Positions 1 through 64,000 of a stretch of DNA of 64,000 nt are shown piece after piece (the first letter of the stretch is position 1; every line of letters begins with the position of its first letter). Source of the stretch: Meiothermus sp. (GTDB taxonomy: Bacteria > Deinococcota > Deinococci > Deinococcales > Thermaceae); NCBI RefSeq assembly GCF_026004115.1, contig NZ_BPIM01000001.1:62001-126000 (forward strand), read 5' to 3'. A program made the position numbers and the translations under genes. The notes beneath the pieces are model-generated. The model made no database searches. It saw only the letters and a program-made list of their open reading frames with translations, and was not told where the DNA came from.

Positions 1-246
1 CTGCACCAGCCCTACCGGGCGCATCTGATGCCGGGCCTCGAGGCGACACTTGAACAGGTTTATGCTGCGGGTGCGCTGGCAGCTTTTGTAGGGGGGGCCG
101 GCCCGACCCTGGCTGCACTGGCCGAAATCCACCATACAGAGGCCATTCGCGGGGCCATGCAAGGCTATGTGGGGCAAGGCTCCACCCTGGTGCTGGGGCT
201 GGGGGAGGGTTTGCGGTGGAAGGCAGTTTCGGTACCATCCCGCTGA
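1..246 (+). CDS. thrB: Homoserine kinase, C-terminal part
   Basis: The frame is open from the first base, so the gene begins upstream of the window and only about 81 C-terminal residues are visible. The visible part has the GHMP-kinase C-terminal pattern of homoserine kinase: an HQPYR segment, then a glycine-rich stretch (FVGGAGPTLAAL) equivalent to the family's GSGPS-type motif. The family phosphorylates L-homoserine on the path to threonine. The stop codon lies 31 bp inside the following gene, so the two are probably co-transcribed. The identification rests on a short stretch. Confidence 0.72.
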   Translation: MHQPYRAHLMPGLEATLEQVYAAGALAAFVGGAGPTLAALAEIHHTEAIRGAMQGYVGQGSTLVLGLGEGLRWKAVSVPSR

Positions 247-965
247 GCGATGTCCTGGAGATGATCCACGCCAACCGTGGAACCGGGGTTTTGCACCTGG
301 ATAGCGGCAAACTCCCCTTGCATTTGCACTTTGAGGAGGGCGAGGTGGTCGGGGGGGGCATCCTGGACTGGGAGGGCTTCGAGGCCATCTCGACCTTCCC
401 GCTGCACCCCGAACAAGGCCACTTCAAGTTTGAAGCAGACCATGTTCAGGGCCATCCGCTGATGCCCTTCAAGGCCTTCATGGGAGAATGGGCCCGCATG
501 AACGACCAGTGGGCCCGCTTTCGCAGTGTGCTGGACTCCCCCAGCCGGGTTCTGGAAACCCCCCGGGCGATAGAGCCTTTTGCGGTCTTTGTGGGGGGCA
601 AAAGTGTGCGTGCTGCGGCTAAGAGCTGGGGGGTTCCACTCATCATCGCCACCGAACGGGCCTGGCGAGGGCTGCGGGAGGGCGACCTGACCAAACTGCG
701 CAAATACGCCTGGTTTGCCCTGCGCATCCGCCACCCTTCGGCCCGCCGAACCCAGGCGGGCATCCGCGACCCCAGGGATATGACAGTATTGCTGGATGGC
801 AGCCGCAACCTTGGCGAGCTTATACACGCTGGACTTCCCATCGCCCAGGTTCGCAACTACCTGATCCAGCGCATCAGCAGTGGAGAACTCGAGGCCCCCG
901 GAAGGGGATGGATTCTGCGCGACCTGCTGTGGGAAATCGAGGCTGAACAGAACCCGCAGAAGTAG
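216..965 (+). CDS. DUF4388 domain protein
   Basis: This 249-residue protein starts with GTG at 216, behind a GGGGGAGGG ribosome-binding site at 201-209, and overlaps the end of thrB by 31 bp. Residues 1-100 fit the DUF4388 (PATAN-type) fold, a small domain often tied to GTPase or two-component signalling: a short opening (GSFGTIPLSDVLEMIHANRG) followed by a strand-rich segment (GVLHLDSG, LHFEEGEVVGG). The C-terminal 120 residues are helical and resemble the winged-helix tail found in some members. No catalytic residues or membrane segments are seen. The role is unknown. The overlap with thrB suggests translational coupling, not a shared pathway. Confidence 0.68.
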   Translation: MEGSFGTIPLSDVLEMIHANRGTGVLHLDSGKLPLHLHFEEGEVVGGGILDWEGFEAISTFPLHPEQGHFKFEADHVQGHPLMPFKAFMGEWARMNDQWARFRSVLDSPSRVLETPRAIEPFAVFVGGKSVRAAAKSWGVPLIIATERAWRGLREGDLTKLRKYAWFALRIRHPSARRTQAGIRDPRDMTVLLDGSRNLGELIHAGLPIAQVRNYLIQRISSGELEAPGRGWILRDLLWEIEAEQNPQK

Positions 966-997
966 TCCAGAAGAAGCACCACGATTCTTGTGCGCGG

Positions 998-1109
998 GTA
1001 ACTTTTTTTGCGGTACGTTTTGAAACACGTTGATTGTCCAAAATTGCGATCTGCAGCCCATTGGGAGGCACTGAAGTGCATGCTGAATTCTTGGTTACCA
1101 GACCACTAG
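998..1109 (+). repeat. Interspersed intergenic repeat, copy 1
   Basis: A 112-bp segment upstream of metH that recurs, diverged, at 28446-28559 in the same orientation. About four-fifths of positions agree, and shared blocks include GCGGTACGTTTTGAA and TTGATTG. Both copies start with GTAACTT and a T-run and end in CCACTAG. Neither copy contains a convincing gene. The rest of the gap between 966 and 1282 shows only the metH promoter. Confidence 0.7.
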
Positions 1110-1269
1110 CGGTCGCAAGCGTTCTGGCCGATGAGATGAGGCCTATCTCAAGCCGGGCAACCTGCACAAACCCTGCCAGTCTCAGTGACTATCGGCAATG
1201 GGCGATCTGCTATCGGTTATGGACTTTAGACAAACCACCCTCCGCCTTTAGCTTTGGTATACCGTGTCC

Positions 1270-1275
1270 TACAAT
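1270..1275 (+). promoter_or_regulatory. -10 element of a leaderless metH promoter
   Basis: TACAAT lies 7 nt before a GTG codon at 1283. This spacing matches the leaderless promoters known in Deinococcus-Thermus and recurs before many genes in this window. No Shine-Dalgarno sequence precedes the GTG. The -35 match is weak (TTTAGC, 17 bp upstream). Confidence 0.5.
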
Positions 1276-1282
1276 AGCTCTT

Positions 1283-4200
1283 GTGAGTGTAAGCGCACCG
1301 CGTGACTTCTTCGCCGAGCAAGGCATCGAACCTCTGACGGCCCAGGGCTACCGGCGGGCGGCCCGGGTAGAGGCTTTCCCGTATCTGAAGGCCCTTTCGG
1401 AGCGGGTGCTGGTCTACGACGGGGCCATGGGCACGGAAATTTTCAAGTACAACCTGAGCGACGCGGATTATGGGGGCGAGCAGTATAGCGGTTGTCCTGA
1501 AATTTTGAACCGCACCCGCCCGGATGTGATCGGTGCGATACACCGCAGCTACCTCGAGGTCGGCGCGGACGTAATCGAGACCAACACCTTTGGCTGCTTG
1601 CCCCATGTGCTTTCCGAGTACGGCCTGGAGGCCGAGGCCGAAGACCTGGCCTTTGCCGCCGCCCAGATTGCCCGGGAGGCCGCTGAGGCGTACTCGAGCA
1701 AAAAGCCCCGCTTTGTGGCGGGGTCGCTGGGGCCCGGCACCAAGCTCATCTCGCTGGGGCAGATTGGCTGGGGTGAAATGTTCGAGTCCTACCGCACCGG
1801 TGCCCGGGGCCTCATACAGGGCGGGGTGGACCTGCTCATTATCGAGACCTGCCAGGACATCTTGCAGGTACGCTGCGCGGTGCTGGCCGCCCGGCAGGCC
1901 ATGCAGGACGCCGCTCGCGAGGTGCCGCTGCAGGTGCAGGTAACGTTCGAGGCCACCGGCACTCTGCTGGTCGGCACCGATGACAGCGCCGCCCTGACCG
2001 TGCTGGAGAGCCTGCCGGTAGATGTGGTCGGGATCAACTGTGCCGTAGGCCCCGACCTTATGGACTCGCACATCCGCCATTTCTGCCAGCACAGCACCCG
2101 CTGGGTGAGCTGCCTGCCCAACGCGGGCCTGCCCCGCAACGAGGGGGGCAAGGCGGTATTTGACCTCACCCCCGCCGAACTAGCCCGCTGGCAGCTCAAG
2201 TTTGTGCAGGAGTACGGCCTGAACGTAGTAGGGGGGTGTTGCGGAACCGGCCCTGCGCACATCCGGGCGCTGGCCGAGGCCCTACACGGAAAAGACATTC
2301 CTGCTCTGCGCCATAGCCAGCCAACCCCCAGCGCCTCTCCTTTGGGCCAGGTCGCTAGCCTCTACCAGAGCGTGCCGCTCAAGCAAGATACCGGCATTCT
2401 GATTGTAGGAGAGCGCACCAACGCCACGGGGAGTAAGAAGTTCCGCGAGCTCTTGTTCGCCGGAGACTTCGACGGGATGACCGAACTGGCCGCAGAACAG
2501 GTGGCCGAGGGCGCCCACGTGCTGGACGTATCGGTGGCCTGGACCGGGCGCGACGAAGTGCGCGACATGCGCGAGGTGCTGAGGCGCTTTGCCACCAGCG
2601 TACCTATCCCCATCATGATTGACTCCACCCAGCCCGAGGTGATGGAGGAGGCCCTGCTGCACCTGGGCGGGCGGGCCATTCTGAACTCGGTAAACCTGGA
2701 AGATGGCCTGGAGAAGTTCGACCGGGTGGCAGCCCTGGCCAAGCGCCACGGGGCCGCGCTGGTGGCCCTGACCATCGACGAGGACAAGGAAGCCGGCATG
2801 GCCAAAACGGTGGAGCGCAAAGTGGAGATTGCCCTGCGCATGTACGAGCGCCTCACCCAGGTGCACGGCATTCCGGGGGAGTCCATCCTCTTTGACTTGC
2901 TGACCTTCCCCATCACCCAGGGCGATGAGGACACCCGCAAGCTGGCCTTATGGACCGTTGAGGGTATCCGCCGCTTGCGCGAGCAGCTCCCCGAGGTGGG
3001 TTTCATCCTGGGCATCTCCAACGTTTCGTTTGGGCTCTCGGCGCAGGCCCGGGTGGTGCTTAACTCGGTCTTCCTGGACGAGTGCATCCAGGCCGGCCTG
3101 ACCGCGGCCATTCTGAACGCCGGTAAGATTCTGCCCATTAATCAGATTCCTAAAGAGCAGTACGAGCTGGCCCTGGATCTGATCTACGACCGTCGGCAGT
3201 TTGGCGCGGACGGCGAGGTGACCCACGACCCCCTGTTTGCGTTTGTGGACTACTTCGCCAAGAACAAGGTGGACAAGGCCCTGGCCAAGGATCCGCTGGC
3301 CGGGCTCCCCCTCGAGGAGCGCCTGCAAAAACGCATCATCGAGGGCCGTAAGGTGGGCCTCGAGACCGACCTCGAGCTCGCCCTCACCCGGTACACGCCG
3401 GTAGAGATTATCAACCAGATACTCCTGGAGGGCATGAAGGTGGTGGGTGACCTGTTCGGCGCAGGCAAGATGCAACTGCCCTTTGTGCTGCAAGCCGCCG
3501 AAACCATGAAGGCCGCCGTGCGCTACCTCGAGCCCAAAATGGAAAAGCTGGAAGGCGTGCACAAGGGTACCATGGTACTCGCTACAGTAAAGGGCGATGT
3601 GCACGACATCGGCAAGAACCTGGTGGACATCATCCTCTCCAACAATGGCTACAAGGTGGTCAACCTGGGCATCAAGAAGCCCATCGAGGAGATTCTGGCA
3701 GCGGTAGAAGAGCACCGGCCCGATGCGGTGGGCATGAGCGGCTTGCTGGTCAAGAGCACCGTGGTGATGAAGGAAAACCTGGAGTATATGGCCGCTCGGG
3801 GGGTAAGCCTGCCGGTGGTGCTGGGTGGGGCGGCGCTCAACCGGCATTATGTGGAAAACGACCTGCGCCAGACCTATACCACCGGCCCGGTTTTTTACGC
3901 TTCTGACGCCTTCGACGGTCTGCAACTGATGGAAGAACTGACGGGCCATGCCCCGCCCCGACTCACCAGCCGCGAGGTCAGCGGACACAAATACAAAACC
4001 GCTTACGAGATTTTGCAGGAGAAGCTGATGGCCGGTTCAGAATACATCCCTTCCAACACCCCACCGGCTCCCCGCATCCCCCGGCCCCCCTTTTGGGGGC
4101 GGCGGGTGGTGGATAGGAGCGAGCTCGAGATCGGGGTCATCTCCCGCTACGTCAACAAGAACGCACTCTTCCGGGGGCAGTGGGGCTTTCGCAAGGGCGA

Positions 4201-4930
4201 GATGAGCCAGCCGGAATACGAGGCCTATCTGGAGCGCCTGGCCGAGCCGATGTTCGAGGACATGGTGCTCCAGGCCATGGGTGAAGGCTGGCTCGAGCCC
4301 GCCGTGGTCTATGGCTACTGGCCTGTGGCCTCGGATAAAAACGAACTGATCGTCTTTGACCCGGCCACTGGGGCCGAGCGCTTCCGCTTCAACTTCCCCC
4401 GCCAGATGGGCGCGGGCTCCCGCCACTTGTGCATCGCCGACTTCTTCCGCCCCCGCTACGCCGATCCCCTGAGCCAGGAGCAAGACTGGATTCCACAGGC
4501 GGCCTGGGATAATGGCGCCCGCGACGTGCTGGCCGCCCAGGTAGTCACCATGGGCCGCAAGGTCTCGGAGGTAGCTCAGGCGTTGTTCCAGTCCGATGCC
4601 TATCAGGATTACCTGTATTTGCATGGCTTCTCGGTGGAGATGGCCGAGGCCCTGGCCGAGTACTGGCACAAGCGCATCCGACAGCAGTTGGACATTGCCC
4701 AAGGCGACGCCACAAACCTGGAGGAGCTTTTCCGGCAGGGCTACCAGGGCAGCCGCTACAGCTTTGGCTACCCGGCCTGCCCTCGCCTAGAAGACCAGCG
4801 CTATTTGCAAGACCTGCTCCAGTGGCAGGAAATTGGGGTCGAGTTAAGCGAAGAGTACCAGCTTCACCCCGAGCAATCCACCAGCGCTATCGTGGTACAC
4901 CATCCCTCGGCGCGCTATTTCAACCTGTAA
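1283..4930 (+). CDS. metH: Cobalamin-dependent methionine synthase
   Basis: MetH transfers the methyl group of 5-methyltetrahydrofolate to homocysteine through methylcobalamin. All four modules are present: homocysteine domain (about 40-330, with DGAMGT and the zinc cysteines in INCAVG and GGCCGTG), pterin domain (about 365-620, GERTNATGSKKF), B12 domain (about 670-900, GDVHDIGKN with His774 as the lower cobalt ligand) and AdoMet reactivation domain (about 960-1200, YSFGYPACP). I chose GTG 1283 over an upstream in-frame ATG at 1034. The upstream stretch overlaps an interspersed repeat, TACAAT sits 7 nt before the GTG, and the resulting 1215 residues match E. coli MetH (1227). There are about 40 residues before the first domain. 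No B12 or SAM riboswitch is seen upstream. Confidence 0.95.
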   Translation: MSVSAPRDFFAEQGIEPLTAQGYRRAARVEAFPYLKALSERVLVYDGAMGTEIFKYNLSDADYGGEQYSGCPEILNRTRPDVIGAIHRSYLEVGADVIETNTFGCLPHVLSEYGLEAEAEDLAFAAAQIAREAAEAYSSKKPRFVAGSLGPGTKLISLGQIGWGEMFESYRTGARGLIQGGVDLLIIETCQDILQVRCAVLAARQAMQDAAREVPLQVQVTFEATGTLLVGTDDSAALTVLESLPVDVVGINCAVGPDLMDSHIRHFCQHSTRWVSCLPNAGLPRNEGGKAVFDLTPAELARWQLKFVQEYGLNVVGGCCGTGPAHIRALAEALHGKDIPALRHSQPTPSASPLGQVASLYQSVPLKQDTGILIVGERTNATGSKKFRELLFAGDFDGMTELAAEQVAEGAHVLDVSVAWTGRDEVRDMREVLRRFATSVPIPIMIDSTQPEVMEEALLHLGGRAILNSVNLEDGLEKFDRVAALAKRHGAALVALTIDEDKEAGMAKTVERKVEIALRMYERLTQVHGIPGESILFDLLTFPITQGDEDTRKLALWTVEGIRRLREQLPEVGFILGISNVSFGLSAQARVVLNSVFLDECIQAGLTAAILNAGKILPINQIPKEQYELALDLIYDRRQFGADGEVTHDPLFAFVDYFAKNKVDKALAKDPLAGLPLEERLQKRIIEGRKVGLETDLELALTRYTPVEIINQILLEGMKVVGDLFGAGKMQLPFVLQAAETMKAAVRYLEPKMEKLEGVHKGTMVLATVKGDVHDIGKNLVDIILSNNGYKVVNLGIKKPIEEILAAVEEHRPDAVGMSGLLVKSTVVMKENLEYMAARGVSLPVVLGGAALNRHYVENDLRQTYTTGPVFYASDAFDGLQLMEELTGHAPPRLTSREVSGHKYKTAYEILQEKLMAGSEYIPSNTPPAPRIPRPPFWGRRVVDRSELEIGVISRYVNKNALFRGQWGFRKGEMSQPEYEAYLERLAEPMFEDMVLQAMGEGWLEPAVVYGYWPVASDKNELIVFDPATGAERFRFNFPRQMGAGSRHLCIADFFRPRYADPLSQEQDWIPQAAWDNGARDVLAAQVVTMGRKVSEVAQALFQSDAYQDYLYLHGFSVEMAEALAEYWHKRIRQQLDIAQGDATNLEELFRQGYQGSRYSFGYPACPRLEDQRYLQDLLQWQEIGVELSEEYQLHPEQSTSAIVVHHPSARYFNL

Positions 4931-4979
4931 TACCAGATTCGGTTATTTCGGCGCCGGATGGCGGCGAACTAACCGGGCC

Positions 4980-5053
4980 GAAGTTATCCGCGTAGCGGAG
5001 GGCGATACCGCCCCTTGGAAGTTATCCGCGTAGCGGAGGGCGTAAGCCCCTTG
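4980..5053 (+). repeat. Two tandem copies of a 36-38 bp repeat
   Basis: Units 4980-5017 and 5018-5053 share GAAGTTATCCGCGTAGCGGA, then GGGCG, a short variable segment and CCCCTTG. Each unit contains the self-complementary stretch TCCGCGTAGCGGA, which can fold into a small hairpin. They lie in the gap between metH and purK, which converge, so they might act as terminators or be an inert intergenic repeat. Confidence 0.7.
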
Positions 5054-5100
5054 GAAGGCAGACGCTTTCTTCGCCGACCGTTCGGAAGGGGTGTGCTCTA

Positions 5101-5159
5101 GGATTCAAAAAGATAGCCTCTGGGGGATCTTTGGTTTGGATGATTATCTTTTTGAATCC
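5101..5159. repeat. Perfect 15-bp inverted repeat across the purK stop codon
   Basis: GGATTCAAAAAGATA at 5101-5115 is exactly complementary to 5145-5159, with a 29-nt loop. The right arm encodes the last codons of purK. The arms are AT-rich with no T-run after the stem, so a classical terminator is not certain. It may end transcription from both metH and purK. Confidence 0.6.
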
Positions 5160-6268
5160 GGTATAAAGGGTGAGGTTTCCTGATTCAACATAGCCTCCAA
5201 TGCTTGTAGCCTCGCTTCCAGCGCATCTCGGGTATCGGCCCGCAGGGTCATGTGCCCCACCTTACGCCCGGGGCGCACCTCCTTGCCGTACCAGTGCAGG
5301 TGGGCCCCGGGAATTTCCAGCACGCGCATAGGGTTGGGCTGCAAACCAATCAGGTTCAGCATGGCCGAGTGGCCCCGGGCTGCCGTAGAACCTAAGGGTA
5401 GGCCCAGTACAGCCCGCAGGTGGTTTTCGAACTGGCTGGTCTCGGCTCCTTCAATCGTCCAGTGGCCCGAATTGTGCACCCGGGGGGCCATCTCGTTGGC
5501 CCAAAGAACGCCCTCGACCTCGAACAGCTCGATGGCCAGCACCCCCACATAGTCCAGTTTTTCCATCACCCGCAGGGCAAGGTGCTCGGCCTCGTGCTGT
5601 AGACGGGCCGGGGTGGCCGGGGCAGGGGCCAGGCTTTTGCGAAGGATGCCGCCCTTGTGGTGGTTTTCCACCAGGGGATAAAAAGCCACCTGACCGCTTC
5701 GGCTGCGCACCGCCAGAATGGACAGCTCGCGCTCGAAGGGCACAAAAGCTTCCAGAATAAGGGGCTGTCCCCCGAGCTGTAGCCAGGCGGTCTCGAGGTC
5801 GTTCGACGAACGCAGCAGCTTCTGGCCCTTGCCGTCGTAGCCCAGCCGCCGAGTTTTGAGTATGGCCGGAAAGCCGGTGCGCTCGAGGCCATCCAGCAGG
5901 TCGTTTTGGGTCAGCACCGGATAAAACAAGGGGGTAGGAATACCCAGCCCCTGAAAAAAGGTCTTTTCGTCCAGTCGATCCTGCGCTACCTCGAGGGCTG
6001 CCGGCGGCGGGTAAACGGGTCGGCGTTCGGCCAGCCAGTTCGCCGCCCCCACCGGTACGTTCTCGAACTCGTAGGTGATGAGCTCGAGGCCCTCGGCAAA
6101 GCGGCCCAACACCGCTTCGTCGGCATAATCGCCCTGCACCAGCTCGGCCAACTGGCCCGCCGGAGCCTCCGCCACCCGATCCAAGAAGCGAAAGCGCAGC
6201 CCCAGGGGGTACCCTGCCAGGGCCAGCATTCTTCCCAGTTGTCCACCGCCCAGAACCCCTATCCGCAC
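5144..6268 (-). CDS. purK: N5-carboxyaminoimidazole ribonucleotide synthase
   Basis: PurK uses ATP and bicarbonate to carboxylate AIR to N5-CAIR in purine synthesis; PurE, encoded at 9831-10337, then converts N5-CAIR to CAIR. The 374 residues have the ATP-grasp layout: an N-terminal GVLGGGQLGRML, the central TRRLGYDGKGQ loop, and the C-terminal EMAPRVHNSGHWTIEGAETSQFE signature. The start is GTG at 6268, preceded by TAGGCT and 6 nt, so it is probably leaderless. Although purE and purK are on the same strand, a large signalling gene lies between them. Confidence 0.95.
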   Translation of the reverse strand: MRIGVLGGGQLGRMLALAGYPLGLRFRFLDRVAEAPAGQLAELVQGDYADEAVLGRFAEGLELITYEFENVPVGAANWLAERRPVYPPPAALEVAQDRLDEKTFFQGLGIPTPLFYPVLTQNDLLDGLERTGFPAILKTRRLGYDGKGQKLLRSSNDLETAWLQLGGQPLILEAFVPFERELSILAVRSRSGQVAFYPLVENHHKGGILRKSLAPAPATPARLQHEAEHLALRVMEKLDYVGVLAIELFEVEGVLWANEMAPRVHNSGHWTIEGAETSQFENHLRAVLGLPLGSTAARGHSAMLNLIGLQPNPMRVLEIPGAHLHWYGKEVRPGRKVGHMTLRADTRDALEARLQALEAMLNQETSPFIPDSKR

Positions 6269-6315
6269 ACCTATAGCCTACTCGAGGTAGATGGAAGAGC
6301 CCAACACCCCCGGCA

Positions 6316-6344
6316 GGGTCGGGGCGTAAACCCTCGCAAACCTC
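6316..6344 (+). repeat. 29-bp repeat, copy 1
   Basis: This segment recurs at 58311-58339 with only two mismatches; the shared core is GCGTAAACCCTCGCAAA. Both copies are intergenic and upstream of minus-strand genes (purK here, greA there). Weaker similarity continues into a following GCGCTT-containing stretch. Confidence 0.55.
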
Positions 6345-6391
6345 AGCCAGGAGCGCTTCAAGCGCTTAGTTAGGGTTCACCGAGCCCAGCA

Positions 6392-9300
6392 CTAATCCTC
6401 TGCCTTGATGGCAGGGAGGAACCACCGCTCGATAGACCGCGGCGGCCAGTCTTCAATCGGGGTCGGGTGACCCAACAGGTATCCTTGTACCAAGTCGCAG
6501 TCGTTTTCACCAAGCCACTCGAGTTGCAGCGGGGTTTCGACCCCCTCGGCCACCACCTCGGCCTCGAGGCTGTGCGCCAAATCGATGGCCGCCCGAACCA
6601 GCTTCTCGTCGCGCACGCTGGTGCCCAGGTAGCTAATAAAGCTGCGGTCAATCTTCAGGCGATCCAGCGGAAGCTGGCGCAGGTAGCTCAGCGACGCATA
6701 GCCGCTGCCAAAATCGTCTATAGCCACCCGAACCCCCAGGCCTTTGAATACGCTCAGCACTTTACGGGCCTGTTCGGGTTCACGCAACACCACACTCTCG
6801 GTGATCTCGAGGGTGAGCCAGCGGGGGTCTATTTCAGCGCTGGCCAGTTGCTGCAACAGCTCGCGAACCACCTCGGGCTGCACCAACGACTGGGTGGAGA
6901 TGTTGAGCGACACGTAGTAGCGTTGCCCCGCTTGATGCCAGCTCTTTAGTTGCAACAAACCTTTCTGGAGCGCCAATAGATCCATCTGCTCCACCAGGTG
7001 CACCTCCTCGGCCAGCGGCACGAACTCCGAAGCGCTCAAAACCCTTCCCTGGTAGGGCCAGCACAATAAAGCCTCGGCCCCCTCCAGGCGGCGCTCTTTT
7101 AGGTGCCAGATGGGCTGATAAAGAAGTTGGAGCTGTTGGCCCTGGGTGGCCTTGCGCAGATCTGCCTCGAACTGCAGCCGCTCGTTGGTGTAAGGGCTTT
7201 TGGCCGCATCGTAAACAACCACCCGGCTGCCCGAGTCCTTGGCCTGGTACATGGCAATATCGGCCACCTTGAGCAATTCCACAAAACTACTGCCGTCTTT
7301 GGGAAAGCTGGCAATGCCCACGCTCACGCCCAGGTTGGGCAGGTTGAGCGTAATGTTATCCCCGCCAAGGGCTCCCCGAATGGCTCGAGCCATACGAAAG
7401 GCCACCTGCTGGGCTCGCTCTGCTTCGGTGTTGTACAAAATGCAAGCAAACTCGTCGCCCCCCAGTCGGGCCAGCATATCCTCGGCGCGGAGTTGTTTGC
7501 TCAAGACCTGTGAAACCTCTACCAGCAGCTCATCGCCCACATCATGCCCCAGGGAGTCGTTGACGGTTTTGAAATTATCCAGATCGAGGTACAGCAAGCT
7601 AAGCGGCACATCCTGCTGGGCCGCCCTGGTCAGCAACGCTTCAGCAGCCCGCCGCAGCGCCCGGCGGTTGGGCAGCTTGGTGAGTTCGTCGTGGTAGGCC
7701 ATGTATTCCACATAAGCCTGTTGTTGTTTGCGCTCACTGGTATCCCGCATCCCCACCACAACGCCCTGCAAAGCCCCCAATTCATCCCATACAAAATTAA
7801 CCAGGCTCTCAATCCAAACCCGGTGTCCATCCTTGTGTCGGCAACTGCACTCAATCTTGCAGGCCCGCCGCTCCTGAATGGCTTGGCGGCCCTGCTGCCG
7901 AATGGCCCGCCACTGGGCTGCATCGGCCAGCATCGAAACGGGGCGGCCTACCAGCTCCTCTGGCGCAAAACCCAGGGTCTGCTTTACAGAAGGGGTCGCA
8001 TACTGCACCCTGCCATATGGATCGAGCAGCAAGACCACATCCTGAATGGAGTTGGTAATCTGGCTCAGGCGATACTCGCGTTCCCGTAGGGCTTCTTCGG
8101 CTTGTCGCCGCTCGGTGACGTCGCGCCCACTCACCACGCTACCCGTAGGATTGCCCTTTTCGTCAGTGATGAAGTTGACCAGGGTGTCAATCCAGATATA
8201 GTGGCCCTCGGCGTGCCGGTAACGGCCCTCGAGGCGGTAACCCCCTCCCCCGGCCAGGCCCTGCTCGGCCAGCTGCATGGCCTTGGTGCGGTCTTCGGGC
8301 ACCAGAAAATCGAAAGCCGGCTGACCCAGCATCTGCTCGGGTTTGTACCCCAACAAACGCTCGACCGAGGGGGTGACATAGCGTATATAACCCTTCGAGT
8401 CGGTCAGGGCCACCACATCCTGCATGGCATTGGTAATTTGCCGCAGCATTTGTTCACTTTGGCGGAGTTGTTCCTCGGCCTCGCGTCGGTCTTGAATCTG
8501 GCGAGCACCCAGTACCATACGCAATGGCTGACCCTCCGGGTCGTAGATGAAGTCGAGCTGGGTCTCGAGCCAGATTCTTGAACCATCCCTGTGGCGGTGC
8601 TGGTACTCCAGGCGCAAGGGACGCCGCCCTTCACGGGCCGCCCGCACCGCCTCCAATACCCATCCATGGTCTTCCGGGTCGAAAAAGTCAAAGGCGCTCC
8701 GTCCCAGCAGCTCCTCGGGGTCGTACCCCAGGGCAGCCTTGACCGAAGGGGTCACGTACTCAATGGCTCCTTTCAGGTCGAGCATCATCACCACATCGCG
8801 CATGGAGTTGGCCAGCTCGCGCAAGCGCTGCTCGCTCTCGCGCACGGCCTGCTCGGCCTGGTAACGCTCGGTGACGTCCCGAATCCCTACTACGGCCCCC
8901 TGGAAAACGCCCTCGGGCGAAAAAAGGAAGTTGATGGAAGCCTCCAAAATCCGCTGTCGGCCATCAGGGTGTTGATAGGAAAAGCCCACCTGGGCTAAGT
9001 GTTTTTCGGGTGTGGCCTCGCGGATCATCCGCTCGTAGATGCGCTGTTGTTCTGAATCCAGCAGGCTGTACACCGACCGGCCCACCACCTCTTCTGGCTT
9101 CCATCCGGCCACCGGATATACCGAGGGCGTCGCATACTGAATGAGGGCATTGGCATCGGTCAGCAATACCACGTCCTGCACGGTCTGGACAATCTGGCGC
9201 AGCAGTCTTTCACTTCGTGCATGCTCCTGCTCGGCCTGCTCGAGCGCAGTAATATCTTGCCCGATGGAGGTAGTGCCCACCACCTGCCCCTGCGCGTCGC

Positions 9301-9775
9301 GCAACAGGGCATTCTTCCACACCACCTGCCGCAGTTCTTTATGGCGGGTCAGGATGCTGTTTTTGTACTGGAGCATGATGGTGCCTTGGGCCATTTGTTG
9401 ATGAAAAATCTCCTTGACCCCCTCATGCTCCGGCACGAATAAATCAAACCAATCACGCCCGACCACCTGGGGCCATGTCCAGCCAGTAAGCTCGAGCAAA
9501 TACCGGTTACAAAAAACAATGCGGCCCTGCCGGTCTAGCCTGACTACCAGCAGTTCCATTTCGTCGAACGCGCGGTCGGCCTGGTGCCCCTGAAGCGCAC
9601 GGCGACCCTCGAGCACCGCCAGCCTCCAGTACAGCCAGGCCAAAAGCCCTAGCAGCAATGCGCACACGAGGGCCCAGCCCCACCAGCGGGCAGCCACGCC
9701 CCACACCAGCAAAACCGCGGATAGCAGCCCTGCTACCAGCCATACCCCGCCATAGGCCCGACTGCCCATGCTCAC
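6392..9775 (-). CDS. Membrane-anchored PAS(x5)-GGDEF-EAL protein
   Basis: This 1127-residue cyclic-di-GMP enzyme has two N-terminal membrane helices (about 10-55) and five consecutive PAS domains (about 70-185, 195-310, 320-430, 440-555, 560-680). PAS 2-5 are clearly duplicated from one another (QDVV..., TPSV..., PEE..., each ending in a DVTER-like linker). The GGDEF domain (about 695-850) keeps GGDEF and an RAED inhibitory site 5 residues before it, so it should make c-di-GMP and be product-inhibited. The EAL domain (about 870-1115) keeps EAL (in AEALLCW), NIS, LEITES, DDFGSGYASL and EGVET, so phosphodiesterase activity also seems intact. The start is GTG 9775, with TAAACT 7 nt upstream. Its signal is unknown. 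Its place between purE and purK may reflect only gene order. Confidence 0.92.
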   Translation of the reverse strand: MSMGSRAYGGVWLVAGLLSAVLLVWGVAARWWGWALVCALLLGLLAWLYWRLAVLEGRRALQGHQADRAFDEMELLVVRLDRQGRIVFCNRYLLELTGWTWPQVVGRDWFDLFVPEHEGVKEIFHQQMAQGTIMLQYKNSILTRHKELRQVVWKNALLRDAQGQVVGTTSIGQDITALEQAEQEHARSERLLRQIVQTVQDVVLLTDANALIQYATPSVYPVAGWKPEEVVGRSVYSLLDSEQQRIYERMIREATPEKHLAQVGFSYQHPDGRQRILEASINFLFSPEGVFQGAVVGIRDVTERYQAEQAVRESEQRLRELANSMRDVVMMLDLKGAIEYVTPSVKAALGYDPEELLGRSAFDFFDPEDHGWVLEAVRAAREGRRPLRLEYQHRHRDGSRIWLETQLDFIYDPEGQPLRMVLGARQIQDRREAEEQLRQSEQMLRQITNAMQDVVALTDSKGYIRYVTPSVERLLGYKPEQMLGQPAFDFLVPEDRTKAMQLAEQGLAGGGGYRLEGRYRHAEGHYIWIDTLVNFITDEKGNPTGSVVSGRDVTERRQAEEALREREYRLSQITNSIQDVVLLLDPYGRVQYATPSVKQTLGFAPEELVGRPVSMLADAAQWRAIRQQGRQAIQERRACKIECSCRHKDGHRVWIESLVNFVWDELGALQGVVVGMRDTSERKQQQAYVEYMAYHDELTKLPNRRALRRAAEALLTRAAQQDVPLSLLYLDLDNFKTVNDSLGHDVGDELLVEVSQVLSKQLRAEDMLARLGGDEFACILYNTEAERAQQVAFRMARAIRGALGGDNITLNLPNLGVSVGIASFPKDGSSFVELLKVADIAMYQAKDSGSRVVVYDAAKSPYTNERLQFEADLRKATQGQQLQLLYQPIWHLKERRLEGAEALLCWPYQGRVLSASEFVPLAEEVHLVEQMDLLALQKGLLQLKSWHQAGQRYYVSLNISTQSLVQPEVVRELLQQLASAEIDPRWLTLEITESVVLREPEQARKVLSVFKGLGVRVAIDDFGSGYASLSYLRQLPLDRLKIDRSFISYLGTSVRDEKLVRAAIDLAHSLEAEVVAEGVETPLQLEWLGENDCDLVQGYLLGHPTPIEDWPPRSIERWFLPAIKAED

Positions 9776-9830
9776 CCTGCTTAGTTTAGGGCATTGGGCA
9801 GGAAAATTCGGCTCATTTGCCCGAAAAAGC

Positions 9831-10337
9831 TCAGCTCTCGAGGCGGGGGTCGGGCTTGGCCAGCACCGCCTCGGTCTGGGCCTTGCGGTAGTTTGCCAAA
9901 GCGGCTTTGCACTTAGGGTACTTGTTGCCCAGGATACCCACCGCTAGTAAAGCCGCATTGACGGCCCCCGCCCGGCCAATGGCCAGAGTTCCCACGGGCA
10001 CGCCAGCCGGCATCTGCACGATGGACAAAAGGGAGTCCAGCCCTTTGAGGGCTCTGGATTCCACCGGAACCCCCAGCACCGGCAGGCCGGTTTTGGCCGC
10101 GGTCATACCCGGCAGGTGCGCGGCCCCACCGGCCCCAGCAATGATGACCTCGAGGCCCCGCGCCTCGGCCTGCTCGGCATATTCAAAAAGCAGGTCGGGG
10201 GTGCGGTGCGCCGAAACCACCCGCACCTCGTAGGAAACCTGGAGTTGCTCCAGGGTTTGCGCAGCGTGTTGCATGGTCTCCCAGTCTGACCTGGAGCCCA
10301 TAATGATCCCAACTAGAGGGTGCGAGGGCAGTTCCAT
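9831..10337 (-). CDS. purE: N5-carboxyaminoimidazole ribonucleotide mutase
   Basis: About 168 residues of class I PurE, which moves the carboxyl group of N5-CAIR to give CAIR. The substrate-binding signatures are intact: [13 protein letters not shown] near the N-terminus, SAHRTP in the middle and [12 protein letters not shown] further on. Two in-frame ATGs compete. I prefer 10337 because TAAACT lies 8 nt before it; 10343, two codons upstream, would leave only 2 nt. The gene is followed on the same strand by the GGDEF/EAL gene and then purK. Confidence 0.93.
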
Positions 10338-10474
10338 GGCCATTCAGTTTACCGCGGGGGCCGTCCCCGGTTCATCCTGGGCACATCCTGGATAGCCGAA
10401 AAACCCGCAAAAGCCCAACTGGGCTGGCCAGGTGAAGGCGATTCCAACCGCGGGCCACGGGTTTCGAGGTAGCC

Positions 10475-10500
10475 ATACGCACGGCAAATACGCACGGCAA
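10475..10500 (+). repeat. Perfect tandem duplication of 13 bp
   Basis: ATACGCACGGCAA occurs twice in a row in the roughly 300-bp gap between purE and icd. The rest of that gap holds only the icd promoter region, with a TAGATT -10 candidate near 10604. It is probably a recent slippage product. Confidence 0.6.
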
Positions 10501-10641
10501 AGAAGCTTCGGTTTTATTTAAGAGCTGTTATTCCCCAGGCTAAGTGCCAGTTTAGCAAAAACTGACCATAACACAACCTGGTTTTCCCTGGGCCGGGTTG
10601 GCCTAGATTGATTTTTAGCGCCTTGTGCGCAAGGAGCAAGC

Positions 10642-12087
10642 ATGAGCAAAACACCCATCACGGTTGCTTACGGCGATGGCATCGGACCGGAAATTATGCG
10701 GTCGGTGCTGCAAATTTTGGAAGCGGGAGGGGCTCAGCTCGAGCCCGAAGTGATCGAGATCGGCGAGAGCGTCTACCGCCGCGGACACACCAGCGGCATC
10801 GAGGAGAGGGCCTGGGAAAGCCTGCGGCGCACCAAAGTGTTTCTGAAAGCCCCCATTACCACCCCCCAGGGCGGGGGCTACAAGAGCCTCAACGTTACCG
10901 TGCGCAAAACCCTGGGCCTGTATGCCAACGTGCGCCCGGTGCAAAGCTACGAGCCTTTCGTCACCACCAAACACAAGTCGATTGACCTGGTAATTGTTCG
11001 TGAAAACGAGGAGGATCTCTACGCGGGCATCGAGCACCAGCAGACCGACGAGGTAGTGCAATGTTTGAAGCTGATCTCCCGCCCTGGCACCGAGCGCATT
11101 GTACGCTACGCCTACGAGTTTGCCCGGCGCAACGGGCGTAAAAAAGTAACTTGCATAACCAAAGACAACATCATGAAGCTTACCGATGGGCTATTCCACC
11201 GGGTCTTCGATGAAGTCGGGCAGGAGTACCCAGAGCTGCAAAAGGAACACATGATTGTGGACATTGGCGCGGCTCGATTGGCCGAGATGCCGGAGCGCTT
11301 CGACGTGATCTTAGCGCCCAATTTGTACGGAGACATCCTGTCGGATATTGCCGCTGAGATCGCAGGATCGGTAGGTTTGGCAGGCTCGGCCAATGTAGGG
11401 GATGAGTGCGCCATGTTCGAGGCCGTACACGGCAGCGCGCCGGATATTGCCGGCAAGGGCATCGCCAACCCCTCCGGGCTGTTGCAAGGCGCCATTCTGA
11501 TGCTGGTGCATATTGGGCAGCCCGAGGCCGCCGCCCGCATCAAGAATGCCTGGCTCAAAACCCTGGAGGACGGCATCCACACGGCCGACATCTACGACGA
11601 GCGGGTCAGCGAGAAAAAAGTGGGTACCGAAGCGTTTGCCCAGGCCGTGATCGAGCGGCTGGGCCAGCTGCCTGAGCGCCTGCGACCGGCCAGGTTCGGC
11701 GAGGCCAGCAAGGAGCCCATGGTGCCCCTAATGGTTCGCAACCCAAAACCGGCTCAAAAGGAGCTGGTGGGCATTGACGTATTTTTTAACTGGCGCGGCA
11801 CCAAGCCCGAGGAGCTGGCCCAGCTATTGGAGCCGCTTTCCACCGACAAGCTCAGGCTGGCGCTCATCACCAACCGCGGCGTGAAGGTATGGCCGGGGGG
11901 CTTCCCCGAGACCTTCCGTACCGACCACTGGCGGGGGCGTTTTATGGCCCAGAACGGAAGTCCCAACCATAACGATATTGTGGAGCTGCTGGGCAAAATT
12001 GCCGCCGCCGGGATGGACTTCATCAAGACCGAACACCTCTATAACTTTGATGGCAAGCCGGGCTATTCGCTGGGGCAAGGGCAGTAG
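10642..12087 (+). CDS. icd: NADP-dependent isocitrate dehydrogenase, Thermus type
   Basis: This enzyme oxidatively decarboxylates isocitrate to 2-oxoglutarate in the TCA cycle. The 481 residues show the beta-decarboxylating dehydrogenase core: YGDGIGPEI at the N-terminus, the substrate loop KSLNVTVRKTLGLYANVRP, the metal-binding NLYGDILSD, and the coenzyme segment HGSAPDIAGKGIANPSG. Beyond about residue 340 comes a long C-terminal extension like that of the Thermus thermophilus enzyme, absent from E. coli Icd. The ATG has a good AAGGAG site 6 nt upstream. The product, 2-oxoglutarate, is a likely substrate of KorAB encoded 8 kb downstream. Confidence 0.94.
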   Translation: MSKTPITVAYGDGIGPEIMRSVLQILEAGGAQLEPEVIEIGESVYRRGHTSGIEERAWESLRRTKVFLKAPITTPQGGGYKSLNVTVRKTLGLYANVRPVQSYEPFVTTKHKSIDLVIVRENEEDLYAGIEHQQTDEVVQCLKLISRPGTERIVRYAYEFARRNGRKKVTCITKDNIMKLTDGLFHRVFDEVGQEYPELQKEHMIVDIGAARLAEMPERFDVILAPNLYGDILSDIAAEIAGSVGLAGSANVGDECAMFEAVHGSAPDIAGKGIANPSGLLQGAILMLVHIGQPEAAARIKNAWLKTLEDGIHTADIYDERVSEKKVGTEAFAQAVIERLGQLPERLRPARFGEASKEPMVPLMVRNPKPAQKELVGIDVFFNWRGTKPEELAQLLEPLSTDKLRLALITNRGVKVWPGGFPETFRTDHWRGRFMAQNGSPNHNDIVELLGKIAAAGMDFIKTEHLYNFDGKPGYSLGQGQ

Positions 12088-12249
12088 AGCAGACCAGATA
12101 GGCGCGCAATCGAAACCTACCTTGACACCCATCGCATCAAGCTTATTTGAAGGGAATAAAGCCTACACGGGGGTCGCGACACCCCACATGGTTTATTCCG
12201 CCATTTGCTACCTTAGCCTAACCCACCCCCGCAATCTTGAGGAGGGTGC

Positions 12250-12340
12250 GTGATTGGAGTAGATTGGCTGCGCAGAGGTTGAGGTTCACGCAGCTGAGGA
12301 AGGCCCAGTAGCTCTTGCGCTCCAGGCGGTCTAAGTGCCT
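12250..12340 (-). pseudogene. C-terminal remnant of a transposase
   Basis: Read on the minus strand, the stretch gives HLDRLERKSYWAFLSCVNL, like the last residues of insertion-sequence transposases, with no intact gene upstream of it. It directly abuts the IS630-type fragment on the other strand. The family cannot be named from so little sequence. Confidence 0.35.
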
Positions 12341-12358
12341 ATGCATTAAGCTATCCAC

Positions 12359-12673
12359 ATGCCGGCCCCTCTTCGCATCCACTTGACCCCAGAGGAGGAC
12401 GCCCAGCTCCGGGAGCTGGAGACCAACCCCGTGGTCCCCTTCAAGGTTCGGCGCCGCGCTCAGGCGGTGCGGCTGGCCGCCCAGGGGTGGACCGCCCCCC
12501 GGATCGCCTGCCACCTGGGCCTGGACCGCTCCACCCTTCACCGCGATCTCCGGCGGTGGCTGGAAAAGGGAATAGAGGGCCTTGAGGACGGCAAGTCCCC
12601 CGGGGCCAGTCCCCGCTGGATCCCCGCCATGAGCGCCTTCCTGCGAGAGCTTTTGCAGGGGAAGGAAGCCTGG
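12359..12673 (+). pseudogene. IS630-family transposase, N-terminal fragment
   Basis: About 105 residues of the helix-turn-helix part of an IS630-type transposase remain: an LTPEED opening, KVRRRAQAVRLAAQGWTAPR, a recognition helix region DRSTLHRDLRRW, then GLEDGKSPG. The catalytic DDE domain is missing. Homology stops near 12673, exactly where an IS21-like end begins, so the second element appears to have inserted into or replaced the rest of this one. Confidence 0.7.
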
Positions 12674-12674
12674 A

Positions 12675-13388
12675 TGCGTAATTCAGCTCCAAGCGAGCCA
12701 GGATTTCAAAGCCATCCGAGCCGCGATTTCAGGTGATCCCGAGTCAAGATTTCAGGGTCGAGCCAGCCGGGTAAGCTAACGCCGCGAGAAACGTCATATG
12801 GTGTGAACCTCTACGGAGGGATTCATGCCAGGAAAGCGAGTCTCGATGCGGAAAATACGGGAGGTACTAAGGCTGAAGTGGGGGCTTGGGGTCGAGGAGC
12901 GCGACATCGCGCTCAGCGTCCGGCTGAGTAGAAGCACCATCTGGGAGTACGTGCGGCGGGCCAAGGAAGCGGGCCTGAGCTGGCCGTTGCCCCAGGATTT
13001 GGACGATGTGTCGCTCGAAGCCAGGCTGTTCAAGTCCAGCCTGGGGCGGGGTGTGGAGCGTCCCGAACCCGACTGGTCGCACATCCACCAGGAGCGCAAG
13101 CGTCCCGGTGTGACGCTGCTGAAGCTGTGGCAAGAATATGCTGCCGCCCAGCCCGAGGGAACCGCCTACGGGTACGTGACCTTCACCACGAAGTACCGCG
13201 ATTGGCGCGGGAGCTTGGACGCGACCATGCGCCTGGATCACAAGGCGGGCGACAAGCTGTTCGTGGATTACGCTGGTCAAACGCTGGGCATCACCGACCC
13301 TGCCACGGGCGAGGTGCGGCAAGCCCAGGTCTTCGTGGCTACACTGGCTGCCAGCAGTTACACCTATGTCGAGGTCACCGAGAGCCAG
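12675..13388 (+). mobile_element. Left part of an IS21-family element
   Basis: The segment starts with TG and, before the transposase gene, has several spaced similar words (CCAGGATTTCAAA, GCGATTTCAGG, CAAGATTTCAGG). This fits the repeated terminal sites of IS21 elements. It includes the truncated istA gene. No istB and no right end are present, so the element is dead. Confidence 0.6.
12825..13388 (+). pseudogene. istA: Truncated IS21 transposase IstA
   Basis: The gene starts with ATG after CGGAGG. Residues 1-60 carry the IS21 helix-turn-helix (MRKIREVLRL, SRSTIWEYVRRAK). Residues 140-188 enter the DDE domain with the first catalytic Asp (KLFVDYAGQTLG). IstA is normally about 500 residues. 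Here similarity ends at about residue 188 (VEVTESQ), after which the frame runs on into unrelated sequence. The rest of the catalytic domain and the helper gene istB are absent. Confidence 0.78.
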
Positions 13389-13395
13389 GGCATAG

Positions 13396-13470
13396 CCGAT
13401 AGCCGGCACGCTCGTCACCGCCGGCATCCTGTACCTCAGCTGGCGGGCCCTTGCCCGCCTGGTAAATTAA
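13396..13470 (+). pseudogene. C-terminal tail of an unidentified membrane protein
   Basis: A frame opens after a TAG and ends with TAA at 13468-13470, encoding PIAGTLVTAGILYLSWRALA plus four residues. It is a single hydrophobic helix followed by an arginine, as at the end of a membrane protein. It starts just where istA similarity stops, so it looks like the 3' stub of a gene cut by the rearrangement. Confidence 0.3.
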
Positions 13471-14276
13471 GTCACAGTGCTCCCCGACCCCTCGACCTCG
13501 ATAGTCGAGGGGTCATCCATTTGGAGCCCCCGCAAGGCCAGCCAGGCCGCCTGCAGTTCGGCCTCCCCCGGCTCGGCCAGCGAGTAGCGCTGGAAGCGGT
13601 AGGCCAGCGCCAGCAGCCTGCGAGAGAGCGGGTGTTCGGGATTGCGGTTCATCCAGCGGAAGAGCGGCAGGACCGGCAGCAGGGTCAGGGGATGAAGCCA
13701 CCAGGGCAAAAATAGCAGCAGCGGGGAGAGCGGCAGGTAGAGCAGCAGCCACAAGGCGGCCAGGTTGCTCCCGCAGGCCGGGTGCAAGAGCGGCTGCCGC
13801 CGGATTCCTTCCCGGCTGACCTCGCCCCGCTCGAAGGCCCAGATCGTCTTGTGCTCGGCCCCGTGGTAGCGGGCCATGCGCCCTAAAGCCTGGCGGAAGG
13901 GGGGGTAGAAGTAGTACAGGCCCAGCCACATCAACGCCAGCAGGGCGGTGCCCAAGAGCGACATCTGCCACAGGGGCAGCGACGTCCCCGCGCGTATGTA
14001 CGCTCCCAAAGGAAGTCCTATGACAGTCCCCGCCAGCGCCCCCGCCAGCGCGTAGCGCATCTCGTCCTGCGCCGGGTAGGTCTTGTACAGGGCCCTGTAG
14101 CTTTCAAAAAGCAGCGTCCACAGGCCCAGGAAGCCCTTTGTGGGGCCCTTGAGCTCGCGGGTGTAAAGCTGCAAACTTCCGCTTTGGTCGTAGTAGCCCA
14201 GGGCCACCTGCTTGCGGCTCAACAGCACCACCCCGTGGGGCAGGGCCATGCCGCCGATGAGTTCATTGGCGTTCAT
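13467..14276 (-). CDS. DUF1385 family membrane protein
   Basis: The 269 residues contain the DUF1385 signature RYHGAEHKTIWAFE at about 140-155 and HPACGSNL (family: HPRCGT-like). Two helices lie before it (about 85-130) and two after it (about 180-220). The conserved His, Glu and Cys residues suggest metal binding, but no reaction is established for the family. The ATG at 14276 is preceded by TAACAT and 6 nt, so it is probably leaderless. It seems intact, although flanked by broken genes. Confidence 0.75.
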   Translation of the reverse strand: MNANELIGGMALPHGVVLLSRKQVALGYYDQSGSLQLYTRELKGPTKGFLGLWTLLFESYRALYKTYPAQDEMRYALAGALAGTVIGLPLGAYIRAGTSLPLWQMSLLGTALLALMWLGLYYFYPPFRQALGRMARYHGAEHKTIWAFERGEVSREGIRRQPLLHPACGSNLAALWLLLYLPLSPLLLFLPWWLHPLTLLPVLPLFRWMNRNPEHPLSRRLLALAYRFQRYSLAEPGEAELQAAWLALRGLQMDDPSTIEVEGSGSTVT

Positions 14277-14325
14277 GCCCTGATGTTACAGGGAAAAAAG
14301 CCGCCCGCCGGGCCAGATGAGAACT

Positions 14326-14805
14326 TCATTCCTTGAGGCTCAGCACGCTGGCGACCCCGGTGCGCCGGGCCACCTCCTGGGGGGAGAGGCCCTGCTGCAA
14401 GTACCGCCGCACCGCCCGCCAGCGCAGCGCCCCGGTGGGGCGCGGGTGGTCCAGCCCGCTCATCTCCAGGGCCCGCACCAGCAGCCCGTCCAGGGTGTCG
14501 CGGTTGAGGGGTCGGCCCAGCCCGCCTTTTTTGGGGGTCATGCGCAGGAAGAGGTAGGGGGAGGGCAGCGGGGCCAGGCTGGCCACGCTCTCGCGGTCTT
14601 CCAGATACTCCAGCAAGGCCTCCGTCGCTTCTTTGGAAAGCGGCACGCTGCGGGCTTTCTGCCCCCGTACCCGCAAGACCCGCGCGGCGGGCTGGAAGTC
14701 CTCCAGGCGCAGGGCAAAGAGTTCTTTGGGCCAGACCCCGGCCTCGCCCAGCAGGTACAGCACCGCCACCCCCAGCCGCCGCAGCCGCCCTTCGGGGTGA
14801 CTCTT
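14326..14805 (-). pseudogene. Tyrosine recombinase (Xer/integrase-like), N-terminally truncated
   Basis: About 160 residues of the catalytic domain: AVLYLLGEAGVWPKELFALR (the first catalytic Arg region is changed to WPKEL), RGQKARSVPLS (Lys beta-hairpin), and an RYLQQGLSPQEVARRTGVAS helix near the end. The usual H-x-L-R-H box is degenerate (TGALRWRAVRRYL) and no terminal Tyr is seen. The frame is closed upstream by TGA at 14806-14808, and the SAM-like DNA-binding domain is missing. A neighbouring frame can be read a little further (ARIIRERVTP), so a frameshift there is possible. It is probably inactive. Confidence 0.6.
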
Positions 14806-14871
14806 TCACGGATGATGCGCGCAAGGCCAGAACACCCCCGGGCGCCCTGGGCCATGCCAGCCCCTCTCTCT

Positions 14872-15633
14872 CTAGAAACGTAGGTCGTTGAGTTTCCAGT
14901 AAGCCGGGGTACCCTTCAGCTTCTCGTTCTTCTGGATCAGGTCCCAGGCGGTGCGCCCGGCCAGGGTCCGGGCCTTGGGGTCGGCCCCCATCTCGAGCAG
15001 GGCCAGCACCGCCCCGGGATTGTCGCCCAAAGACGCCGCCCAGTGCAGCGGCGTCCAGCCGTCCTTGTCTCGGGCATTAACACCGGCCCCCAGTCGAACC
15101 AGGGTGGCGATGGTCTCGGGATTGGGGTTGTGAGTCGCTGTCACGTGCAGCGGCGTCCTACCGTCCTTGTCCCGGGCATTAACATCGGCCCCCAGTCGAA
15201 CCAGGGTGGCGATGGCCTCGGGGTTGGGGTTGAAGGCCGCCGCCCCGTGCAGCGGCGTCCAGCCGACCGTGTTCCGGGCATTAACATCGGCCCCCAGTCG
15301 AACCAGGATGGCGATGGCCTCGGGGTTGGGGTTGAGGAGAGCCGCCACGTACAGCGGCGTCGAGCCGGTCGTGGCCCGGGCGTTGACATCGGCCCCCAGC
15401 CGAACCAGGGTGGCGATGGCCTCGGGATTGTTGCTGAGAGCCGCCGCCCTGTGCAGCGGCGTCACGCCGTTCGTGTCCCGGGCGTCCACCTTCGCGCCCT
15501 GCTGCACCGCGCGCTCCACGTCGGCGGGGGTAGCGATCCGCCAGAACTCGGGGTCCAGTAGAGGGTTGGCCAGTGCGAGGCTGGCGCAAAGGGCCAGCAG
15601 GCCGGTTAGCAGGGCAGTCGGTTTTGTGCGCAT
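14872..15633 (-). CDS. Secreted ankyrin-repeat protein
   Basis: I start at the ATG at 15633 because it gives a clean signal peptide (MRTKPTALLTGLLALCASLA, cleavage after ALA), for 253 residues. An earlier in-frame start would place charged residues before it. From residue 36 there is one partial and five full ankyrin repeats of 34 residues with the consensus TPLHxAA..NPEAIATLVRLG and ADVNAR. The repeat fold mediates protein-protein contacts; a periplasmic location is inferred. The partner is unknown. The position beside integrase and methyltransferase relics suggests it belongs to an acquired region. Confidence 0.85.
   Translation of the reverse strand: MRTKPTALLTGLLALCASLALANPLLDPEFWRIATPADVERAVQQGAKVDARDTNGVTPLHRAAALSNNPEAIATLVRLGADVNARATTGSTPLYVAALLNPNPEAIAILVRLGADVNARNTVGWTPLHGAAAFNPNPEAIATLVRLGADVNARDKDGRTPLHVTATHNPNPETIATLVRLGAGVNARDKDGWTPLHWAASLGDNPGAVLALLEMGADPKARTLAGRTAWDLIQKNEKLKGTPAYWKLNDLRF
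14953..15462. repeat. Five tandem 102-bp units encoding ankyrin repeats
   Basis: Each 34-codon unit is strikingly similar at DNA level, for example the recurring GGGCATTAACATCGGCCCCC on the plus strand. This points to recent duplication or gene conversion. Copy number may vary between strains. Confidence 0.75.
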
Positions 15634-15792
15634 AGCTCCATTCTGACATCTCCGCAGTCGGGACACGAGGGGGCAGCGGTCTGCGGGCTGCACCGATGGC
15701 GGGTCTACCCGCTCAGGGCCTCATGGTAGCAGAAGCAGGCCCGCTCCTCATCGAGGTGGCCCAGGAGCAGCAGCGAGAGCATCAGCGGTCCG

Positions 15793-15998
15793 ATGCCGAG
15801 CACCTCGGAAGAAAAAACGGAGCGGTGCCTGCCGACCCCTGGTTCGTCTATGCGGTTCCACCGATCAGCCGCTCACTGCCACAAGCCGCTTCTCGAGACC
15901 GTCCACACACTCGATCAGGTCTTGGGCGACGAGAGCTTAGATCTCATCATAACCTCGCCACCCTTCGGCCTGGTGCGGAAAAAGAACTACGTTGACAT
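15793..15998 (+). pseudogene. DNA methyltransferase, N-terminal fragment
   Basis: Near its end the frame reads DESLDLIITSPPFGLVRKKN. TSPPF is motif IV of N4-cytosine or N6-adenine methyltransferases, preceded by the typical acidic stretch (DQVLGDESLD). About 70 residues remain. Just after KKNYVD the sequence turns into the 3' end of a group II intron on the opposite strand, and nothing further of the enzyme (motifs V-X or the SAM-binding part) follows. No restriction partner is visible. Confidence 0.65.
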
Positions 15999-16008
15999 TC
16001 CCGGCGGG

Positions 16009-16100
<92 letters not shown>

Positions 16101-16204
16101 TAACTCTCTGATGGCGCGCGAGATGACATCGGCGATGCACCAACATCCGGTTGTCCAACGTATTCTGTCCCCCAGTGTGACGAAGAAATGTACAATCCTG
16201 AGCA

Positions 16205-17173
16205 GTGGACACACTGGAGTTGTTACGTATCAACCTGCTCTCCCCTGCCGTGCTGGCCTTTGCCCTGGGCATCACGGCCACCCTGGTCAAGTCCGACCTC
16301 AAAATTCCCGATGCGCTCTACACCACTCTATCCATTTATTTACTTTTAGCCATCGGCCTTAAGGGTGGTTCTGCACTTTCCACCACACCCTTTGCTGAGC
16401 TGTGGAAGCCAGCTCTGGCTACATTAATCCTGAGCGTGCTCACGCCCCTGCTTTCCTACGTTGCATTACGTCGGCTGGGGCGCTTTGATGTAGTAAACGC
16501 TGCTGCCATCGCGGCCCACTACGGCTCGGTCTCGGCCGTAACCTTCATTGCTGCCACTGCATTCATGCAGGCAGCGCAGCAGCCCGTAGAGGGCTTTTTG
16601 CCCACCCTGGTGGCTATTCTGGAAGTCCCGGCCATCGTGATTGCGCTGCTAATCGCCCGGCGTAGCCTGGGCGAAGGCTCCCTGGGCGAGGCCTTACGCG
16701 AGATTTTTGCCGGAAAGAGCGTTTTGCTGCTGGTAGGCGGATCGCTGATGGGCTTTTTGGCTGGGCCAGAGGGCCTCAAGCAGATTGCTCCGGTGTTCGT
16801 GGATCCCTTCCGGGGGGTGCTGGTATTGTTCTTGCTCGAGCTCGGCATGGTAGCCGCCAAGCGCTTTCGCGATCTGCGCACGGTAGGGGTTTTTTTAATT
16901 GGCTTTGGCGTTGTGATGCCGCTCATACAGGGGGCCCTGGGTGTGTGGCTGGGCAGCCTGGCCGGCATGTCGGTGGGGGGGGCTATGGTGCTGGGCACCA
17001 TGGCTGCCAGTGCTTCGTACATTGCCGCTCCAGCCGCCGTGCGCATTGCCCTGCCGCAGGCCAATCCCAGCTACTACCTCACCGCCTCGCTGGGCATCAC
17101 CTTTCCCTTCAATCTGACCCTGGGAATCCCTATCTATTTTGCGCTTTCCCGCTGGCTGCACGGAGGTAGCTAA
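16205..17173 (+). CDS. sbtA: Sodium-dependent bicarbonate transporter
   Basis: The 322-residue polytopic membrane protein has the SbtA family pattern: two similar halves of about five helices each, opening LSPAVLAFALGI, and with SIYLLLAIGLKGG, AAHYGSVSAVTF and ASASYIAAPAAVRIALP. In cyanobacteria SbtA imports bicarbonate with Na+. The start is GTG 16205; TACAAT ends 8 nt upstream, and no ribosome site is seen. It overlaps the PII-like gene sbtB by one base (TAATG). The supply of bicarbonate for carboxylases such as PurK is a possible use here. That is inference. Confidence 0.9.
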   Translation: MDTLELLRINLLSPAVLAFALGITATLVKSDLKIPDALYTTLSIYLLLAIGLKGGSALSTTPFAELWKPALATLILSVLTPLLSYVALRRLGRFDVVNAAAIAAHYGSVSAVTFIAATAFMQAAQQPVEGFLPTLVAILEVPAIVIALLIARRSLGEGSLGEALREIFAGKSVLLLVGGSLMGFLAGPEGLKQIAPVFVDPFRGVLVLFLLELGMVAAKRFRDLRTVGVFLIGFGVVMPLIQGALGVWLGSLAGMSVGGAMVLGTMAASASYIAAPAAVRIALPQANPSYYLTASLGITFPFNLTLGIPIYFALSRWLHGGS

Positions 17174-17475
17174 TGGCTTTGGTCTCGCTCAAGCTGGTCA
17201 CCATCATTGCAGAAGGCTTTCTGGAAGAGAAACTCGTTCGGGAGGTCAAGAAGCTTGGGGCCAAGGGCTATACCATTACACCCGCCCGGGGCGAGGGCAG
17301 CCGGGGGGTGCGGGCCAGCGAGTGGGAGGGAAATAACATTCGTCTGGAAACAATTGTGAGCCCTTCTGTGGCGGAAAAAATCCTCAATCGGCTGGCGGAG
17401 GTCTACTTTGCCAACTACGCCGTAGTTGCTTTTGTCGAAAATGTAGAGGTGGTGCGAGGCGATAAATACACGTAG
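17173..17475 (+). CDS. sbtB: PII-like SbtB regulator of SbtA
   Basis: A 100-residue protein of the PII superfamily (LKLVTIIAEGFLEEKLVREV, then KGYTIT and a basic T-loop GEGSRG) encoded directly after sbtA with a one-base stop/start overlap. In cyanobacteria SbtB is a trimer that binds cAMP, AMP or ADP and blocks SbtA. The C-terminus ends in VVRGDKYT, so the cysteine-containing redox tail of some cyanobacterial SbtB proteins is absent. The last 61 bp overlap the convergent amidohydrolase gene. Confidence 0.85.
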   Translation: MALVSLKLVTIIAEGFLEEKLVREVKKLGAKGYTITPARGEGSRGVRASEWEGNNIRLETIVSPSVAEKILNRLAEVYFANYAVVAFVENVEVVRGDKYT

Positions 17476-18695
17476 CCTCCCTTCATCACCATTTTTAGGT
17501 AATGTTCGGGTTGGGTGAGCACTCGGATGTCCTCGAGCGGGTTTCCCTCCACTGCAATTAGGTCGGCGTGGGCGCCGGGGGCTACTACCCCTAGCTTGCC
17601 CTCGGCCCGCAACAGCCGGGCTGCGTACAGGGTGGCGGCCCGAATGACCTCGAGGTTCGGCTGTACCTGCGCGCGAAGGGTGAACTCCTCGAGCTGGCGC
17701 CGGTGCATGGCCCCCAGCAGATCGGTTCCATAGGCCAGGTTCACGCCAGCCTTACAGGCCATCTCCAGTGCGGCCAGACCCTTGTCCAGCACCAGGTAAA
17801 TTTTGTGCTCCACCTCCTTGGGCAGGCCCGCCGCAACCCCTTCCTGGGCCAGGGCCTGGTAGGTCACCAGGGTGGGCACCATCCAGGCCTTGTGCTTCAA
17901 GAACAGCTGCAAACTGCTTTCGTCAATCAGGTTGCAATGCTCGAGGCTGCGCACGCCGCACTCCAGAGCGCGATTGACGGCTCGAGCCGTGTAGGTGTGG
18001 GCCATCACGTAAAGGTCGGCCATCTCGGCTTCCTCCACGGCGGCCCGGATTTCTTCTCGAGAAAACTGGTCGTTGGTCAGGCGGTCAGTCGGCGAGGCAA
18101 TGCCACCCCCCAGCATGAGTTTGATATGGTCGGCGCCCCGGCGAATCTCCTCGCGGGCCGCCCGTCGCACCTCGGGTACCCCATCCACCACCGTGCCAAA
18201 GGCCACCGGGGTGCTGACCGTCTCCAGCACCCGCTCACCCGCCGCCCGGCTATCGGCATGGCCCCCGGTTGGGCTCAGGGCCCGTCCGCAGATGAACAGA
18301 CGAGGCCCAACCAAAAGCCCTTCTTCCACTGCCCGCTTGAGGCCAAAGTCGGCCCCGGCAGCGTCGCGCACCGTGGTAAATCCGCGCAGCAGCATCTCGC
18401 GCAGGATCTCGGCGGCCCGCAGCGCGTTGTAGTGCGGCGAAGCGTTGTAAAGCTCGCGCAGATTGGCCGTCCAGGCCAGCACGTGCACGTGGGCGTCGAT
18501 CAGGCCCGGCAGCAGGGTTAGGCCACTCAGGTCGAGTACCCTCACCCCGGCTGCCCTGGCCTCGGGCGCTTCGGCTTGCATGGGCTCGAGGCGCTCAATC
18601 CGGCCATTTTGAACCACCACCCGCCGATGGGGTAAAAGTGAACCGCTTTGGACATCCAGCACGGTGGCATTTTGCAGTAGGGTTATCGAAGACAC
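17415..18695 (-). CDS. Amidohydrolase family protein (imidazolonepropionase/prolidase-like)
   Basis: A metal-dependent hydrolase of the amidohydrolase superfamily. It shows DAHVHV (first metal His pair), IKLMLGGG (bridging Lys), MAHTYT and LEHCN (further His ligands) and AYGTD (catalytic Asp). This Lys-bridged pattern is that of Xaa-Pro dipeptidase-like members; the substrate cannot be deduced. I chose GTG 18695 because TAGACT lies 5 nt upstream and the protein then starts just before its first strand. ATG 18710, five codons earlier, is also possible. The 3' end overlaps sbtB, which converges on it, by 61 bp. Confidence 0.82.
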   Translation of the reverse strand: MSSITLLQNATVLDVQSGSLLPHRRVVVQNGRIERLEPMQAEAPEARAAGVRVLDLSGLTLLPGLIDAHVHVLAWTANLRELYNASPHYNALRAAEILREMLLRGFTTVRDAAGADFGLKRAVEEGLLVGPRLFICGRALSPTGGHADSRAAGERVLETVSTPVAFGTVVDGVPEVRRAAREEIRRGADHIKLMLGGGIASPTDRLTNDQFSREEIRAAVEEAEMADLYVMAHTYTARAVNRALECGVRSLEHCNLIDESSLQLFLKHKAWMVPTLVTYQALAQEGVAAGLPKEVEHKIYLVLDKGLAALEMACKAGVNLAYGTDLLGAMHRRQLEEFTLRAQVQPNLEVIRAATLYAARLLRAEGKLGVVAPGAHADLIAVEGNPLEDIRVLTQPEHYLKMVMKGGYVYLSPRTTSTFSTKATTA

Positions 18696-18850
18696 AGGAA
18701 AGTCTATCATCCTTGCCTGCAACCAGTTTTTGTGCAAAATTTCCCATGAAATAGGGCTTAAAGTCACTCAAATACCTCAGCAAAATCCGATAGGATAGTG
18801 GCGCAGACCCAGTGCTGGCCTGATGGAGTTTAAAAGCACTAGGAGGTTTC

Positions 18851-20674
18851 ATGAACGTTCTGGAACGACAGCAAGAGGCAGGCTACGCTACAAGCTCCCC
18901 GGTTATAAACAACTTCTCCCTGGTCGTAGCCACTGCCAACGGCACCGGAAGCCAGACCGCTAACCTCACGCTGTTGCGGTCTTTTTTTAAGATGGGCATA
19001 CCCGTACACGGCAAGAACATATTTCCCTCGAACATTCAGGGGCTTCCTACCTGGTACCACATCCGGGTGAGCCACGAAGGCTACATTGCCCGCAAGCCCT
19101 CCGAAATTCTGGTGGCCTTCAACCCGGCCACGGCCGCCGAAGACGTACAGGAGCTTCCTGCGGGCGGAGTCTGCATCTACAGTGCCGATCTTAAGAACCT
19201 GCCCAGGCGAGAGGATCTGATCTACTACCCCGTTCCGGTGAGCGAGCTCATTGCCGGAATTGAAGTTCCGGTTAAGCGGAAACCTTACATCGCCAACATG
19301 GCCTACGTGGGGGTGGTGGCCTGGATGCTGGGGGTGCCGCTTCAGGTTGTAGAAGAAGCCCTGGGCGCCCAGTTTGATTATCGCCAGAAGCTCATTGAAA
19401 GCAACATGGAGGTGGTGCGGCGGGCCCACGCCTGGGCCACCGAGCACCTGCATAAACAAGACCCCTACCGCCTCGAGCCCATGAACAAAACCCAAGGGCT
19501 CATCATCATGACCGGCAACGAGGCCGGCGCGCTGGGGGCGGTGTTTGGCGGGGTGAGCGTGGCGGCCTGGTATCCCATTACGCCCTCTACCAGCTTTATG
19601 GATGCCCTGCGCGAGTTTTTACCCAAACTGCGCAAGGATGAAAACGGTAAACCCACCTATACGGTCATCCAAGCCGAGGATGAGCTGGCCGCCGCCGGCA
19701 TCGTCATGGGCGCAGGCTGGGCCGGTGCCCGGGCCCTCACCTCCACCAGCGGCCCCGGCATCAGCCTAATGGCCGAGTTCGTCAGCTACGGCTACTTCAC
19801 CGAGATTCCCGCCGCGATCTGGGACATTCAACGGGTAGGCCCCAGTACCGGCCTACCCACCCGCACCAGCCAGGGCGATGTTTCTTTTGCCTACACCCTG
19901 GGCCACGGCGACACCAAGCACCCGGTTCTGCTGCCCTCCTCGATAGAGGAGTGCTTCGAGTTTGGCTGGAAGTCGCTGGACCTGGCCGAACAACTGCAAA
20001 CGCCGGTGTTTGTGCTCTCGGATCTCGATCTGGGCATGAACAACTGGATGGGCCAGCCTTTCGACTACCCCGACCGGCCTCTGCAACGTGGCAAGGTCTT
20101 GAGCGCGGAGCAGCTCGAGGCCCTGGGCGGTTTTGCCCGCTACAAAGACATGGACGGCGACGGCATCCCTTACCGTACCCTGCCGGGAACACCCCATCCC
20201 CTGGCTGCCTACTTTACCCGCGGCAGCGGCCACAACGAACAGGCCCAGTACAGCGAGCGCGCGGACGACTGGGAGGGCAACATGGCCCGCCTGGCCCGCA
20301 AGTTCGAGACAGCCCGCAGCCTGGTGCCCGCTCCGGTCACTCTACACAACCCCTCCGCCAGGGTAGGTATCATCGCCTACGGCACCACCCGCTATGCCAT
20401 CGAGGAGGCCCGCGACCGCCTGGCCCCGCAGCTTCCTACCAGCTTTTTGCGCCTGCGCGCCCTGCCCATCAACCAGGAGGTGCGCGATTTCGTGGCTGCG
20501 CACGAGCGGGTGTACGTCATCGAACTGAACCGCGACGGACAGATGCATGGCATTTTGCAAACCGAGATGCCCGAATACGCCGCCCGGCTTCGCTCCATCG
20601 CACACCTCGACGGCCTGCCCCTGACGGCACAGTGGGTGCAGGAGCGCTTGCTCAAAGAAGAAGCCACCCTATAA
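18851..20674 (+). CDS. korA: 2-oxoacid:ferredoxin oxidoreductase, fused gamma-alpha subunit
   Basis: The 607 residues join a gamma domain (about 1-185, with ATANGTGSQTAN for binding CoA/2-oxoacid) to an alpha domain (from about 215, with the YPITPSTSFMDAL motif and TSTSGPGISLM). With the beta subunit encoded next, it should oxidise a 2-oxoacid, most likely 2-oxoglutarate, to acyl-CoA with reduction of ferredoxin. The ATG has a strong AGGAGG site. korB follows after 32 bp. Confidence 0.9.
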   Translation: MNVLERQQEAGYATSSPVINNFSLVVATANGTGSQTANLTLLRSFFKMGIPVHGKNIFPSNIQGLPTWYHIRVSHEGYIARKPSEILVAFNPATAAEDVQELPAGGVCIYSADLKNLPRREDLIYYPVPVSELIAGIEVPVKRKPYIANMAYVGVVAWMLGVPLQVVEEALGAQFDYRQKLIESNMEVVRRAHAWATEHLHKQDPYRLEPMNKTQGLIIMTGNEAGALGAVFGGVSVAAWYPITPSTSFMDALREFLPKLRKDENGKPTYTVIQAEDELAAAGIVMGAGWAGARALTSTSGPGISLMAEFVSYGYFTEIPAAIWDIQRVGPSTGLPTRTSQGDVSFAYTLGHGDTKHPVLLPSSIEECFEFGWKSLDLAEQLQTPVFVLSDLDLGMNNWMGQPFDYPDRPLQRGKVLSAEQLEALGGFARYKDMDGDGIPYRTLPGTPHPLAAYFTRGSGHNEQAQYSERADDWEGNMARLARKFETARSLVPAPVTLHNPSARVGIIAYGTTRYAIEEARDRLAPQLPTSFLRLRALPINQEVRDFVAAHERVYVIELNRDGQMHGILQTEMPEYAARLRSIAHLDGLPLTAQWVQERLLKEEATL

Positions 20675-20706
20675 GCAGCTACCCTGGCCTTACAAAGGAT
20701 GCTCTC

Positions 20707-21762
20707 ATGGAAAACCCCAATCCTGCCCCTTCCGAGCGAGCCCCCATCAAGCTCAATATGGTGGGCCTCAGTAAAAAAGACTACGATGGTACGCCCAGCA
20801 CCCTGTGCAAGGGCTGCGGGCACAACAGCATTGCCAGCCAGATTGTGCAGGTAGGCTTCGAGCTCAACCTGCGGCCTCAAGAGATTATCAAGCTTTCGGG
20901 CATTGGCTGCTCGTCCAAATCGCCGGCTTACTTTTTGGGTATGTCCCACGGCTTTAATGCCTTGCACGGACGCATGCCCAGTGTGGCCACCGGGGCCCTG
21001 CTGGCCAACCACACCCTGAAGGCCATTGGGGTCTCGGGTGACGGCGACACCGGTAGCATTGGGATGGGCCAGTTTAAGCACCTGATGCGCCGCAACGTGC
21101 GGATGGTTTATATCGTGGAGAACAACGGCGTGTATGGCCTGACCAAGGGCCAGTTTTCGGCCACGGCTGAGGAGGGTCTACAACTCAAATACGCCGGTCA
21201 AAACGAGTTTCCCCCTATAGACCTCTGTATGGAGGCCATTATCGCCGGGTGTGGCTTTGTGGCCCGCAGCTTTGCCGGCGACGCCAAACAGGTGCGCGAG
21301 CTGCTCAAGGCCGCCCTCTCCCACCGGGGTACGGCCCTGCTCGACATCATCAGCCCGTGCGTGGCCTTCAACAACGAGGACGATAGCCCCAAAAGCTACG
21401 GCTATGGCACCAAGCACGAACAGCCCCTGCACGAGCTGGGCTTCATCCCCTACGCCGAGGAAATTAGCATCGAGCCCATGCAGCCTGGTGAGTTCCGCAC
21501 CGTGCGCTTGCACGACGGCTCCCTGATCAGCCTGCGGAACCTGGACAATGACCATGACCCCACCGACAAGATGGCAGCCCTGCAGCGTCTGCATCGGGCC
21601 CAGGAAACCGGCGAGTTCATCACCGGCCTGATTTACTACAACCCCGACCGGCCCAGCCTGGCCGAGGTAGAAGAACTAAACACCCCGCTGGCCCAGCTAT
21701 CCCCGGAACAGCTCCGGCCCGGCAGGGAGAAACTCGAGCAGTTCCTGCAAGCCTACCGCTGA
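20707..21762 (+). CDS. korB: 2-oxoacid:ferredoxin oxidoreductase, beta subunit
   Basis: The thiamine pyrophosphate-binding subunit (351 residues). It shows CKGCGH at the N-terminus, GIGCSSK, the TPP/Mg motif GDGDTGSIGMGQ followed by IVENNGVYGLTKGQ, and SPCVAFNN. These cysteine positions match KorB-type subunits that carry one 4Fe-4S cluster. The ATG at 20707 follows an AAAGGA site. The frame is open far upstream, but that part overlaps korA in another frame and is not coding. Confidence 0.92.
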   Translation: MENPNPAPSERAPIKLNMVGLSKKDYDGTPSTLCKGCGHNSIASQIVQVGFELNLRPQEIIKLSGIGCSSKSPAYFLGMSHGFNALHGRMPSVATGALLANHTLKAIGVSGDGDTGSIGMGQFKHLMRRNVRMVYIVENNGVYGLTKGQFSATAEEGLQLKYAGQNEFPPIDLCMEAIIAGCGFVARSFAGDAKQVRELLKAALSHRGTALLDIISPCVAFNNEDDSPKSYGYGTKHEQPLHELGFIPYAEEISIEPMQPGEFRTVRLHDGSLISLRNLDNDHDPTDKMAALQRLHRAQETGEFITGLIYYNPDRPSLAEVEELNTPLAQLSPEQLRPGREKLEQFLQAYR

Positions 21763-21877
21763 TTCCGAACGTGTTGGGCGGTTCGGGTTGCCCCGCACCC
21801 TTAGTGTAAGCCGCCTCTCTTCAGAGCAGGTAGAAAGCTGGGTTCATCGGATCCATCACACAGACCTCCTGAAAACC

Positions 21878-22663
21878 CTACAGCCAACCCTGCAAGCGGT
21901 ATTTCAACAGGCCCAGATACTCCCGTGTGAGGGGGGTCAGGGCTTGCAATCGGTCGGCAGGTGCGGTAAGGGCCCGGTCGAAGCGGGGCTCGCTCGAGGT
22001 CACGCTCACTACGTCCAAGCCCAGCTTGCGAAAGGCCCCGGCGGCCCGGCGGCTGTGTGCTGGGGTGGTCACCAGCAAGACCCGTTCCCAGCCCCGTTCC
22101 CTGACCACCCCGGCTACCGCCAGGGCCTCGGTACGGGTGGTTCGCATCTGCGGCAGGAGGACAATTTCTGGGCCTTTAGCACCATAAAGTGCCTGTACTC
22201 GCGCCCGGGCCTCGAGGCCCAGCGAAGGGCAGCGGGCATCGCCAAAAATCTCGCCCACGGTGTCGGAGAGGGAAATGCGGGGGGCAAAGCCGGCCCGCCA
22301 CAGCTCCAGGCCCTTCTCCAGGCGGGCCAGCGAGGAGGCCTCGAGCTCCCCCGCCCCACAGTGCATCCCACCCCCCAACACCACAATCAGGTCGGCTTTT
22401 TGCGGCACTTCGTCAACAACCAGCCCATTCATTAGGACCCGGGTGAGCGGGGTAAAGACCACAGCGGCAATGAGCAAGGCACAAAACCCGCTTCCCAGCA
22501 GCAAAACCCGAAAGGTAGGGCCGAATAAGCCCATAAGTGTGCCCCCCAGCCAGACGCCCAGCAGCGCCCCCAGCCCGAGCTCAGGGTTGATGACAAGCCC
22601 CAGGGGCAACAACAGCAGGCTCAAGCCCGCCGCCATGAGCAGTTGTACGCGTTGCTTCAGCAT
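21878..22663 (-). CDS. YdcF/ElyC-like (DUF218) membrane protein
   Basis: The 261 residues contain three predicted membrane helices in the first 80 positions, then a DUF218 domain (about 88-240) with ADLIVVLGGGMHC, a long Arg-rich segment and LVTTPAHSRRAAGAFRKLGL. The family includes E. coli ElyC, involved in envelope lipid-carrier homeostasis, and YdcF, which binds AdoMet; no function can be assigned here. TAAGAT sits 7 nt before the ATG, so translation is probably leaderless. It converges on korB. Confidence 0.78.
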   Translation of the reverse strand: MLKQRVQLLMAAGLSLLLLPLGLVINPELGLGALLGVWLGGTLMGLFGPTFRVLLLGSGFCALLIAAVVFTPLTRVLMNGLVVDEVPQKADLIVVLGGGMHCGAGELEASSLARLEKGLELWRAGFAPRISLSDTVGEIFGDARCPSLGLEARARVQALYGAKGPEIVLLPQMRTTRTEALAVAGVVRERGWERVLLVTTPAHSRRAAGAFRKLGLDVVSVTSSEPRFDRALTAPADRLQALTPLTREYLGLLKYRLQGWL

Positions 22664-22749
22664 CCCCCCAATCTTACGAAACGTCTTTGGCGCTCAGTCT
22701 GCTATTTCATAACGCTTTTTCAACACAAGCTGCGTGATACGATATATTT

Positions 22750-23871
22750 ATGGCCGTTCTGACCACCGATCAAAAAATGGTACTGGACATGGTGCGGGCC
22801 GTTTCACGCGAGGTGTTGTGGGAGATGGCCCCCGAATACGATCGCTCGGGGCAGTACCCCTGGCCCCAGCTGCAAAAGCTGGGCGAGCTGGGCTTGCTGG
22901 GCATGACCACCCCCGAAGCCTGGGGCGGGGCCGGGCTCGACTCGGTCACCTGGGCCCTGGCCATGGAAGAAATTGCTGCTGCCGACCCCAGCGTGGCGGT
23001 CATTCTTTCCGTAACTTCGGGCCTGCCGCAGTATATGCTGAACAAGTTTGGCACCGAGGCCCAGAAAAAGAAGTACCTGGTGCCGCTGGCCAAAGGCGAA
23101 TGGATTGGGGCCTTCTCGCTCACCGAGCCCCACGCCGGTTCCGACCCGGCCTCTCTGAAGGCTTCGGCCCGCAAGGTGCAGGGTGGCTGGCAACTGGACG
23201 GCCTGAAAAGCTGGGTCACCTCGGGGGGCCAGGCCCAGGTCTATGTGGTGATGGCGCGGGGCGAGGCCGGGATTAGCTGCTTTATTGTGGAAAAGGACAC
23301 CCCCGGCCTTAGCTTTGGCAGCCCCGAGGACAAGATGGGCCTGCATGCCGCGCATACCTGCGAGTTACGCCTCGAGGAGGTCTTTGTACCGGATGAAAAC
23401 CTGTTGGGACAGGAAGGCCGGGGGCTGGCCCAGGCCCTGGCCGGGCTGGATGCCGGGCGCATTGGAATTGCCGCCCAGGCGGTGGGGATGGCCCGCGCAG
23501 CCTTTGAGATAGCCAAACAGTACGCCGACGAGCGCACCCAGTTCGGCCAGAGGATCCGGGCGTTTCAGGGTGTTGGCTTCAAGCTGGCCGAGATGCACAC
23601 CCGCATTGCCGCCGCGCGGGCGCTGGTGCTGGAAGCCGCCGCCAGGAAAGACCGGGGTGAAAAGTTTACCCTCGAGGCCTCTACCGCCAAGCTTTTTTCC
23701 TCGGACATGGCGGTCAGCGTGACCCGCGACGCCGTGCAGGTTCTGGGCGGCTATGGCTACCACCGCGAATACCGGGTTGAACGCTATTACCGCGACGCCA
23801 AAATAACAGAAATTTACGAGGGCACCAGCGAGATTCAAAAGCTGGTTATTGCACGCGAGCTGTACCGGTAA
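22750..23871 (+). CDS. Acyl-CoA dehydrogenase
   Basis: An FAD enzyme of 373 residues that introduces the first double bond in acyl-CoA oxidation. The three domains are clear: helical N-terminal (1-120), a beta domain with AFSLTEPHAGSDPASLK and SWVTSGG, and a C-terminal helical domain with DERTQFGQRI, QVLGGYGYHREYRVER and ITEIYEGTSEIQ containing the likely catalytic Glu. Chain-length specificity cannot be read from the sequence; short-chain or glutaryl-type members look similar. TACGAT is 6 nt before the ATG, so it is probably leaderless. Confidence 0.9.
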   Translation: MAVLTTDQKMVLDMVRAVSREVLWEMAPEYDRSGQYPWPQLQKLGELGLLGMTTPEAWGGAGLDSVTWALAMEEIAAADPSVAVILSVTSGLPQYMLNKFGTEAQKKKYLVPLAKGEWIGAFSLTEPHAGSDPASLKASARKVQGGWQLDGLKSWVTSGGQAQVYVVMARGEAGISCFIVEKDTPGLSFGSPEDKMGLHAAHTCELRLEEVFVPDENLLGQEGRGLAQALAGLDAGRIGIAAQAVGMARAAFEIAKQYADERTQFGQRIRAFQGVGFKLAEMHTRIAAARALVLEAAARKDRGEKFTLEASTAKLFSSDMAVSVTRDAVQVLGGYGYHREYRVERYYRDAKITEIYEGTSEIQKLVIARELYR

Positions 23872-23919
23872 ACCCATCCCGTTGCAGCCCTGGGAACTTT
23901 AGCCGTAGGCTTTGAGCCG

Positions 23920-24516
23920 ATGAACGTCCTGATTATCTATGCCCACCCCAACCCCAACTCCTTCAACGCCGCCCTGCGCGACCTGGCGGTGCGGGCCTTG
24001 AGCCAGGCTGGGCACAGCATTCTTCTCTCCGACCTGTACACCATGCGCTTTAACCCGGTGCTCAGCGCGCAGGAGTTACAGGGTGACCTGCGCGATATTC
24101 AGCCCGAAATCGAGAAGGTGCGCCGGGCCGACCTGCTCTTGTTTCAGTTTCCCGACTGGTGGTACGGAATGCCCGCCATCATGAAGGGCTGGATAGACCG
24201 GGTGTTTGCCTATGGCTTTGCCTACGACGACGCGCACTCCTTCGACAACGGACTGCTGCAGGGCAAAAAAGCCATGCTGAGCCTTACTGTGGGGGCCCGC
24301 GAGGATTATTTCCGCTCTGCGCCCCAGCGCGACCTGCTGCGGGTGCTCGAGCCCATCCACTACGGTATTTTTGCCTATTGCGGAATGGAGGTGCTGCCCC
24401 CGTTTATTGCCTATGGGCCGGGCGAAATGAGCGAGGCCGAGCGCAAAGCGACCCTCGAGGCCTTCCGGGAGCACCTGCAAAAACTACCCGAACTCAAACC
24501 CCTGTGCTTCAGCTAA
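23920..24516 (+). CDS. NAD(P)H oxidoreductase, flavodoxin fold
   Basis: A 198-residue member of the NQO1/KefF/MdaB-type flavodoxin-fold family: an N-terminal IIYAHPNPNSFNAAL flavin-binding loop, FQFPDWWYGMPAIMKGWIDR (the conserved W-x-PA-KGW motif) and VFAYGFAY. It should use FMN or FAD to reduce quinones or similar acceptors with NAD(P)H. It is preceded by a good promoter (TTGCAG, 18 bp, TAGGCT) with the ATG 8 nt after the -10. Confidence 0.85.
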   Translation: MNVLIIYAHPNPNSFNAALRDLAVRALSQAGHSILLSDLYTMRFNPVLSAQELQGDLRDIQPEIEKVRRADLLLFQFPDWWYGMPAIMKGWIDRVFAYGFAYDDAHSFDNGLLQGKKAMLSLTVGAREDYFRSAPQRDLLRVLEPIHYGIFAYCGMEVLPPFIAYGPGEMSEAERKATLEAFREHLQKLPELKPLCFS

Positions 24517-24545
24517 GCTTCAGCCCGGGAGACTAGACTCTGGTC

Positions 24546-25583
24546 ATGCACCGCCGCACCGTTCTTAAGGGCCTCGCCACTTTGCTAATCAGTACCCGTG
24601 GCTTTGCACAGACCGCGCCCAATCCATCCAACCCCGCCTACCACAAGCTGGCCGCCAACTACTCGGCCCAAAACCGGGGCATTGCCCTCCTGGTGATGGT
24701 GAATGGCCAGATTGTGTTCGAGGACTACCCGAACCAAGGCAGCCCCACCCGCGCCCACGAGCTGGCCAGCGGCACCAAGAGCTTTTGCGGGGTGATGGCT
24801 GTGGCAGCCGCGCAGGACGGGCTGCTCTCGCTGGACGAGCCCGTAGCCCAAACCCTGACCGAGTGGCAGGGCGACCCCTTGCGTTCACAAATCACCCTGA
24901 GCCAGCTCTTGCACCTGACCAGCGGCATTCCCGGTGGCACCCTGGCCCGCCCCCCCACCTACCAGGCCGCCATCCAGACGCCTGCCGAGGCTATGCCGGA
25001 CACCCGCTTTTCCTATGGCCCTATTCCCTTTCAGATTTTTGGCGAGGTGATGCGGCGCAAACTGGGGGGCGACCCCTTGCTGTACCTGGAGCGCCGCCTC
25101 TTCGGGCCGATTGGTCTGGAGTACGCCTTCTGGCGCCGGGGATCCGACGGCAACCCCCACCTGCCTTCGGGGGCCTTCCTGACCGCCCGCAACTGGGCCC
25201 GGTTTGGGGAGCTGGTGCGAAACGAAGGGGTCTGGCAGGGGCGGCGTGTTGTGGACGCCACCCTACTGGAAAAGTGCTTCGAGCCCTCGAGGGTCAACCC
25301 CATCTATGGCCTGACCTGGTGGCTGGGCCGCCCCATTAGCCCCGCACAGCAGGCCGCCATCGGGCGGGTGGGGCAGGACATAGGCCAACTGGCGGGTTCC
25401 CCCGGTCTGCCCGACGACCTGGCGGTTGCGGCAGGGGCCGGCGACCAACGGCTGTACATCAGCCGCAAACTGGGGCTGGTGGTGGTACGCCAGGCCGAGG
25501 GCATTGCAGAAAGCCTGGCGGGGCGCAGAACGGGCTTTTCCGATGCTGCTTTCCTGCGCTTGTTGCTCAGCGGCCAGCCATGA
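24546..25583 (+). CDS. Serine hydrolase of the class C beta-lactamase family
   Basis: The 345 residues begin with an Arg-rich and hydrophobic export signal (MHRRTVLKGLATLLISTRGF, cleavage probably after FAQ). Residues 65-75 give the catalytic S-x-x-K (ASGTKSF), with SYG (FSYGP) as the Tyr motif and YGLTWWLG further on. The third motif (K/H-x-G) is not clear near the C-terminus, where GAGDQRLYIS takes its place. It may act on peptides or esters in the envelope; antibiotic hydrolysis is not implied. TAGACT is 6 nt before the ATG. Confidence 0.82.
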   Translation: MHRRTVLKGLATLLISTRGFAQTAPNPSNPAYHKLAANYSAQNRGIALLVMVNGQIVFEDYPNQGSPTRAHELASGTKSFCGVMAVAAAQDGLLSLDEPVAQTLTEWQGDPLRSQITLSQLLHLTSGIPGGTLARPPTYQAAIQTPAEAMPDTRFSYGPIPFQIFGEVMRRKLGGDPLLYLERRLFGPIGLEYAFWRRGSDGNPHLPSGAFLTARNWARFGELVRNEGVWQGRRVVDATLLEKCFEPSRVNPIYGLTWWLGRPISPAQQAAIGRVGQDIGQLAGSPGLPDDLAVAAGAGDQRLYISRKLGLVVVRQAEGIAESLAGRRTGFSDAAFLRLLLSGQP

Positions 25584-25607
25584 ATGGCCATGCGATAAAC
25601 TGCCAGC

Positions 25608-26168
25608 GTGACGCAAGGTGAAGTGCGTGAGATGGTCTGGAGCGCCCTGGCGCAGCACCGGGCCGCCACCTACCCCACCCCGCCCCACGGACACCACCCC
25701 AATTTTGTGGGGGCCAGCCGGGCTGCTGAACGCCTGATGAGCCTGAAGCTGTGGCAGCTGGCTACGGTGGTGCTGGCCGGCCCCGACCAGGTGCTTAAAC
25801 CCCTGCGCGAGGCCGCCCTGAAGTCTGGAAAAATCGTTCTGATGCCGCACCCAGACAAAGCCGGGAAGTACCTGAGCCTCGAGGGCCTAAAGCCCCACCA
25901 GCTCAAGCGGGTGCGGGAAATCGCCCAACTGGGCAAACCCATAGATCTCAGTCAGACCGCGATTGACCTGGTGCTGATAGGCAGTGTAGCGGTGGACGAG
26001 CAACGCAACTGGATCGGTAAGGGCTATGGCTTTCCCTACAAGGGTCTGCAAGTGGCCGCCCCCTGGGCCACCCTGGCCCATACCCTGATGGTGTTTGAGC
26101 ACCTCCCCTGCCCACCTGAGCGCACCGTAGACCTGATTGCCACCCCCCATCAGGTGATGGGCGTTTGA
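25608..26168 (+). CDS. 5-formyltetrahydrofolate cyclo-ligase-like protein
   Basis: The 186 residues resemble the 5-FCL family: a helical N-terminal half with KSGKIVLMPHP in the central sheet, then IDLVLIGSVAVD, the glycine-rich IGKGYGFPYKGLQ equivalent to the G-R-G-G-G-Y-Y-D region, and ERTVDLIATPHQV near the end. In true MTHFS enzymes the loop reads GxGxGYYD; here FPYKG is different, so activity on 5-formyl-THF is uncertain. Similar divergent proteins occur as MTHFSD-like forms. The start is GTG, with TAAACT 6 nt upstream. Confidence 0.68.
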   Translation: MTQGEVREMVWSALAQHRAATYPTPPHGHHPNFVGASRAAERLMSLKLWQLATVVLAGPDQVLKPLREAALKSGKIVLMPHPDKAGKYLSLEGLKPHQLKRVREIAQLGKPIDLSQTAIDLVLIGSVAVDEQRNWIGKGYGFPYKGLQVAAPWATLAHTLMVFEHLPCPPERTVDLIATPHQVMGV

Positions 26169-26203
26169 TAGCGAAGCCCCCTTCCTTCTCCCCAAACGGT
26201 AGC

Positions 26204-26305
26204 GGGCGGTGACACCCCGACAGCAGTACAGGAGAATAGGACCGGAGACGTTATTAGCTGCGTCTGGGGTGTCGCCGGATGAGGGAGCTTGCGACGACCC
26301 TCAAA
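26204..26305 (+). repeat. Palindrome-ended intergenic repeat, copy 1
   Basis: A segment with GGCGGTGACACCCC on the left and CTGGGGTGTCGCCGGATGAG on the right, which can pair as imperfect terminal inverted repeats. The right half, about 44 bp ending in ACCCTCAAAGC, recurs inverted at 32937-33045 with few mismatches; the left half is more diverged. No gene is present in either copy. It may be a small non-autonomous mobile element. Confidence 0.6.
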
Positions 26306-26324
26306 GCTATTAGACCATAGACCA

Positions 26325-26720
26325 TCAGCTATCTGCTAAGCCCCATATGGCCGCCGGGGCCAGCTCGACCAGGTTGCCGGCGGGGTCGTAGACGTACAGG
26401 CTCCGGCCTGCCTTCCACTCAGCCCAGGTAATAGCGTAACCGTGGGCCTCGAGCCGCGCCGCCCAGCCAGGCAGTTCCTCAGCAGGCACCCTGAAGCACA
26501 CGTGCACGCTGCCCTGCGCACCATGCGGCGGCAAAAGGGTTTCTTGATGGGTGGCTTGGGGGTTGAACACCAGAAAGACCCCCGACCCTGCGCGAAAGAA
26601 CAAATGCCGCCCCGGCTGCTCGGCAAAGAGCTCCAGGCCCAGGAGCCCCTGGTAGAAGCGCTTAGCTGCTTCCAGGTCGGGTGCGTAAAGGCAGGTCTCG
26701 AGCACCCCCCCAATCTTCAT
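26325..26720 (-). CDS. VOC (glyoxalase/bleomycin-resistance fold) protein
   Basis: The 131 residues follow the two beta-alpha-beta-beta-beta halves of the VOC fold: LETCLYAPDLEAAKRFYQGL with FFRAGSGVFLVF in the first, SVHVCFRVPAEEL and SLYVYDPAGNLVELAP in the second. Possible metal ligands are a His in VHVCF and the Glu in LVELAP. Substrate is unknown. A GCGGAGG site precedes the ATG. It lies 11 bp after malQ on the same strand, so it is probably the second gene of that operon. Confidence 0.82.
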   Translation of the reverse strand: MKIGGVLETCLYAPDLEAAKRFYQGLLGLELFAEQPGRHLFFRAGSGVFLVFNPQATHQETLLPPHGAQGSVHVCFRVPAEELPGWAARLEAHGYAITWAEWKAGRSLYVYDPAGNLVELAPAAIWGLADS

Positions 26721-26731
26721 CTGAACCTCCG

Positions 26732-28237
26732 CTAGATCCGGCGGTTGGCCTCGGCCAGCGCCCGCAACCCGGCGGCCAGGCCGGGCTCGAGGTCACCCTC
26801 AGCATAGCGCCACGACCAGTTGCCCCCCAGCCTGCCGGGAAAGTTCATGCGGGCCTCGGGGCCCAGACCCAACACGTCTTGCAGGGGTGCTACCGCCAGG
26901 TTGGCCGGGCTCTTGAAGGCCAGCTCGATCAAGGCGCCCGCTACTTCGTATTCCGACAGGCAACGGATATCGTAGCGGGCCAGGTAGTCGCGCATGAAGG
27001 CCCGTTCGGCCTCAGGCGCGGTGCGGAACCAGCCCAGGCTGGTGTCGTTATCGTGGGTGCCGCTGTACACAATCACGTTGCCATGCGGGGGGTAGTTGTG
27101 CGGCAAGAAAACGTTTGTATCGTCAGAAAAGGCGAACTGGAGAATCTTCATGCCGGGAAAGCCAAACCCATCGCGCAGGGCTTCTACCTCGGGCGTGATG
27201 ACCCCCAGATCCTCGGCTATAATCGGCGCATCTCCCAACGCAGCTCGCACCGCCTTGAAAAGTTTTTCACCCGGCGCCTTGACCCAGCGGCCCTTGATGG
27301 CGTTGGGCATACCGAAAGGAATTTCCCAGTAGGCTTCAAAGCCCCGAAAGTGGTCTATGCGTACCAAGTGGCACTGCTTGAGCGACTGCTGGATGCGGGA
27401 AATCCACCAGGCAAAGTTCTCTTCCTCCATCACATCCCAGCGGTACAGGGGGTTGCCCCAGAGCTGGCCGGTTTCGGAAAAGTAGTCGGGTGGAACACCC
27501 GCCACCACAGTGGGGATGCCATCGGCATCGAGGTAAAAGTACTGCGGGTGGGCCCACACGTCGGAGGAGTCGAAGGCCACAAAGATGGGCATGTCCCCAA
27601 TAATCCGAATGCCTTTAGACTCGGCATAGGCCTTGGTCTTACCCCACTCGGTGTAAAACAACCACTGAATCCACTCATGCAGGGCCACCTCGTAGGCCAG
27701 CTCTTCGCGGGCTTTGACCAGGGCTGCCGGTTTGCGGTCGCGTAGCTCGGAGCTCCACTCGTTCCAGGGCTTGCCGCCAAAGCGTGTCTTGAGCGCCATG
27801 AACAGGGCAAAGTCTTCCAGCCAGACCTGTTCGGCCTGGATAAAAGCCTCTAGAAGCGCTTTGTCCTGCGCAGAACCCCGGGCCTGAAACCCGGTGAAGG
27901 CCCGCCGCAGGAGGGGCCAGCGGGTCTCGTAAAGCCAGCCGTAATTCACACTATCGGCCGGGTATTGCGGGGGTTCCTCGGTTTTTTCCAGCCAGCCTTT
28001 TTCTATGAGCATTTCCGGGTCTACCAGGTAGGGGTTTCCGGCAAAGGCCGAGAAGGACTGGTAGGGCGAGTCGCCGTAGCTGGTAGGGCCCAGCGGCAAC
28101 ACCTGCCACCACTTAGCGCCAGTGGAGGCCAGCCAGTCCAAAAACCGCTCTGCCTCCCGGCCCAAAGCCCCCATCCCCCACCGGCCCGGAAAGCTGGTAG
28201 GGTGAAGCAGAATCCCGAACGAACGCTTAATTTGCAT
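26732..28237 (-). CDS. malQ: 4-alpha-glucanotransferase (amylomaltase)
   Basis: A GH77 enzyme of 501 residues that disproportionates maltodextrins, the same length range as the Thermus amylomaltase. It has the family features: GILLHPTSFPGRWGMGALG at the N-terminus, VRIDHFRGFEAYW with the catalytic nucleophile Asp, IIAEDLGVITPEV with the acid/base Glu, and YSGTHDNDTSLGW with the third carboxylate. TAGACT lies 9 nt before the ATG, and an 18-bp palindrome overlaps the -35 region. That same palindrome occurs before malF. Confidence 0.95.
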   Translation of the reverse strand: MQIKRSFGILLHPTSFPGRWGMGALGREAERFLDWLASTGAKWWQVLPLGPTSYGDSPYQSFSAFAGNPYLVDPEMLIEKGWLEKTEEPPQYPADSVNYGWLYETRWPLLRRAFTGFQARGSAQDKALLEAFIQAEQVWLEDFALFMALKTRFGGKPWNEWSSELRDRKPAALVKAREELAYEVALHEWIQWLFYTEWGKTKAYAESKGIRIIGDMPIFVAFDSSDVWAHPQYFYLDADGIPTVVAGVPPDYFSETGQLWGNPLYRWDVMEEENFAWWISRIQQSLKQCHLVRIDHFRGFEAYWEIPFGMPNAIKGRWVKAPGEKLFKAVRAALGDAPIIAEDLGVITPEVEALRDGFGFPGMKILQFAFSDDTNVFLPHNYPPHGNVIVYSGTHDNDTSLGWFRTAPEAERAFMRDYLARYDIRCLSEYEVAGALIELAFKSPANLAVAPLQDVLGLGPEARMNFPGRLGGNWSWRYAEGDLEPGLAAGLRALAEANRRI

Positions 28238-28246
28238 AATAGGGCT

Positions 28247-28286
28247 AGTCTATCCCACCTGGGTACAGGATGGAAGCGCTTCTATA
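28247..28286 (-). promoter_or_regulatory. malQ promoter with LacI-type operator
   Basis: On the minus strand, TATAGAAGCGCTTCCATC (28286-28269) has the CG-centred palindrome AAGCGCTT typical of LacI/GalR operators. The putative -35 TTCCAT (28275-28270) is inside it, followed by 17 bp and -10 TAGACT (28252-28247). Binding would block the polymerase. The same 18-mer, 17 of 18 positions identical and in the same orientation relative to the gene, lies before malF at 41045-41062. Confidence 0.6.
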
Positions 28287-28445
28287 GCGGAAGATACCCG
28301 ATGCCCTACTTCCCCAGAAAGCGCACCCCGCTATCAGACTCCAGACTCGACCAACCCTTACGCCCTGGGCGCTGAGATTTACTACCACGCCGCCGAGGTT
28401 ACCTGTGGCTTCGGGTTGGTCTTTCGAAAAAGGCTAGGTGCACCA

Positions 28446-28559
28446 GTAACTTATTTTTTGCGGTACGTTTTGAAGCCCATTGATTGCGCAAAATCGCGAT
28501 GTGCGGCTTATTGAAGGAGACCGTAGTGCATACCGAGTTCTTGCTTGACAGCCCACTAG
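28446..28559 (+). repeat. Interspersed intergenic repeat, copy 2
   Basis: The second copy of the element at 998-1109. It ends 18 bp from the 3' end of the aminotransferase gene, which runs on the other strand. The surrounding stretch 28290-28577 contains no recognisable gene. Confidence 0.7.
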
Positions 28560-28577
28560 GCTTGTCTGAGCTTTCGC

Positions 28578-29918
28578 CTAGTCGGCAGCCGCGCGCACCA
28601 CGCCCAGTGCTTCATCGACCAGGGCCAGCCCCTCTTCGATCACGTCCAGACCGTATTTGAGCTCCTCGCGGTTGATGACCAGCGGTGGGCAAACCCAGAG
28701 CATGTTAAAGCGGCTGAAGGCGTAGATGTGCTTGGACTTGAGGTAGCCTGCTAGCTTCTGCATCTCGGGGGAGGTGCCGTTGAAGGGGGCCAGGGGCTCC
28801 TTGGTGGCTTTGTCCTTGACCAGCTCGAGCACGCTAAAAAGCCCGATGTAGCGCACGTCGCCCACACAGGCGTACTTCTTGCGCATGGCCTCGAGCCGCT
28901 CCCCCAAGTACTTCCCTTGCTCCTCGGTATTTTCGAACAGGTGTTCTTCCTCGTAAACCGCGAGGTTCGCTACGGCGGCGGCGCACGAGACCGGGTGGCC
29001 CGAGTAGGTCAGGCCTCCCCAGAGCATGTGGTCTTCAAAGAAATCGGCAATCGGCTTGGAGACAATCACCGCTCCCAGGGGCATGTAACCGCTGGTGAGG
29101 CCTTTGGCACAGGTCACGATGTCGGGCTTGATGCCGTAGTGCTGCGTAGAAAGCCACTTACCGGTGCGCCCGAAGCCGCTCATCACCTCATCGGTAATCA
29201 GCAAGATGCCGTATTTGTCGCATAGCGCCCGCAGTTTGGGGTAGTAGTCGTCGGGGGGCACCAGAAGCCCGTTGGAGCCGGTAATGCCTTCGACCATGAT
29301 GGCCGCGATGGTGTGGGGGCCTTCCATCTGGATGATTTCTTCGATGTGGCTCACGCACTCCCGCTGGCAGCTATCCGGGGTTTTGCCAAAGGGGCAGCGG
29401 TAGCAGTAGGGGTCGAAGGCCCGCACGATGCCCGGAATGCCCGGCTCCACCGGCCAGCGCCGGGGGTCGCCCGAAGCGGTCATGGAACCCATGGTAGCGC
29501 CGTGGTAGCTGCGGTAGCGGGTGATGATTTTGTCGCGGCCCGTGTAAAGGCGGGCCATCTTCATGGCATTTTCGTTGGCCTCGGATCCACCCAGGCAGAA
29601 AAACGACTTGGCCAGGCCCGTCACTTCGGCCAGTTTCTTACCCAGTTGCCCCCGGGGCTCGGTGGCAAAGCTGGGACCCGCAAAGCAGAGTTCGTCCACT
29701 TGCTTCTTGATGGCCTCGAGTACCTTGGGGTGCTGGTGCCCCACATTGATGTTGATGAGCTGGCTGCTAAAATCCAGCCACTTGTTACCATCGCCATCCC
29801 AGAACCACACGCCCTTGGATCTGGTCATGTGGATGGGGTTCGAGGTGCTCTGCACCGACCATGAAAACAGGGTGTAATCGCGATTCTCCTGGATAACTTC
29901 CTTGGATGGGCGTTCCAT
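28578..29918 (-). CDS. Class III aminotransferase (PLP)
   Basis: A 446-residue fold-type I aminotransferase. It has FCLGGSEANENAMKMAR (PLP phosphate binding), ITRYRSYHGATMGSMTASG, LLITDEVMSGFGRTGK (Asp that pairs with the PLP ring) and CAKGLTSGYMPLGAV with the Schiff-base Lys. The pattern is close to taurine-, beta-alanine- or putrescine:pyruvate aminotransferases, but the amino donor cannot be fixed. I start at ATG 29918 because of the GGGAGG site just upstream; an upstream in-frame codon would add 19 unlikely residues. Confidence 0.88.
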   Translation of the reverse strand: MERPSKEVIQENRDYTLFSWSVQSTSNPIHMTRSKGVWFWDGDGNKWLDFSSQLININVGHQHPKVLEAIKKQVDELCFAGPSFATEPRGQLGKKLAEVTGLAKSFFCLGGSEANENAMKMARLYTGRDKIITRYRSYHGATMGSMTASGDPRRWPVEPGIPGIVRAFDPYCYRCPFGKTPDSCQRECVSHIEEIIQMEGPHTIAAIMVEGITGSNGLLVPPDDYYPKLRALCDKYGILLITDEVMSGFGRTGKWLSTQHYGIKPDIVTCAKGLTSGYMPLGAVIVSKPIADFFEDHMLWGGLTYSGHPVSCAAAVANLAVYEEEHLFENTEEQGKYLGERLEAMRKKYACVGDVRYIGLFSVLELVKDKATKEPLAPFNGTSPEMQKLAGYLKSKHIYAFSRFNMLWVCPPLVINREELKYGLDVIEEGLALVDEALGVVRAAAD

Positions 29919-30124
29919 AAAAGCCTCCCTTCGGGACTTTCCTCCAATGGTAGTAGCCCAAGCAGGGTGTAGCAATGGTCAGAGTGTCAAGTAAGATAAG
30001 CATTTCTTAAGTAATGCAAAAAGTTTTTCAATTTTGGAGCTAAATATAACGCTTCAATAGAGCGGTAGCGCAAAGCCAACCTGATGGCTTTTACCAGGTC
30101 GTAGGAGGATGACCCAAAACCCGC

Positions 30125-31159
30125 CTAGCCACGCCGGGTTGGATTGGCGGTGAGTTTGAGTTCAATCTTGAGGGTCTGGCTGCCCCGCCTTATGGTCAGG
30201 GTCACGTTGTCACCTACCTCTTTGCTGCGGATATAGCGCTGGAGCTCGGTGACATCGTTGAAAGGTCTACCATCGGCCTCGAGGATTACGTCAAAATCGT
30301 AGACTTCCTGGCCATTCTCCCGGCGCACCGCAAAGCCACGCAGGCCCGCTCGTTCGGCAGCCCCACCCCGCAACAGCCCCCGGATCAAAACCCCTTCCTT
30401 GGGGATGCGCAGCGTGGTAGCGGTTTCATCATCAATCTGGAAAAGTTGCACTCCAATATAAGGCACATCGCGTTTACGGCCTGTTTTTAGCTGGCCTATC
30501 ACCTCATCCAGGCCCAGTAAAGGCGACAGGTAGCTCTCAAACACCCCGTTGGGCCGGCCAATCGCCACCACCACCGCAACCACCCGCCCGGCCTGGTTGA
30601 TTACCGGGCCGCCCGAGTCACCGGGGGCCAGGGGAATGGTGGTAGAGATAGCGATAGAGTTGAAGAAGGGGAAAATGTCACGTTCGACGGTATTAACCAG
30701 CCCATAGCGCGGCGCAATAAAGGCCCCCCTCGAGTTCCCAATGGCCAGCAAAGGCTCGCCTACACGTGGACCCTGTCTGGTCTCGAGCGCCAGGAACGGC
30801 ACCGGGGCATTCACCCGGGCGCGCAAGATGGCAATATCGCGAAACTCGTCATAGCCCACCAATTCTGCGGGGAACGACTCATTTTTAGAGTTCACCACCC
30901 GAAAACTCTGCGTATCTTCAATCACGTGATAAGCCGTCATGACCAGCCCATCCGCGCTGATAAAAAAACCGGAACCCGTGCCTTCGGGGATTGTCTCGAT
31001 GCGTACCGCCCCTGGGAGGGCGCGGGTGTAGACCTGCTCGAGGGCGCTTTGAATTTCAGCGGTTAGGGTTCCGGGCGTCTGTACCGGCTGTGCATGAATC
31101 ACCGCGGCCAGCGTGCCGAGGTAAGCCACTACCGCGAAAATTATCCAAAAACGCCGCAT
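30125..31159 (-). CDS. Secreted S1C serine protease with PDZ domain (HtrA/DegP-like)
   Basis: The 344 residues consist of an export signal (MRRFWIIFAVVAYLGTLAAV), a trypsin-like domain (about 40-215) with the triad His in MTAYHVIED, Asp in DEFRDIAIL and Ser in APGDSGGPV, and one PDZ domain (about 240-335) with PYIGVQL and GVLIRGLLRGGAAERAGL. Single-PDZ HtrA proteins degrade or refold damaged envelope proteins. An AGGAG site precedes the ATG. It lies downstream of malE on the same strand but behind a hairpin, so it is probably independent. Confidence 0.92.
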   Translation of the reverse strand: MRRFWIIFAVVAYLGTLAAVIHAQPVQTPGTLTAEIQSALEQVYTRALPGAVRIETIPEGTGSGFFISADGLVMTAYHVIEDTQSFRVVNSKNESFPAELVGYDEFRDIAILRARVNAPVPFLALETRQGPRVGEPLLAIGNSRGAFIAPRYGLVNTVERDIFPFFNSIAISTTIPLAPGDSGGPVINQAGRVVAVVVAIGRPNGVFESYLSPLLGLDEVIGQLKTGRKRDVPYIGVQLFQIDDETATTLRIPKEGVLIRGLLRGGAAERAGLRGFAVRRENGQEVYDFDVILEADGRPFNDVTELQRYIRSKEVGDNVTLTIRRGSQTLKIELKLTANPTRRG

Positions 31160-31273
31160 GGAGGGTCTCCTGTCTGTGCGCTGAAGCGCAGCTATGAAAA
31201 ATAGAGTAGCCTATCGGCGCATAACTTCGATGTTGGAGTGCACACTTTTTTCTCTCATCTACTAGTGGAGAAA

Positions 31274-31293
31274 CCCCCTTCTCTCGAAGGGGG
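31274..31293 (-). terminator. Hairpin downstream of malE
   Basis: CCCCCTTC, TCTC loop, GAAGGGGG: a perfect 8-bp GC-rich stem in the 180-bp gap after malE. The U-tract on the malE side is poor, so termination may be only partial. Confidence 0.5.
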
Positions 31294-31341
31294 CTCAGAA
31301 AGCGAGGGTTTTTGCCGTATCGGGTATTCGTGGGTAGTGCT

Positions 31342-32544
31342 CTATCGGCCCGAAAGGCCCCGGTTAATTTCTGCTACCATGGCTGCCACGATTTGAGCCA
31401 CGTTGGTGTCCGACTTCTGGACGGCCTGCGACAGGGCATTCCCCCAGGGCCCCCACACCTTACCCATCTCGGGGATGTTGGGCATGGGCGAACCTAAAGC
31501 GATGGTAGCCGAGAAGCCCGCCACCACCGGATCGTTGCGCAGCTGCTGGACGGCCTGTTTAGAAACCGGCAGACGGCCACCGGCTTTGTTGAAGGCGATC
31601 TGGTTCTGGGTGCTCACCAGCAGCTTGGCAAAGTTGGCAGCTGCGGTCTTGTTACGCGAGTAAGCATTCATAGCCACGCCCTGCACCCCCACAAACGGAC
31701 GCCACTGCTGACCACCGGGGGGGTTGGGGATGGGTGCAATACCGAAGTCAATGTTGGCCTTCTTGTAGTCGCCAATCGCCCAGGGGCCGTTGAGAATCAT
31801 GGCCAGGGCGCCTTCCTTGAAGGCGCTGTCGGCCACGCCATAGTCCACGCCCTCGGGAATCAGGCGGTAACGGTAGCGCAGATCCTTGATGAAGCTCACC
31901 GCACGGTTGCCTGCATCACCGCCCAGGCGGGTTTGGCTGGCGTCTACTCCCTGTGCAGTACGACCAAACACCGTGGCCCCGTAAGCGGTGAACCAGCCGT
32001 AGTTGAAATAGGGGTTGGCCAGGTCGTAGAGGAACCCGAAGGAATTGCCCTTGGTGTTGTCCTGGGCAATCTTGAGGAACTCATCCCAGGTTTTGGGGGC
32101 TTCCTTGACCAGTTTCTTGTTGTAGATAAGCGCCACCGACTCCGCGAACATTGGCAAGGCAAAGAGTTGATTACGGTAGGTGAGGGCCTCAACCGCCACA
32201 TCCGAGAGGCTCTGAATGTAGCTGCTGGTCGCATACTTGCCCATGGGCTCCAACACGCCCGCCGCCGCCATGGCCCCCACCCAGTCGTGGGGAATGCTCA
32301 CCACCAGATCGGCAGCCTGGCCCTGGGGCGCTCCCAGGATGAACTTGTTCTGAATATCGCCAAAGGGTACCTCGACGATCTCCACCTGGGTGCCGCTGCT
32401 CTTGGCAAAGTTGGCTGCGGTTTGTTTGAGCCAGGCCAGCTCAGGGCCGCCGTAGTGTGTCCAGACCGTAAGCCTGCCCTGCGCCAGAGCCGAGCCCACC
32501 AAACCCAGGGCCGCTATGGCTGCAATCAAAAGACCTTTCTTCAT
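31342..32544 (-). CDS. malE: Maltose/maltodextrin-binding protein of an ABC transporter
   Basis: A periplasmic solute-binding protein of 400 residues. I start at ATG 32544, where a signal peptide begins (MKKGLLIAAIAALGLVGSAL, cut after ALA) behind AGGAGG; the longer frame would add 71 non-signal residues. Typical features are LTVWTHYGGPEL, DLVVSIPHDWVGAM, PMFAESVALIYNKKLV, FKEGALAMILNGPWAIGDYK and FVGVQGVAMNAYS. These match the maltose-binding group of the family. The partner permeases malF and malG lie 9 kb away at 41187-43867. The -10/-35 region is unclear, but LacI-type palindromes are present upstream. Confidence 0.88.
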   Translation of the reverse strand: MKKGLLIAAIAALGLVGSALAQGRLTVWTHYGGPELAWLKQTAANFAKSSGTQVEIVEVPFGDIQNKFILGAPQGQAADLVVSIPHDWVGAMAAAGVLEPMGKYATSSYIQSLSDVAVEALTYRNQLFALPMFAESVALIYNKKLVKEAPKTWDEFLKIAQDNTKGNSFGFLYDLANPYFNYGWFTAYGATVFGRTAQGVDASQTRLGGDAGNRAVSFIKDLRYRYRLIPEGVDYGVADSAFKEGALAMILNGPWAIGDYKKANIDFGIAPIPNPPGGQQWRPFVGVQGVAMNAYSRNKTAAANFAKLLVSTQNQIAFNKAGGRLPVSKQAVQQLRNDPVVAGFSATIALGSPMPNIPEMGKVWGPWGNALSQAVQKSDTNVAQIVAAMVAEINRGLSGR

Positions 32545-32621
32545 CTCCTCCTCCTGTTTCCAAGCTATGTCGCGGATGCGGAATCGAAGCATAGCTTGCT
32601 CTGGATCACGACAGCAGTGTA

Positions 32622-32652
32622 TGGCAGCGTTTCCACAATGTTCCAAACGTTT
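32622..32652 (-). promoter_or_regulatory. Candidate LacI-type operators before malE
   Basis: Two palindromic words: TGGCAGCGTTTCCA (32622-32635) and AAACGTTT (32645-32652), both with the CG centre usual for LacI/GalR operators. Neither is the same as the malQ/malF operator, so they could serve the same or a different regulator. Confidence 0.35.
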
Positions 32653-32936
32653 TTTTTGTTCATCTGCCTTCTGCGTCAAATGGTATCTTACTACAATCCG
32701 GAGCGAAGTAAAGAGTCTGGAATCACCCCAGGACTCTGCTGGAGCCTGGTTCAACATTGGCGTACCTGAGCAATTTTCCGAGGATTCAGCGATAAGCAGC
32801 CAGAGGGTCTGTGTGGGAACAAATGTCCAGTTCCTGAAACATAACCACTGAACCTGTTTGCCTATCTCACACTACATGGATATTTCCCGTGCAGGCAGCA
32901 ACCTTCTGATACCAGCTTTACTTGGACAGTTGGCTT

Positions 32937-33045
32937 TAAGGGTCATCCCAAGCCCCCTCATCCGGCGACACCCCAGGTGCAGTCAAGCGTGTTCCTATCG
33001 CTGTTTGTAAATAGCGCGGTCGGTTTGTCGCCACCTTCTTCCTCC
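32937..33045 (-). repeat. Palindrome-ended intergenic repeat, copy 2
   Basis: Inverted copy of 26204-26305, with conserved CTGGGGTGTCGCCGGATGAG on the minus strand followed by GGGCTTGGGATGACCCT. The whole stretch 32758-33194 is free of recognisable genes. Apart from this repeat and the malE upstream region I see nothing in it. Confidence 0.55.
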
Positions 33046-33194
33046 GGGAAGAAGGCAAGGGGTTCATGTGGATTTGGTATGATCGGGGTCGTAAGATGCT
33101 TGGCCCAAGGTGGCTACCCACAAACGACCCAGGGCCCAAAGATAGCTACTCGGAAAGCAGGCTGCGGAGCAAGCTCTTGTGCGAACCCCGCTGC

Positions 33195-33896
33195 TCACTT
33201 CCTTGGAGGCTGACTGGGGCGCAGATCAAGCTGACTGGGAATGATGCGGGGGTCGCTTTGCAGCAGGTATAACACTGCCTGGGCAATATCCTGGGGCTGG
33301 ATTTTCCAGGCAGCTCCGGTGCTGTTGCCGGCAAAGGGCGTGTCTACGGAACCGGGCAGGATGCTGCTGACCCGAATTCCGTAGTAGCGCAGATCCAGCA
33401 TGGAGGCTTCGGAAAAGCCCAGCAGGCCAAACTTGCTGGCGTTGTAGGCTGCCCCGTTCGCAAAAGCGTTCTTCCCCGCCAGGGAACCGATATTAATGAT
33501 GTGGCCCCCGCCCCGCTTCTGCATGGCGGGCACGGCAGCTCTGGTGGCAAAAAAAGGTCCGGTCAGGTTGGTTTGCAGCACCTGCTGCCACTCGTCGGGA
33601 CTCAGTTCGTGGACGGGCTTGAAAATGCCCACCCCAGCATTGTTGATCAGGTAGTCCAGGCCGCCAAAATGGGCCTCGAGCTGGTGCACGGCTCTCTCTA
33701 CATCCTCGTAACGGGTAATGTCTCCTGGCAGGGCCAGGCCGCTACCCAACTCCCCCGCAAGGCGGGCTAACTTGGCCTGGCTACGGGCAAACAACCCTAC
33801 CCCTACCCCACTCGCAACCAGTTGCCTGGCGATCTCCAGGCCGATGCCCGAGGAAGCCCCCGTAACCAAAGCGACTTTTCCACGCAAACTTGTCAT
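33195..33896 (-). CDS. Short-chain dehydrogenase/reductase
   Basis: A classical SDR of 233 residues: VTGASSGIGLEIA (dinucleotide binding), LINNAGVGIF, the catalytic Ser in INIGSLAGKN, YNASKFG with Tyr and Lys, and a PGSVDTPF cofactor segment. Arg-rich FARSQAK after strand 2 suggests NADP(H). Substrate is unknown. ATG 33896 is preferred over a start 12 codons upstream because CACGAT, similar to the local -10 element, lies 6 nt before it with TTGTGT 18 bp further on. Confidence 0.87.
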   Translation of the reverse strand: MTSLRGKVALVTGASSGIGLEIARQLVASGVGVGLFARSQAKLARLAGELGSGLALPGDITRYEDVERAVHQLEAHFGGLDYLINNAGVGIFKPVHELSPDEWQQVLQTNLTGPFFATRAAVPAMQKRGGGHIINIGSLAGKNAFANGAAYNASKFGLLGFSEASMLDLRYYGIRVSSILPGSVDTPFAGNSTGAAWKIQPQDIAQAVLYLLQSDPRIIPSQLDLRPSQPPRK

Positions 33897-33958
33897 GCCC
33901 TCATCGTGCAGAAAAAAAGTGGACGAACACAAGGTTCGCCCACACGATTCACCCGCCC

Positions 33959-34369
33959 TTACTTGGGCTTGTAAATATCCACACCACCCGCTTTTTCCAG
34001 GCTCTGCATGAGGAACTGCGGGGTAACCAGAGGTTTGCTGCTGGCATCGCCCGGTAGCGTTCCGGCAAAGACCTCGAGCACATCGGTGTAGCCATCGCCA
34101 TCGGCGTCTTTCATGGCTTTGAGGGCTTCGTAGAGGGCGTCCCCGATGCTGCCTTTGAAGTTGGCCCGCACTTCGTTACCGAAAGCGTTCCAAGGAGCTC
34201 CCCCATTGGCGCTAACATGACAGTACTGACAAGTTACCGTGCGCACATCGCCGCGATCGGCTACCAGGTTGAACTGCGCAATGGCCTGCAAACGGTACGG
34301 CCCCCGGGCCTGTACAAAAGGTATCAGGGCTACCGCCAAAACCAGCACCAATAAACCAACTTTACGCAT
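33959..34369 (-). CDS. Secreted CxxCH protein with EF-hand-like motif
   Basis: The 136 residues comprise a signal peptide (MRKVGLLVLVLAVALIPFVQ, cut near VQA), one haem-c motif CQYCH at about 48-52, and an acidic loop DADGDGYTDVLE at about 88-99 resembling a calcium-binding EF hand. No distal Met ligand is obvious. It follows the cupredoxin lipoprotein gene after 12 bp with its own AAGGAG site, so the two are one operon. The likely role is electron transfer in the periplasm; the family is not one I recognise. Confidence 0.7.
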   Translation of the reverse strand: MRKVGLLVLVLAVALIPFVQARGPYRLQAIAQFNLVADRGDVRTVTCQYCHVSANGGAPWNAFGNEVRANFKGSIGDALYEALKAMKDADGDGYTDVLEVFAGTLPGDASSKPLVTPQFLMQSLEKAGGVDIYKPK

Positions 34370-34381
34370 GGTTGACTCCTT

Positions 34382-34762
34382 TTAGGGTTGCACCGTGATT
34401 CTACCGTTCATGGTTATGGCATGAGAGCCATTGACATCTTGAATCGAGCAAATGTATTCGATCTCCCCGGCGATGTTGAAGACAATTCTCTCCTTGTACC
34501 CTTTGTTGTTCATGTTATAGGTATAAAATTTCAACTCCTCAGGAGTACCGGGTTTGCTCTGGGCAAGGTGTGTGGCTCCGGTCTCGTCATCATAAACAAA
34601 CTCGATACATCCTCCTTTTTTGATGGTGGCATTGGGGCTATCGGTATTGGCCACTTTGAAACCTTGCGTCACTCCGAGCACCCGAATCACGGTGCACTGC
34701 TGTTGATTCGACTGGCAAGCTGAGAGCAGACCCAACAACACCACAAGAGCCAGGACTCGCAT
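34382..34762 (-). CDS. Cupredoxin-like lipoprotein
   Basis: Starting at ATG 34762 (TACAAT 6 nt upstream) the 126 residues open with a lipoprotein signal (MRVLALVVLLGLLSAC, lipobox LSAC). The mature part shows a small beta-rich domain with likely type-1 copper ligands in the usual order: His in GATHLAQ, then Cys, His and Met in EYICSIQDVNGSHAITMNG. The pattern fits a blue copper domain of plastocyanin type, although the segment between Cys and His is longer than usual. It is probably membrane-anchored on the outer face and passes electrons with the CxxCH protein downstream. Confidence 0.68.
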   Translation of the reverse strand: MRVLALVVLLGLLSACQSNQQQCTVIRVLGVTQGFKVANTDSPNATIKKGGCIEFVYDDETGATHLAQSKPGTPEELKFYTYNMNNKGYKERIVFNIAGEIEYICSIQDVNGSHAITMNGRITVQP

Positions 34763-35076
34763 GAGCGAATTGTACCCCACGAGCAGGCCCTGGCGGGTTC
34801 AGGCCATATAGGCTTTCATTCTGGCCAGGTTGGCGAATACCGGTCACAAAAAGTTGGACGCCCCAGTTGCAGGTTGTTTTGTTTTCCAAGCCCAAATCCT
34901 CCATGAGGGGCAAAAAGCGAACCGACTCCTGTTCCTTGGCGCTAAGCCCCTCCCACCCTTGGGCTTTCTCGAAGCGGACAAAACGGGCATACCTCAACAT
35001 CGTTTCATGGTTGGAACCTCCAAACCCGTATACGCTTAGACCATCCGGGTTGGATTCAGGCCGCCTCGAGGCAGGC
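34763..35076. other. Gap between the cupredoxin operon and rdgB
   Basis: About 314 bp. It holds the TACAAT promoter element of the cupredoxin gene (34769-34774). A minus-strand frame from an ATG at 35000 begins MLRYARFVRFEKAQGWEGLS and looks somewhat protein-like, but it has no ribosome site and runs on out of frame into the lipoprotein gene. I do not call it a gene. Confidence 0.3.
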
Positions 35077-35688
35077 CTACTCCTGTAGGGGCTGTTCCTT
35101 GCGGGGCAATCCGAACTTATGCGCATCCACGAGCATTCGTAGGGCTTTGCCCCGGTGGGAGTGGGCGGCTTTTTGCTCGAGGGTCATCTCGGCGAAGGTT
35201 TTGCCCACCTCGGGCAGGTAAAACAGGGGGTCGTAGCCAAAACCCCACTCCCCCCTGGGGGCCTCGAGGATTTCCCCTTCGGTCTCGCCCCGGTAGAGTT
35301 CCATGTAGCCATCGGGGTAGGCAATCACCACCACGGCCACAAATTTGGCTTTGCGTAGAGCTTTAGGAACTCCCTTGAGGCGCTCGAGCAAATACACATT
35401 GCGCTCCATGTCGGTTTTCTTGTTGCCGTAGCGGGCCGAGTACACCCCAGGCTCCCCCCCCAGGGCCAGGACCTCGAGGCCCGAGTCGTCAGCCAGGGTG
35501 GGCATGCCACTGTGCTTGGCCGCATAGGCCGCTTTCAACACCGCGTTATCCTCAAAGGTAGAGCCTTCTTCGGGCGGCATTTTGAAGGGGTAGTCCAGCA
35601 GGGAAAAGAGCGTCCAGCCCAGGGGCGCCAGCCCCTCTTTAATCTCGCGAAACTTGCCTGGGTTGGACGTAGCAATCAGCATGCGCAT
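35077..35688 (-). CDS. rdgB: Non-canonical purine NTP pyrophosphatase
   Basis: A 203-residue RdgB/HAM1 enzyme that hydrolyses dITP and XTP to keep deaminated purines out of DNA. It has TSNPGKFREIKEGL at the N-terminus, the metal-binding ADDSGLEVLALGGEPGVYSARY, WGFGYDPLFYLPEVGKTFAEM and SHRGKAL. TAAGAT lies 7 nt before the first ATG. A second ATG is two codons on. It ends close to the cupredoxin operon and is preceded by rph on the same strand. Confidence 0.95.
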   Translation of the reverse strand: MRMLIATSNPGKFREIKEGLAPLGWTLFSLLDYPFKMPPEEGSTFEDNAVLKAAYAAKHSGMPTLADDSGLEVLALGGEPGVYSARYGNKKTDMERNVYLLERLKGVPKALRKAKFVAVVVIAYPDGYMELYRGETEGEILEAPRGEWGFGYDPLFYLPEVGKTFAEMTLEQKAAHSHRGKALRMLVDAHKFGLPRKEQPLQE

Positions 35689-35779
35689 CTAGTACATCTT
35701 AACCGCATCATGGCCAAAAGCCGCAGGCATATGAGCAAGCCCATCAATCCAGCGCCCTGTGTGCGGCGGCTACCCCAAA

Positions 35780-36496
35780 TCAAACCCGGTTTTTTAGCTG
35801 TCCATGTACCCGCCGCACCATCTCGGGAATTTGGGCCAGCCCCAGTTCCAGCATGGCCTGATAGGTGGCTTTGGGCACCGGGCGGCCCTCGCCCGCTCCA
35901 TGTAGCTCGATGATGTCGCCCGACCGGGTGGCCACCACCGTCAGATCGGCCCAGGCGTTCTCGTCCTCAACCTGGGTCAAATCCAGCAGCAGGCTGTCAT
36001 CCGCCATCCACCCCACGCTGACTGCTGCAAACTCGGTCAGGGGCCATTCGTCCATCTTGCCTCGGCTAACCAGGCGATCCATAGCCATATGCAAAGCGGC
36101 ATACCCTCCCAAAAGCGAGGCGACTCGGGTTCCACCATCGGCCTGGAGCACATCGGCATCGATCACTACCGTCTTGTTGGGCAACAAGCTCAAATCCAGC
36201 GCAGCCCGAAAGGCCCGACCCATAAACCGCTGAATCTCGGCCGTACGGCCCGAAATTTTTTGCCGTTCTCGCTCCTTACGTTCTTTGGTAGAGCGAGGTA
36301 ACAAGTTGTACTCGGCCATCAGCCAGCCTTCGCGCCCCGAGACGTGCCGGGGTACCCCCTCAGCCAGGGAAACATTCACCAGGACCCGGGTATTTCCCAG
36401 CTCTACCAGTGCCGAACCTTCGGCATACTCTACGTAGCCCATCCGCAGCGTGAGGGGACGCAGCTCCTGGGCCGTGCGGCCATCCTTGCGTTTCAT
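35780..36496 (-). CDS. rph: Ribonuclease PH
   Basis: A phosphorolytic 3'-5' exoribonuclease that trims tRNA 3' ends, 238 residues from ATG 36496. Features: MKRKDGRTAQELRPLTL, EYNLLPRSTKERKERERQK, DADVLQADGGTRVASLLGGY and an AAVSVGWM segment. The longer open frame upstream crosses a tRNA gene and is not coding. TAAAGT lies 7 nt before the ATG. This -10 overlaps the -35 of the divergent tRNA-Thr promoter. Confidence 0.95.
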   Translation of the reverse strand: MKRKDGRTAQELRPLTLRMGYVEYAEGSALVELGNTRVLVNVSLAEGVPRHVSGREGWLMAEYNLLPRSTKERKERERQKISGRTAEIQRFMGRAFRAALDLSLLPNKTVVIDADVLQADGGTRVASLLGGYAALHMAMDRLVSRGKMDEWPLTEFAAVSVGWMADDSLLLDLTQVEDENAWADLTVVATRSGDIIELHGAGEGRPVPKATYQAMLELGLAQIPEMVRRVHGQLKNRV

Positions 36497-36505
36497 CGCC
36501 GCGAC

Positions 36506-36534
36506 TTTACCATACGGGCCGATACCGCTAGAAT
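36506..36534 (+). promoter_or_regulatory. tRNA-Thr promoter
   Basis: TTTACC (36506-36511), 17 bp, TAGAAT (36529-36534), with the tRNA starting 11 bp later. On the opposite strand, TAAAGT (36509-36504) is the -10 of rph, so polymerases for the two genes should compete. Confidence 0.6.
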
Positions 36535-36544
36535 ATCCAAGCGT

Positions 36545-36619
36545 GCCGGTGTAGCTCAGCGGTAGAGCACTCGATTCGTAATCGAGCGGTCGTCGGTTCA
36601 AATCCGACCACCGGCTCCA
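36545..36619 (+). tRNA. tRNA-Thr (anticodon CGT)
   Basis: A full cloverleaf: acceptor GCCGGTG / CACCGGC, D arm with GCTC...GAGC, anticodon stem CTCGA / TCGAG around TTCGTAA (anticodon CGT, reading ACG), and T arm GTCGG TTCAAAT CCGAC. The discriminator T is followed by encoded CCA. Confidence 0.95.
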
Positions 36620-36649
36620 ACTAAGCCAATCCGGGCACCAGCGGTCCAA

Positions 36650-37474
36650 CTAGCCCAGTTGCTGCTTTAGCCAGGGGGCCAGGTCGGTAAGGCTTTGCAC
36701 TTCGTAAATTGTCCTGGCCAGGGGGCCATAAACCACCAGTGGCACCGGATTGAGGGTGTGCTGGGCATGCCAGGGTTCTTCGGCATTGCCGTGGTCGGCG
36801 GTGAGGATTAGTGTGACGCCAGCGCTTGCGTTCAGAAAGCCGTACAGAAACCGATCCAGCTCTACAAAGCGCTCGTCGAGCTTATCCGGTAAGCGGTGGG
36901 CCGAATAATCCAGGGCCCAGCTTTCCAAGATGGTCAGATCGTGCTCTCGGGCTGTCCGGGCCAGGCGCTCGCCTGCAGCTTCCGGCCCTGGCCAGAAGGC
37001 AGGCAAAAAGGCCTTGGGGTGCTCGATGGGAAGAAGCTCCAGGTTGGCTGCTCTGGCGGCAAATCCAAAGGCCGAAAGCAGATTACGGCGGCTCTCCCTT
37101 ACCCTTTCCAGATACTCGCGCCGGTAGGCGTTGGCGTGCAAAACCCGCAAGCCCTGCTGCACGGCCCAGACCTGGAGGCTATCCTGTTGCAGCAGCTTTT
37201 GCAGCTTGCTAAAGGGGTGCGGCCCCTGGTGATGGCCCAGCAACATGGCCGCGTTGTGCCCGGTCAGCAAGGTGGTCTGGCCCGTGCCCGACTGCGGCAA
37301 GCCCTCTACCCCAAGCCGCGCATCCAGGACGCGATAGGCCAGATGGGACTTGCTAATCGGCTGGCGACCAAACCCACCGCTCAAAGCCCGCAGGGTGGGC
37401 AAAGTCAAGCGCCGAAGGGGGCTGCGGAGGTCGTCGGAGAGTCCCAGGCCATCCACAAACAAAAACGCCAGCAC
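36650..37474 (-). CDS. Alkaline phosphatase superfamily metalloenzyme (phosphoglycerate mutase-related)
   Basis: The 275 residues show FLFVDGLGL at the N-terminus (first metal Asp), LPQSGTGQTTLLTG (catalytic Ser/Thr region), and ILTADHGNAEEPWHAQHTLN with the metal Asp/His cluster. This is the pattern of cofactor-independent phosphoglycerate mutase and phosphopentomutase relatives, but the protein is much shorter than either, so the substrate is open. I prefer GTG 37474 to the upstream ATG 37528: TTGACC, 18 bp, CACAAT lies just before it, 6 nt from the GTG. Confidence 0.75.
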   Translation of the reverse strand: MLAFLFVDGLGLSDDLRSPLRRLTLPTLRALSGGFGRQPISKSHLAYRVLDARLGVEGLPQSGTGQTTLLTGHNAAMLLGHHQGPHPFSKLQKLLQQDSLQVWAVQQGLRVLHANAYRREYLERVRESRRNLLSAFGFAARAANLELLPIEHPKAFLPAFWPGPEAAGERLARTAREHDLTILESWALDYSAHRLPDKLDERFVELDRFLYGFLNASAGVTLILTADHGNAEEPWHAQHTLNPVPLVVYGPLARTIYEVQSLTDLAPWLKQQLG

Positions 37475-37635
37475 CCAGGCATTGTGCGCTTTTGAGGGTG
37501 GAATGGTCAAATCCGAAGCAATGCGCACCGCGAAGGGCTAAGCCACTATCACTGCCCATGACCCAAACATGCAACCTGGAACACAGCCAGGCCCACCTCC
37601 AGGAGCGCATGATGGTAAGCGAAAGGAGCCATGCT

Positions 37636-38055
37636 ATGCCCATACGTTCAGCCAACGCGGTCTGGAAAGGTACCCTGAAGGAAGGTCAAGGCCACCTGAA
37701 ACTAGAAAGCGGGGTGTACGAGGGCCCTTATACCTGGGCCTCGAGGTTCGCCGATGCCAGCGGCACCAACCCCGAGGAACTGATGGGCGCGGCCCATGCC
37801 GGCTGCTACGCCATGTTTCTTTCGGCTTTGCTCACCAACAACAACACCCCGCCCGAAGAACTGAATGCTACTGCCAAGGTACACCTAGGCGACGGCCCCA
37901 CCGTCACCAAAATCGAGCTTCATCTGGTGGCTAAAGTGCCCGGTATTGATGCAGACAAGTTTCAGGAGCTGGCCCAGGAAGCCAAGGCTAAGTGTCCCAT
38001 TTCCAAAGCCTTGGCGGCGGTTCCCGAAATTACCCTCGAGGCCCGACTGGCCTGA
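37636..38055 (+). CDS. OsmC/Ohr family peroxiredoxin
   Basis: A 139-residue OsmC-type thiol peroxidase. It has the two conserved cysteines in MGAAHAGCYAMFLSALL and KAKCPISKAL, plus an Arg/Glu pair (ASRFADASG, NPEELM) near the first. It should reduce organic hydroperoxides. The ATG at 37636 follows an AAGGAG site 8 nt upstream. The frame is open earlier, but that part overlaps the start of the divergent phosphatase-family gene. Confidence 0.9.
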   Translation: MPIRSANAVWKGTLKEGQGHLKLESGVYEGPYTWASRFADASGTNPEELMGAAHAGCYAMFLSALLTNNNTPPEELNATAKVHLGDGPTVTKIELHLVAKVPGIDADKFQELAQEAKAKCPISKALAAVPEITLEARLA

Positions 38056-38143
38056 GTACCACCGAACCAAGGTAAACCCCCAGGGGAAATGGCGCTTGAG
38101 GATTTAATATACTTGAACATCTATAGCGCCGGAGCCAAACGTA

Positions 38144-38713
38144 GTGTTGAATGGAGGCGTGGAGCCAGACACTGCCCTGCTGTCGTGCCTTGCCAAAGGG
38201 GATGAGCGTGCGTTGGAAGAGCTATACCGTCGCTATAGCCCCTCGCTGTACGCGCTTCTCCTGCGGATGCTCCAGAGCCGCGAGGAGGCCGAAGAGATTT
38301 TGCAAGATAGTTTTGTCCAGCTTTACCGGGAGGCCGCCCGTTACCAGCCGGAGCGCGGCAGCGTGACGGCATTTTTATTCACCATCGGGCGTAATTTAGC
38401 CCTCTCGCGTTTACGCAGCCGCAAGGCCAGGCCCCAGAAACTGGAAGACCACGACCTGCACAGCCCGGATCAGGAGCTGGGCCTGTGGCGGGAGGACGAT
38501 CCCACCGACCGGATTCTGGTACGCCGGGCCTTGCAAAGGCTCGAGCCCTCCGACCGCCAACTGTTAGAAGAAGCCTTTTTCGATGGCTTTAGCCACACTG
38601 AGCTGGCCGAGCGCCATCAGCTACCTTTGGGTACGGTCAAGACCCGGCTGCGCCGGGCCCTGCTCAAGCTACGCGCGTACCTGGGCGGGCCGCAGGTTTC
38701 GGAGGAAGCATGA
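38144..38713 (+). CDS. ECF-type sigma factor
   Basis: A 189-residue sigma-70 factor with region 2 (about 25-95: EELYRRYSPSLYALLLRML, DSFVQLYREA) and region 4 (about 130-180: LEEAFFDGFSHTELAERHQL, LGTVKTRLRRALLKLRAYL). Regions 1 and 3 are absent, as in ECF factors. It overlaps the anti-sigma gene by 4 bp (ATGA), which fits joint production. The GTG at 38144 is the longest start; GTG a few codons downstream is possible. TAATAT at 38104 could be part of an upstream promoter. Confidence 0.92.
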   Translation: MLNGGVEPDTALLSCLAKGDERALEELYRRYSPSLYALLLRMLQSREEAEEILQDSFVQLYREAARYQPERGSVTAFLFTIGRNLALSRLRSRKARPQKLEDHDLHSPDQELGLWREDDPTDRILVRRALQRLEPSDRQLLEEAFFDGFSHTELAERHQLPLGTVKTRLRRALLKLRAYLGGPQVSEEA

Positions 38714-39351
38714 AAGACCTCCGCGAACTGCTGCCCGACTACGCCCTGGGCCTACTGGAGGGCGAGGAAAAGACCCGGCTCGAGCAAGCCCTGCAATCCT
38801 CTGCCGAACTGCGTCAGGAACTCCTGGAGCTTCAGGCGGCGCTGCTGCGCCTCCCCGAGAGCCTGCCGCCGGTAACGCCACCCCCGCGCGTATGGGCCCG
38901 GATTCAGCAAAGAACCCACCCCAGGCGGAATTTCTTGCGTTGGGCGGCTGCGGTGTTGGTAGTGGCGGCGCTGGGTTTGGGGGGCTGGGGCGTGGGTCTG
39001 TACCGGCAGTACCAGACACTCGCTCAGGAACAGGCCAAGGTAGCCCGCTGGCTGGTCGACCCCGAGGTGAAGTGGCAACTCATCAAGAACAGCGAAGGCC
39101 AGTCCTTTGGCACCATGCTCTGGCGGGAGGAGGGGCCCTGCTTGATGGTGCTGCGCGAGCCTCCGCCTCCAGGCAGGGTCTACCAGGCCTGGGGCCGCAA
39201 GAACGGCGAAGAGCCGGTCTCGCTGGGGGTTTTTTCGGGGCGAGTGTTCGAAACCAACTACGAAGGGTTCGACTTTATGGGGGTGAGCCTCGAGCCCCCC
39301 GGCGGCAGCCCCCAGCCCACCGAACCCCTGGGCCGGGTGCCCACCTCGTAG
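38710..39351 (+). CDS. Anti-sigma factor (RskA type)
   Basis: The 213 residues have a cytoplasmic N-terminal part (1-70: LRELLPDYALGLLEGEEKTR), one membrane helix at about 78-98 (FLRWAAAVLVVAALGLGGWG), and an extracytoplasmic RskA_C domain with RVYQAWGRKNGEEPVSLGVF. It should bind and hold the sigma factor encoded just upstream until a signal outside the membrane triggers its cleavage. No zinc H-x3-C-x2-C motif is seen. It converges on the aldehyde dehydrogenase gene with 2 bp between stops. Confidence 0.85.
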   Translation: MKDLRELLPDYALGLLEGEEKTRLEQALQSSAELRQELLELQAALLRLPESLPPVTPPPRVWARIQQRTHPRRNFLRWAAAVLVVAALGLGGWGVGLYRQYQTLAQEQAKVARWLVDPEVKWQLIKNSEGQSFGTMLWREEGPCLMVLREPPPPGRVYQAWGRKNGEEPVSLGVFSGRVFETNYEGFDFMGVSLEPPGGSPQPTEPLGRVPTS

Positions 39352-39353
39352 CC

Positions 39354-41018
39354 CTATACCCGGTACCACAGGCGGGTCAGCCACTTGAAGCCCCGCAAGG
39401 CTGCCGTGACGATGCGCCCGTACCAGCCCCTCGGAAGCCAGGTCGGGCCAGTGACGGGAATCAGGCGCTCGATGGCAATGGTCTGCACCTCGGTAAAGCG
39501 GTAGAGCCCTTCCCTGCCGTGCCGCCGCCCCAGACCCGAGGCCTTGAAGCCGCCCATGGGGGCGTCCATCGAGGCCCAGGCCGCGGCGTAGCTCTCGTTG
39601 ATGTTGACCGTTCCGGCCTGGATGCGCGCGGCCACTTCGCGGCCCTTACGAAGGTCTTTGGTCCAGACACTGGCATTGAGGCCATACTCGCTGTGGTTGA
39701 TGAGGGTGAGTACCTGCTCGAGGTCGCTAAACCGGTACAGGCTCACCACCGGGCCAAAGGTCTCCTCGCCGTACACGCGCATCTCTGGGGTGACGCCTGT
39801 AAGGATGGTCGGCTCGAAAAAGAGCGGGCCCAGGTCGGGCCTGGGCCGCCCGCCCGCCAGCACCCTGGCCCCTTTGGCTACCGCGTCCTGCACGTGGGCC
39901 AGCACGGTGTCGAACTGCCGCTGCACGGTCAGGGAGCCCATCTGCGAGCGGTGGTCAAGGGTGGCCCCCAGGCGCAGATTCAGGGTTTTTTCCACTAAGC
40001 GCTTAGTAAAGGCCTCGAAGACTTTTTCGTGGACATATATGCGCTCGAGCGAGACGCAAAGCTGCCCCGCATTGGCAAAGGCCCCGTGAATGGCCCCGTC
40101 CACGGCAGCCTCGAGGTTGGCATCCTCCAGCACCAGCATGGGGTTTTTGCCGCCGAGCTCGAGGCTCACCCCTATCAGCCGCTCACCGGCCTGCCGGGCC
40201 ACCTTGCGCCCGGTGGGGGTGCTGCCGGTCAGGGCGATGAAGTCGGCCGAGGCCACCAGGGCCGCTCCCACCTCCGCCCCGCCGGTCACAATTTGAAACA
40301 GCTCGGCTGGCAGACCGGCCTCCTCCATCAGGGCCTGAATCCACAAAGCCGTAAAAGTGGTCTGGGGGTCGGGCTTGAGCACCACCGCATTGCCTGCCAT
40401 CAGGGCCGGAATCGGCTCACTGACCGCCATGACCAGTGGGTAGTTCCAGGGCGAGATCACCCCCACCACCCCCACCGGGTGGCGGTACTCCCAGGTCTGG
40501 GTCAGGCCCACAAAAGTACCGCCGGTGCGCCTTGGCCGCAGCCAGCCGGGGCTACGGGTAGCGTAGAACTGCGCCACGATGGCCGAGTCCAACAGCTCCT
40601 CCTGGGCATCGCGGCGGGCCTTGCCGGTTTCGTACTGGGTCAGGTCGAGGATTTCTTCCTGCCGCTTTAGGAGCAGGTCGTGAAAGCGCAGCATGATGCG
40701 CGCCCTGGCTTTGGGATCCACTTTAGCCCAGGCGGCCTGGGCCGTTCTGGCGAGCCGGACGGCCTGCTCTACATCCTCGGGGGTGCAAATCGGAATGGCC
40801 CCCAGCACGCTTCCATCGAAGGGGGAGTACAGGGTCTGTCGGGCCCGTTCGCCCCATAGCGATACCCGCCTGGCCAGCCGTTCTAACAGTTCGGGGGTGA
40901 ACTGAGGGGCCTCGCGGGGAGGATTGACCGCGCGAAGGCGTCCGGTCTCGAGCATCTTGAACCCATATTGGGCTGAAAAATCGGCCCCGTCAAGATCTTC
41001 TACAAACCCGAAGCGCAC
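39354..41018 (-). CDS. Aldehyde dehydrogenase (succinic semialdehyde dehydrogenase-like)
   Basis: A 554-residue ALDH. It has ISPWNYPLVMAVSEPIPALM, the NAD(P)-binding LTGSTPTGRKVARQAG, the general base in SLELGGKNPMLV and the nucleophile in FANAGQLCVSLERIYV. The C-terminus has a 25-residue basic tail after the usual end (GRIVTAALRGFKWLTRLW), as in GabD2-like enzymes, where it may contact the membrane. The start is uncertain: GTG 41018 or ATG 40955. The gene diverges from malF, and the malF operator lies between them. Confidence 0.88.
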   Translation of the reverse strand: MRFGFVEDLDGADFSAQYGFKMLETGRLRAVNPPREAPQFTPELLERLARRVSLWGERARQTLYSPFDGSVLGAIPICTPEDVEQAVRLARTAQAAWAKVDPKARARIMLRFHDLLLKRQEEILDLTQYETGKARRDAQEELLDSAIVAQFYATRSPGWLRPRRTGGTFVGLTQTWEYRHPVGVVGVISPWNYPLVMAVSEPIPALMAGNAVVLKPDPQTTFTALWIQALMEEAGLPAELFQIVTGGAEVGAALVASADFIALTGSTPTGRKVARQAGERLIGVSLELGGKNPMLVLEDANLEAAVDGAIHGAFANAGQLCVSLERIYVHEKVFEAFTKRLVEKTLNLRLGATLDHRSQMGSLTVQRQFDTVLAHVQDAVAKGARVLAGGRPRPDLGPLFFEPTILTGVTPEMRVYGEETFGPVVSLYRFSDLEQVLTLINHSEYGLNASVWTKDLRKGREVAARIQAGTVNINESYAAAWASMDAPMGGFKASGLGRRHGREGLYRFTEVQTIAIERLIPVTGPTWLPRGWYGRIVTAALRGFKWLTRLWYRV

Positions 41019-41044
41019 CGCTCAAGCAAGGCTGGATGGCAAAA

Positions 41045-41062
41045 TATAAAAGCGCTTCCATC
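41045..41062 (+). promoter_or_regulatory. Operator shared with malQ, upstream of malF
   Basis: TATAAAAGCGCTTCCATC, identical to the malQ operator at 17 of 18 positions and in the same orientation relative to the downstream mal gene. It lies 125 bp before malF. It also lies upstream of the divergent aldehyde dehydrogenase gene, where TATATT on the minus strand could be a -10. The malF -10 itself is not clear; TTATAC at 41156-41161 is a candidate. Confidence 0.6.
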
Positions 41063-41186
41063 ACGACCCAAAGCATCAAGCCGGCCTCGAGGCCCTTACA
41101 AATTAAGGCCGCCTTGTATATGCTGGGGGCGTTCAAAAAGGTTCATTGATTGGGCTTATACCAAACAACGTTAACGGAGGTTTTTT

Positions 41187-42539
41187 ATGTATCGATCCCC
41201 CCCTGGCGCTCGAGGTTTTTTGATCGCGATTGGGTTGTTGGGTGGAGCCCTGATCGTTGCCGCGCTGGTCGGATTGCTAATTTTCTGGGGTTTGCAAGCT
41301 GCTTTCCCCAGGCCGGTGGATCAAAGCTACCCCGGCTACCTCATTCTGGTGTTTGGCACCATTGTCCTTATTCCCATTCTGGTAATGCTGGGGCGGCGGG
41401 TTCCCTACCTGACCGACTGGTACTACCTCCTCCCGGCCATCACCTTCTTGCTGGCCTTCACGCTGTTTCCCATCATCCTGACCATCTACTATGGTTTCAC
41501 CGATTACACCGGCATCCGCAACGGCAAACCCGACCGCTCCACCGAGACCGAGGTTGTGCGCGTGGAAGAACGGCAGTTGTTTGTGGACGGCAACGCCCAC
41601 GACCTGCTGCGCTGCGACCAGCCCGACTGCGCGGGCCAGGCCCTGGAAATCACCACCCGTACCCAGCGAGCCCGCGTGACCGCAGAGCAGGCCAGCGGGG
41701 GCACCATCACCCTCACCGCGCCTCCGCCCTTCACCCCCACCCTGGTCTACAAAATCAACGACTTCCAGTTTATCGGCTTGCGCAATTTTGCCGAGATTTT
41801 TAGCCGCGCAGGCACCATTCTGATTCCAGTGCTGATCTGGAACATTATTTTCGCAGCGGGTGCCGTGTTTGTGGGGGCCATCCCGGGACTCGTTCTGGGC
41901 CTGATGCTCAACAACAAAAACCTGGCCTTGCGGGGCTTTTATCGCACGGCCCTGATCATCTCCTGGGCCATTCCGGTGGTCATCAGCGTGCAGATTTTCA
42001 CCGCCATGCTCAACGTGCAGTTTGGCCCCATCAACCGCTTGTTGGGGCTGCTGGGCTCCTATCCGGTTCCCTGGCTTACCGACCCCGAGTGGTTCAAGAT
42101 GTCGGCCCTGCTTATCAGCCTGTGGCTGGGGTTTCCCTACTGGATGACCGCCACCCTGGGCGCCCTCTCCACCATCCCCGATGATGTGTACGAGGCGGCC
42201 AAAATAGACGGGGCCAATGGCCTTCAGACCCTCACCGGTATCACCTTGCCCCTGCTGCGCCAGCCCTTCATCCCATTGGTGCTGGGCTCGTTCGCCTTCA
42301 ACTTTAACAATTTTGGGCTGATTTATCTCATGGGAACGCAGCCGGGTGTGGAGGGGCGCCCTTCTACCGCCCAGGCCGCCGACATTCTTATTACCTGGGC
42401 CTACAAAACGGCTTTCCAGTCCGACGGTGGCCAGGCTTACGGCCTTGGAGGGGCCATATCCATCCTGATTTTCTTCCTCACTGTGGCTATTAGCCTGATT
42501 AACTTCCGCTTTACCGGCGCCCTCAAGGAGGTGCGCTGA
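41187..42539 (+). CDS. malF: Maltose ABC transporter permease MalF
   Basis: A 450-residue membrane protein with two N-terminal helices, a third at about 80-105, a periplasmic insert (about 115-195) and then a six-helix permease domain. It ends with the coupling-helix EAA motif (EAAKIDGANGLQTLTGITLP), which docks on the ATPase. No ATPase gene (malK) is present in the window, so the system must use one from elsewhere. A CGGAGG site precedes the ATG. It overlaps malG by one base. Confidence 0.93.
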   Translation: MYRSPPGARGFLIAIGLLGGALIVAALVGLLIFWGLQAAFPRPVDQSYPGYLILVFGTIVLIPILVMLGRRVPYLTDWYYLLPAITFLLAFTLFPIILTIYYGFTDYTGIRNGKPDRSTETEVVRVEERQLFVDGNAHDLLRCDQPDCAGQALEITTRTQRARVTAEQASGGTITLTAPPPFTPTLVYKINDFQFIGLRNFAEIFSRAGTILIPVLIWNIIFAAGAVFVGAIPGLVLGLMLNNKNLALRGFYRTALIISWAIPVVISVQIFTAMLNVQFGPINRLLGLLGSYPVPWLTDPEWFKMSALLISLWLGFPYWMTATLGALSTIPDDVYEAAKIDGANGLQTLTGITLPLLRQPFIPLVLGSFAFNFNNFGLIYLMGTQPGVEGRPSTAQAADILITWAYKTAFQSDGGQAYGLGGAISILIFFLTVAISLINFRFTGALKEVR

Positions 42540-43867
42540 TGGCTGCCCTTTCACGTTATCTCGGCTGGGCGCTGCTCAGCCTCATGGCTGCCTGGGTGCT
42601 TTTTGTCTACTTCCCCGGCCTCCTGGCCCGCATTCAGCCCAACACCCCTCCAGGTTTTATTCGCATCGAGAACGGCTGGGTTTATGCCCTGAGCGGCCTC
42701 CTGATTATCATCGGGCTGATTCTGGCCTACGCCTGGCTGGTCACCTATATCAACAACAGCCGCACCCGTCGCAAGCGCAGCTTCTGGCCCCTCTTTGGGC
42801 AGGGCCTCACCCACCTGTTCATGTTTTTGGTGCTGGTCTTTGCCTATTATCCAGTGCTGCAAATTCTGGCCGCCTCCTTCGACCCCCGCAATACCCTTTA
42901 TCGCATTCTGCCCCCAGCCAGCGACAACCTGCTGGTGCGGGCCCGGGTGATACCGGACTTCTCGCAACTTAGCTGGGAAAACTACGCCAAGCTTTTCGAT
43001 GGCTTTATCCTCTACCCTTACCAGGCGGTCTTGCTGGCGATTGCAGCCCTATGCCTGGTTCTTGTCATTGCCATGGCTGCCTATCGCCGTATCATTGGGG
43101 ACGACCGAACCGATAGTTCCTGGGCCTTGCTACAAGGACGCAGCCTGACGATCTTTGCCATCCTCAGCTTCATCCTGGTCATCTTCCTCTCCCCTGCCCA
43201 GTTCACCGGCCAGGGCACCGAGGCCAAGTTTGTGCTGTGGGTGCGCAACACCTTGTTTGTTTCAGGCATTACTGGCATCCTGGCGGTACTGCTGACCGCT
43301 ACGGCGGGCTATGCGTTTGCCCGGTTCAACTTTCCGGGGCGCTACACCATGCTGCTGGTGTTTATTTTCATTCAGATGTTCCCGGGATTCTTGGGCCTGG
43401 TTGCGACCTACATCCTGATTTCCAACCTGGGCCTCCTGAATACCTTTACCGGCCTGGTGCTGGCCTACTCGGGCGGCATTATCAGCTTTGGAACCTGGGT
43501 CTACAAGGGTTTTCTAGAAAGCATCTCCAAAAGCCTGGAGGAGGCCGCCCTGATTGACGGGGCCAGCAAGTGGCAGGTCTTTACCAAAATCCTGATGCCC
43601 CTTTCGGCGCCCATGTTCGTGTTTATCTTTTTGCTACAGTTTGTGGGCACTTACTCGGAGTTTATTGTGGCCAACCTGTTCCTCACCGGGGTGGAGTCCT
43701 GGACGGTGGGGATGGGGCTGCGCAACTTTACTACCGGGCAGTTCTCCACCCGCTGGGGGCTGTTCGCCGCGGCGGCGGTGCTGGGCTCGCTGCCCATTCT
43801 GCTGACCTTCTACGGGTTCCAGCGTTATTTCGTATCGGGATACACCGCAGGCTCGGTGAAGGAATGA
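42539..43867 (+). CDS. malG: Maltose ABC transporter permease MalG
   Basis: A 442-residue permease, longer than E. coli MalG (296) because of about 130 additional N-terminal residues with two helices. The core has six helices and the EAA motif (EEAALIDGASKWQVFTKILM). Between the first core helix and the rest is an extended loop (about 115-145) and a second soluble insert. The start codon overlaps the malF stop (TGATG), and the stop overlaps the next gene (ATGA), so the three genes form a coupled operon. Confidence 0.92.
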   Translation: MAALSRYLGWALLSLMAAWVLFVYFPGLLARIQPNTPPGFIRIENGWVYALSGLLIIIGLILAYAWLVTYINNSRTRRKRSFWPLFGQGLTHLFMFLVLVFAYYPVLQILAASFDPRNTLYRILPPASDNLLVRARVIPDFSQLSWENYAKLFDGFILYPYQAVLLAIAALCLVLVIAMAAYRRIIGDDRTDSSWALLQGRSLTIFAILSFILVIFLSPAQFTGQGTEAKFVLWVRNTLFVSGITGILAVLLTATAGYAFARFNFPGRYTMLLVFIFIQMFPGFLGLVATYILISNLGLLNTFTGLVLAYSGGIISFGTWVYKGFLESISKSLEEAALIDGASKWQVFTKILMPLSAPMFVFIFLLQFVGTYSEFIVANLFLTGVESWTVGMGLRNFTTGQFSTRWGLFAAAAVLGSLPILLTFYGFQRYFVSGYTAGSVKE

Positions 43868-45606
43868 GGCACTACCACGACTGGGAACCTTTCTGTGTAG
43901 ACCCCCTTAGACCAGAGCTGGGACAGGAAATCACCCTGCGGCTAAGAACACCGGCCAAAGAGGGTTTTTTGATCCTCGAGCGTTACGGCGAGGTGGAGCG
44001 CCGGCCCATGAAGGCCATAAGGGGTGGGCTAGAAATCCGGCTTCCCCTCTACAGCTCGCCCCTGCGCTACTGCTTCTTCCTGACCCAAGAAAAAACGTAC
44101 CTGGCCGCGGATGGGCTGCGCGGGGCCCTGCCGCGCTACGACAAGTTTTTTCACCTGCTGGCCCAACCCACCGTACCGGACTGGGCGGTGGGAGCGGTGT
44201 TCTATCAGATATTTCCCGACCGCTTCCGCAACGGCAACCCCCACAACGACCCGCAAACCGGCGAGTGGCTCTACCAGGGGCAGCCCATCGTGAAGAAAGA
44301 CTGGTACGAACCGGTAGGCTACAGGCCGGGCGAGGGGCCTGTGCAGCACTACGGCGGCGACCTCGAGGGCATCCTGGAAAAGCTGGACTACCTGCAAGAC
44401 CTGGGCGTCGAGGCCCTATACCTTAATCCCATCCTGCCCTCGGGTTCCAACCACCGCTACGATGCCCACGATTACCTGAATGTGGACCCCCACCTAGGCG
44501 GCAACGAAGCCTTTGACCGGCTGGTGGAGGCTCTGCACCGCCGGGGCATGAAGCTGGTACTGGACGGAGTGTTCAACCATATTGGCAACACCCACCCCGA
44601 CTTCCAGAAAGCCCTGCACGACCCCACCGCCCCCGAGGCCGGACAGTTCACCTTTTACGCCGACGGCTCCTATGCGGCCTTCTTTGGGGTCAAGACCCTG
44701 CCCAAGCTGGACTACGCCAACCCCCTCACGGTCGAGCGCTGGCTGGACGGCTACCACGCCCCGGTGCGGCACTGGATTCGCAAGGGGGCCGACGGCTGGC
44801 GGCTGGATGTGGCCCACCAGATGGGCGAGGGGGGCACCGACCGCCGCAACGCTGAACTCCTGCGGCTCATCAAGCACAACAGCGTGGAGGAAAACCCCGA
44901 GGCCTTGGTGTTTGGCGAGCTATTCTTCGACACCCTGCCCACCCTGCGGGCCCACACCCTGGATGGCTCCATGCACTACGCAGGTTTTGCCAACCCCCTG
45001 ATGGAGTGGCTGTCGGGGAAAAATGTGTACGGCTGGGAGGTTTCGGTTTCCACGCAGGAACTCTGGGAAACCCTGTGGGATCACTATGCGGCCCTGCCGC
45101 TCCAGCTCCGCCAGAGCATGTACACCCTGATCAGCAGCCACGATATCCCCCGCGCACTCTGGCGGCTCAAGGGGGATGTGGAGCGGTTCAAGCTGGCTTT
45201 GGGCATCTTGCTGACCTTTCCGGGTGCGCCGGGCCTTTACTACGGTGACGAAATTGGCCTCGACCAGGCCAACCCCTACACAGACTGGAACGGCGACCCC
45301 ATGTGCCGGGGAACGTTTCCCTGGGACGAGCGCAGGTGGAACCAAGAAGTGCTGACCTGGACAAAAAAACTTATCTGGCTCAAGAAAAATACTCCGGCCC
45401 TGCGCCGAGGCGGCTTGCAACCCCTGCAGGTTTCGGAAAAGCTACTGGGCTACAAGCGCCTCTACGAAGGCGAGGAGGTATGGGTGTACGCGGCTTTGGA
45501 GCCCACCGAAGTGCCACTTCCCCAGGCCGAGAATCTATTGACCGGTCAAAGGGTAGGGGGCTCTGTTCAGCTTTTGGGTTTGGGGATTTTTCGCTTGCTG
45601 CGGTAG
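43864..45606 (+). CDS. GH13 maltodextrin hydrolase (neopullulanase/cyclomaltodextrinase-like)
   Basis: A 580-residue alpha-amylase family enzyme. An N-terminal beta domain (1-115) is followed by the barrel with VFYQIFPDRF, DGVFNHIG (region I), GWRLDVAHQM with the nucleophile Asp, VFGELFF with the acid/base Glu, and SSHDIPRAL with the transition-state Asp. YYGDEIGLDQANPYTD follows. The N-domain and the lack of a signal peptide fit the cytoplasmic neopullulanase/cyclomaltodextrinase group, which cleaves imported maltodextrins. The ATG overlaps the malG stop. Confidence 0.9.
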   Translation: MRHYHDWEPFCVDPLRPELGQEITLRLRTPAKEGFLILERYGEVERRPMKAIRGGLEIRLPLYSSPLRYCFFLTQEKTYLAADGLRGALPRYDKFFHLLAQPTVPDWAVGAVFYQIFPDRFRNGNPHNDPQTGEWLYQGQPIVKKDWYEPVGYRPGEGPVQHYGGDLEGILEKLDYLQDLGVEALYLNPILPSGSNHRYDAHDYLNVDPHLGGNEAFDRLVEALHRRGMKLVLDGVFNHIGNTHPDFQKALHDPTAPEAGQFTFYADGSYAAFFGVKTLPKLDYANPLTVERWLDGYHAPVRHWIRKGADGWRLDVAHQMGEGGTDRRNAELLRLIKHNSVEENPEALVFGELFFDTLPTLRAHTLDGSMHYAGFANPLMEWLSGKNVYGWEVSVSTQELWETLWDHYAALPLQLRQSMYTLISSHDIPRALWRLKGDVERFKLALGILLTFPGAPGLYYGDEIGLDQANPYTDWNGDPMCRGTFPWDERRWNQEVLTWTKKLIWLKKNTPALRRGGLQPLQVSEKLLGYKRLYEGEEVWVYAALEPTEVPLPQAENLLTGQRVGGSVQLLGLGIFRLLR

Positions 45607-45664
45607 GTAACCCAGGTCGCATCCTGCAAGGGCCGCTGAGCTATACTGGCCCTTTGGGTTGGGT

Positions 45665-47917
45665 ATGCGAGGGATATCCGAATCGCTGGATTTTGATCGT
45701 GTCCGTGAGGCGCTGGCCGAGCGGGCCTCTACCTTTATGGGCCGGGAGGCGCTCCTGAGCCTACAACCCCGGGCCACCCTCGAGGAGGCCCAGGCCCAGC
45801 AGGCCACCGTGGCCGAGGCCCTGGCCTACCCCTATCGGCTGGGGGGCATCTCCGATCTACGACCCGCCCTGGCAGCCGCCAGGGAAGGACTGCGGCTGGA
45901 AGGGTTGCAGCTGCGCGAAGTGGCCGCCAGCCTGGAAGCAGCGGTGGCCCTCAAGCACGAGCTTTTGGAGATTGGCGAGCATTTGAAGGCCCTGGCAGCC
46001 CGCATCGGGGAGCACACCTACTTCCTGCGGCGCATCCGGGAGTGCCTGGACGAAGCGGGCCATGTGCGCGACGAGGCCACCCCCCGGCTGCGGGAAATCC
46101 GTCGGCGGCTGAACCCTTTGCGCGAGCAGATTCAGGACAGGCTGCACCAGTTGATGGATCGGCAGCCAGAGGCCATCCAGGAGCGCTTCATCACCTTGCG
46201 GCGCGAGCGCTATGTGATTCCGGTCAAGGCCAGCTTCCAGCACAAAATTCCGGGCATCATCCTGGATCAGTCCGACTCGGGGCTCACCATGTACATGGAG
46301 CCGTCCTCGGTGGTGCCCCTCAACAACCAACTCGCCAGCCTGCGGCTCGAGGAAGAAGCCGAGGTCAACCGGGTGCTCTTCGAGCTATCGGCCATTCTGG
46401 GGGGCGACCTCGAGTTCGATGAAACCCTCCATGCCCTCACCGAACTCGACATCGCCCGCGCTGCTGCGAGCCTGGCCGAGGACTGGAACCTGGCACGACC
46501 CCAGCTGAACCAGGAGGGGCATTACCTTCTCAAGTCCGCCCGCCATCCGCTTATCAAAAATCCCGTCAGCAACGATCTGGCTCTCTCAGCAGAAAGGCGA
46601 ATCTTACTGGTCACCGGCCCCAACATGGGGGGCAAGACCGCCCTCTTGAAAACCCTGGGCCTGGCCGTGCTGATGGCCCAGTGTGGGCTGTTTGTGGCCG
46701 CCGAAGCCGCCGAACTGGCCTTCCCGGACAGACTGTTTGTGGACATCGGCGACCAGCAGTCGCTCCAGGAAAGCCTCTCCACCTTCGCGGCCCACGTGCT
46801 CAAACTCAAAGAGGTACTGCAAGCAGCCACCCCCCACAGCCTGGTGCTGATCGACGAGCTCGGCTCGGGCACCGACCCCGAGGAGGGTGCAGCGCTCGCG
46901 CAAGCCTTTGTGGAGGGGTTACTGAAAAAGGGGGTGCGCGGGCTGATTACCACCCACCTTTCCCCCCTGAAGGCTTTTGCCCAGGACACTCCGGGTGTGC
47001 AAAACGCCTCCATGCGCTTTGATCTGGAGCACCTGAGACCCACCTACGAACTGGTAGTAGGGGCGCCGGGGCGCAGCTATGCCCTCTCGATTGCCCGGCG
47101 GCTGGGCTTTCCACAGGCCCAGCTCGAGCGGGCCGAGGCCCTGTTGGGACCCGAAGGGGGTCGACTGGAGCGCTTGCTGGCTGCGCTCGAGGTCGAACGT
47201 GAACGTTTGAGGGAAGCGCGGCAGGTAGCCGAGCACCAGCAGCAAAGGGTCAAGGGCTTGGAGCAGGAGCTGACCCGGCAGCTCGCCGAACTAACGCAAA
47301 ACAAGGAACGCTTGCTCGAGGAAGCCCGCACCCAGGCCGAACAGGTGGTAAGGGAAGCGCAAGAACGCATCCGCCAGACCCGTGAGCGCAGCAAAACCCA
47401 GGGCCAGGGGCAGGTTATGCAGGAGCTTATTCAGCTTCGGAGCCGCTACCAACGCCCAGAAAAAACCGCAACACCCAGGCCGGGCTTACAACCAGGGTCT
47501 GTGGTGGAGGTGCCCGAGTATGGGGGCCAGGGAACCATTGTGGAGCTCCGGGGTCAGGAAGCCGTGCTGCAAATGGGTGCGGTGCGGCTTACCGTGCCCA
47601 TCGCGCGATTGCAACCCAGGGAGGAACCCAAATCCCGCAAATCGGAGGGCCGTGTCCAGCACAAAGCCAAAATTGCCAGCGAACTTAACCTGCGGGGGCT
47701 GACGGTGGAGGAAGCCTTGCTGGCCGTGGACGATTATCTGGCCGAAGCCAAGGCCACCGCCACTACCCCTGTGCGCCTCTTGCATGGCAAGGGCACAGGT
47801 GCCTTGCGCAACGCCTTGCGCGATTCGCTCAAACGTGACCGCCGGGTAGAAACTTTCCACGATGCTGTCCCGTACGAGGGTGGGCATGGGGTCACGGTGG
47901 TCCATTTGCGGGTTTAG
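45665..47917 (+). CDS. mutS2: MutS2 (endonuclease/ribosome-rescue ATPase)
   Basis: A 750-residue MutS2: core helices (1-300, SLDFDRVREALAERAST), ATPase (about 310-500) with LVTGPNMGGKTALLKTLG and LVLIDELGSGTDPEEGAALA, coiled coil (about 500-600), and a C-terminal Smr nuclease domain (about 675-750) with LNLRGLTVEEAL and LLHGKGTGALRNALR. It lacks the mismatch-recognition domain of MutS. The family suppresses recombination or splits stalled ribosomes. TATACT is at 45642. The ATG is at 45665, with in-frame TTG 45659 as an alternative. Confidence 0.94.
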   Translation: MRGISESLDFDRVREALAERASTFMGREALLSLQPRATLEEAQAQQATVAEALAYPYRLGGISDLRPALAAAREGLRLEGLQLREVAASLEAAVALKHELLEIGEHLKALAARIGEHTYFLRRIRECLDEAGHVRDEATPRLREIRRRLNPLREQIQDRLHQLMDRQPEAIQERFITLRRERYVIPVKASFQHKIPGIILDQSDSGLTMYMEPSSVVPLNNQLASLRLEEEAEVNRVLFELSAILGGDLEFDETLHALTELDIARAAASLAEDWNLARPQLNQEGHYLLKSARHPLIKNPVSNDLALSAERRILLVTGPNMGGKTALLKTLGLAVLMAQCGLFVAAEAAELAFPDRLFVDIGDQQSLQESLSTFAAHVLKLKEVLQAATPHSLVLIDELGSGTDPEEGAALAQAFVEGLLKKGVRGLITTHLSPLKAFAQDTPGVQNASMRFDLEHLRPTYELVVGAPGRSYALSIARRLGFPQAQLERAEALLGPEGGRLERLLAALEVERERLREARQVAEHQQQRVKGLEQELTRQLAELTQNKERLLEEARTQAEQVVREAQERIRQTRERSKTQGQGQVMQELIQLRSRYQRPEKTATPRPGLQPGSVVEVPEYGGQGTIVELRGQEAVLQMGAVRLTVPIARLQPREEPKSRKSEGRVQHKAKIASELNLRGLTVEEALLAVDDYLAEAKATATTPVRLLHGKGTGALRNALRDSLKRDRRVETFHDAVPYEGGHGVTVVHLRV

Positions 47918-48020
47918 GGATGGTGGATTACCCGGTCTGGTCTCATCCAAGTCGTAAAAGTGAGTTAATCCTTAGTGGATTAGCCATGATTCTCATGAGA
48001 ACTCCAGCTACCCTGCTGTC

Positions 48021-48704
48021 ATGGAAGGCATGGATCAACCCTTAATCCTGATTGTCGAAGACGAGAAGGACATCGCCCGCTTTATCGAGCTCGAGCTCCA
48101 GGCCGAAGGCTACCGCACCGAGGTGGCTTATGACGGCATCACCGGGCTTTCACGTTTCCGCGAGACCAACCCCAACCTGGTGGTGATGGATCTGATGCTA
48201 CCGGTGATGGACGGCCTCGAGGTGGCTCGGCGAATACGCAAAACCTCCAATGTGCCCATTGTGATTCTGACCGCCAAAGACCGGGTAGAGGACAAGGTCG
48301 AGGGGCTGGACGCCGGGGCCGACGACTACCTGGTCAAACCCTTTAGCATCGAAGAACTCCTGGCCCGCATCCGCGCCCACCTGCGCCGGGTGACCCCGGC
48401 CATCACCGGCGAGATTCGGGTCTCCGACCTGATTATTAACCTGGAGGGCCGTGAGGTCTATCGGGCCGGACGCCGCATCGAGTTCTCCAACAAGGAGTTT
48501 GAGTTGCTGGAGCTGCTGGCCAAGAGCCCCGGCAAGGTTTTTAGCCGCTTCGAGATTGAAGAAAAGGTCTGGCCGGGCTACCAGGGCGGCTCCAACGTGG
48601 TGGATGTCTACATCGGGTACCTGCGCAAGAAGCTCGAGGGCACCGGCGAACGCCGCCTGATTCACACCGTGCGCGGGGTGGGGTACGTGCTACGTGAGGA
48701 TTGA
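48021..48704 (+). CDS. OmpR-family response regulator
   Basis: The 227 residues have a receiver domain (about 7-120: LIVEDEKD acid pair, VVMDLMLP phosphorylation Asp, ILTAKD Thr, YLVKPFS Lys) and a winged-helix DNA-binding domain (about 130-225: [39 protein letters not shown]). No kinase gene is adjacent; an orphan kinase lies at 55273-56694. TACCCT is 6 nt before the ATG at 48021, so it is probably leaderless; the ATG three codons on is less well placed. Confidence 0.93.
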
Positions 48705-48786
48705 GAAACGCCTCGTACCCGATTCGTTGGGCTTACAGGCAACCGCTGCAAGCCCAGGTTGGATGCCAGCGAGCATCCGATGCGTC

Positions 48787-49161
48787 TCAATCCTGTAAAA
48801 GCGGCACCGCCTGGGGCCGCCCGTCTGGCCCTACCGCTACCATTACAAAACCCGCCCGGCAGGCCAAAACCCGCTCGAAGTTTTCCATCGGCTCGACCCA
48901 CATCTCTACTTCTACCCGCATCGAACTCTTCCCCACCTCCTTTACCCAAGCCACCAGTTCCACAATTGAGCCCTGGGGCACCGGGTGGTGGAAGTCCATG
49001 GCATCGGCGTGCACCGTAACCACTTTAGTCCGGGCGTGTCGGGTAGCGGCCACGAAGGCGGCTTCGTCCATCCAGGCCATGGCCGTACCCCCGAACAGGC
49101 TGCCGTAGTGATTGCAATCGCCAGGACGCACCAGGTGCACGGTGCGGGTTTCGCGGCTCAC
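48787..49161 (-). CDS. Acyl-CoA thioesterase, hotdog fold (YciA/BFIT type)
   Basis: The 124 residues form a single hotdog domain: HLVRPGDCNHYGSLFGGTAM (typical N-x-x-G-x-x-FGG motif), MDEAAFVAATRHA with the conserved Asp, and VELVAWVKEVGKSSMRVEVE. It should hydrolyse acyl-CoA esters. The GTG start overlaps the stop of nrdF by 4 bp behind a GGAGG site, so it is translated from the RNR mRNA; a link between the two functions is not known. Confidence 0.85.
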   Translation of the reverse strand: MSRETRTVHLVRPGDCNHYGSLFGGTAMAWMDEAAFVAATRHARTKVVTVHADAMDFHHPVPQGSIVELVAWVKEVGKSSMRVEVEMWVEPMENFERVLACRAGFVMVAVGPDGRPQAVPLLQD

Positions 49162-50441
49162 GCCCTCCTCCTGGCCCTGGCCCGCTCCTCGCGGTAGAGG
49201 ATATAGGCTCTGGCCACCTCGGGGCTGATCTCCATCAGGCCCCGTTCTACCCGATCCTGGATCTCCTCCACCGTGAGGCTTCTTGCGCTGGCCTCAAGCT
49301 TGACCGGCTCCACGATACGCCGGGCCACCCACTCAAAGTCGAGCGCTACCCCGGTGGCGGCGGCGGCCTTCTGCACCGCCCGCACAATGCGCATCTCGTC
49401 GAAGGGAACCTGCCGCCCGTCCCGCTTGACCACCAGCTGCAAGTCCGGAGCCAGCTCGGGAAAGTAAAAATCCAGGTCGGACAGAGGCTCGACGCGGGTG
49501 GCCTTGATGTAGCCGTTACCCTTGGTGGAGAAGAAGTCGTGGTTCTTGGTTTCGGTGCGCAGCCCGGCCAGCACCACCGGGTTCACATCCTGGGCCTCCA
49601 CCCCGAAGTGGGGCCTCAGCCCCAGGTTCATCAGGGCCTTATCGGCGTTGTAGCGCGAGAAGCGCAGCACCGCTTCCTCCAGCCCGATCCGGTGGTAGAG
49701 GGCCTGGGTGTAGCGGGTTTCCAGGGCGTCCAGTGTTTCCAGCAACTCCACCACCCCCGCTTCGGCCCGCGCCCGCACTTTGTCGCTCAGGCGGTTCAGC
49801 GCCTCCTGGGCCAGCAAGCCCACATAAACACCGTGGATGGCCTCATCCCGGATAATCAGGCTGATGATCTCGCCTGAACTTGTAAGCCGACCCTGCCCGG
49901 CCAGGTACAGGGGGTAGAAGAAACCCGAATAGAAGAGGTAGGACTCCAGCATCACGCTGGAGGCCATGGCCCGGTACAGGCTTTCCTCGTCGGCGATCCG
50001 GGTGTAGGCCCCGTGAATGACGGCCAGCTTGTGCTGTAGCTCGGGCTGCCCTCGCACCCAGTCGAAAAGGGCCTCGATGCGCGCCGAGGTGCACAGGGTG
50101 GAGAAAATGGAGCTATAGCTCTTGGCATGCATGTGCTCCATCGCCCCCATGAACGACAGCACCGCCTTAGCCTGGAACCCCGGTACCCATTCAGATATGC
50201 GCGGCATCCCCACACTACCCTGCACGGTATCCAGCAGGGTCAGCCCGGCCAGCACCTCCTCATAGGTGCGCTGCTCGTCGGGGGTAAGGGTCATCCAGGC
50301 CAGCTTGTCGTCCGAGAGGGGGATTTCCTCATCCACCCAGAACTGCCGTACGTTCTGGTTCCAGAACATCTGGGTGTAGCCATCCTCGGGTCGGTTCCAG
50401 TTCACTGCGGAGAATCCGCTATCAATGGTTGTGGTTTCCAT
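49158..50441 (-). CDS. nrdF: Class Ib ribonucleotide reductase beta subunit with C-terminal ATP-cone-like domain
   Basis: NrdF makes the tyrosyl radical that starts reduction of ribonucleotides. The di-metal ligands are in place (D71, E102, H105, E166, E200, H203), and Y109 is the radical Tyr. The usual C-terminal tail that docks to NrdE is recognisable (NHDFFSTKGNGYIKATRVEP, then DLDFYF, ending near 327), where other NrdF proteins stop. Here about 95 residues follow. They match an ATP-cone: LQLVVKRDGRQVPFDEMRIV at 334-353, the central helices, and SLTVEEIQDRVERGLME with VARAYILYREERA near the end. ATP-cones switch RNR activity by ATP/dATP and normally sit on the large subunit. An AAGGAG site precedes the ATG. 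Confidence 0.92.
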   Translation of the reverse strand: METTTIDSGFSAVNWNRPEDGYTQMFWNQNVRQFWVDEEIPLSDDKLAWMTLTPDEQRTYEEVLAGLTLLDTVQGSVGMPRISEWVPGFQAKAVLSFMGAMEHMHAKSYSSIFSTLCTSARIEALFDWVRGQPELQHKLAVIHGAYTRIADEESLYRAMASSVMLESYLFYSGFFYPLYLAGQGRLTSSGEIISLIIRDEAIHGVYVGLLAQEALNRLSDKVRARAEAGVVELLETLDALETRYTQALYHRIGLEEAVLRFSRYNADKALMNLGLRPHFGVEAQDVNPVVLAGLRTETKNHDFFSTKGNGYIKATRVEPLSDLDFYFPELAPDLQLVVKRDGRQVPFDEMRIVRAVQKAAAATGVALDFEWVARRIVEPVKLEASARSLTVEEIQDRVERGLMEISPEVARAYILYREERARARRRA

Positions 50442-50453
50442 CGGATGGCTCCT

Positions 50454-52532
50454 TCAAACCGCACAGCTCACGCACTCTTCTACCGAGAGGTTCTTGGTGC
50501 GGGTGTAGTAGAGGCTCTTGAGGCCTTTCTTGCTGGCGTACACGTAAAGCCGGGCCAGCTCGCGGGTGCTGGTCTCGCTGGTCACGTAGAGCACCGTGCT
50601 GATGCCCTGATCCACGTGGGGCTGGATCTCGGCCACCAGGTCGATCACCCGGTACATGTCCATGTGGTAGGCCGATTTGTAGTACCAGTAGGTCTCCTCG
50701 GAAAGGAACGGCGCCGGGTAGTAGGTGGTGGCGTTGCCGTAGGTGCGGGTCTCCACCACTTCCACGATGGGCTGGATGGAGGGGGTGGCGTTCTGGATGT
50801 AGCTGATGCTTTGGGTGGGGGCAATGGCCAGACGATAGGCGTGGTAGAGGCCGTGCTGCTGCACCAGCGCCTTTAGTCTGGCCCAGTCTTCCGGGGTGGG
50901 CAGGGGGATATGGGCAAAGAGCTTTTGCACGGCCTCGATCCTGGGGCGAAAGTCTTCGGCCAGGTAGCGCTCGAAGTAGGCCCCGCTGGCATAGTCTGAG
51001 CGCTCGAAGCCCTCGAAGCGCACCCCCCGTTCGCGGGCGATCTGCATGGAGCGCTCCAGGGAGTAGAAATTCACCGCAGCGAAGAAGCTGCGGGCAAAGT
51101 CACGGGCCTCCTCGGACTCGTAGCGCAGCCGGTTTTTGGCCAGAAAGCCGTGCAGGTTCATGGCCCCCAGGCCGACGGCATGGAAGGCCTGGTTGGCTTT
51201 GCGCACCCCGGGGGCATTCTGGATGTCCGTAAGGTCGCTGACGGCGGTGAGCATGTCCATGGCGGTGTGTACGCTCTCGGCCAGCCGCCCCGACGCCATC
51301 ACGTTGACGATGTTCAGGGAGCCCAGGTTGCAGCTAATGTCGTAGCCGATCTGGTCGTCCTGGCCGTAGTCGCCGATGACCGAGGTGGTCTGAAGCTGGA
51401 AGATCTCGGTGCAGAGGTTGGACATCTTGATCTGCCCCAGGCCCTTCAGGGGGTGGGCCCGGTTGGCGTTGCTCTTGTAGATAATGTAGGGGTAGCCCGA
51501 CTCGAACTGGGTCTGGGCGATGCGGGTGAGCATGGCCCGGGCCGAGAGGGGACGTTTTCTCACCGCCGGGTGGGCCAGCAGTTCTTCATAGCGCCGGTCT
51601 AGATCCATATCGTCCAGATGCTCGCCAAAAGCCTGATAAACCGAGTAAGGGGCAAACACGTAGAAGTCCTCACCCCGCTCGGCCAGCTCGAAGAACTTCC
51701 GCGGCACGATCAAGCCCAGGGATAGGGTCTGAATGCGGCTTTTCTCGTCGGCGTTGATCTTTTTGGTATCCAGAAAATCTTCCACGTCCCAGTGGAAAAT
51801 GTTCAGGTAAACCGCCCCGGCCCCCTTGCGCTGGCCCATCTGGTCGGCATAGTTGAAGGCATCCTCCAGCAGCTTCATCACCGGCACCACGCCCTTGGCC
51901 GCGTGCGCTACCCCCTTGATGGGTTCGCCTCGAGCGCGGAGTTTGGAGAGGTTCAAAGCCACCCCACCCCCGATTTTGGAGAGCTGCATGGCGGCGTTAA
52001 GGTGGAAACCTATGGCGTTCAGGCTGTCGTCGAGCTCCAGCAAAAAGCAGCTCACCAGCTCCCCCCGTCTCGCCCGCCCGGCGTTCAGGAAGGTGGGGGT
52101 AGCGGGCTGGTAGCGCTGCTCCATCATGGCCCGCACGTAGCTGCGGGCTTGCTCCATACTCCCCTGGGCCAGGTACAAAGCCACCGCCACGACCCGATCT
52201 TCGTAGTTTTCCAGGTAGTGTTTTTTATCATCCGACTTCAGGGCGTAGTCCTTGTAGAACTTGGAGATGGCCATGAAGCTCTGGAAGCGGAAGCCGTAGC
52301 TGTAGGCCAGGTCGGAGAGCTCGAGCACATCGGCTTCGCTATAGCGGGCAAAAAAGTCTTCGTAATAGCCCTCGGCGATGAGGGTTCGCAGCCGCTCGAT
52401 GGGCCCCTGGAAGCGCCGCGTCTGCTGTTTGGCCTCGGCCTCGAAGGCCAGGGCAGCCTCGAGGTCCTTCTCAAGCTGAAAAAAACCGTTCTGCTTTTGC
52501 AGTACGGCGCTGTTGAGTTCAAGGTATCGCAT
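50454..52532 (-). CDS. nrdE: Class Ib ribonucleotide reductase alpha subunit
   Basis: The catalytic subunit, 693 residues from ATG 52532 (GAGG site 7 nt upstream). Typical features: TPTFLNAGRARRGELVSCFL (first redox Cys), IGGGVALNLSKLRARG, MSNLCTEIFQLQ and ISCNLGSLNIVN (active-site Cys pair region), and a C-terminal CVSCAV thiol tail re-reduced by a redoxin. The N-terminus starts directly with the helical domain of NrdE (YLELNSAVLQKQNGF), with no ATP-cone, as usual for class Ib. It lies between nrdI and nrdF, with gaps of 20 and 12 bp. Confidence 0.95.
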   Translation of the reverse strand: MRYLELNSAVLQKQNGFFQLEKDLEAALAFEAEAKQQTRRFQGPIERLRTLIAEGYYEDFFARYSEADVLELSDLAYSYGFRFQSFMAISKFYKDYALKSDDKKHYLENYEDRVVAVALYLAQGSMEQARSYVRAMMEQRYQPATPTFLNAGRARRGELVSCFLLELDDSLNAIGFHLNAAMQLSKIGGGVALNLSKLRARGEPIKGVAHAAKGVVPVMKLLEDAFNYADQMGQRKGAGAVYLNIFHWDVEDFLDTKKINADEKSRIQTLSLGLIVPRKFFELAERGEDFYVFAPYSVYQAFGEHLDDMDLDRRYEELLAHPAVRKRPLSARAMLTRIAQTQFESGYPYIIYKSNANRAHPLKGLGQIKMSNLCTEIFQLQTTSVIGDYGQDDQIGYDISCNLGSLNIVNVMASGRLAESVHTAMDMLTAVSDLTDIQNAPGVRKANQAFHAVGLGAMNLHGFLAKNRLRYESEEARDFARSFFAAVNFYSLERSMQIARERGVRFEGFERSDYASGAYFERYLAEDFRPRIEAVQKLFAHIPLPTPEDWARLKALVQQHGLYHAYRLAIAPTQSISYIQNATPSIQPIVEVVETRTYGNATTYYPAPFLSEETYWYYKSAYHMDMYRVIDLVAEIQPHVDQGISTVLYVTSETSTRELARLYVYASKKGLKSLYYTRTKNLSVEECVSCAV

Positions 52533-52552
52533 ATTAATCCTCACTTGCCTGT

Positions 52553-52930
52553 TCAGGCCAGACGGGGGGCCCGACGATCCATTTGCTGCAGTGCCTGCAA
52601 GAACCGCTCAGCGTCTTTGTCGCTCCCCGCCAGTTCAAACTTGAGCAAAAGGGGCAGTCCATAGCGTCCGGTGAGCACGTCCGCCGAGCGGGCAAAATTA
52701 GCGCCCCAGTTGCGGTTGCCGCTGGCCGCGACCCCCCGGATGTGGCCTCGGTTGTGCGTTACAAAGCGCTCGACCTCGGCGGGCACCTGGCCGAACCCGG
52801 TGGTGTAGGTCACCAGGACACAGGGCGCATCGATCCGTTCTTCGCCGGTCCAGATTCTGCAGCGCTGTACAGGCAGCCGTTCCACAAAGCGGGCCACATT
52901 GCCGGTTTTCGAAGCGTACGCCACAAGCAT
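52553..52930 (-). CDS. nrdI: NrdI, flavodoxin-like RNR maturation protein
   Basis: The 126 residues are typical of NrdI: VAYASKTGNVARFVERL (FMN phosphate loop), VLVTYTTGFGQVP, and ASGNRNWGANFARSADVL (flavin-binding loop). NrdI supplies oxidant to assemble the Mn2-tyrosyl cofactor of NrdF. Its presence confirms class Ib. ATG 52930 follows AAGGAGG. It is the first gene after the riboswitch. Confidence 0.93.
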   Translation of the reverse strand: MLVAYASKTGNVARFVERLPVQRCRIWTGEERIDAPCVLVTYTTGFGQVPAEVERFVTHNRGHIRGVAASGNRNWGANFARSADVLTGRYGLPLLLKFELAGSDKDAERFLQALQQMDRRAPRLA

Positions 52931-53049
52931 AGCCCCTCCTTCGGGCAAAAAAAATCCCTTGCCACTAGCGGATTCAACCCAACCAGGGCCTTTGATCTAC
53001 CCGATGCAGCCGGGGCTAAGTTTTGATGGAAAGCTTCACCTGATCCATC

Positions 53050-53165
53050 CTTTCCGTCCTTGGCGCGAGGACTGGGGAACCCTACCGGGCAGGCGATCGG
53101 GCTTTAACCGTTGCGCGACAGCGGCGGAATTGCACCGCACTTCCCCTGTTTCCGGTGGGGAAACC
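53050..53165 (-). promoter_or_regulatory. Cobalamin (B12) riboswitch before nrdI
   Basis: The minus strand reads CCACCGGAAACAGGGGAAG, then GTGCGGTGCAATTCCGCCGC, then TGTCGCGCAACGG and the B12-box-like AGCCCGATCGCCTGCC (53103-53088), the ordered core of cobalamin riboswitches. It is followed by an AGTCCTCGCGCCAAGGACG hairpin and a GATGGA/TCCATC pairing before the nrdI ribosome site. B12 would shut off this B12-independent RNR. That implies a B12-dependent class II enzyme elsewhere (inference). Confidence 0.88.
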
Positions 53166-53188
53166 ACATTTTGTGGTTTCTGGGCGAT

Positions 53189-53218
53189 ACCCTACTATAA
53201 CTTGTAGTTTAGTGTCAA
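53189..53218 (-). promoter_or_regulatory. Promoter of the nrdIEF operon
   Basis: TTGACA (53218-53213), 18 bp, TAGGGT (53194-53189). It starts 3 bp after the cobD stop codon and feeds directly into the riboswitch. A palindrome, GAAACCACA TTT TGTGGTTTC (53160-53180), lies at the 5' end of the mRNA. Confidence 0.55.
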
Positions 53219-53220
53219 GC

Positions 53221-54222
53221 TCAGCCGGCCAACAGGGGAGCCAGAGCATGCAGCAAGGCCTCCTGGGCTTCAGGTACTTGTGCAGAAAGGCGCAGCCACT
53301 CCGGTAAACCAAAACTGGTGCAGTCGCGTACCCGAATGCCCTGCTCGCGTAGCCTTTGAGCCACCTGGGTGGCCTGGCCCACCCGCACCATCAGGAAGTT
53401 GGCGGTGCTCTCGCGCACCTCGAGGCCCAGCTTCCTCAACCCCTGGGCCAGCTGTCTTCTCAGGAGCCAGAGTTCCTGGCGGCTTTGGGCCAGCCAGACC
53501 TGGGAAGCAGGTTGCAGGATGGCCCGCAAAAAGGCCTCTCCATGCACCCCCAGCACCCAGGAAGGGGCTATGTGGCGAAAATGGGTGAGGTCATGCGGGG
53601 CCAACAGATATCCCGCCCGCACCCCGGTCAGGCCGTGTGCTTTATTGGGGCTATAAAGCCACCAGGCCGCTCGGGGCAGCGCGGGGGGGCTTTCGCACAG
53701 GGGATAATAGGCCAGGTCGAGCACCAGGTGTGCCTGCCGGCGGTGGGCGGTTTCGGCAGCCTCCTCTAGAAAATCGTAGATTTCACCCGTCGGGTTGTTG
53801 GGCACACACAAAAAAGCTAGGGTGGCTTGGGGTAACAGGCGCAGGAAGTCGTCTTTACTCTGGGCTTTAAGCAAAGGCAGCTCGGCGGGTTGAGCTGCCC
53901 GGGCATACTCGGAAAAGGTGGGGGGCAGGATGAGCATGGGCCCCCTCAGGTAGCGCAGCCGGGTCAGGCGGTGAATGAGTTCGCTGGCACCTCCGCCCAC
54001 CGCGACCTGCTCGGGCGCAACCCCGTGGTGCTGTGCCAAGGCCGTATGAATCTCGGCATACAGCGGATCTGGGTAGTGGCTGGGGTCGGCCTGACGGATG
54101 GCCTCGAGGGCCTGGGGGTCAGGACCGAGGCCGTTGGCATTGGTCGAGAAGTCGTAACGGGGCAGAGGCCCGCTGTCGGTACCGCCGTGCACCGGCTTGA
54201 GCACATCGTCGATCATGAGCAT
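53221..54222 (-). CDS. cobD: L-threonine-O-3-phosphate decarboxylase
   Basis: A 333-residue PLP enzyme of the histidinol-phosphate aminotransferase group. It has YDFSTNANGLGP at the N-terminus, GGGASELIHRL, LCVPNNPTGEIYDFLEE, VLDLAYYPL and YSPNKAHGLTGVRAGYLL with the PLP Lys. Its place 11 bp after cbiB argues for CobD, which makes (R)-1-amino-2-propanol phosphate, the linker that CbiB joins to cobyric acid, and not HisC. The sequence alone would not separate the two firmly. No riboswitch precedes this pair. Confidence 0.85.
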   Translation of the reverse strand: MLMIDDVLKPVHGGTDSGPLPRYDFSTNANGLGPDPQALEAIRQADPSHYPDPLYAEIHTALAQHHGVAPEQVAVGGGASELIHRLTRLRYLRGPMLILPPTFSEYARAAQPAELPLLKAQSKDDFLRLLPQATLAFLCVPNNPTGEIYDFLEEAAETAHRRQAHLVLDLAYYPLCESPPALPRAAWWLYSPNKAHGLTGVRAGYLLAPHDLTHFRHIAPSWVLGVHGEAFLRAILQPASQVWLAQSRQELWLLRRQLAQGLRKLGLEVRESTANFLMVRVGQATQVAQRLREQGIRVRDCTSFGLPEWLRLSAQVPEAQEALLHALAPLLAG

Positions 54223-54233
54223 TCAGTATGGGC

Positions 54234-55169
54234 TTAGAACGTATCTAAGATTTGTTGGCACGCTTCTATTGCAGCCAGCAGCACCCCCCCCACCCAGCCG
54301 GCTCGTTGCACCAAGGCCAGGCCCCAGGTCACATCTTCGGCTGCAGGAGGACGGCCCTGCCGGTTTAGGGTATACACCCTGGGTTTGCCCAAGCGCAAGC
54401 CCAGGGCCAGGGCCAGGGCCGCCATGGGCCAGCCGGCATTGGGGGATGGCGTTTTGTGGGCCTCTCGGCGAAGAGTTGCAAAGGAGAAGCGCAAAATTCG
54501 AGAAGTACCTGCACGCCAACACCAGCCTCCGATTAGCCACACAAGCCCGGCTGTTAGCCTGGCAGGTAGCCAGTTAAGCACGTCGTCAATGCGAGCAGCC
54601 CAGCGGCCCGCCCACTCCCACTCGCCCCGGTAGCCCCACATGGCATCGGCGGTATTGGCAAACCGGTAGAGGGCTGCTCCGGGCAGGCCTAAGAGCAAAA
54701 ACCAAAAGAGCGGGGCAATAACCGAGTCCGACAGGTTTTCAGCCGCCGACTCCAGCAGGCTTTCGCGCACCTCCGATGCCGACAGGCTGGAGGTATCGCG
54801 GCTCACCAGGTATTGCAGCCGCGAGCGCCCGGCCTCGAGGCCCTCACCAAGCGCCATCTCCACGGCGTGGGCTTCATCCAGAAGCATCCGAAAAGCAAAA
54901 AGGGGCTTGAGAAACAATGCTGTCAGGAGAAGCTCGAGGCCCTGTGGTAGAAAGCTCAGCAATCCGCTCAAGATCCAGTAAATCCCAGCGAAGAATCCCG
55001 CTCCCATACACCAAAACCCGGCGCCGCCCCAAAAGGCCTGTAGAGGGGGAAGCTGGGTCAGTCCCTTGCCTACCCAAGCCAGGTAGCGCCCCATCCAAAC
55101 CACAGGATGAAACGCCCCTTTGGGTTCTCCCCAGACCCAATCAATCCACAGGGCCAGCAAAACAGTCAT
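54234..55169 (-). CDS. cbiB: Adenosylcobinamide-phosphate synthase CbiB
   Basis: A membrane protein of 311 residues (about five helices) that condenses adenosylcobyric acid with aminopropanol phosphate. Family motifs: WVWGEPKGAFHPVVWMGRYL at the N-terminus, LVSRDTSSLSASEVRESLLESAAENLSDSVIAPLFW, AANT-like FANTADAMWGYR and ARIDDVLNWLPARLTAG. ATG 55169 fits best: TTGAAG, 18 bp, TACCTT lies before it, 8 nt from the ATG. The next upstream frame positions overlap the divergent kinase promoter. cobD follows 11 bp downstream. Confidence 0.93.
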   Translation of the reverse strand: MTVLLALWIDWVWGEPKGAFHPVVWMGRYLAWVGKGLTQLPPLQAFWGGAGFWCMGAGFFAGIYWILSGLLSFLPQGLELLLTALFLKPLFAFRMLLDEAHAVEMALGEGLEAGRSRLQYLVSRDTSSLSASEVRESLLESAAENLSDSVIAPLFWFLLLGLPGAALYRFANTADAMWGYRGEWEWAGRWAARIDDVLNWLPARLTAGLVWLIGGWCWRAGTSRILRFSFATLRREAHKTPSPNAGWPMAALALALGLRLGKPRVYTLNRQGRPPAAEDVTWGLALVQRAGWVGGVLLAAIEACQQILDTF

Positions 55170-55272
55170 TGGGTCAAAAGGTATCAATCTAAGACCGCTT
55201 CCTTCAAGCTCCTCTTGTGATGAGCACCAGGCCAGAAGACGAACCCATGTTTCAGCTTTATCATCAAATAGT

Positions 55273-56694
55273 ATGACTCTTCGCACCCGCATCACCCTGC
55301 TCACGCTGGCCTTGCTGGCCTTTTCGTTGCTGCTCATCGGGGGGTCGGTGTACGGTAGTTTGCAGTTTACCCTCTACGACAGCCTGCGCCGAGAGCTAAC
55401 GGAAACATCCCAAACAGCCCAGCGCTTAATCCGCGAGCAAGGCAACCTAGACGACCTGCCTCTTACGGTCTATGGACAAGCCTTATGGGTGCCTTTCCCC
55501 AATCCTACCGCCAGCGACATCCTACAGGGGGCCGCCATACCCATCGCCAAGTCGCTGGCCCTGGGCGATGCTACCCTCAACCTCTCCGAGAAAGGGCTAC
55601 AAGAGGTTTTACGATCCGGCGGGTTCTATACTCAAACCACGCTCACCCGCCCCGACGGCAGCCAGATTCCCCTGCGGGTGCGGGCCGAGCGCCTCGAGAC
55701 CGAAATTGCCGGAATCCCCCAGGGCAAGCAGTTGGTCATTTTGCTGGTAGGCAAGTCTACCGAAAGCATCGAAAGCACCCTGGCCGATTTTGCCCGCACC
55801 TACACCGCCACGGCCCTGTTGGTGCTCGTTTTTGGTGGGCTGCTGGCCTTCCGGCTGGTACGGCAAACCCTGGAGCCATTGGAGTGGGTGGCCAAAAAAG
55901 CCGAGCAAGTGAGCAATAAGCCTGAAAAACTCCCCGAAATCGAGGGCCACAACGAGGTGGCCTCGCTGGTCAAATCGCTCAACCGGATGCTCGCCCGGCT
56001 GGAGGGCGCCTGGGAAACCCAGGGCCGCTTTCTGGCCGATGCCTCGCACGAACTGCGGACGCCAGTAACAGCCATTTTGGGGCACGTCAACTACCTCCTG
56101 CGTCGCACGCAGCTCTCGGATCAGCAGCGCGAAGGTTTAGAAATTATCAAGCGAGAATCGGAGCGCATGCACAAGCTGGTAGGCGACCTGCTCGAGCTCT
56201 CCAAGACCGGCGGAAGCTGGAAGGTCGAGCTGGGTTCAGTGCACCTCAAAACCGTGCTGGATGAAATCGAAGAGGAGTACAGCAAGAGTTTTGAGGGCCG
56301 CATCGAGGTACAGGCCCCCGATCAGGTGTGGGTACTGGGCGACCCCGAGCGGCTGCACCAGGTCATTGCCAATCTGGTTTCCAACGCCATCAAGGCCAAC
56401 TCCACCCACATACGTCTGGTGGTGCTCGATCTGGCCGAGCGGGTAGTAATCCGCGTGGAAGACGACGGTGAGGGCATCAGCAAAGAACACCTGCCCCATC
56501 TGTTCGAGCGCTTCTACCGGGTGGACAAAGCCCGTGACCGTGAGCGCGGCGGCAGCGGCCTAGGACTGGCCATCGTGCGCTCGATCGTGGAGGCTCACGG
56601 AGGCAGCGTGTGGGTCGAGAGCGAGCCCGGCAAGGGCTCGGTGTTCAACATCTCCCTCAAGCGAGCTTCTGCTCCCCATCCACAGCTGGCCTGA
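55273..56694 (+). CDS. Sensor histidine kinase
   Basis: The 473 residues have a membrane helix at 8-30, an extracytoplasmic sensor region (about 31-175) that I do not recognise, a second helix at about 180-198, a HAMP-like linker, the phosphoacceptor box FLADASHELRTPVTAI (about 260), and the ATPase domain with NLVSNAIKAN (N), EDDGEGIS (G1) and GGSGLGLAIVRSI (G2). TATCAT is 8 nt before the ATG, so it is probably leaderless. No response regulator is adjacent; the orphan OmpR-type regulator at 48021 is a possible partner. It diverges from cbiB. Confidence 0.93.
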   Translation: MTLRTRITLLTLALLAFSLLLIGGSVYGSLQFTLYDSLRRELTETSQTAQRLIREQGNLDDLPLTVYGQALWVPFPNPTASDILQGAAIPIAKSLALGDATLNLSEKGLQEVLRSGGFYTQTTLTRPDGSQIPLRVRAERLETEIAGIPQGKQLVILLVGKSTESIESTLADFARTYTATALLVLVFGGLLAFRLVRQTLEPLEWVAKKAEQVSNKPEKLPEIEGHNEVASLVKSLNRMLARLEGAWETQGRFLADASHELRTPVTAILGHVNYLLRRTQLSDQQREGLEIIKRESERMHKLVGDLLELSKTGGSWKVELGSVHLKTVLDEIEEEYSKSFEGRIEVQAPDQVWVLGDPERLHQVIANLVSNAIKANSTHIRLVVLDLAERVVIRVEDDGEGISKEHLPHLFERFYRVDKARDRERGGSGLGLAIVRSIVEAHGGSVWVESEPGKGSVFNISLKRASAPHPQLA

Positions 56695-56727
56695 TTCGAG
56701 CCGTTATCGTGGTTTGGCTTTTTGGCC

Positions 56728-57522
56728 TCAGGGGACTTTGGTTTTCGTTCTGCCAGCCGCTCCAACCTTTCTGGCCTGCTTACCGAACTTCCGCTCGAGC
56801 TCGGCAGCAAAAGCGTGGTTGGTGTAGTCGAGGGTAATGGGCGTTACCGAGATATATCCGCTCTGAACGGCCCAGAAATCGGTGCCTTCTTCCAGCTCGG
56901 CGGTGGGCTTGCCGGCCACCCAGTAGTAGGGCCGCCCATCGGGGTCTTCCCGCTCGACGATGGAATCTTCGTAGCGATGGGTGGAGAGTCGGGTAATCCT
57001 GACCCCTTGCGGGGTGCGGTTTGGAAAGTTGACGTTAAGCAAAGTTTTATGGGGCAGACCATGCTTTAGCACCCACCGCACAATAGGCACTGCGTTGCGT
57101 GCCGCCTCTTCAAACTGCAGTTCTTCACCCGAGGCATCCAGGCTAAAGGCTATGGAAGGTATACCCAACGAAGCGCCTTCCAGGGCCGCTGCCACGGTAC
57201 CCGAGTGGGTTAAGTCCAGACCCAGATTGACCCCGATATTGATCCCCGAAACCACCAAATCGGGCCAGCCCAGGAGCCTGCTGCCGAGCACCACGCAGTC
57301 CGCCGGGGTACCATCTACGCGGTAAGCTGGAATCTCACCGAAACCCGCAGAGGCGGTGTGCTTAAAGCGCAGCGGTCTGCGAAAGGTGATACTATGCCCC
57401 ACGCCCGACTGCTCTACATCCGGGGCGACTACATTCACTTCGGCAATCTCCCTTAGGGCAAAAGCTAAAGCTTTGATTCCAGGTGAAAAGATACCATCAT
57501 CGTTAGCAACAAGGATTCGCAT
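56728..57522 (-). CDS. surE: 5'/3'-nucleotidase SurE
   Basis: A 264-residue SurE phosphatase: MRILVANDDGIFSPGIKAL (metal Asp pair), APDVEQSGVGHSITF, DGTPADCVVLG and VSGINIGVNLG. It hydrolyses nucleoside monophosphates. TAGGCT ends 8 nt before the ATG, again suggesting a leaderless mRNA. It converges on the histidine kinase gene. Confidence 0.95.
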   Translation of the reverse strand: MRILVANDDGIFSPGIKALAFALREIAEVNVVAPDVEQSGVGHSITFRRPLRFKHTASAGFGEIPAYRVDGTPADCVVLGSRLLGWPDLVVSGINIGVNLGLDLTHSGTVAAALEGASLGIPSIAFSLDASGEELQFEEAARNAVPIVRWVLKHGLPHKTLLNVNFPNRTPQGVRITRLSTHRYEDSIVEREDPDGRPYYWVAGKPTAELEEGTDFWAVQSGYISVTPITLDYTNHAFAAELERKFGKQARKVGAAGRTKTKVP

Positions 57523-57742
57523 ATGCGATTAGCCTAACGCCAAAGCGCCCGGGCGGAAAGCGCCCTAGCAAAGGTCTTGGTCTGTAAAGTAGCCATTTGT
57601 TTCAGTTCGCACGCAAGCTCCCTCACCCTTTGGTAGGTGGCCGATCAACGTCGAACCCACCATCGGGACATGAAGGTTCTTTGCGCTATTGGCCTTCGGC
57701 TTGTGGCTATTAACTATATAACTGTCAGCAATCGGCAGGGTA

Positions 57743-58222
57743 TCAGGCATATACCAGTTCAACCACCACGTAAGTCTGGCTGCCCTTGGGGCTTTTGACC
57801 TGCACCTCGTCACCAACCTTTTTGCCCATCAGGGCCTGGCCTAGGGGCGATTCGTTGGAAATCTTGCCGCTGAATACATCCGCTTCGTGGCTACCTACCA
57901 TGGTCACGCTCATGCGCTGGCCGGTAGAGGTCTCGAGCTCTACCGTCACGCCAATCTGCACCTCGGTCGGAATGCCATTGCCCGATTCGACAATCTGTAC
58001 ACGGCTCAGGATGTCCTCGAGCTCGGCGATGCGGCTGTTGTTCTGCCACATGGCCCGCCGGGCCTCGTCGTAGCCAGCATTTTCGCGCAAATCGCCTTCG
58101 GCGATGGCCCGACCCATTTCATCAGCAATTTGCTGTACTTTTTCAGTTTTCAAGTAGGCAAGTTCCTGCTCGAGCCGCGCTTTGCCTTCAGCGGTAAGGT
58201 ATACCGGCTTTTTATCTGACAT
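57743..58222 (-). CDS. greA: Transcript cleavage factor GreA
   Basis: A 159-residue GreA: a coiled-coil finger (about 1-80) with EGDLRENAGYDEARR at its tip (acidic residues that enter the polymerase channel) and a C-terminal domain with FSGKISNESPLGQALMGKKV. The DLREN tip is that of GreA, not of the Thermus inhibitor Gfh1. A GGAGG site precedes the ATG. Confidence 0.93.
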   Translation of the reverse strand: MSDKKPVYLTAEGKARLEQELAYLKTEKVQQIADEMGRAIAEGDLRENAGYDEARRAMWQNNSRIAELEDILSRVQIVESGNGIPTEVQIGVTVELETSTGQRMSVTMVGSHEADVFSGKISNESPLGQALMGKKVGDEVQVKSPKGSQTYVVVELVYA

Positions 58223-58709
58223 TCAGCAAAACCTCCATAGGTCTACCGTTCGTAGACCCGAACTTCAGTATAGTACAAGCTCGGTTCTGCTTCCCTGAAC
58301 AACGCGCCTGGGGTCGGTGCGTAAACCCTCGCAAATCTCGCGCTTTAAATGCTTGGTTTTGCAAAAATTGCTTGTAGGTAGGTGACCTGACTGGGTGTTG
58401 TGCCCCCACCCAGCCTCCCCCGTTGGGAGAGGAAGGAAAGAAGTGGTTTTACTTTATACACCAGCCCTGCACGCCCAAGCAGTACCGCAATACGTACCAA
58501 ACCGGTCGCAACCATTAAGCAGGAGCACCTGGCTTTCGGCTTTGAGCTTTTAGCGGAGTGAGCGACCTGGAGAAGTCCTTGCCCCTTTGCACATACCCCC
58601 CTGACTATCCAGCACATCTCGGCTTTTTCCGTTGCCAACTGATGATTCACCCCAGCCCTGTGCGGAATTGCGTTTAGTGCCTTACTCGGCAGTGGAATAA
58701 AATGGCGGT
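58223..58709. other. Gap between greA and the 690-residue membrane protein
   Basis: About 490 bp with no recognisable gene. It contains a TATAGT-like -10 candidate on the greA side near 58268, the second copy of the 29-bp repeat (58311-58339) and, at its end, TAAAAT 6 nt before the next ATG. The rest shows nothing I can interpret. Confidence 0.5.
58311..58339 (+). repeat. 29-bp repeat, copy 2
   Basis: Matches 6316-6344 with two mismatches, same orientation, intergenic in both places. Confidence 0.55.
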
Positions 58710-60782
58710 ATGCGATGGATGGCGGGAGTTCTCTTGTTTAGTGCCACGCTGGCCCAGAGCCTGATCGTGCCGCCCGAAGCCCAGGTTGGGCAGCCTTTGG
58801 AAATTCGTGGAGCGGATTTTCCCCCAGGCCGGTACACCCTCAAGATTGCGTCGGATGCCGCAGCTACCGAGGTGAACCTCGAGACCTTCAATGGCAACAT
58901 ATCCACGGCCTGGACACCGAGCGCGGAGGGGGTATACAAGATCAGCATTCTGGTTGGGGAACGCACGGTGGAGGCGCAAACTCGAGCACAAGCCGCCCCT
59001 GCCGCACCCCCCTCACCGGTCTTGCCCTCCCGCCCCCCCCAGCCCGCCCCCGCCCGGCCCGAGATAGCCCCACCTACCCTGGGGCCCGAGGGGCTGGTGC
59101 TGGGTAACTGGAAGCTACCACTCAAGGGAGAGTGGATCGGGCCCAAACTGCTGGGGCAACGCGCTTTTATCGCCCGGGGGCCCCTGGTGCTCGAGATAGA
59201 CCTGCAAAACCCCCGGGTGGTGGCCCAGCACTACCCGCCCGGGGACGTGCGGGCCCTGGACGCCGACGCCGAACTGACGGTGCTCCTAGAGGATGGGCGG
59301 CGGCTGGGTCTGAGTGCTTTTGCGGGTAAGCCCTTCGAGGGCAGGTGGGAAAACCTGGCGGTCATTCGCGAATACCACGATACCCTGAGCGCTGCTAACG
59401 CCCGCGACCTCGACCAGAGCCCTGCCAGCGGCCGGCCTTACTGGTATTACTTTAGCCGCGAGCCAGGCAGCATCGGCCCAGCCGACCTCGAGGCAATCGG
59501 GCACGACTTGCTACAACGCAGCCACCGTCCCGAGCTGCCCTGGGGCCCCGGGGTAATGCAGTGGCTGCAACCCTGGCTAGAGCAAATACGCACTGCACGC
59601 AAACAAGGCCTCGAGCAAAGCCTGGCCTGGTCGGAGTTTTTTCTGAAGTACATGCCCCAGGTGCCCGGCGCCAAGGCCCTGCTGTGGGAACAGGTGGGCT
59701 GGCTCGAGGCCCAGGGCCGCCCCGACCTAGGACAGCGCTACCGCGAGGCCTTGCGCCAGATCGCAGGCTGGCAAAACCCCCTTACCTCGACCAATATGGC
59801 TGCGGCTACCTGGGTATTGCTGGGGCTTTATGGCCTCATGCTGCTGTACCTAACCCTAATGTACCTCCCTGCTCAACTGCGGGGGCTGCGCCCCAGCGGG
59901 GGCTGGTTGGTAGGCTGGCTGCAACACCCGCTATTACGCCTGCGCCACAGTGTGCTGGCCTATACCTCGGTCGGTGAGCGCACCCTGCTGCTCTTTTTAT
60001 TTTTGCTGGCTGCGCTGGCCTTACTCGGCTGGGGCCTGACCGCCCGCTCCGAGGCGCTTGTGGCCCAGGACAGCCTGACCCGGGGTACCCTGCGCTCGAG
60101 TGCCGCCCAGGAGACCCTGCGTAGCTTCGCCAACACCGCACCGCTACAGGGTCTTTTGGCGTATGCACTGGCCAAAGAAAACCCCAGCGAGGCGCAGCGG
60201 CTTTACGCAGCCGCCCCCCCCTGGACGTATGTCTTGCTGGGGCGGGGCACGCCAGAAGCCCTGGCGCAGGCTTACCAAAGGGCTTCATCCTCGGCTGCCG
60301 TGCGGGAGGCGCTGGGCCTCGGCGGCGACTTCTGGAGCGCGGTTTACCGCGACTCCGGGGTGGTGCGCGAGGCGGTTCCGACCCCCAGAATCATCGCCGC
60401 AACGGTGGGCTTGAGTGGGTTGCTGAGCCTGGGTACCGATTTTCTGGCGGCCTGGCGTGAGCTCCCCATCTGGCCCAGTCCACTGTGGGCCTGGATCATT
60501 GCAGTCACCATTCTGCTTTTCACCCTCTACCACTTGTTGTGCTTCTTCCTCCCCCGACCCCAGGGGGTAGACGACCACCTGGCCTGGCGGCGGGGGGTGC
60601 AACTGTTTTTTCCGGGCAGTCCCACCTACAGCCAGGGCTGGGGCCTGATGGTCTTGCTGGCCGCTGCAGGCGGCCTGTGGCTGTGGCGCCTGGGAAACCC
60701 CTGGGGAATTGTTCTAACTGGTGTGGCACTGGGGTTCCATCTGCTGCTGTGGTTTTTGCTGGTCTACCGGGGCATCAAATAA
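58710..60782 (+). CDS. Large membrane protein with N-terminal export signal, unrecognised
   Basis: The 690 residues have a signal peptide (MRWMAGVLLFSATLAQS), a small beta-rich domain (about 18-90: QVGQPLEIRGADFPPGRYTL, as in Ig-like or GTP-binding-free carrier folds), a proline-rich linker (about 92-125), an extracytoplasmic domain (about 130-370), then about seven membrane helices between 375 and 685 with a second soluble insert (about 450-560). I do not recognise the family; it may be specific to Thermaceae. TAAAAT is 6 nt before the ATG. Codon usage is like its neighbours. Confidence 0.75.
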   Translation: MRWMAGVLLFSATLAQSLIVPPEAQVGQPLEIRGADFPPGRYTLKIASDAAATEVNLETFNGNISTAWTPSAEGVYKISILVGERTVEAQTRAQAAPAAPPSPVLPSRPPQPAPARPEIAPPTLGPEGLVLGNWKLPLKGEWIGPKLLGQRAFIARGPLVLEIDLQNPRVVAQHYPPGDVRALDADAELTVLLEDGRRLGLSAFAGKPFEGRWENLAVIREYHDTLSAANARDLDQSPASGRPYWYYFSREPGSIGPADLEAIGHDLLQRSHRPELPWGPGVMQWLQPWLEQIRTARKQGLEQSLAWSEFFLKYMPQVPGAKALLWEQVGWLEAQGRPDLGQRYREALRQIAGWQNPLTSTNMAAATWVLLGLYGLMLLYLTLMYLPAQLRGLRPSGGWLVGWLQHPLLRLRHSVLAYTSVGERTLLLFLFLLAALALLGWGLTARSEALVAQDSLTRGTLRSSAAQETLRSFANTAPLQGLLAYALAKENPSEAQRLYAAAPPWTYVLLGRGTPEALAQAYQRASSSAAVREALGLGGDFWSAVYRDSGVVREAVPTPRIIAATVGLSGLLSLGTDFLAAWRELPIWPSPLWAWIIAVTILLFTLYHLLCFFLPRPQGVDDHLAWRRGVQLFFPGSPTYSQGWGLMVLLAAAGGLWLWRLGNPWGIVLTGVALGFHLLLWFLLVYRGIK

Positions 60783-60957
60783 AGCAATCTGGAGCGACCC
60801 TTCCGGCCCAAAGCGTTTTCAAAATATCAGGCTCGGCGGTTTATCCAGGTAGATGAATTCAAGCACACCAGAGCGACAAAGCTACAACTGCGCAAGGCGC
60901 TCGAGACCCGTCGTGCGATAAAATCACCTGGTTTTGTCAGGAGGAAAAAGCAGACGT

Positions 60958-61818
60958 ATGATTATCCCCCCCCTCCCCACCCCCTTCGACCAGAACGGCA
61001 ACCTCGATGCAGAAGCCTTCCGCGACCTCGCCCAGGCCATCGAACCCCATGTGGATGGGCTGCTGTTTTACGGTTCAAATGGCGAAGGCGTCCATCTGAC
61101 CCGCGAGGAACGGGCAGCGGGCCTGGCCATTCAGACTCCCCGGAAGCCTGCCATGGTGGGCCTGATGGAAGAAACCCTGGCCCAGGCGGCCATTGCCCTG
61201 AGCGAGTCCGAAAGCCTGGGGGCCAGGGTACTGGTCACCCCCCCCCGCTACTACGAGGCCAACCTGGGCCACGATGGGTTGTTGCGCTACTTCGGGGGCA
61301 TTGCCGATATGGGCAAGGCCGAGGTCTGGCTCTACCATGTGCCGGCCAATACCAAAGCCCAGCTACCCCTGCCGGTAGTGGCCGAGCTGGCCAAGCACCC
61401 CAACATTGGGGGCCTCAAGGACTCGAGCGGGGAACTGGCCCGCATGGCCTTCTACGCTTCGCAAAAACTGGCTCTAGAGCTTTACACCGGCCATGCCCCT
61501 ACCTTCCTGGGTGCCCTGGGTCTGGGTGCCAAGGGCGGCATCCTGGCGGTTTCCAACCTGGCCCCCAAACCGTACAAACAGATACTAGCGCTCTGGCAGG
61601 CCGGCAAGGTCGCCGAGGCCCAGGCCCTGCAAGCCGAGGTGGAGCCCTTTGGCCGGGTGCTGGCCCAGGGTGGTTTTGTGTTGCTCAAGCAAGCCCTGCG
61701 CCATCTGGGCCTGCCCGGCGGCTACCCCCGCCCTCCCTACCCTAACGAAAGCCCGGTCTGGCCCACCTTCAAGCCCCTTCTGGAAGAGTTCCGGGCCAGG
61801 GGTTGGACGGTGGGTTAA
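60958..61818 (+). CDS. DapA/NAL-family aldolase or lyase
   Basis: A TIM-barrel protein of 286 residues in the dihydrodipicolinate synthase/N-acetylneuraminate lyase family. It has PPLPTPFDQNGNLD, FYGSNGEGVHLTREER (equivalent to the GTTGE substrate loop), VLVTPPRYY, the Tyr of VWLYHVPANT and the Schiff-base Lys in IGGLKDSSGELARM. Both catalytic residues are present. The SNGEG loop differs from GTTGE of true DapA, so the substrate may be another 2-oxo acid. An AGGAGG site lies 13 nt before the ATG, a little far. Confidence 0.82.
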   Translation: MIIPPLPTPFDQNGNLDAEAFRDLAQAIEPHVDGLLFYGSNGEGVHLTREERAAGLAIQTPRKPAMVGLMEETLAQAAIALSESESLGARVLVTPPRYYEANLGHDGLLRYFGGIADMGKAEVWLYHVPANTKAQLPLPVVAELAKHPNIGGLKDSSGELARMAFYASQKLALELYTGHAPTFLGALGLGAKGGILAVSNLAPKPYKQILALWQAGKVAEAQALQAEVEPFGRVLAQGGFVLLKQALRHLGLPGGYPRPPYPNESPVWPTFKPLLEEFRARGWTVG

Positions 61819-61884
61819 GGGTTTCTGAAGGAAATAACCCAACCTTATAAAGCCGCATCCGGTAAGCTCGATGTGGAGGAAACC

Positions 61885-62670
61885 ATGAAGCGCATTCTGA
61901 TAGGGGCGTGGTTGGGTTTGGCCTTGATACTGGGGTCTTGTGTACCCCAAGCCGTGCGGCCCCAGCCGCCGCAGGTGGAGCTGTTGCAGTTCAGCCTGGT
62001 TTCGATTGACCCCTTTAGCGGACGGGGCGAGTTCGACGTGCGCCTGCGCCTAACCAACCCCAACGGCTTCACCCTGCCCTTGCTGGACAGCACCCTGACG
62101 GCAGAGTTGGGCGGCTCGCAGTTTCGCCTGACCCTGCCCGCCCTGGAAATCCCCTCGGGGGCCAGCCGCGACGCCAGCACCCGGCTGGTGGTACCCATTG
62201 TGGAGGGCACCCGTGCCCTGGCCAGCCTAGTCGGCGGGCAGACCACCCGCTTCCGCTTGTTGGGCGAACTGCGGGTTCAACTGGGCCCGGCGGTCGTGCC
62301 GATTGGGCCCGTGACCCTGGTAGACCGCGATGTGCGTATTCAGTTTTCCTTCCAGCTTCCGACCATTCGTTTGGCGGAGATTCGCCTGGATGGGCTGGCC
62401 ATCCGGCTGGTGCTGGAGGTGGAGAACCCCAACCCCATCGGCTTTACCCTGCAAGGCCCTCTGCGAATTCTGATTGGCGGACGCAGTGTGGCCGAGAGCG
62501 TGTTTAACCTGGGCCTGGGCCCCAACGGGCGCAACCGCGGAGAGCTGCGCCTGGGGCTTTCGGGGCTGCCGGGCGTGGGCGGCGTGAGTGTGGATTTGGG
62601 GCTTAGCGCCCGCATACCGGGCATTCTTGATCGCTCAGTGGCTCAGGTGCTACAGGGCATTCTGCGCTGA
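61885..62670 (+). CDS. LEA14-like (WHy domain) lipoprotein
   Basis: A 261-residue lipoprotein: signal [19 protein letters not shown] with lipobox LGSC. Two LEA type 2 domains follow (about 35-140 and 150-260), each with an NPN segment ([23 protein letters not shown]). The plant LEA14 fold is linked to desiccation and stress; a role here is inferred. A GGAGG site precedes the ATG. The last 68 bp overlap the convergent dus gene. Confidence 0.83.
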
Positions 62671-63601
62671 GCAGGGCTTGTTTGAGTTCTTTCAGGCTAG
62701 ATACCTGTTTGAGCAGCGGGTGCAGCTCCGGGTTAGCCGGAAAATACCGGTACAGCACCTTGCGAAGCTGGCGGAGGCCATGAAACTCGCCGTACCACAG
62801 CACATTCAACTCGGCATGGCGAAGCGCGGTCTCTATGCGTTCCCGGTGGGACGGAGCCGGTGCCCCTGTAGCAATCTGTCGAAAAATCCAGGGGTTGCCG
62901 ACCGCTCCCCGGCCAATCATCGCCCCGGCCACCCCGGTCTGGAGGCGCGTGTGGAACTGTTCGGGGGTGGTCACGTCGCCCGAGCCCAGCACCGGCACCC
63001 GCACAGCCTCGGCCACCCGGCCAATGGCCTCCCAGTTGGCCTGGCCCTGGTAGCGCTGACGGCTGGTGCGCCCATGTACGGTAAGGAGGGCCACCCCGGC
63101 GGCCTCGAGGCCCTGGGCAATCTCCAGGCTCCGGTCTTCGTCCCAGCCCAGGCGCATCTTGGCGCTGACCTCGAGGCTCGTCCCCTGCCGCATGGCCCGC
63201 ACCAGGGCATAGGCCCGCTCGGGGGTCAGAAGCAAACAGGCCCCGCCCCGCCCGGCCAGCTTGGGCGCCGGGCAGCCCAGGTTCAGGTCAAGGGCCACCG
63301 GCGAAAACAGCGCCTCGGCTTTGGCCGCCGCCTCGCGCAGCACCTCGGGGTCGTCGCCAAAGAGCTGCACCACCAGGTTGGGCTCCCCCGGATAGGGCGC
63401 GCCCAGCTCGGTGGATTTGCGCTCGCCGGCCAAAAAACCCCGGGCCAGCACCATTTCGCTCACCGTCCAGGCTGCCCCGTGCTCCAGGGCCAGCCTGCGA
63501 AAGGGAGCATCGGTGTAGCCTGCCATGGGGGCCAGCACGGCCCGGGGACTTTTTAGCATCTCCTGGTAAAAGGTGGTTTTGGGCGTTGCCGCTGCGCTCA
63601 C
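62603..63601 (-). CDS. tRNA-dihydrouridine synthase
   Basis: The 332-residue FMN enzyme reduces uridines in tRNA. It has [15 protein letters not shown] at the N-terminus, [19 protein letters not shown] with the catalytic Cys, [24 protein letters not shown] and [10 protein letters not shown] with [13 protein letters not shown] for FMN binding. The subtype cannot be fixed from the motifs. The start is GTG 63601, with TAAACT 9 nt upstream. Its C-terminal 23 codons overlap the LEA14-like gene on the other strand; the tail ends ECPVCGR, an unusual Cys pair. Confidence 0.92.
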
Positions 63602-63647
63602 AACCCGTACAGTTTATCGCCTCTTTCTTTGTGAAGAGCGCTCTGGC

Positions 63648-64000
63648 CTATGCCAGGGCACCCACGGCCTGCTCCGCCACCCCGACCAGCTCCCCGCTGC
63701 GAATCAGCTCGCACAGGCGCGCGAGCTCCGGCTTGAGGTAGCGGTCGCGATCCAGGTGGGGAATCTCCTGCCGGATGCGTTGCCAAACTGCCTCCACCCC
63801 CTTGCCGGGCCGCAGGGGGGCGTGAAAGTCCAGGGCCTGGGCCGCCGAGGCCAGCTCGATAGCCAGCACCCAGAGGGTGTTTTCAAAGATGCTGCGGGCC
63901 TTGCGGGCCCCGATGGTGCCCATGGAGACATGGTCTTCCTGGTTGGCGCTGGTGGGGATGGAGTCCACCGAGGCAGGGTGCGCGAGTACCTTGTTTTCGC
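63648..64000 (-). CDS. hutH: Histidine ammonia-lyase, C-terminal part
   Basis: Frame open to the window edge; the 5' end lies outside. The visible 117 residues read [20 protein letters not shown] then [16 protein letters not shown], the conserved active-site region of HutH, followed by the helical C-terminal domain. The MIO-forming ASG motif would be in the missing part. The enzyme converts histidine to urocanate and ammonia. The Hut pathway would continue with other genes beyond the window. Confidence 0.9.

Follow-up and report, generated by a model that had tools for sequence, protein, structure and literature searches.

The nrdF gene at 49158..50441 (minus strand; 427 amino acids, ATG start, TGA stop) in a 64,000-nucleotide stretch of Meiothermus DNA, hereafter the window, codes for the radical subunit of a class Ib ribonucleotide reductase (RNR) that runs on, past its docking tail, into an ATP-cone. 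Is a cone at this end of this subunit a genuine domain, how is it distributed, and what could it do? An earlier note on the window had left open whether such a C-terminal form was described before. It was, in 2018: Rozman Grinberg et al. (eLife; PMC5794259) reported N-terminal ATP-cones on NrdBi and C-terminal ones on NrdF, and saw the C-terminal kind in no more than a few Meiothermus species (two sequences, possibly a recent event); the experiments were made on the N-terminal NrdBi cone only. We found no experimental follow-up on the C-terminal cone in the open-licence literature; it may have been studied elsewhere. The C-terminal cone of NrdF is real, ordinary in kind and already described.

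RESULTS

Domain order of NrdF

In profile searches, residues 11–327 (49461..50411, minus strand) matched the full TIGR04171 model of class Ib NrdF (439.9 bits; cutoff 355) and residues 336–421 (49179..49436, minus strand) matched positions 2–87 of the 88 in the ATP-cone model PF03477 (70.8 bits, E 1.4e-19; cutoff 25.8), which is far above chance. The arrangement proposed in the earlier note, a complete class Ib NrdF with a genuine and complete cone behind its docking tail, was thus borne out, and the cone motifs that it had named were all found: KRDGR (339–343), DEMRIVRAVQKA and VEEIQDRVE. The docking tail (residues 297–327; 49461..49553, minus strand; delimited by pLDDT and alignment) is intact, with GNGYIKATRVEPLSDLDFYF ending at residue 327, and it has become internal, as supposed. 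It is followed by an 8-residue linker, PELAPDLQ (328–335; 49437..49460, minus strand), so that the last docking Phe, F327, is separated from the cone by eight residues only. Extensions beyond the tail Phe are present in cone-less NrdF too, e.g. in L220 and L018 (the latter is considered below); docking is therefore probably possible without this Phe as a free C-terminus.

In an alignment of 14 sequences D71, E102, H105, E166, E200 and H203, which occupy the metal-ligand positions expected for this family, were invariant, as were Y109 and Y311, presumably the radical Tyr and the tail Tyr. Judged by these residues the protein has metal ligands and a radical Tyr, so it is not of the metal-free class Ie type. 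The model of full-length NrdF had a mean pLDDT of 72.9: the core was mostly confident, residues 297–333 were predicted to be disordered (pLDDT <50) and the cone formed a beta hairpin with four helices. The closest solved structures were NrdF of B. anthracis, B. cereus and B. subtilis.

Nucleotide-binding residues, fold and selection in the cone

The residues that contact phosphates in the NrdD cone of P. copri (Lys7, Arg8, Arg87 and Arg91) aligned with K339, R340, R420 and R424 of NrdF. All four were invariant in the 14 sequences, R424 lying just outside the PF03477 match; the expected nucleotide-binding residues of the cone have been retained. The positions of cone–cone contact in L. blandensis (D73, M80, K89, I92, I93 and R95) aligned with D396, M403, R411, I414, L415 and R417, and in Meiothermus NrdF these six were kept or conservatively substituted, with the exception of one Asn at D396. 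The Lys of NrdR that contacts the outer nucleotide (K62) is replaced by Arg351 in the Meiothermus cone.

Modeled separately, the cone reached a pLDDT of 87.9. Foldseek placed NrdB of L. blandensis, 5OLK, on top (E 4e-6) and NrdA of P. aeruginosa, 5IM3, next; both are cones solved with two dATP. Cones of class III NrdD ranked after these, and 8P23 and 9D3X were also matched. The VIA-align Z scores were 11.4 for 5OLK and 10.9 for 5IM3, values that are near ties within the range of 10–12 covering 5OLK, 5IM3, the NrdD cones and NrdR. By its best fold and sequence matches the Meiothermus cone probably resembles the two-dATP type.

Pairwise dN/dS was 0.13–0.39 in the cone and 0.08–0.21 in the core; the cone value exceeded the core value in most pairs and stayed well below 1 in all pairs tested. 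On account of these ratios we regard the cone as being under purifying selection, mostly weaker than that acting on the core.

Operon and its riboswitch

The nrdF gene shares an operon with nrdE and nrdI, whose profile matches adjoin. The catalytic subunit gene nrdE (50454..52544, minus strand) matched TIGR04170 along its whole length with 1036.8 bits; a profile search for PF03477 found no match in NrdE, which otherwise has the usual RNR_N domain only, in agreement with the earlier claim of a large subunit free of the cone. The flavoprotein gene nrdI (52553..52948, minus strand; TIGR00333, 109.8 bits) has TTG as its first listed start; the true start is probably an ATG six codons downstream. 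At the other end of the operon, a gene for a YciA-like 4HBT thioesterase (48787..49161, minus strand) overlaps the nrdF stop with its GTG start, and the same thioesterase adjoins nrdF in most relatives. A promoter scan 5′ of nrdI found none, and a search for NrdR boxes gave no site with at least 12 of 16 matches to the consensus used.

Upstream of nrdIEF we found an AdoCbl-II (B12) riboswitch aptamer (53083..53157, minus strand; RF01689, 54.4 bits, gathering cutoff 36.5). Five of the seven cone-bearing relatives scanned carried a cobalamin riboswitch at the same place (RF01689 in L029, L031, L032 and L036; RF00174 in L035). Two other genes lie just upstream of the riboswitch of the window: one resembling a CobD-type threonine-phosphate decarboxylase (53221–54222), with a score under the model cutoff, and one for CbiB (54234–55337).

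All 18 Meiothermus genomes encode NrdJ, the class II, B12-dependent reductase. B12 riboswitches commonly switch off B12-independent isozymes, and for this reason nrdIEF is probably a backup, in use when B12 is short. No ATP-cone was found on NrdJ of the window's own genome; cones do occur elsewhere in it, on NrdR and on a 477-residue protein (L003, C1:488200-488703) with at least two ATP-cone matches, which we assume to be 2-phosphoglycerate kinase-like. In four genomes NrdJ frames of 1390–1786 residues had their match in distant pieces (G005:C52, G010:C9, G011:C2 and G015:C60), which suggests inteins or insertions.

Distribution, possible origin and probable loss of the cone

NrdF was found in 18 of the 50 genomes of the family, including 14 of the 18 Meiothermus genomes; the remaining four Meiothermus genomes were without NrdF. 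Every one of the 14 Meiothermus proteins matched both TIGR04171 and PF03477, the named holders including M. hypogaeus, M. granaticius, M. luteus, M. rufus and M. taiwanensis, while NrdF of two neighboring genera had no cone. Since all 14 carry it, the cone on NrdF, as read from these sequences, is a genus-wide trait, not one confined to two close sequences.

A scan of genome contigs with a tail-plus-cone profile detected NrdF and a cone in a single frame in Meiothermus only; as the scan requires perfect matches to conserved peptides, it could overlook divergent fusions. Ten hosts tested among the best matches outside Meiothermus proved to be class III NrdD or class II reductases that carry their cone close to the N-terminal end. 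The scan of viral sequences found no NrdF–cone fusion, and in 398 sampled genomes from the phylum of the Bacillus genome G111 NrdF was without a cone throughout.

The best cone match outside Meiothermus was the N-terminal cone of nrdD from Bacillus/Neobacillus. We observed that nrdF lies directly upstream of nrdD in four Bacillus/Neobacillus genomes (loci L042, L047, L048 and L052). This adjacency is a possible fusion route, or template, for the origin of the NrdF cone; an origin from nrdD falls short of proof because a domain of 90 residues is too short.

One NrdF of another genus, L018 (genome G002), is cone-less and 82% identical to that of the window. A tree of cores placed it among the cone-bearing cores, its exact position there not being fixed (a first NrdF tree, with an overly distant outgroup, had been replaced by a second). 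The AU test rejected both a tree that unites all the cone-bearing cores in a single clade (p 0.002) and one that pairs L018 with the other member of its genus (p 0.002). Past the nrdF stop the L018 DNA reads AGHRAGRGSRPA before another stop follows in frame; this one falls at the thioesterase GTG overlap, which is also where the cone of the window ends. The stretch resembles what a deleted cone would leave behind but is too short for proof. Judging from tree and sequence, the cone was very probably lost in the L018 lineage and the gene retained. The cone-less NrdF of a third genus (L020, L021) and of genome G001 (L022) could be ancestral or could also be losses; either fits the rooting. Genome G001 has two cone-less nrdF copies with identical protein, L022 and L023, both on its contig 2 (347,854 bases).

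DISCUSSION

We consider it likely that this NrdF is the radical subunit of a B12-independent backup RNR, one that B12 would repress through the RNA and that ATP and dATP would switch through the cone. The cone match, the fold matches to cones with two dATP, the invariant phosphate residues, the riboswitch and the presence of NrdJ in all 18 genomes support this reading. The protein is a class Ib NrdF that would be assembled with NrdI and whose cofactor is probably dimanganese-tyrosyl; its C-terminal cone would have been acquired by an ancestor of Meiothermus. While the cone holds ATP, NrdF would remain a dimer and dock on NrdE as alpha2beta2. If dATP builds up, each cone would probably take two dATP, and the loaded cones of two NrdF dimers could pair via helices 3 and 4, to give a beta4 (or alpha–beta) complex unable to hand the radical to NrdE. 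The cone might also influence docking directly, as it begins only about eight residues past the docking peptide.

Most likely, by analogy with N-terminal cones, dATP in the cone would stop radical transfer. For N-terminal cones on NrdB a switch of activity, acting by tetramers that form with dATP, was shown in both L. blandensis and F. ignava (PMC5794259, PMC6187632). Like the Meiothermus protein, NrdBi of Leeuwenhoekiella blandensis (5OLK) has its cone, two-dATP-type by fold and residues, on the radical subunit, and its large subunit has none; unlike it, the cone is N-terminal and the subclass is NrdBi, with a Mn(III)Mn(IV) center and no radical Tyr. The Grx-cone-NrdB of Facklamia ignava (PMC6187632) also bears its cone on the radical subunit and is switched by dATP-induced tetramers, but there the cone is N-terminal and accompanied by a glutaredoxin domain, again in the NrdBi subclass. 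NrdEF of Bacillus subtilis (PMC6572854) is a class Ib enzyme with activity control, and Bacillus NrdF is the closest solved core; its control, however, is exerted by sites on NrdE and by filaments, and its NrdF is cone-free. The geometry of the Meiothermus cone could differ from that of the studied ones, as it is C-terminal here and N-terminal there. Neither do the retained contact positions prove a beta4 complex, because they are partly common to cones generally, as in P. copri NrdD.

Counted against a switch are Arg351 at the position of NrdR K62, a cone dN/dS that mostly exceeds that of the core, and L018, which manages without a cone. One could suppose that the cone binds ATP and dATP and controls the docking of NrdE in cis, by blocking or freeing the tail, with no NrdF tetramers involved. 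The short gap from F327 to the cone fits such a mode, as do the location of the studied cones at the opposite end of the protein and the tail extensions past the Phe in cone-less L220 and L018; the helix 3 and 4 positions of the L. blandensis beta4 contact are nevertheless retained, and we hold docking control in cis to be rather unlikely. Were it true, it would be a new regulatory route for a reductase, other than NrdF tetramers.

The faster change of the cone relative to the core in most pairs, and its loss in at least one relative that kept the gene, could also be expected of a decayed or neutral passenger from a gene fusion. We find this very improbable: none of the key residues varies among 14 species-level genomes, all tested pairs have a dN/dS far under 1 and all Meiothermus NrdF found carry the cone. 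Still less credit, practically none, can be given to an assembly or annotation artefact, a frameshift that fused two genes, as the same open frame and junction recur in 14 separate assemblies with proteins 64–90% identical to that of the window; nothing was found in favor of this explanation, and the relatives refute it. The ATP/dATP switch through the cone is the reading that we keep.

The Meiothermus NrdF of the 2018 report (PMC5794259) agrees with ours in domain order, subclass Ib, genus, cone-free NrdE and a second RNR in the genome; it differs in resting on two sequences, as against 14 genomes here. To that report the present analysis adds these 14 genomes, the conservation of residues, purifying selection, the predicted fold, the probable loss in a relative, NrdJ in all 18 genomes and the B12 riboswitch, by which the nrdIEF operon would be controlled at a second level. 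As the cone is very probably missing by loss in a close relative, the putative switch is open to study in natural pairs with and without it. How freely an allosteric domain can be moved between non-homologous subunits and termini and still work is a question that this arrangement puts to the test in nature.
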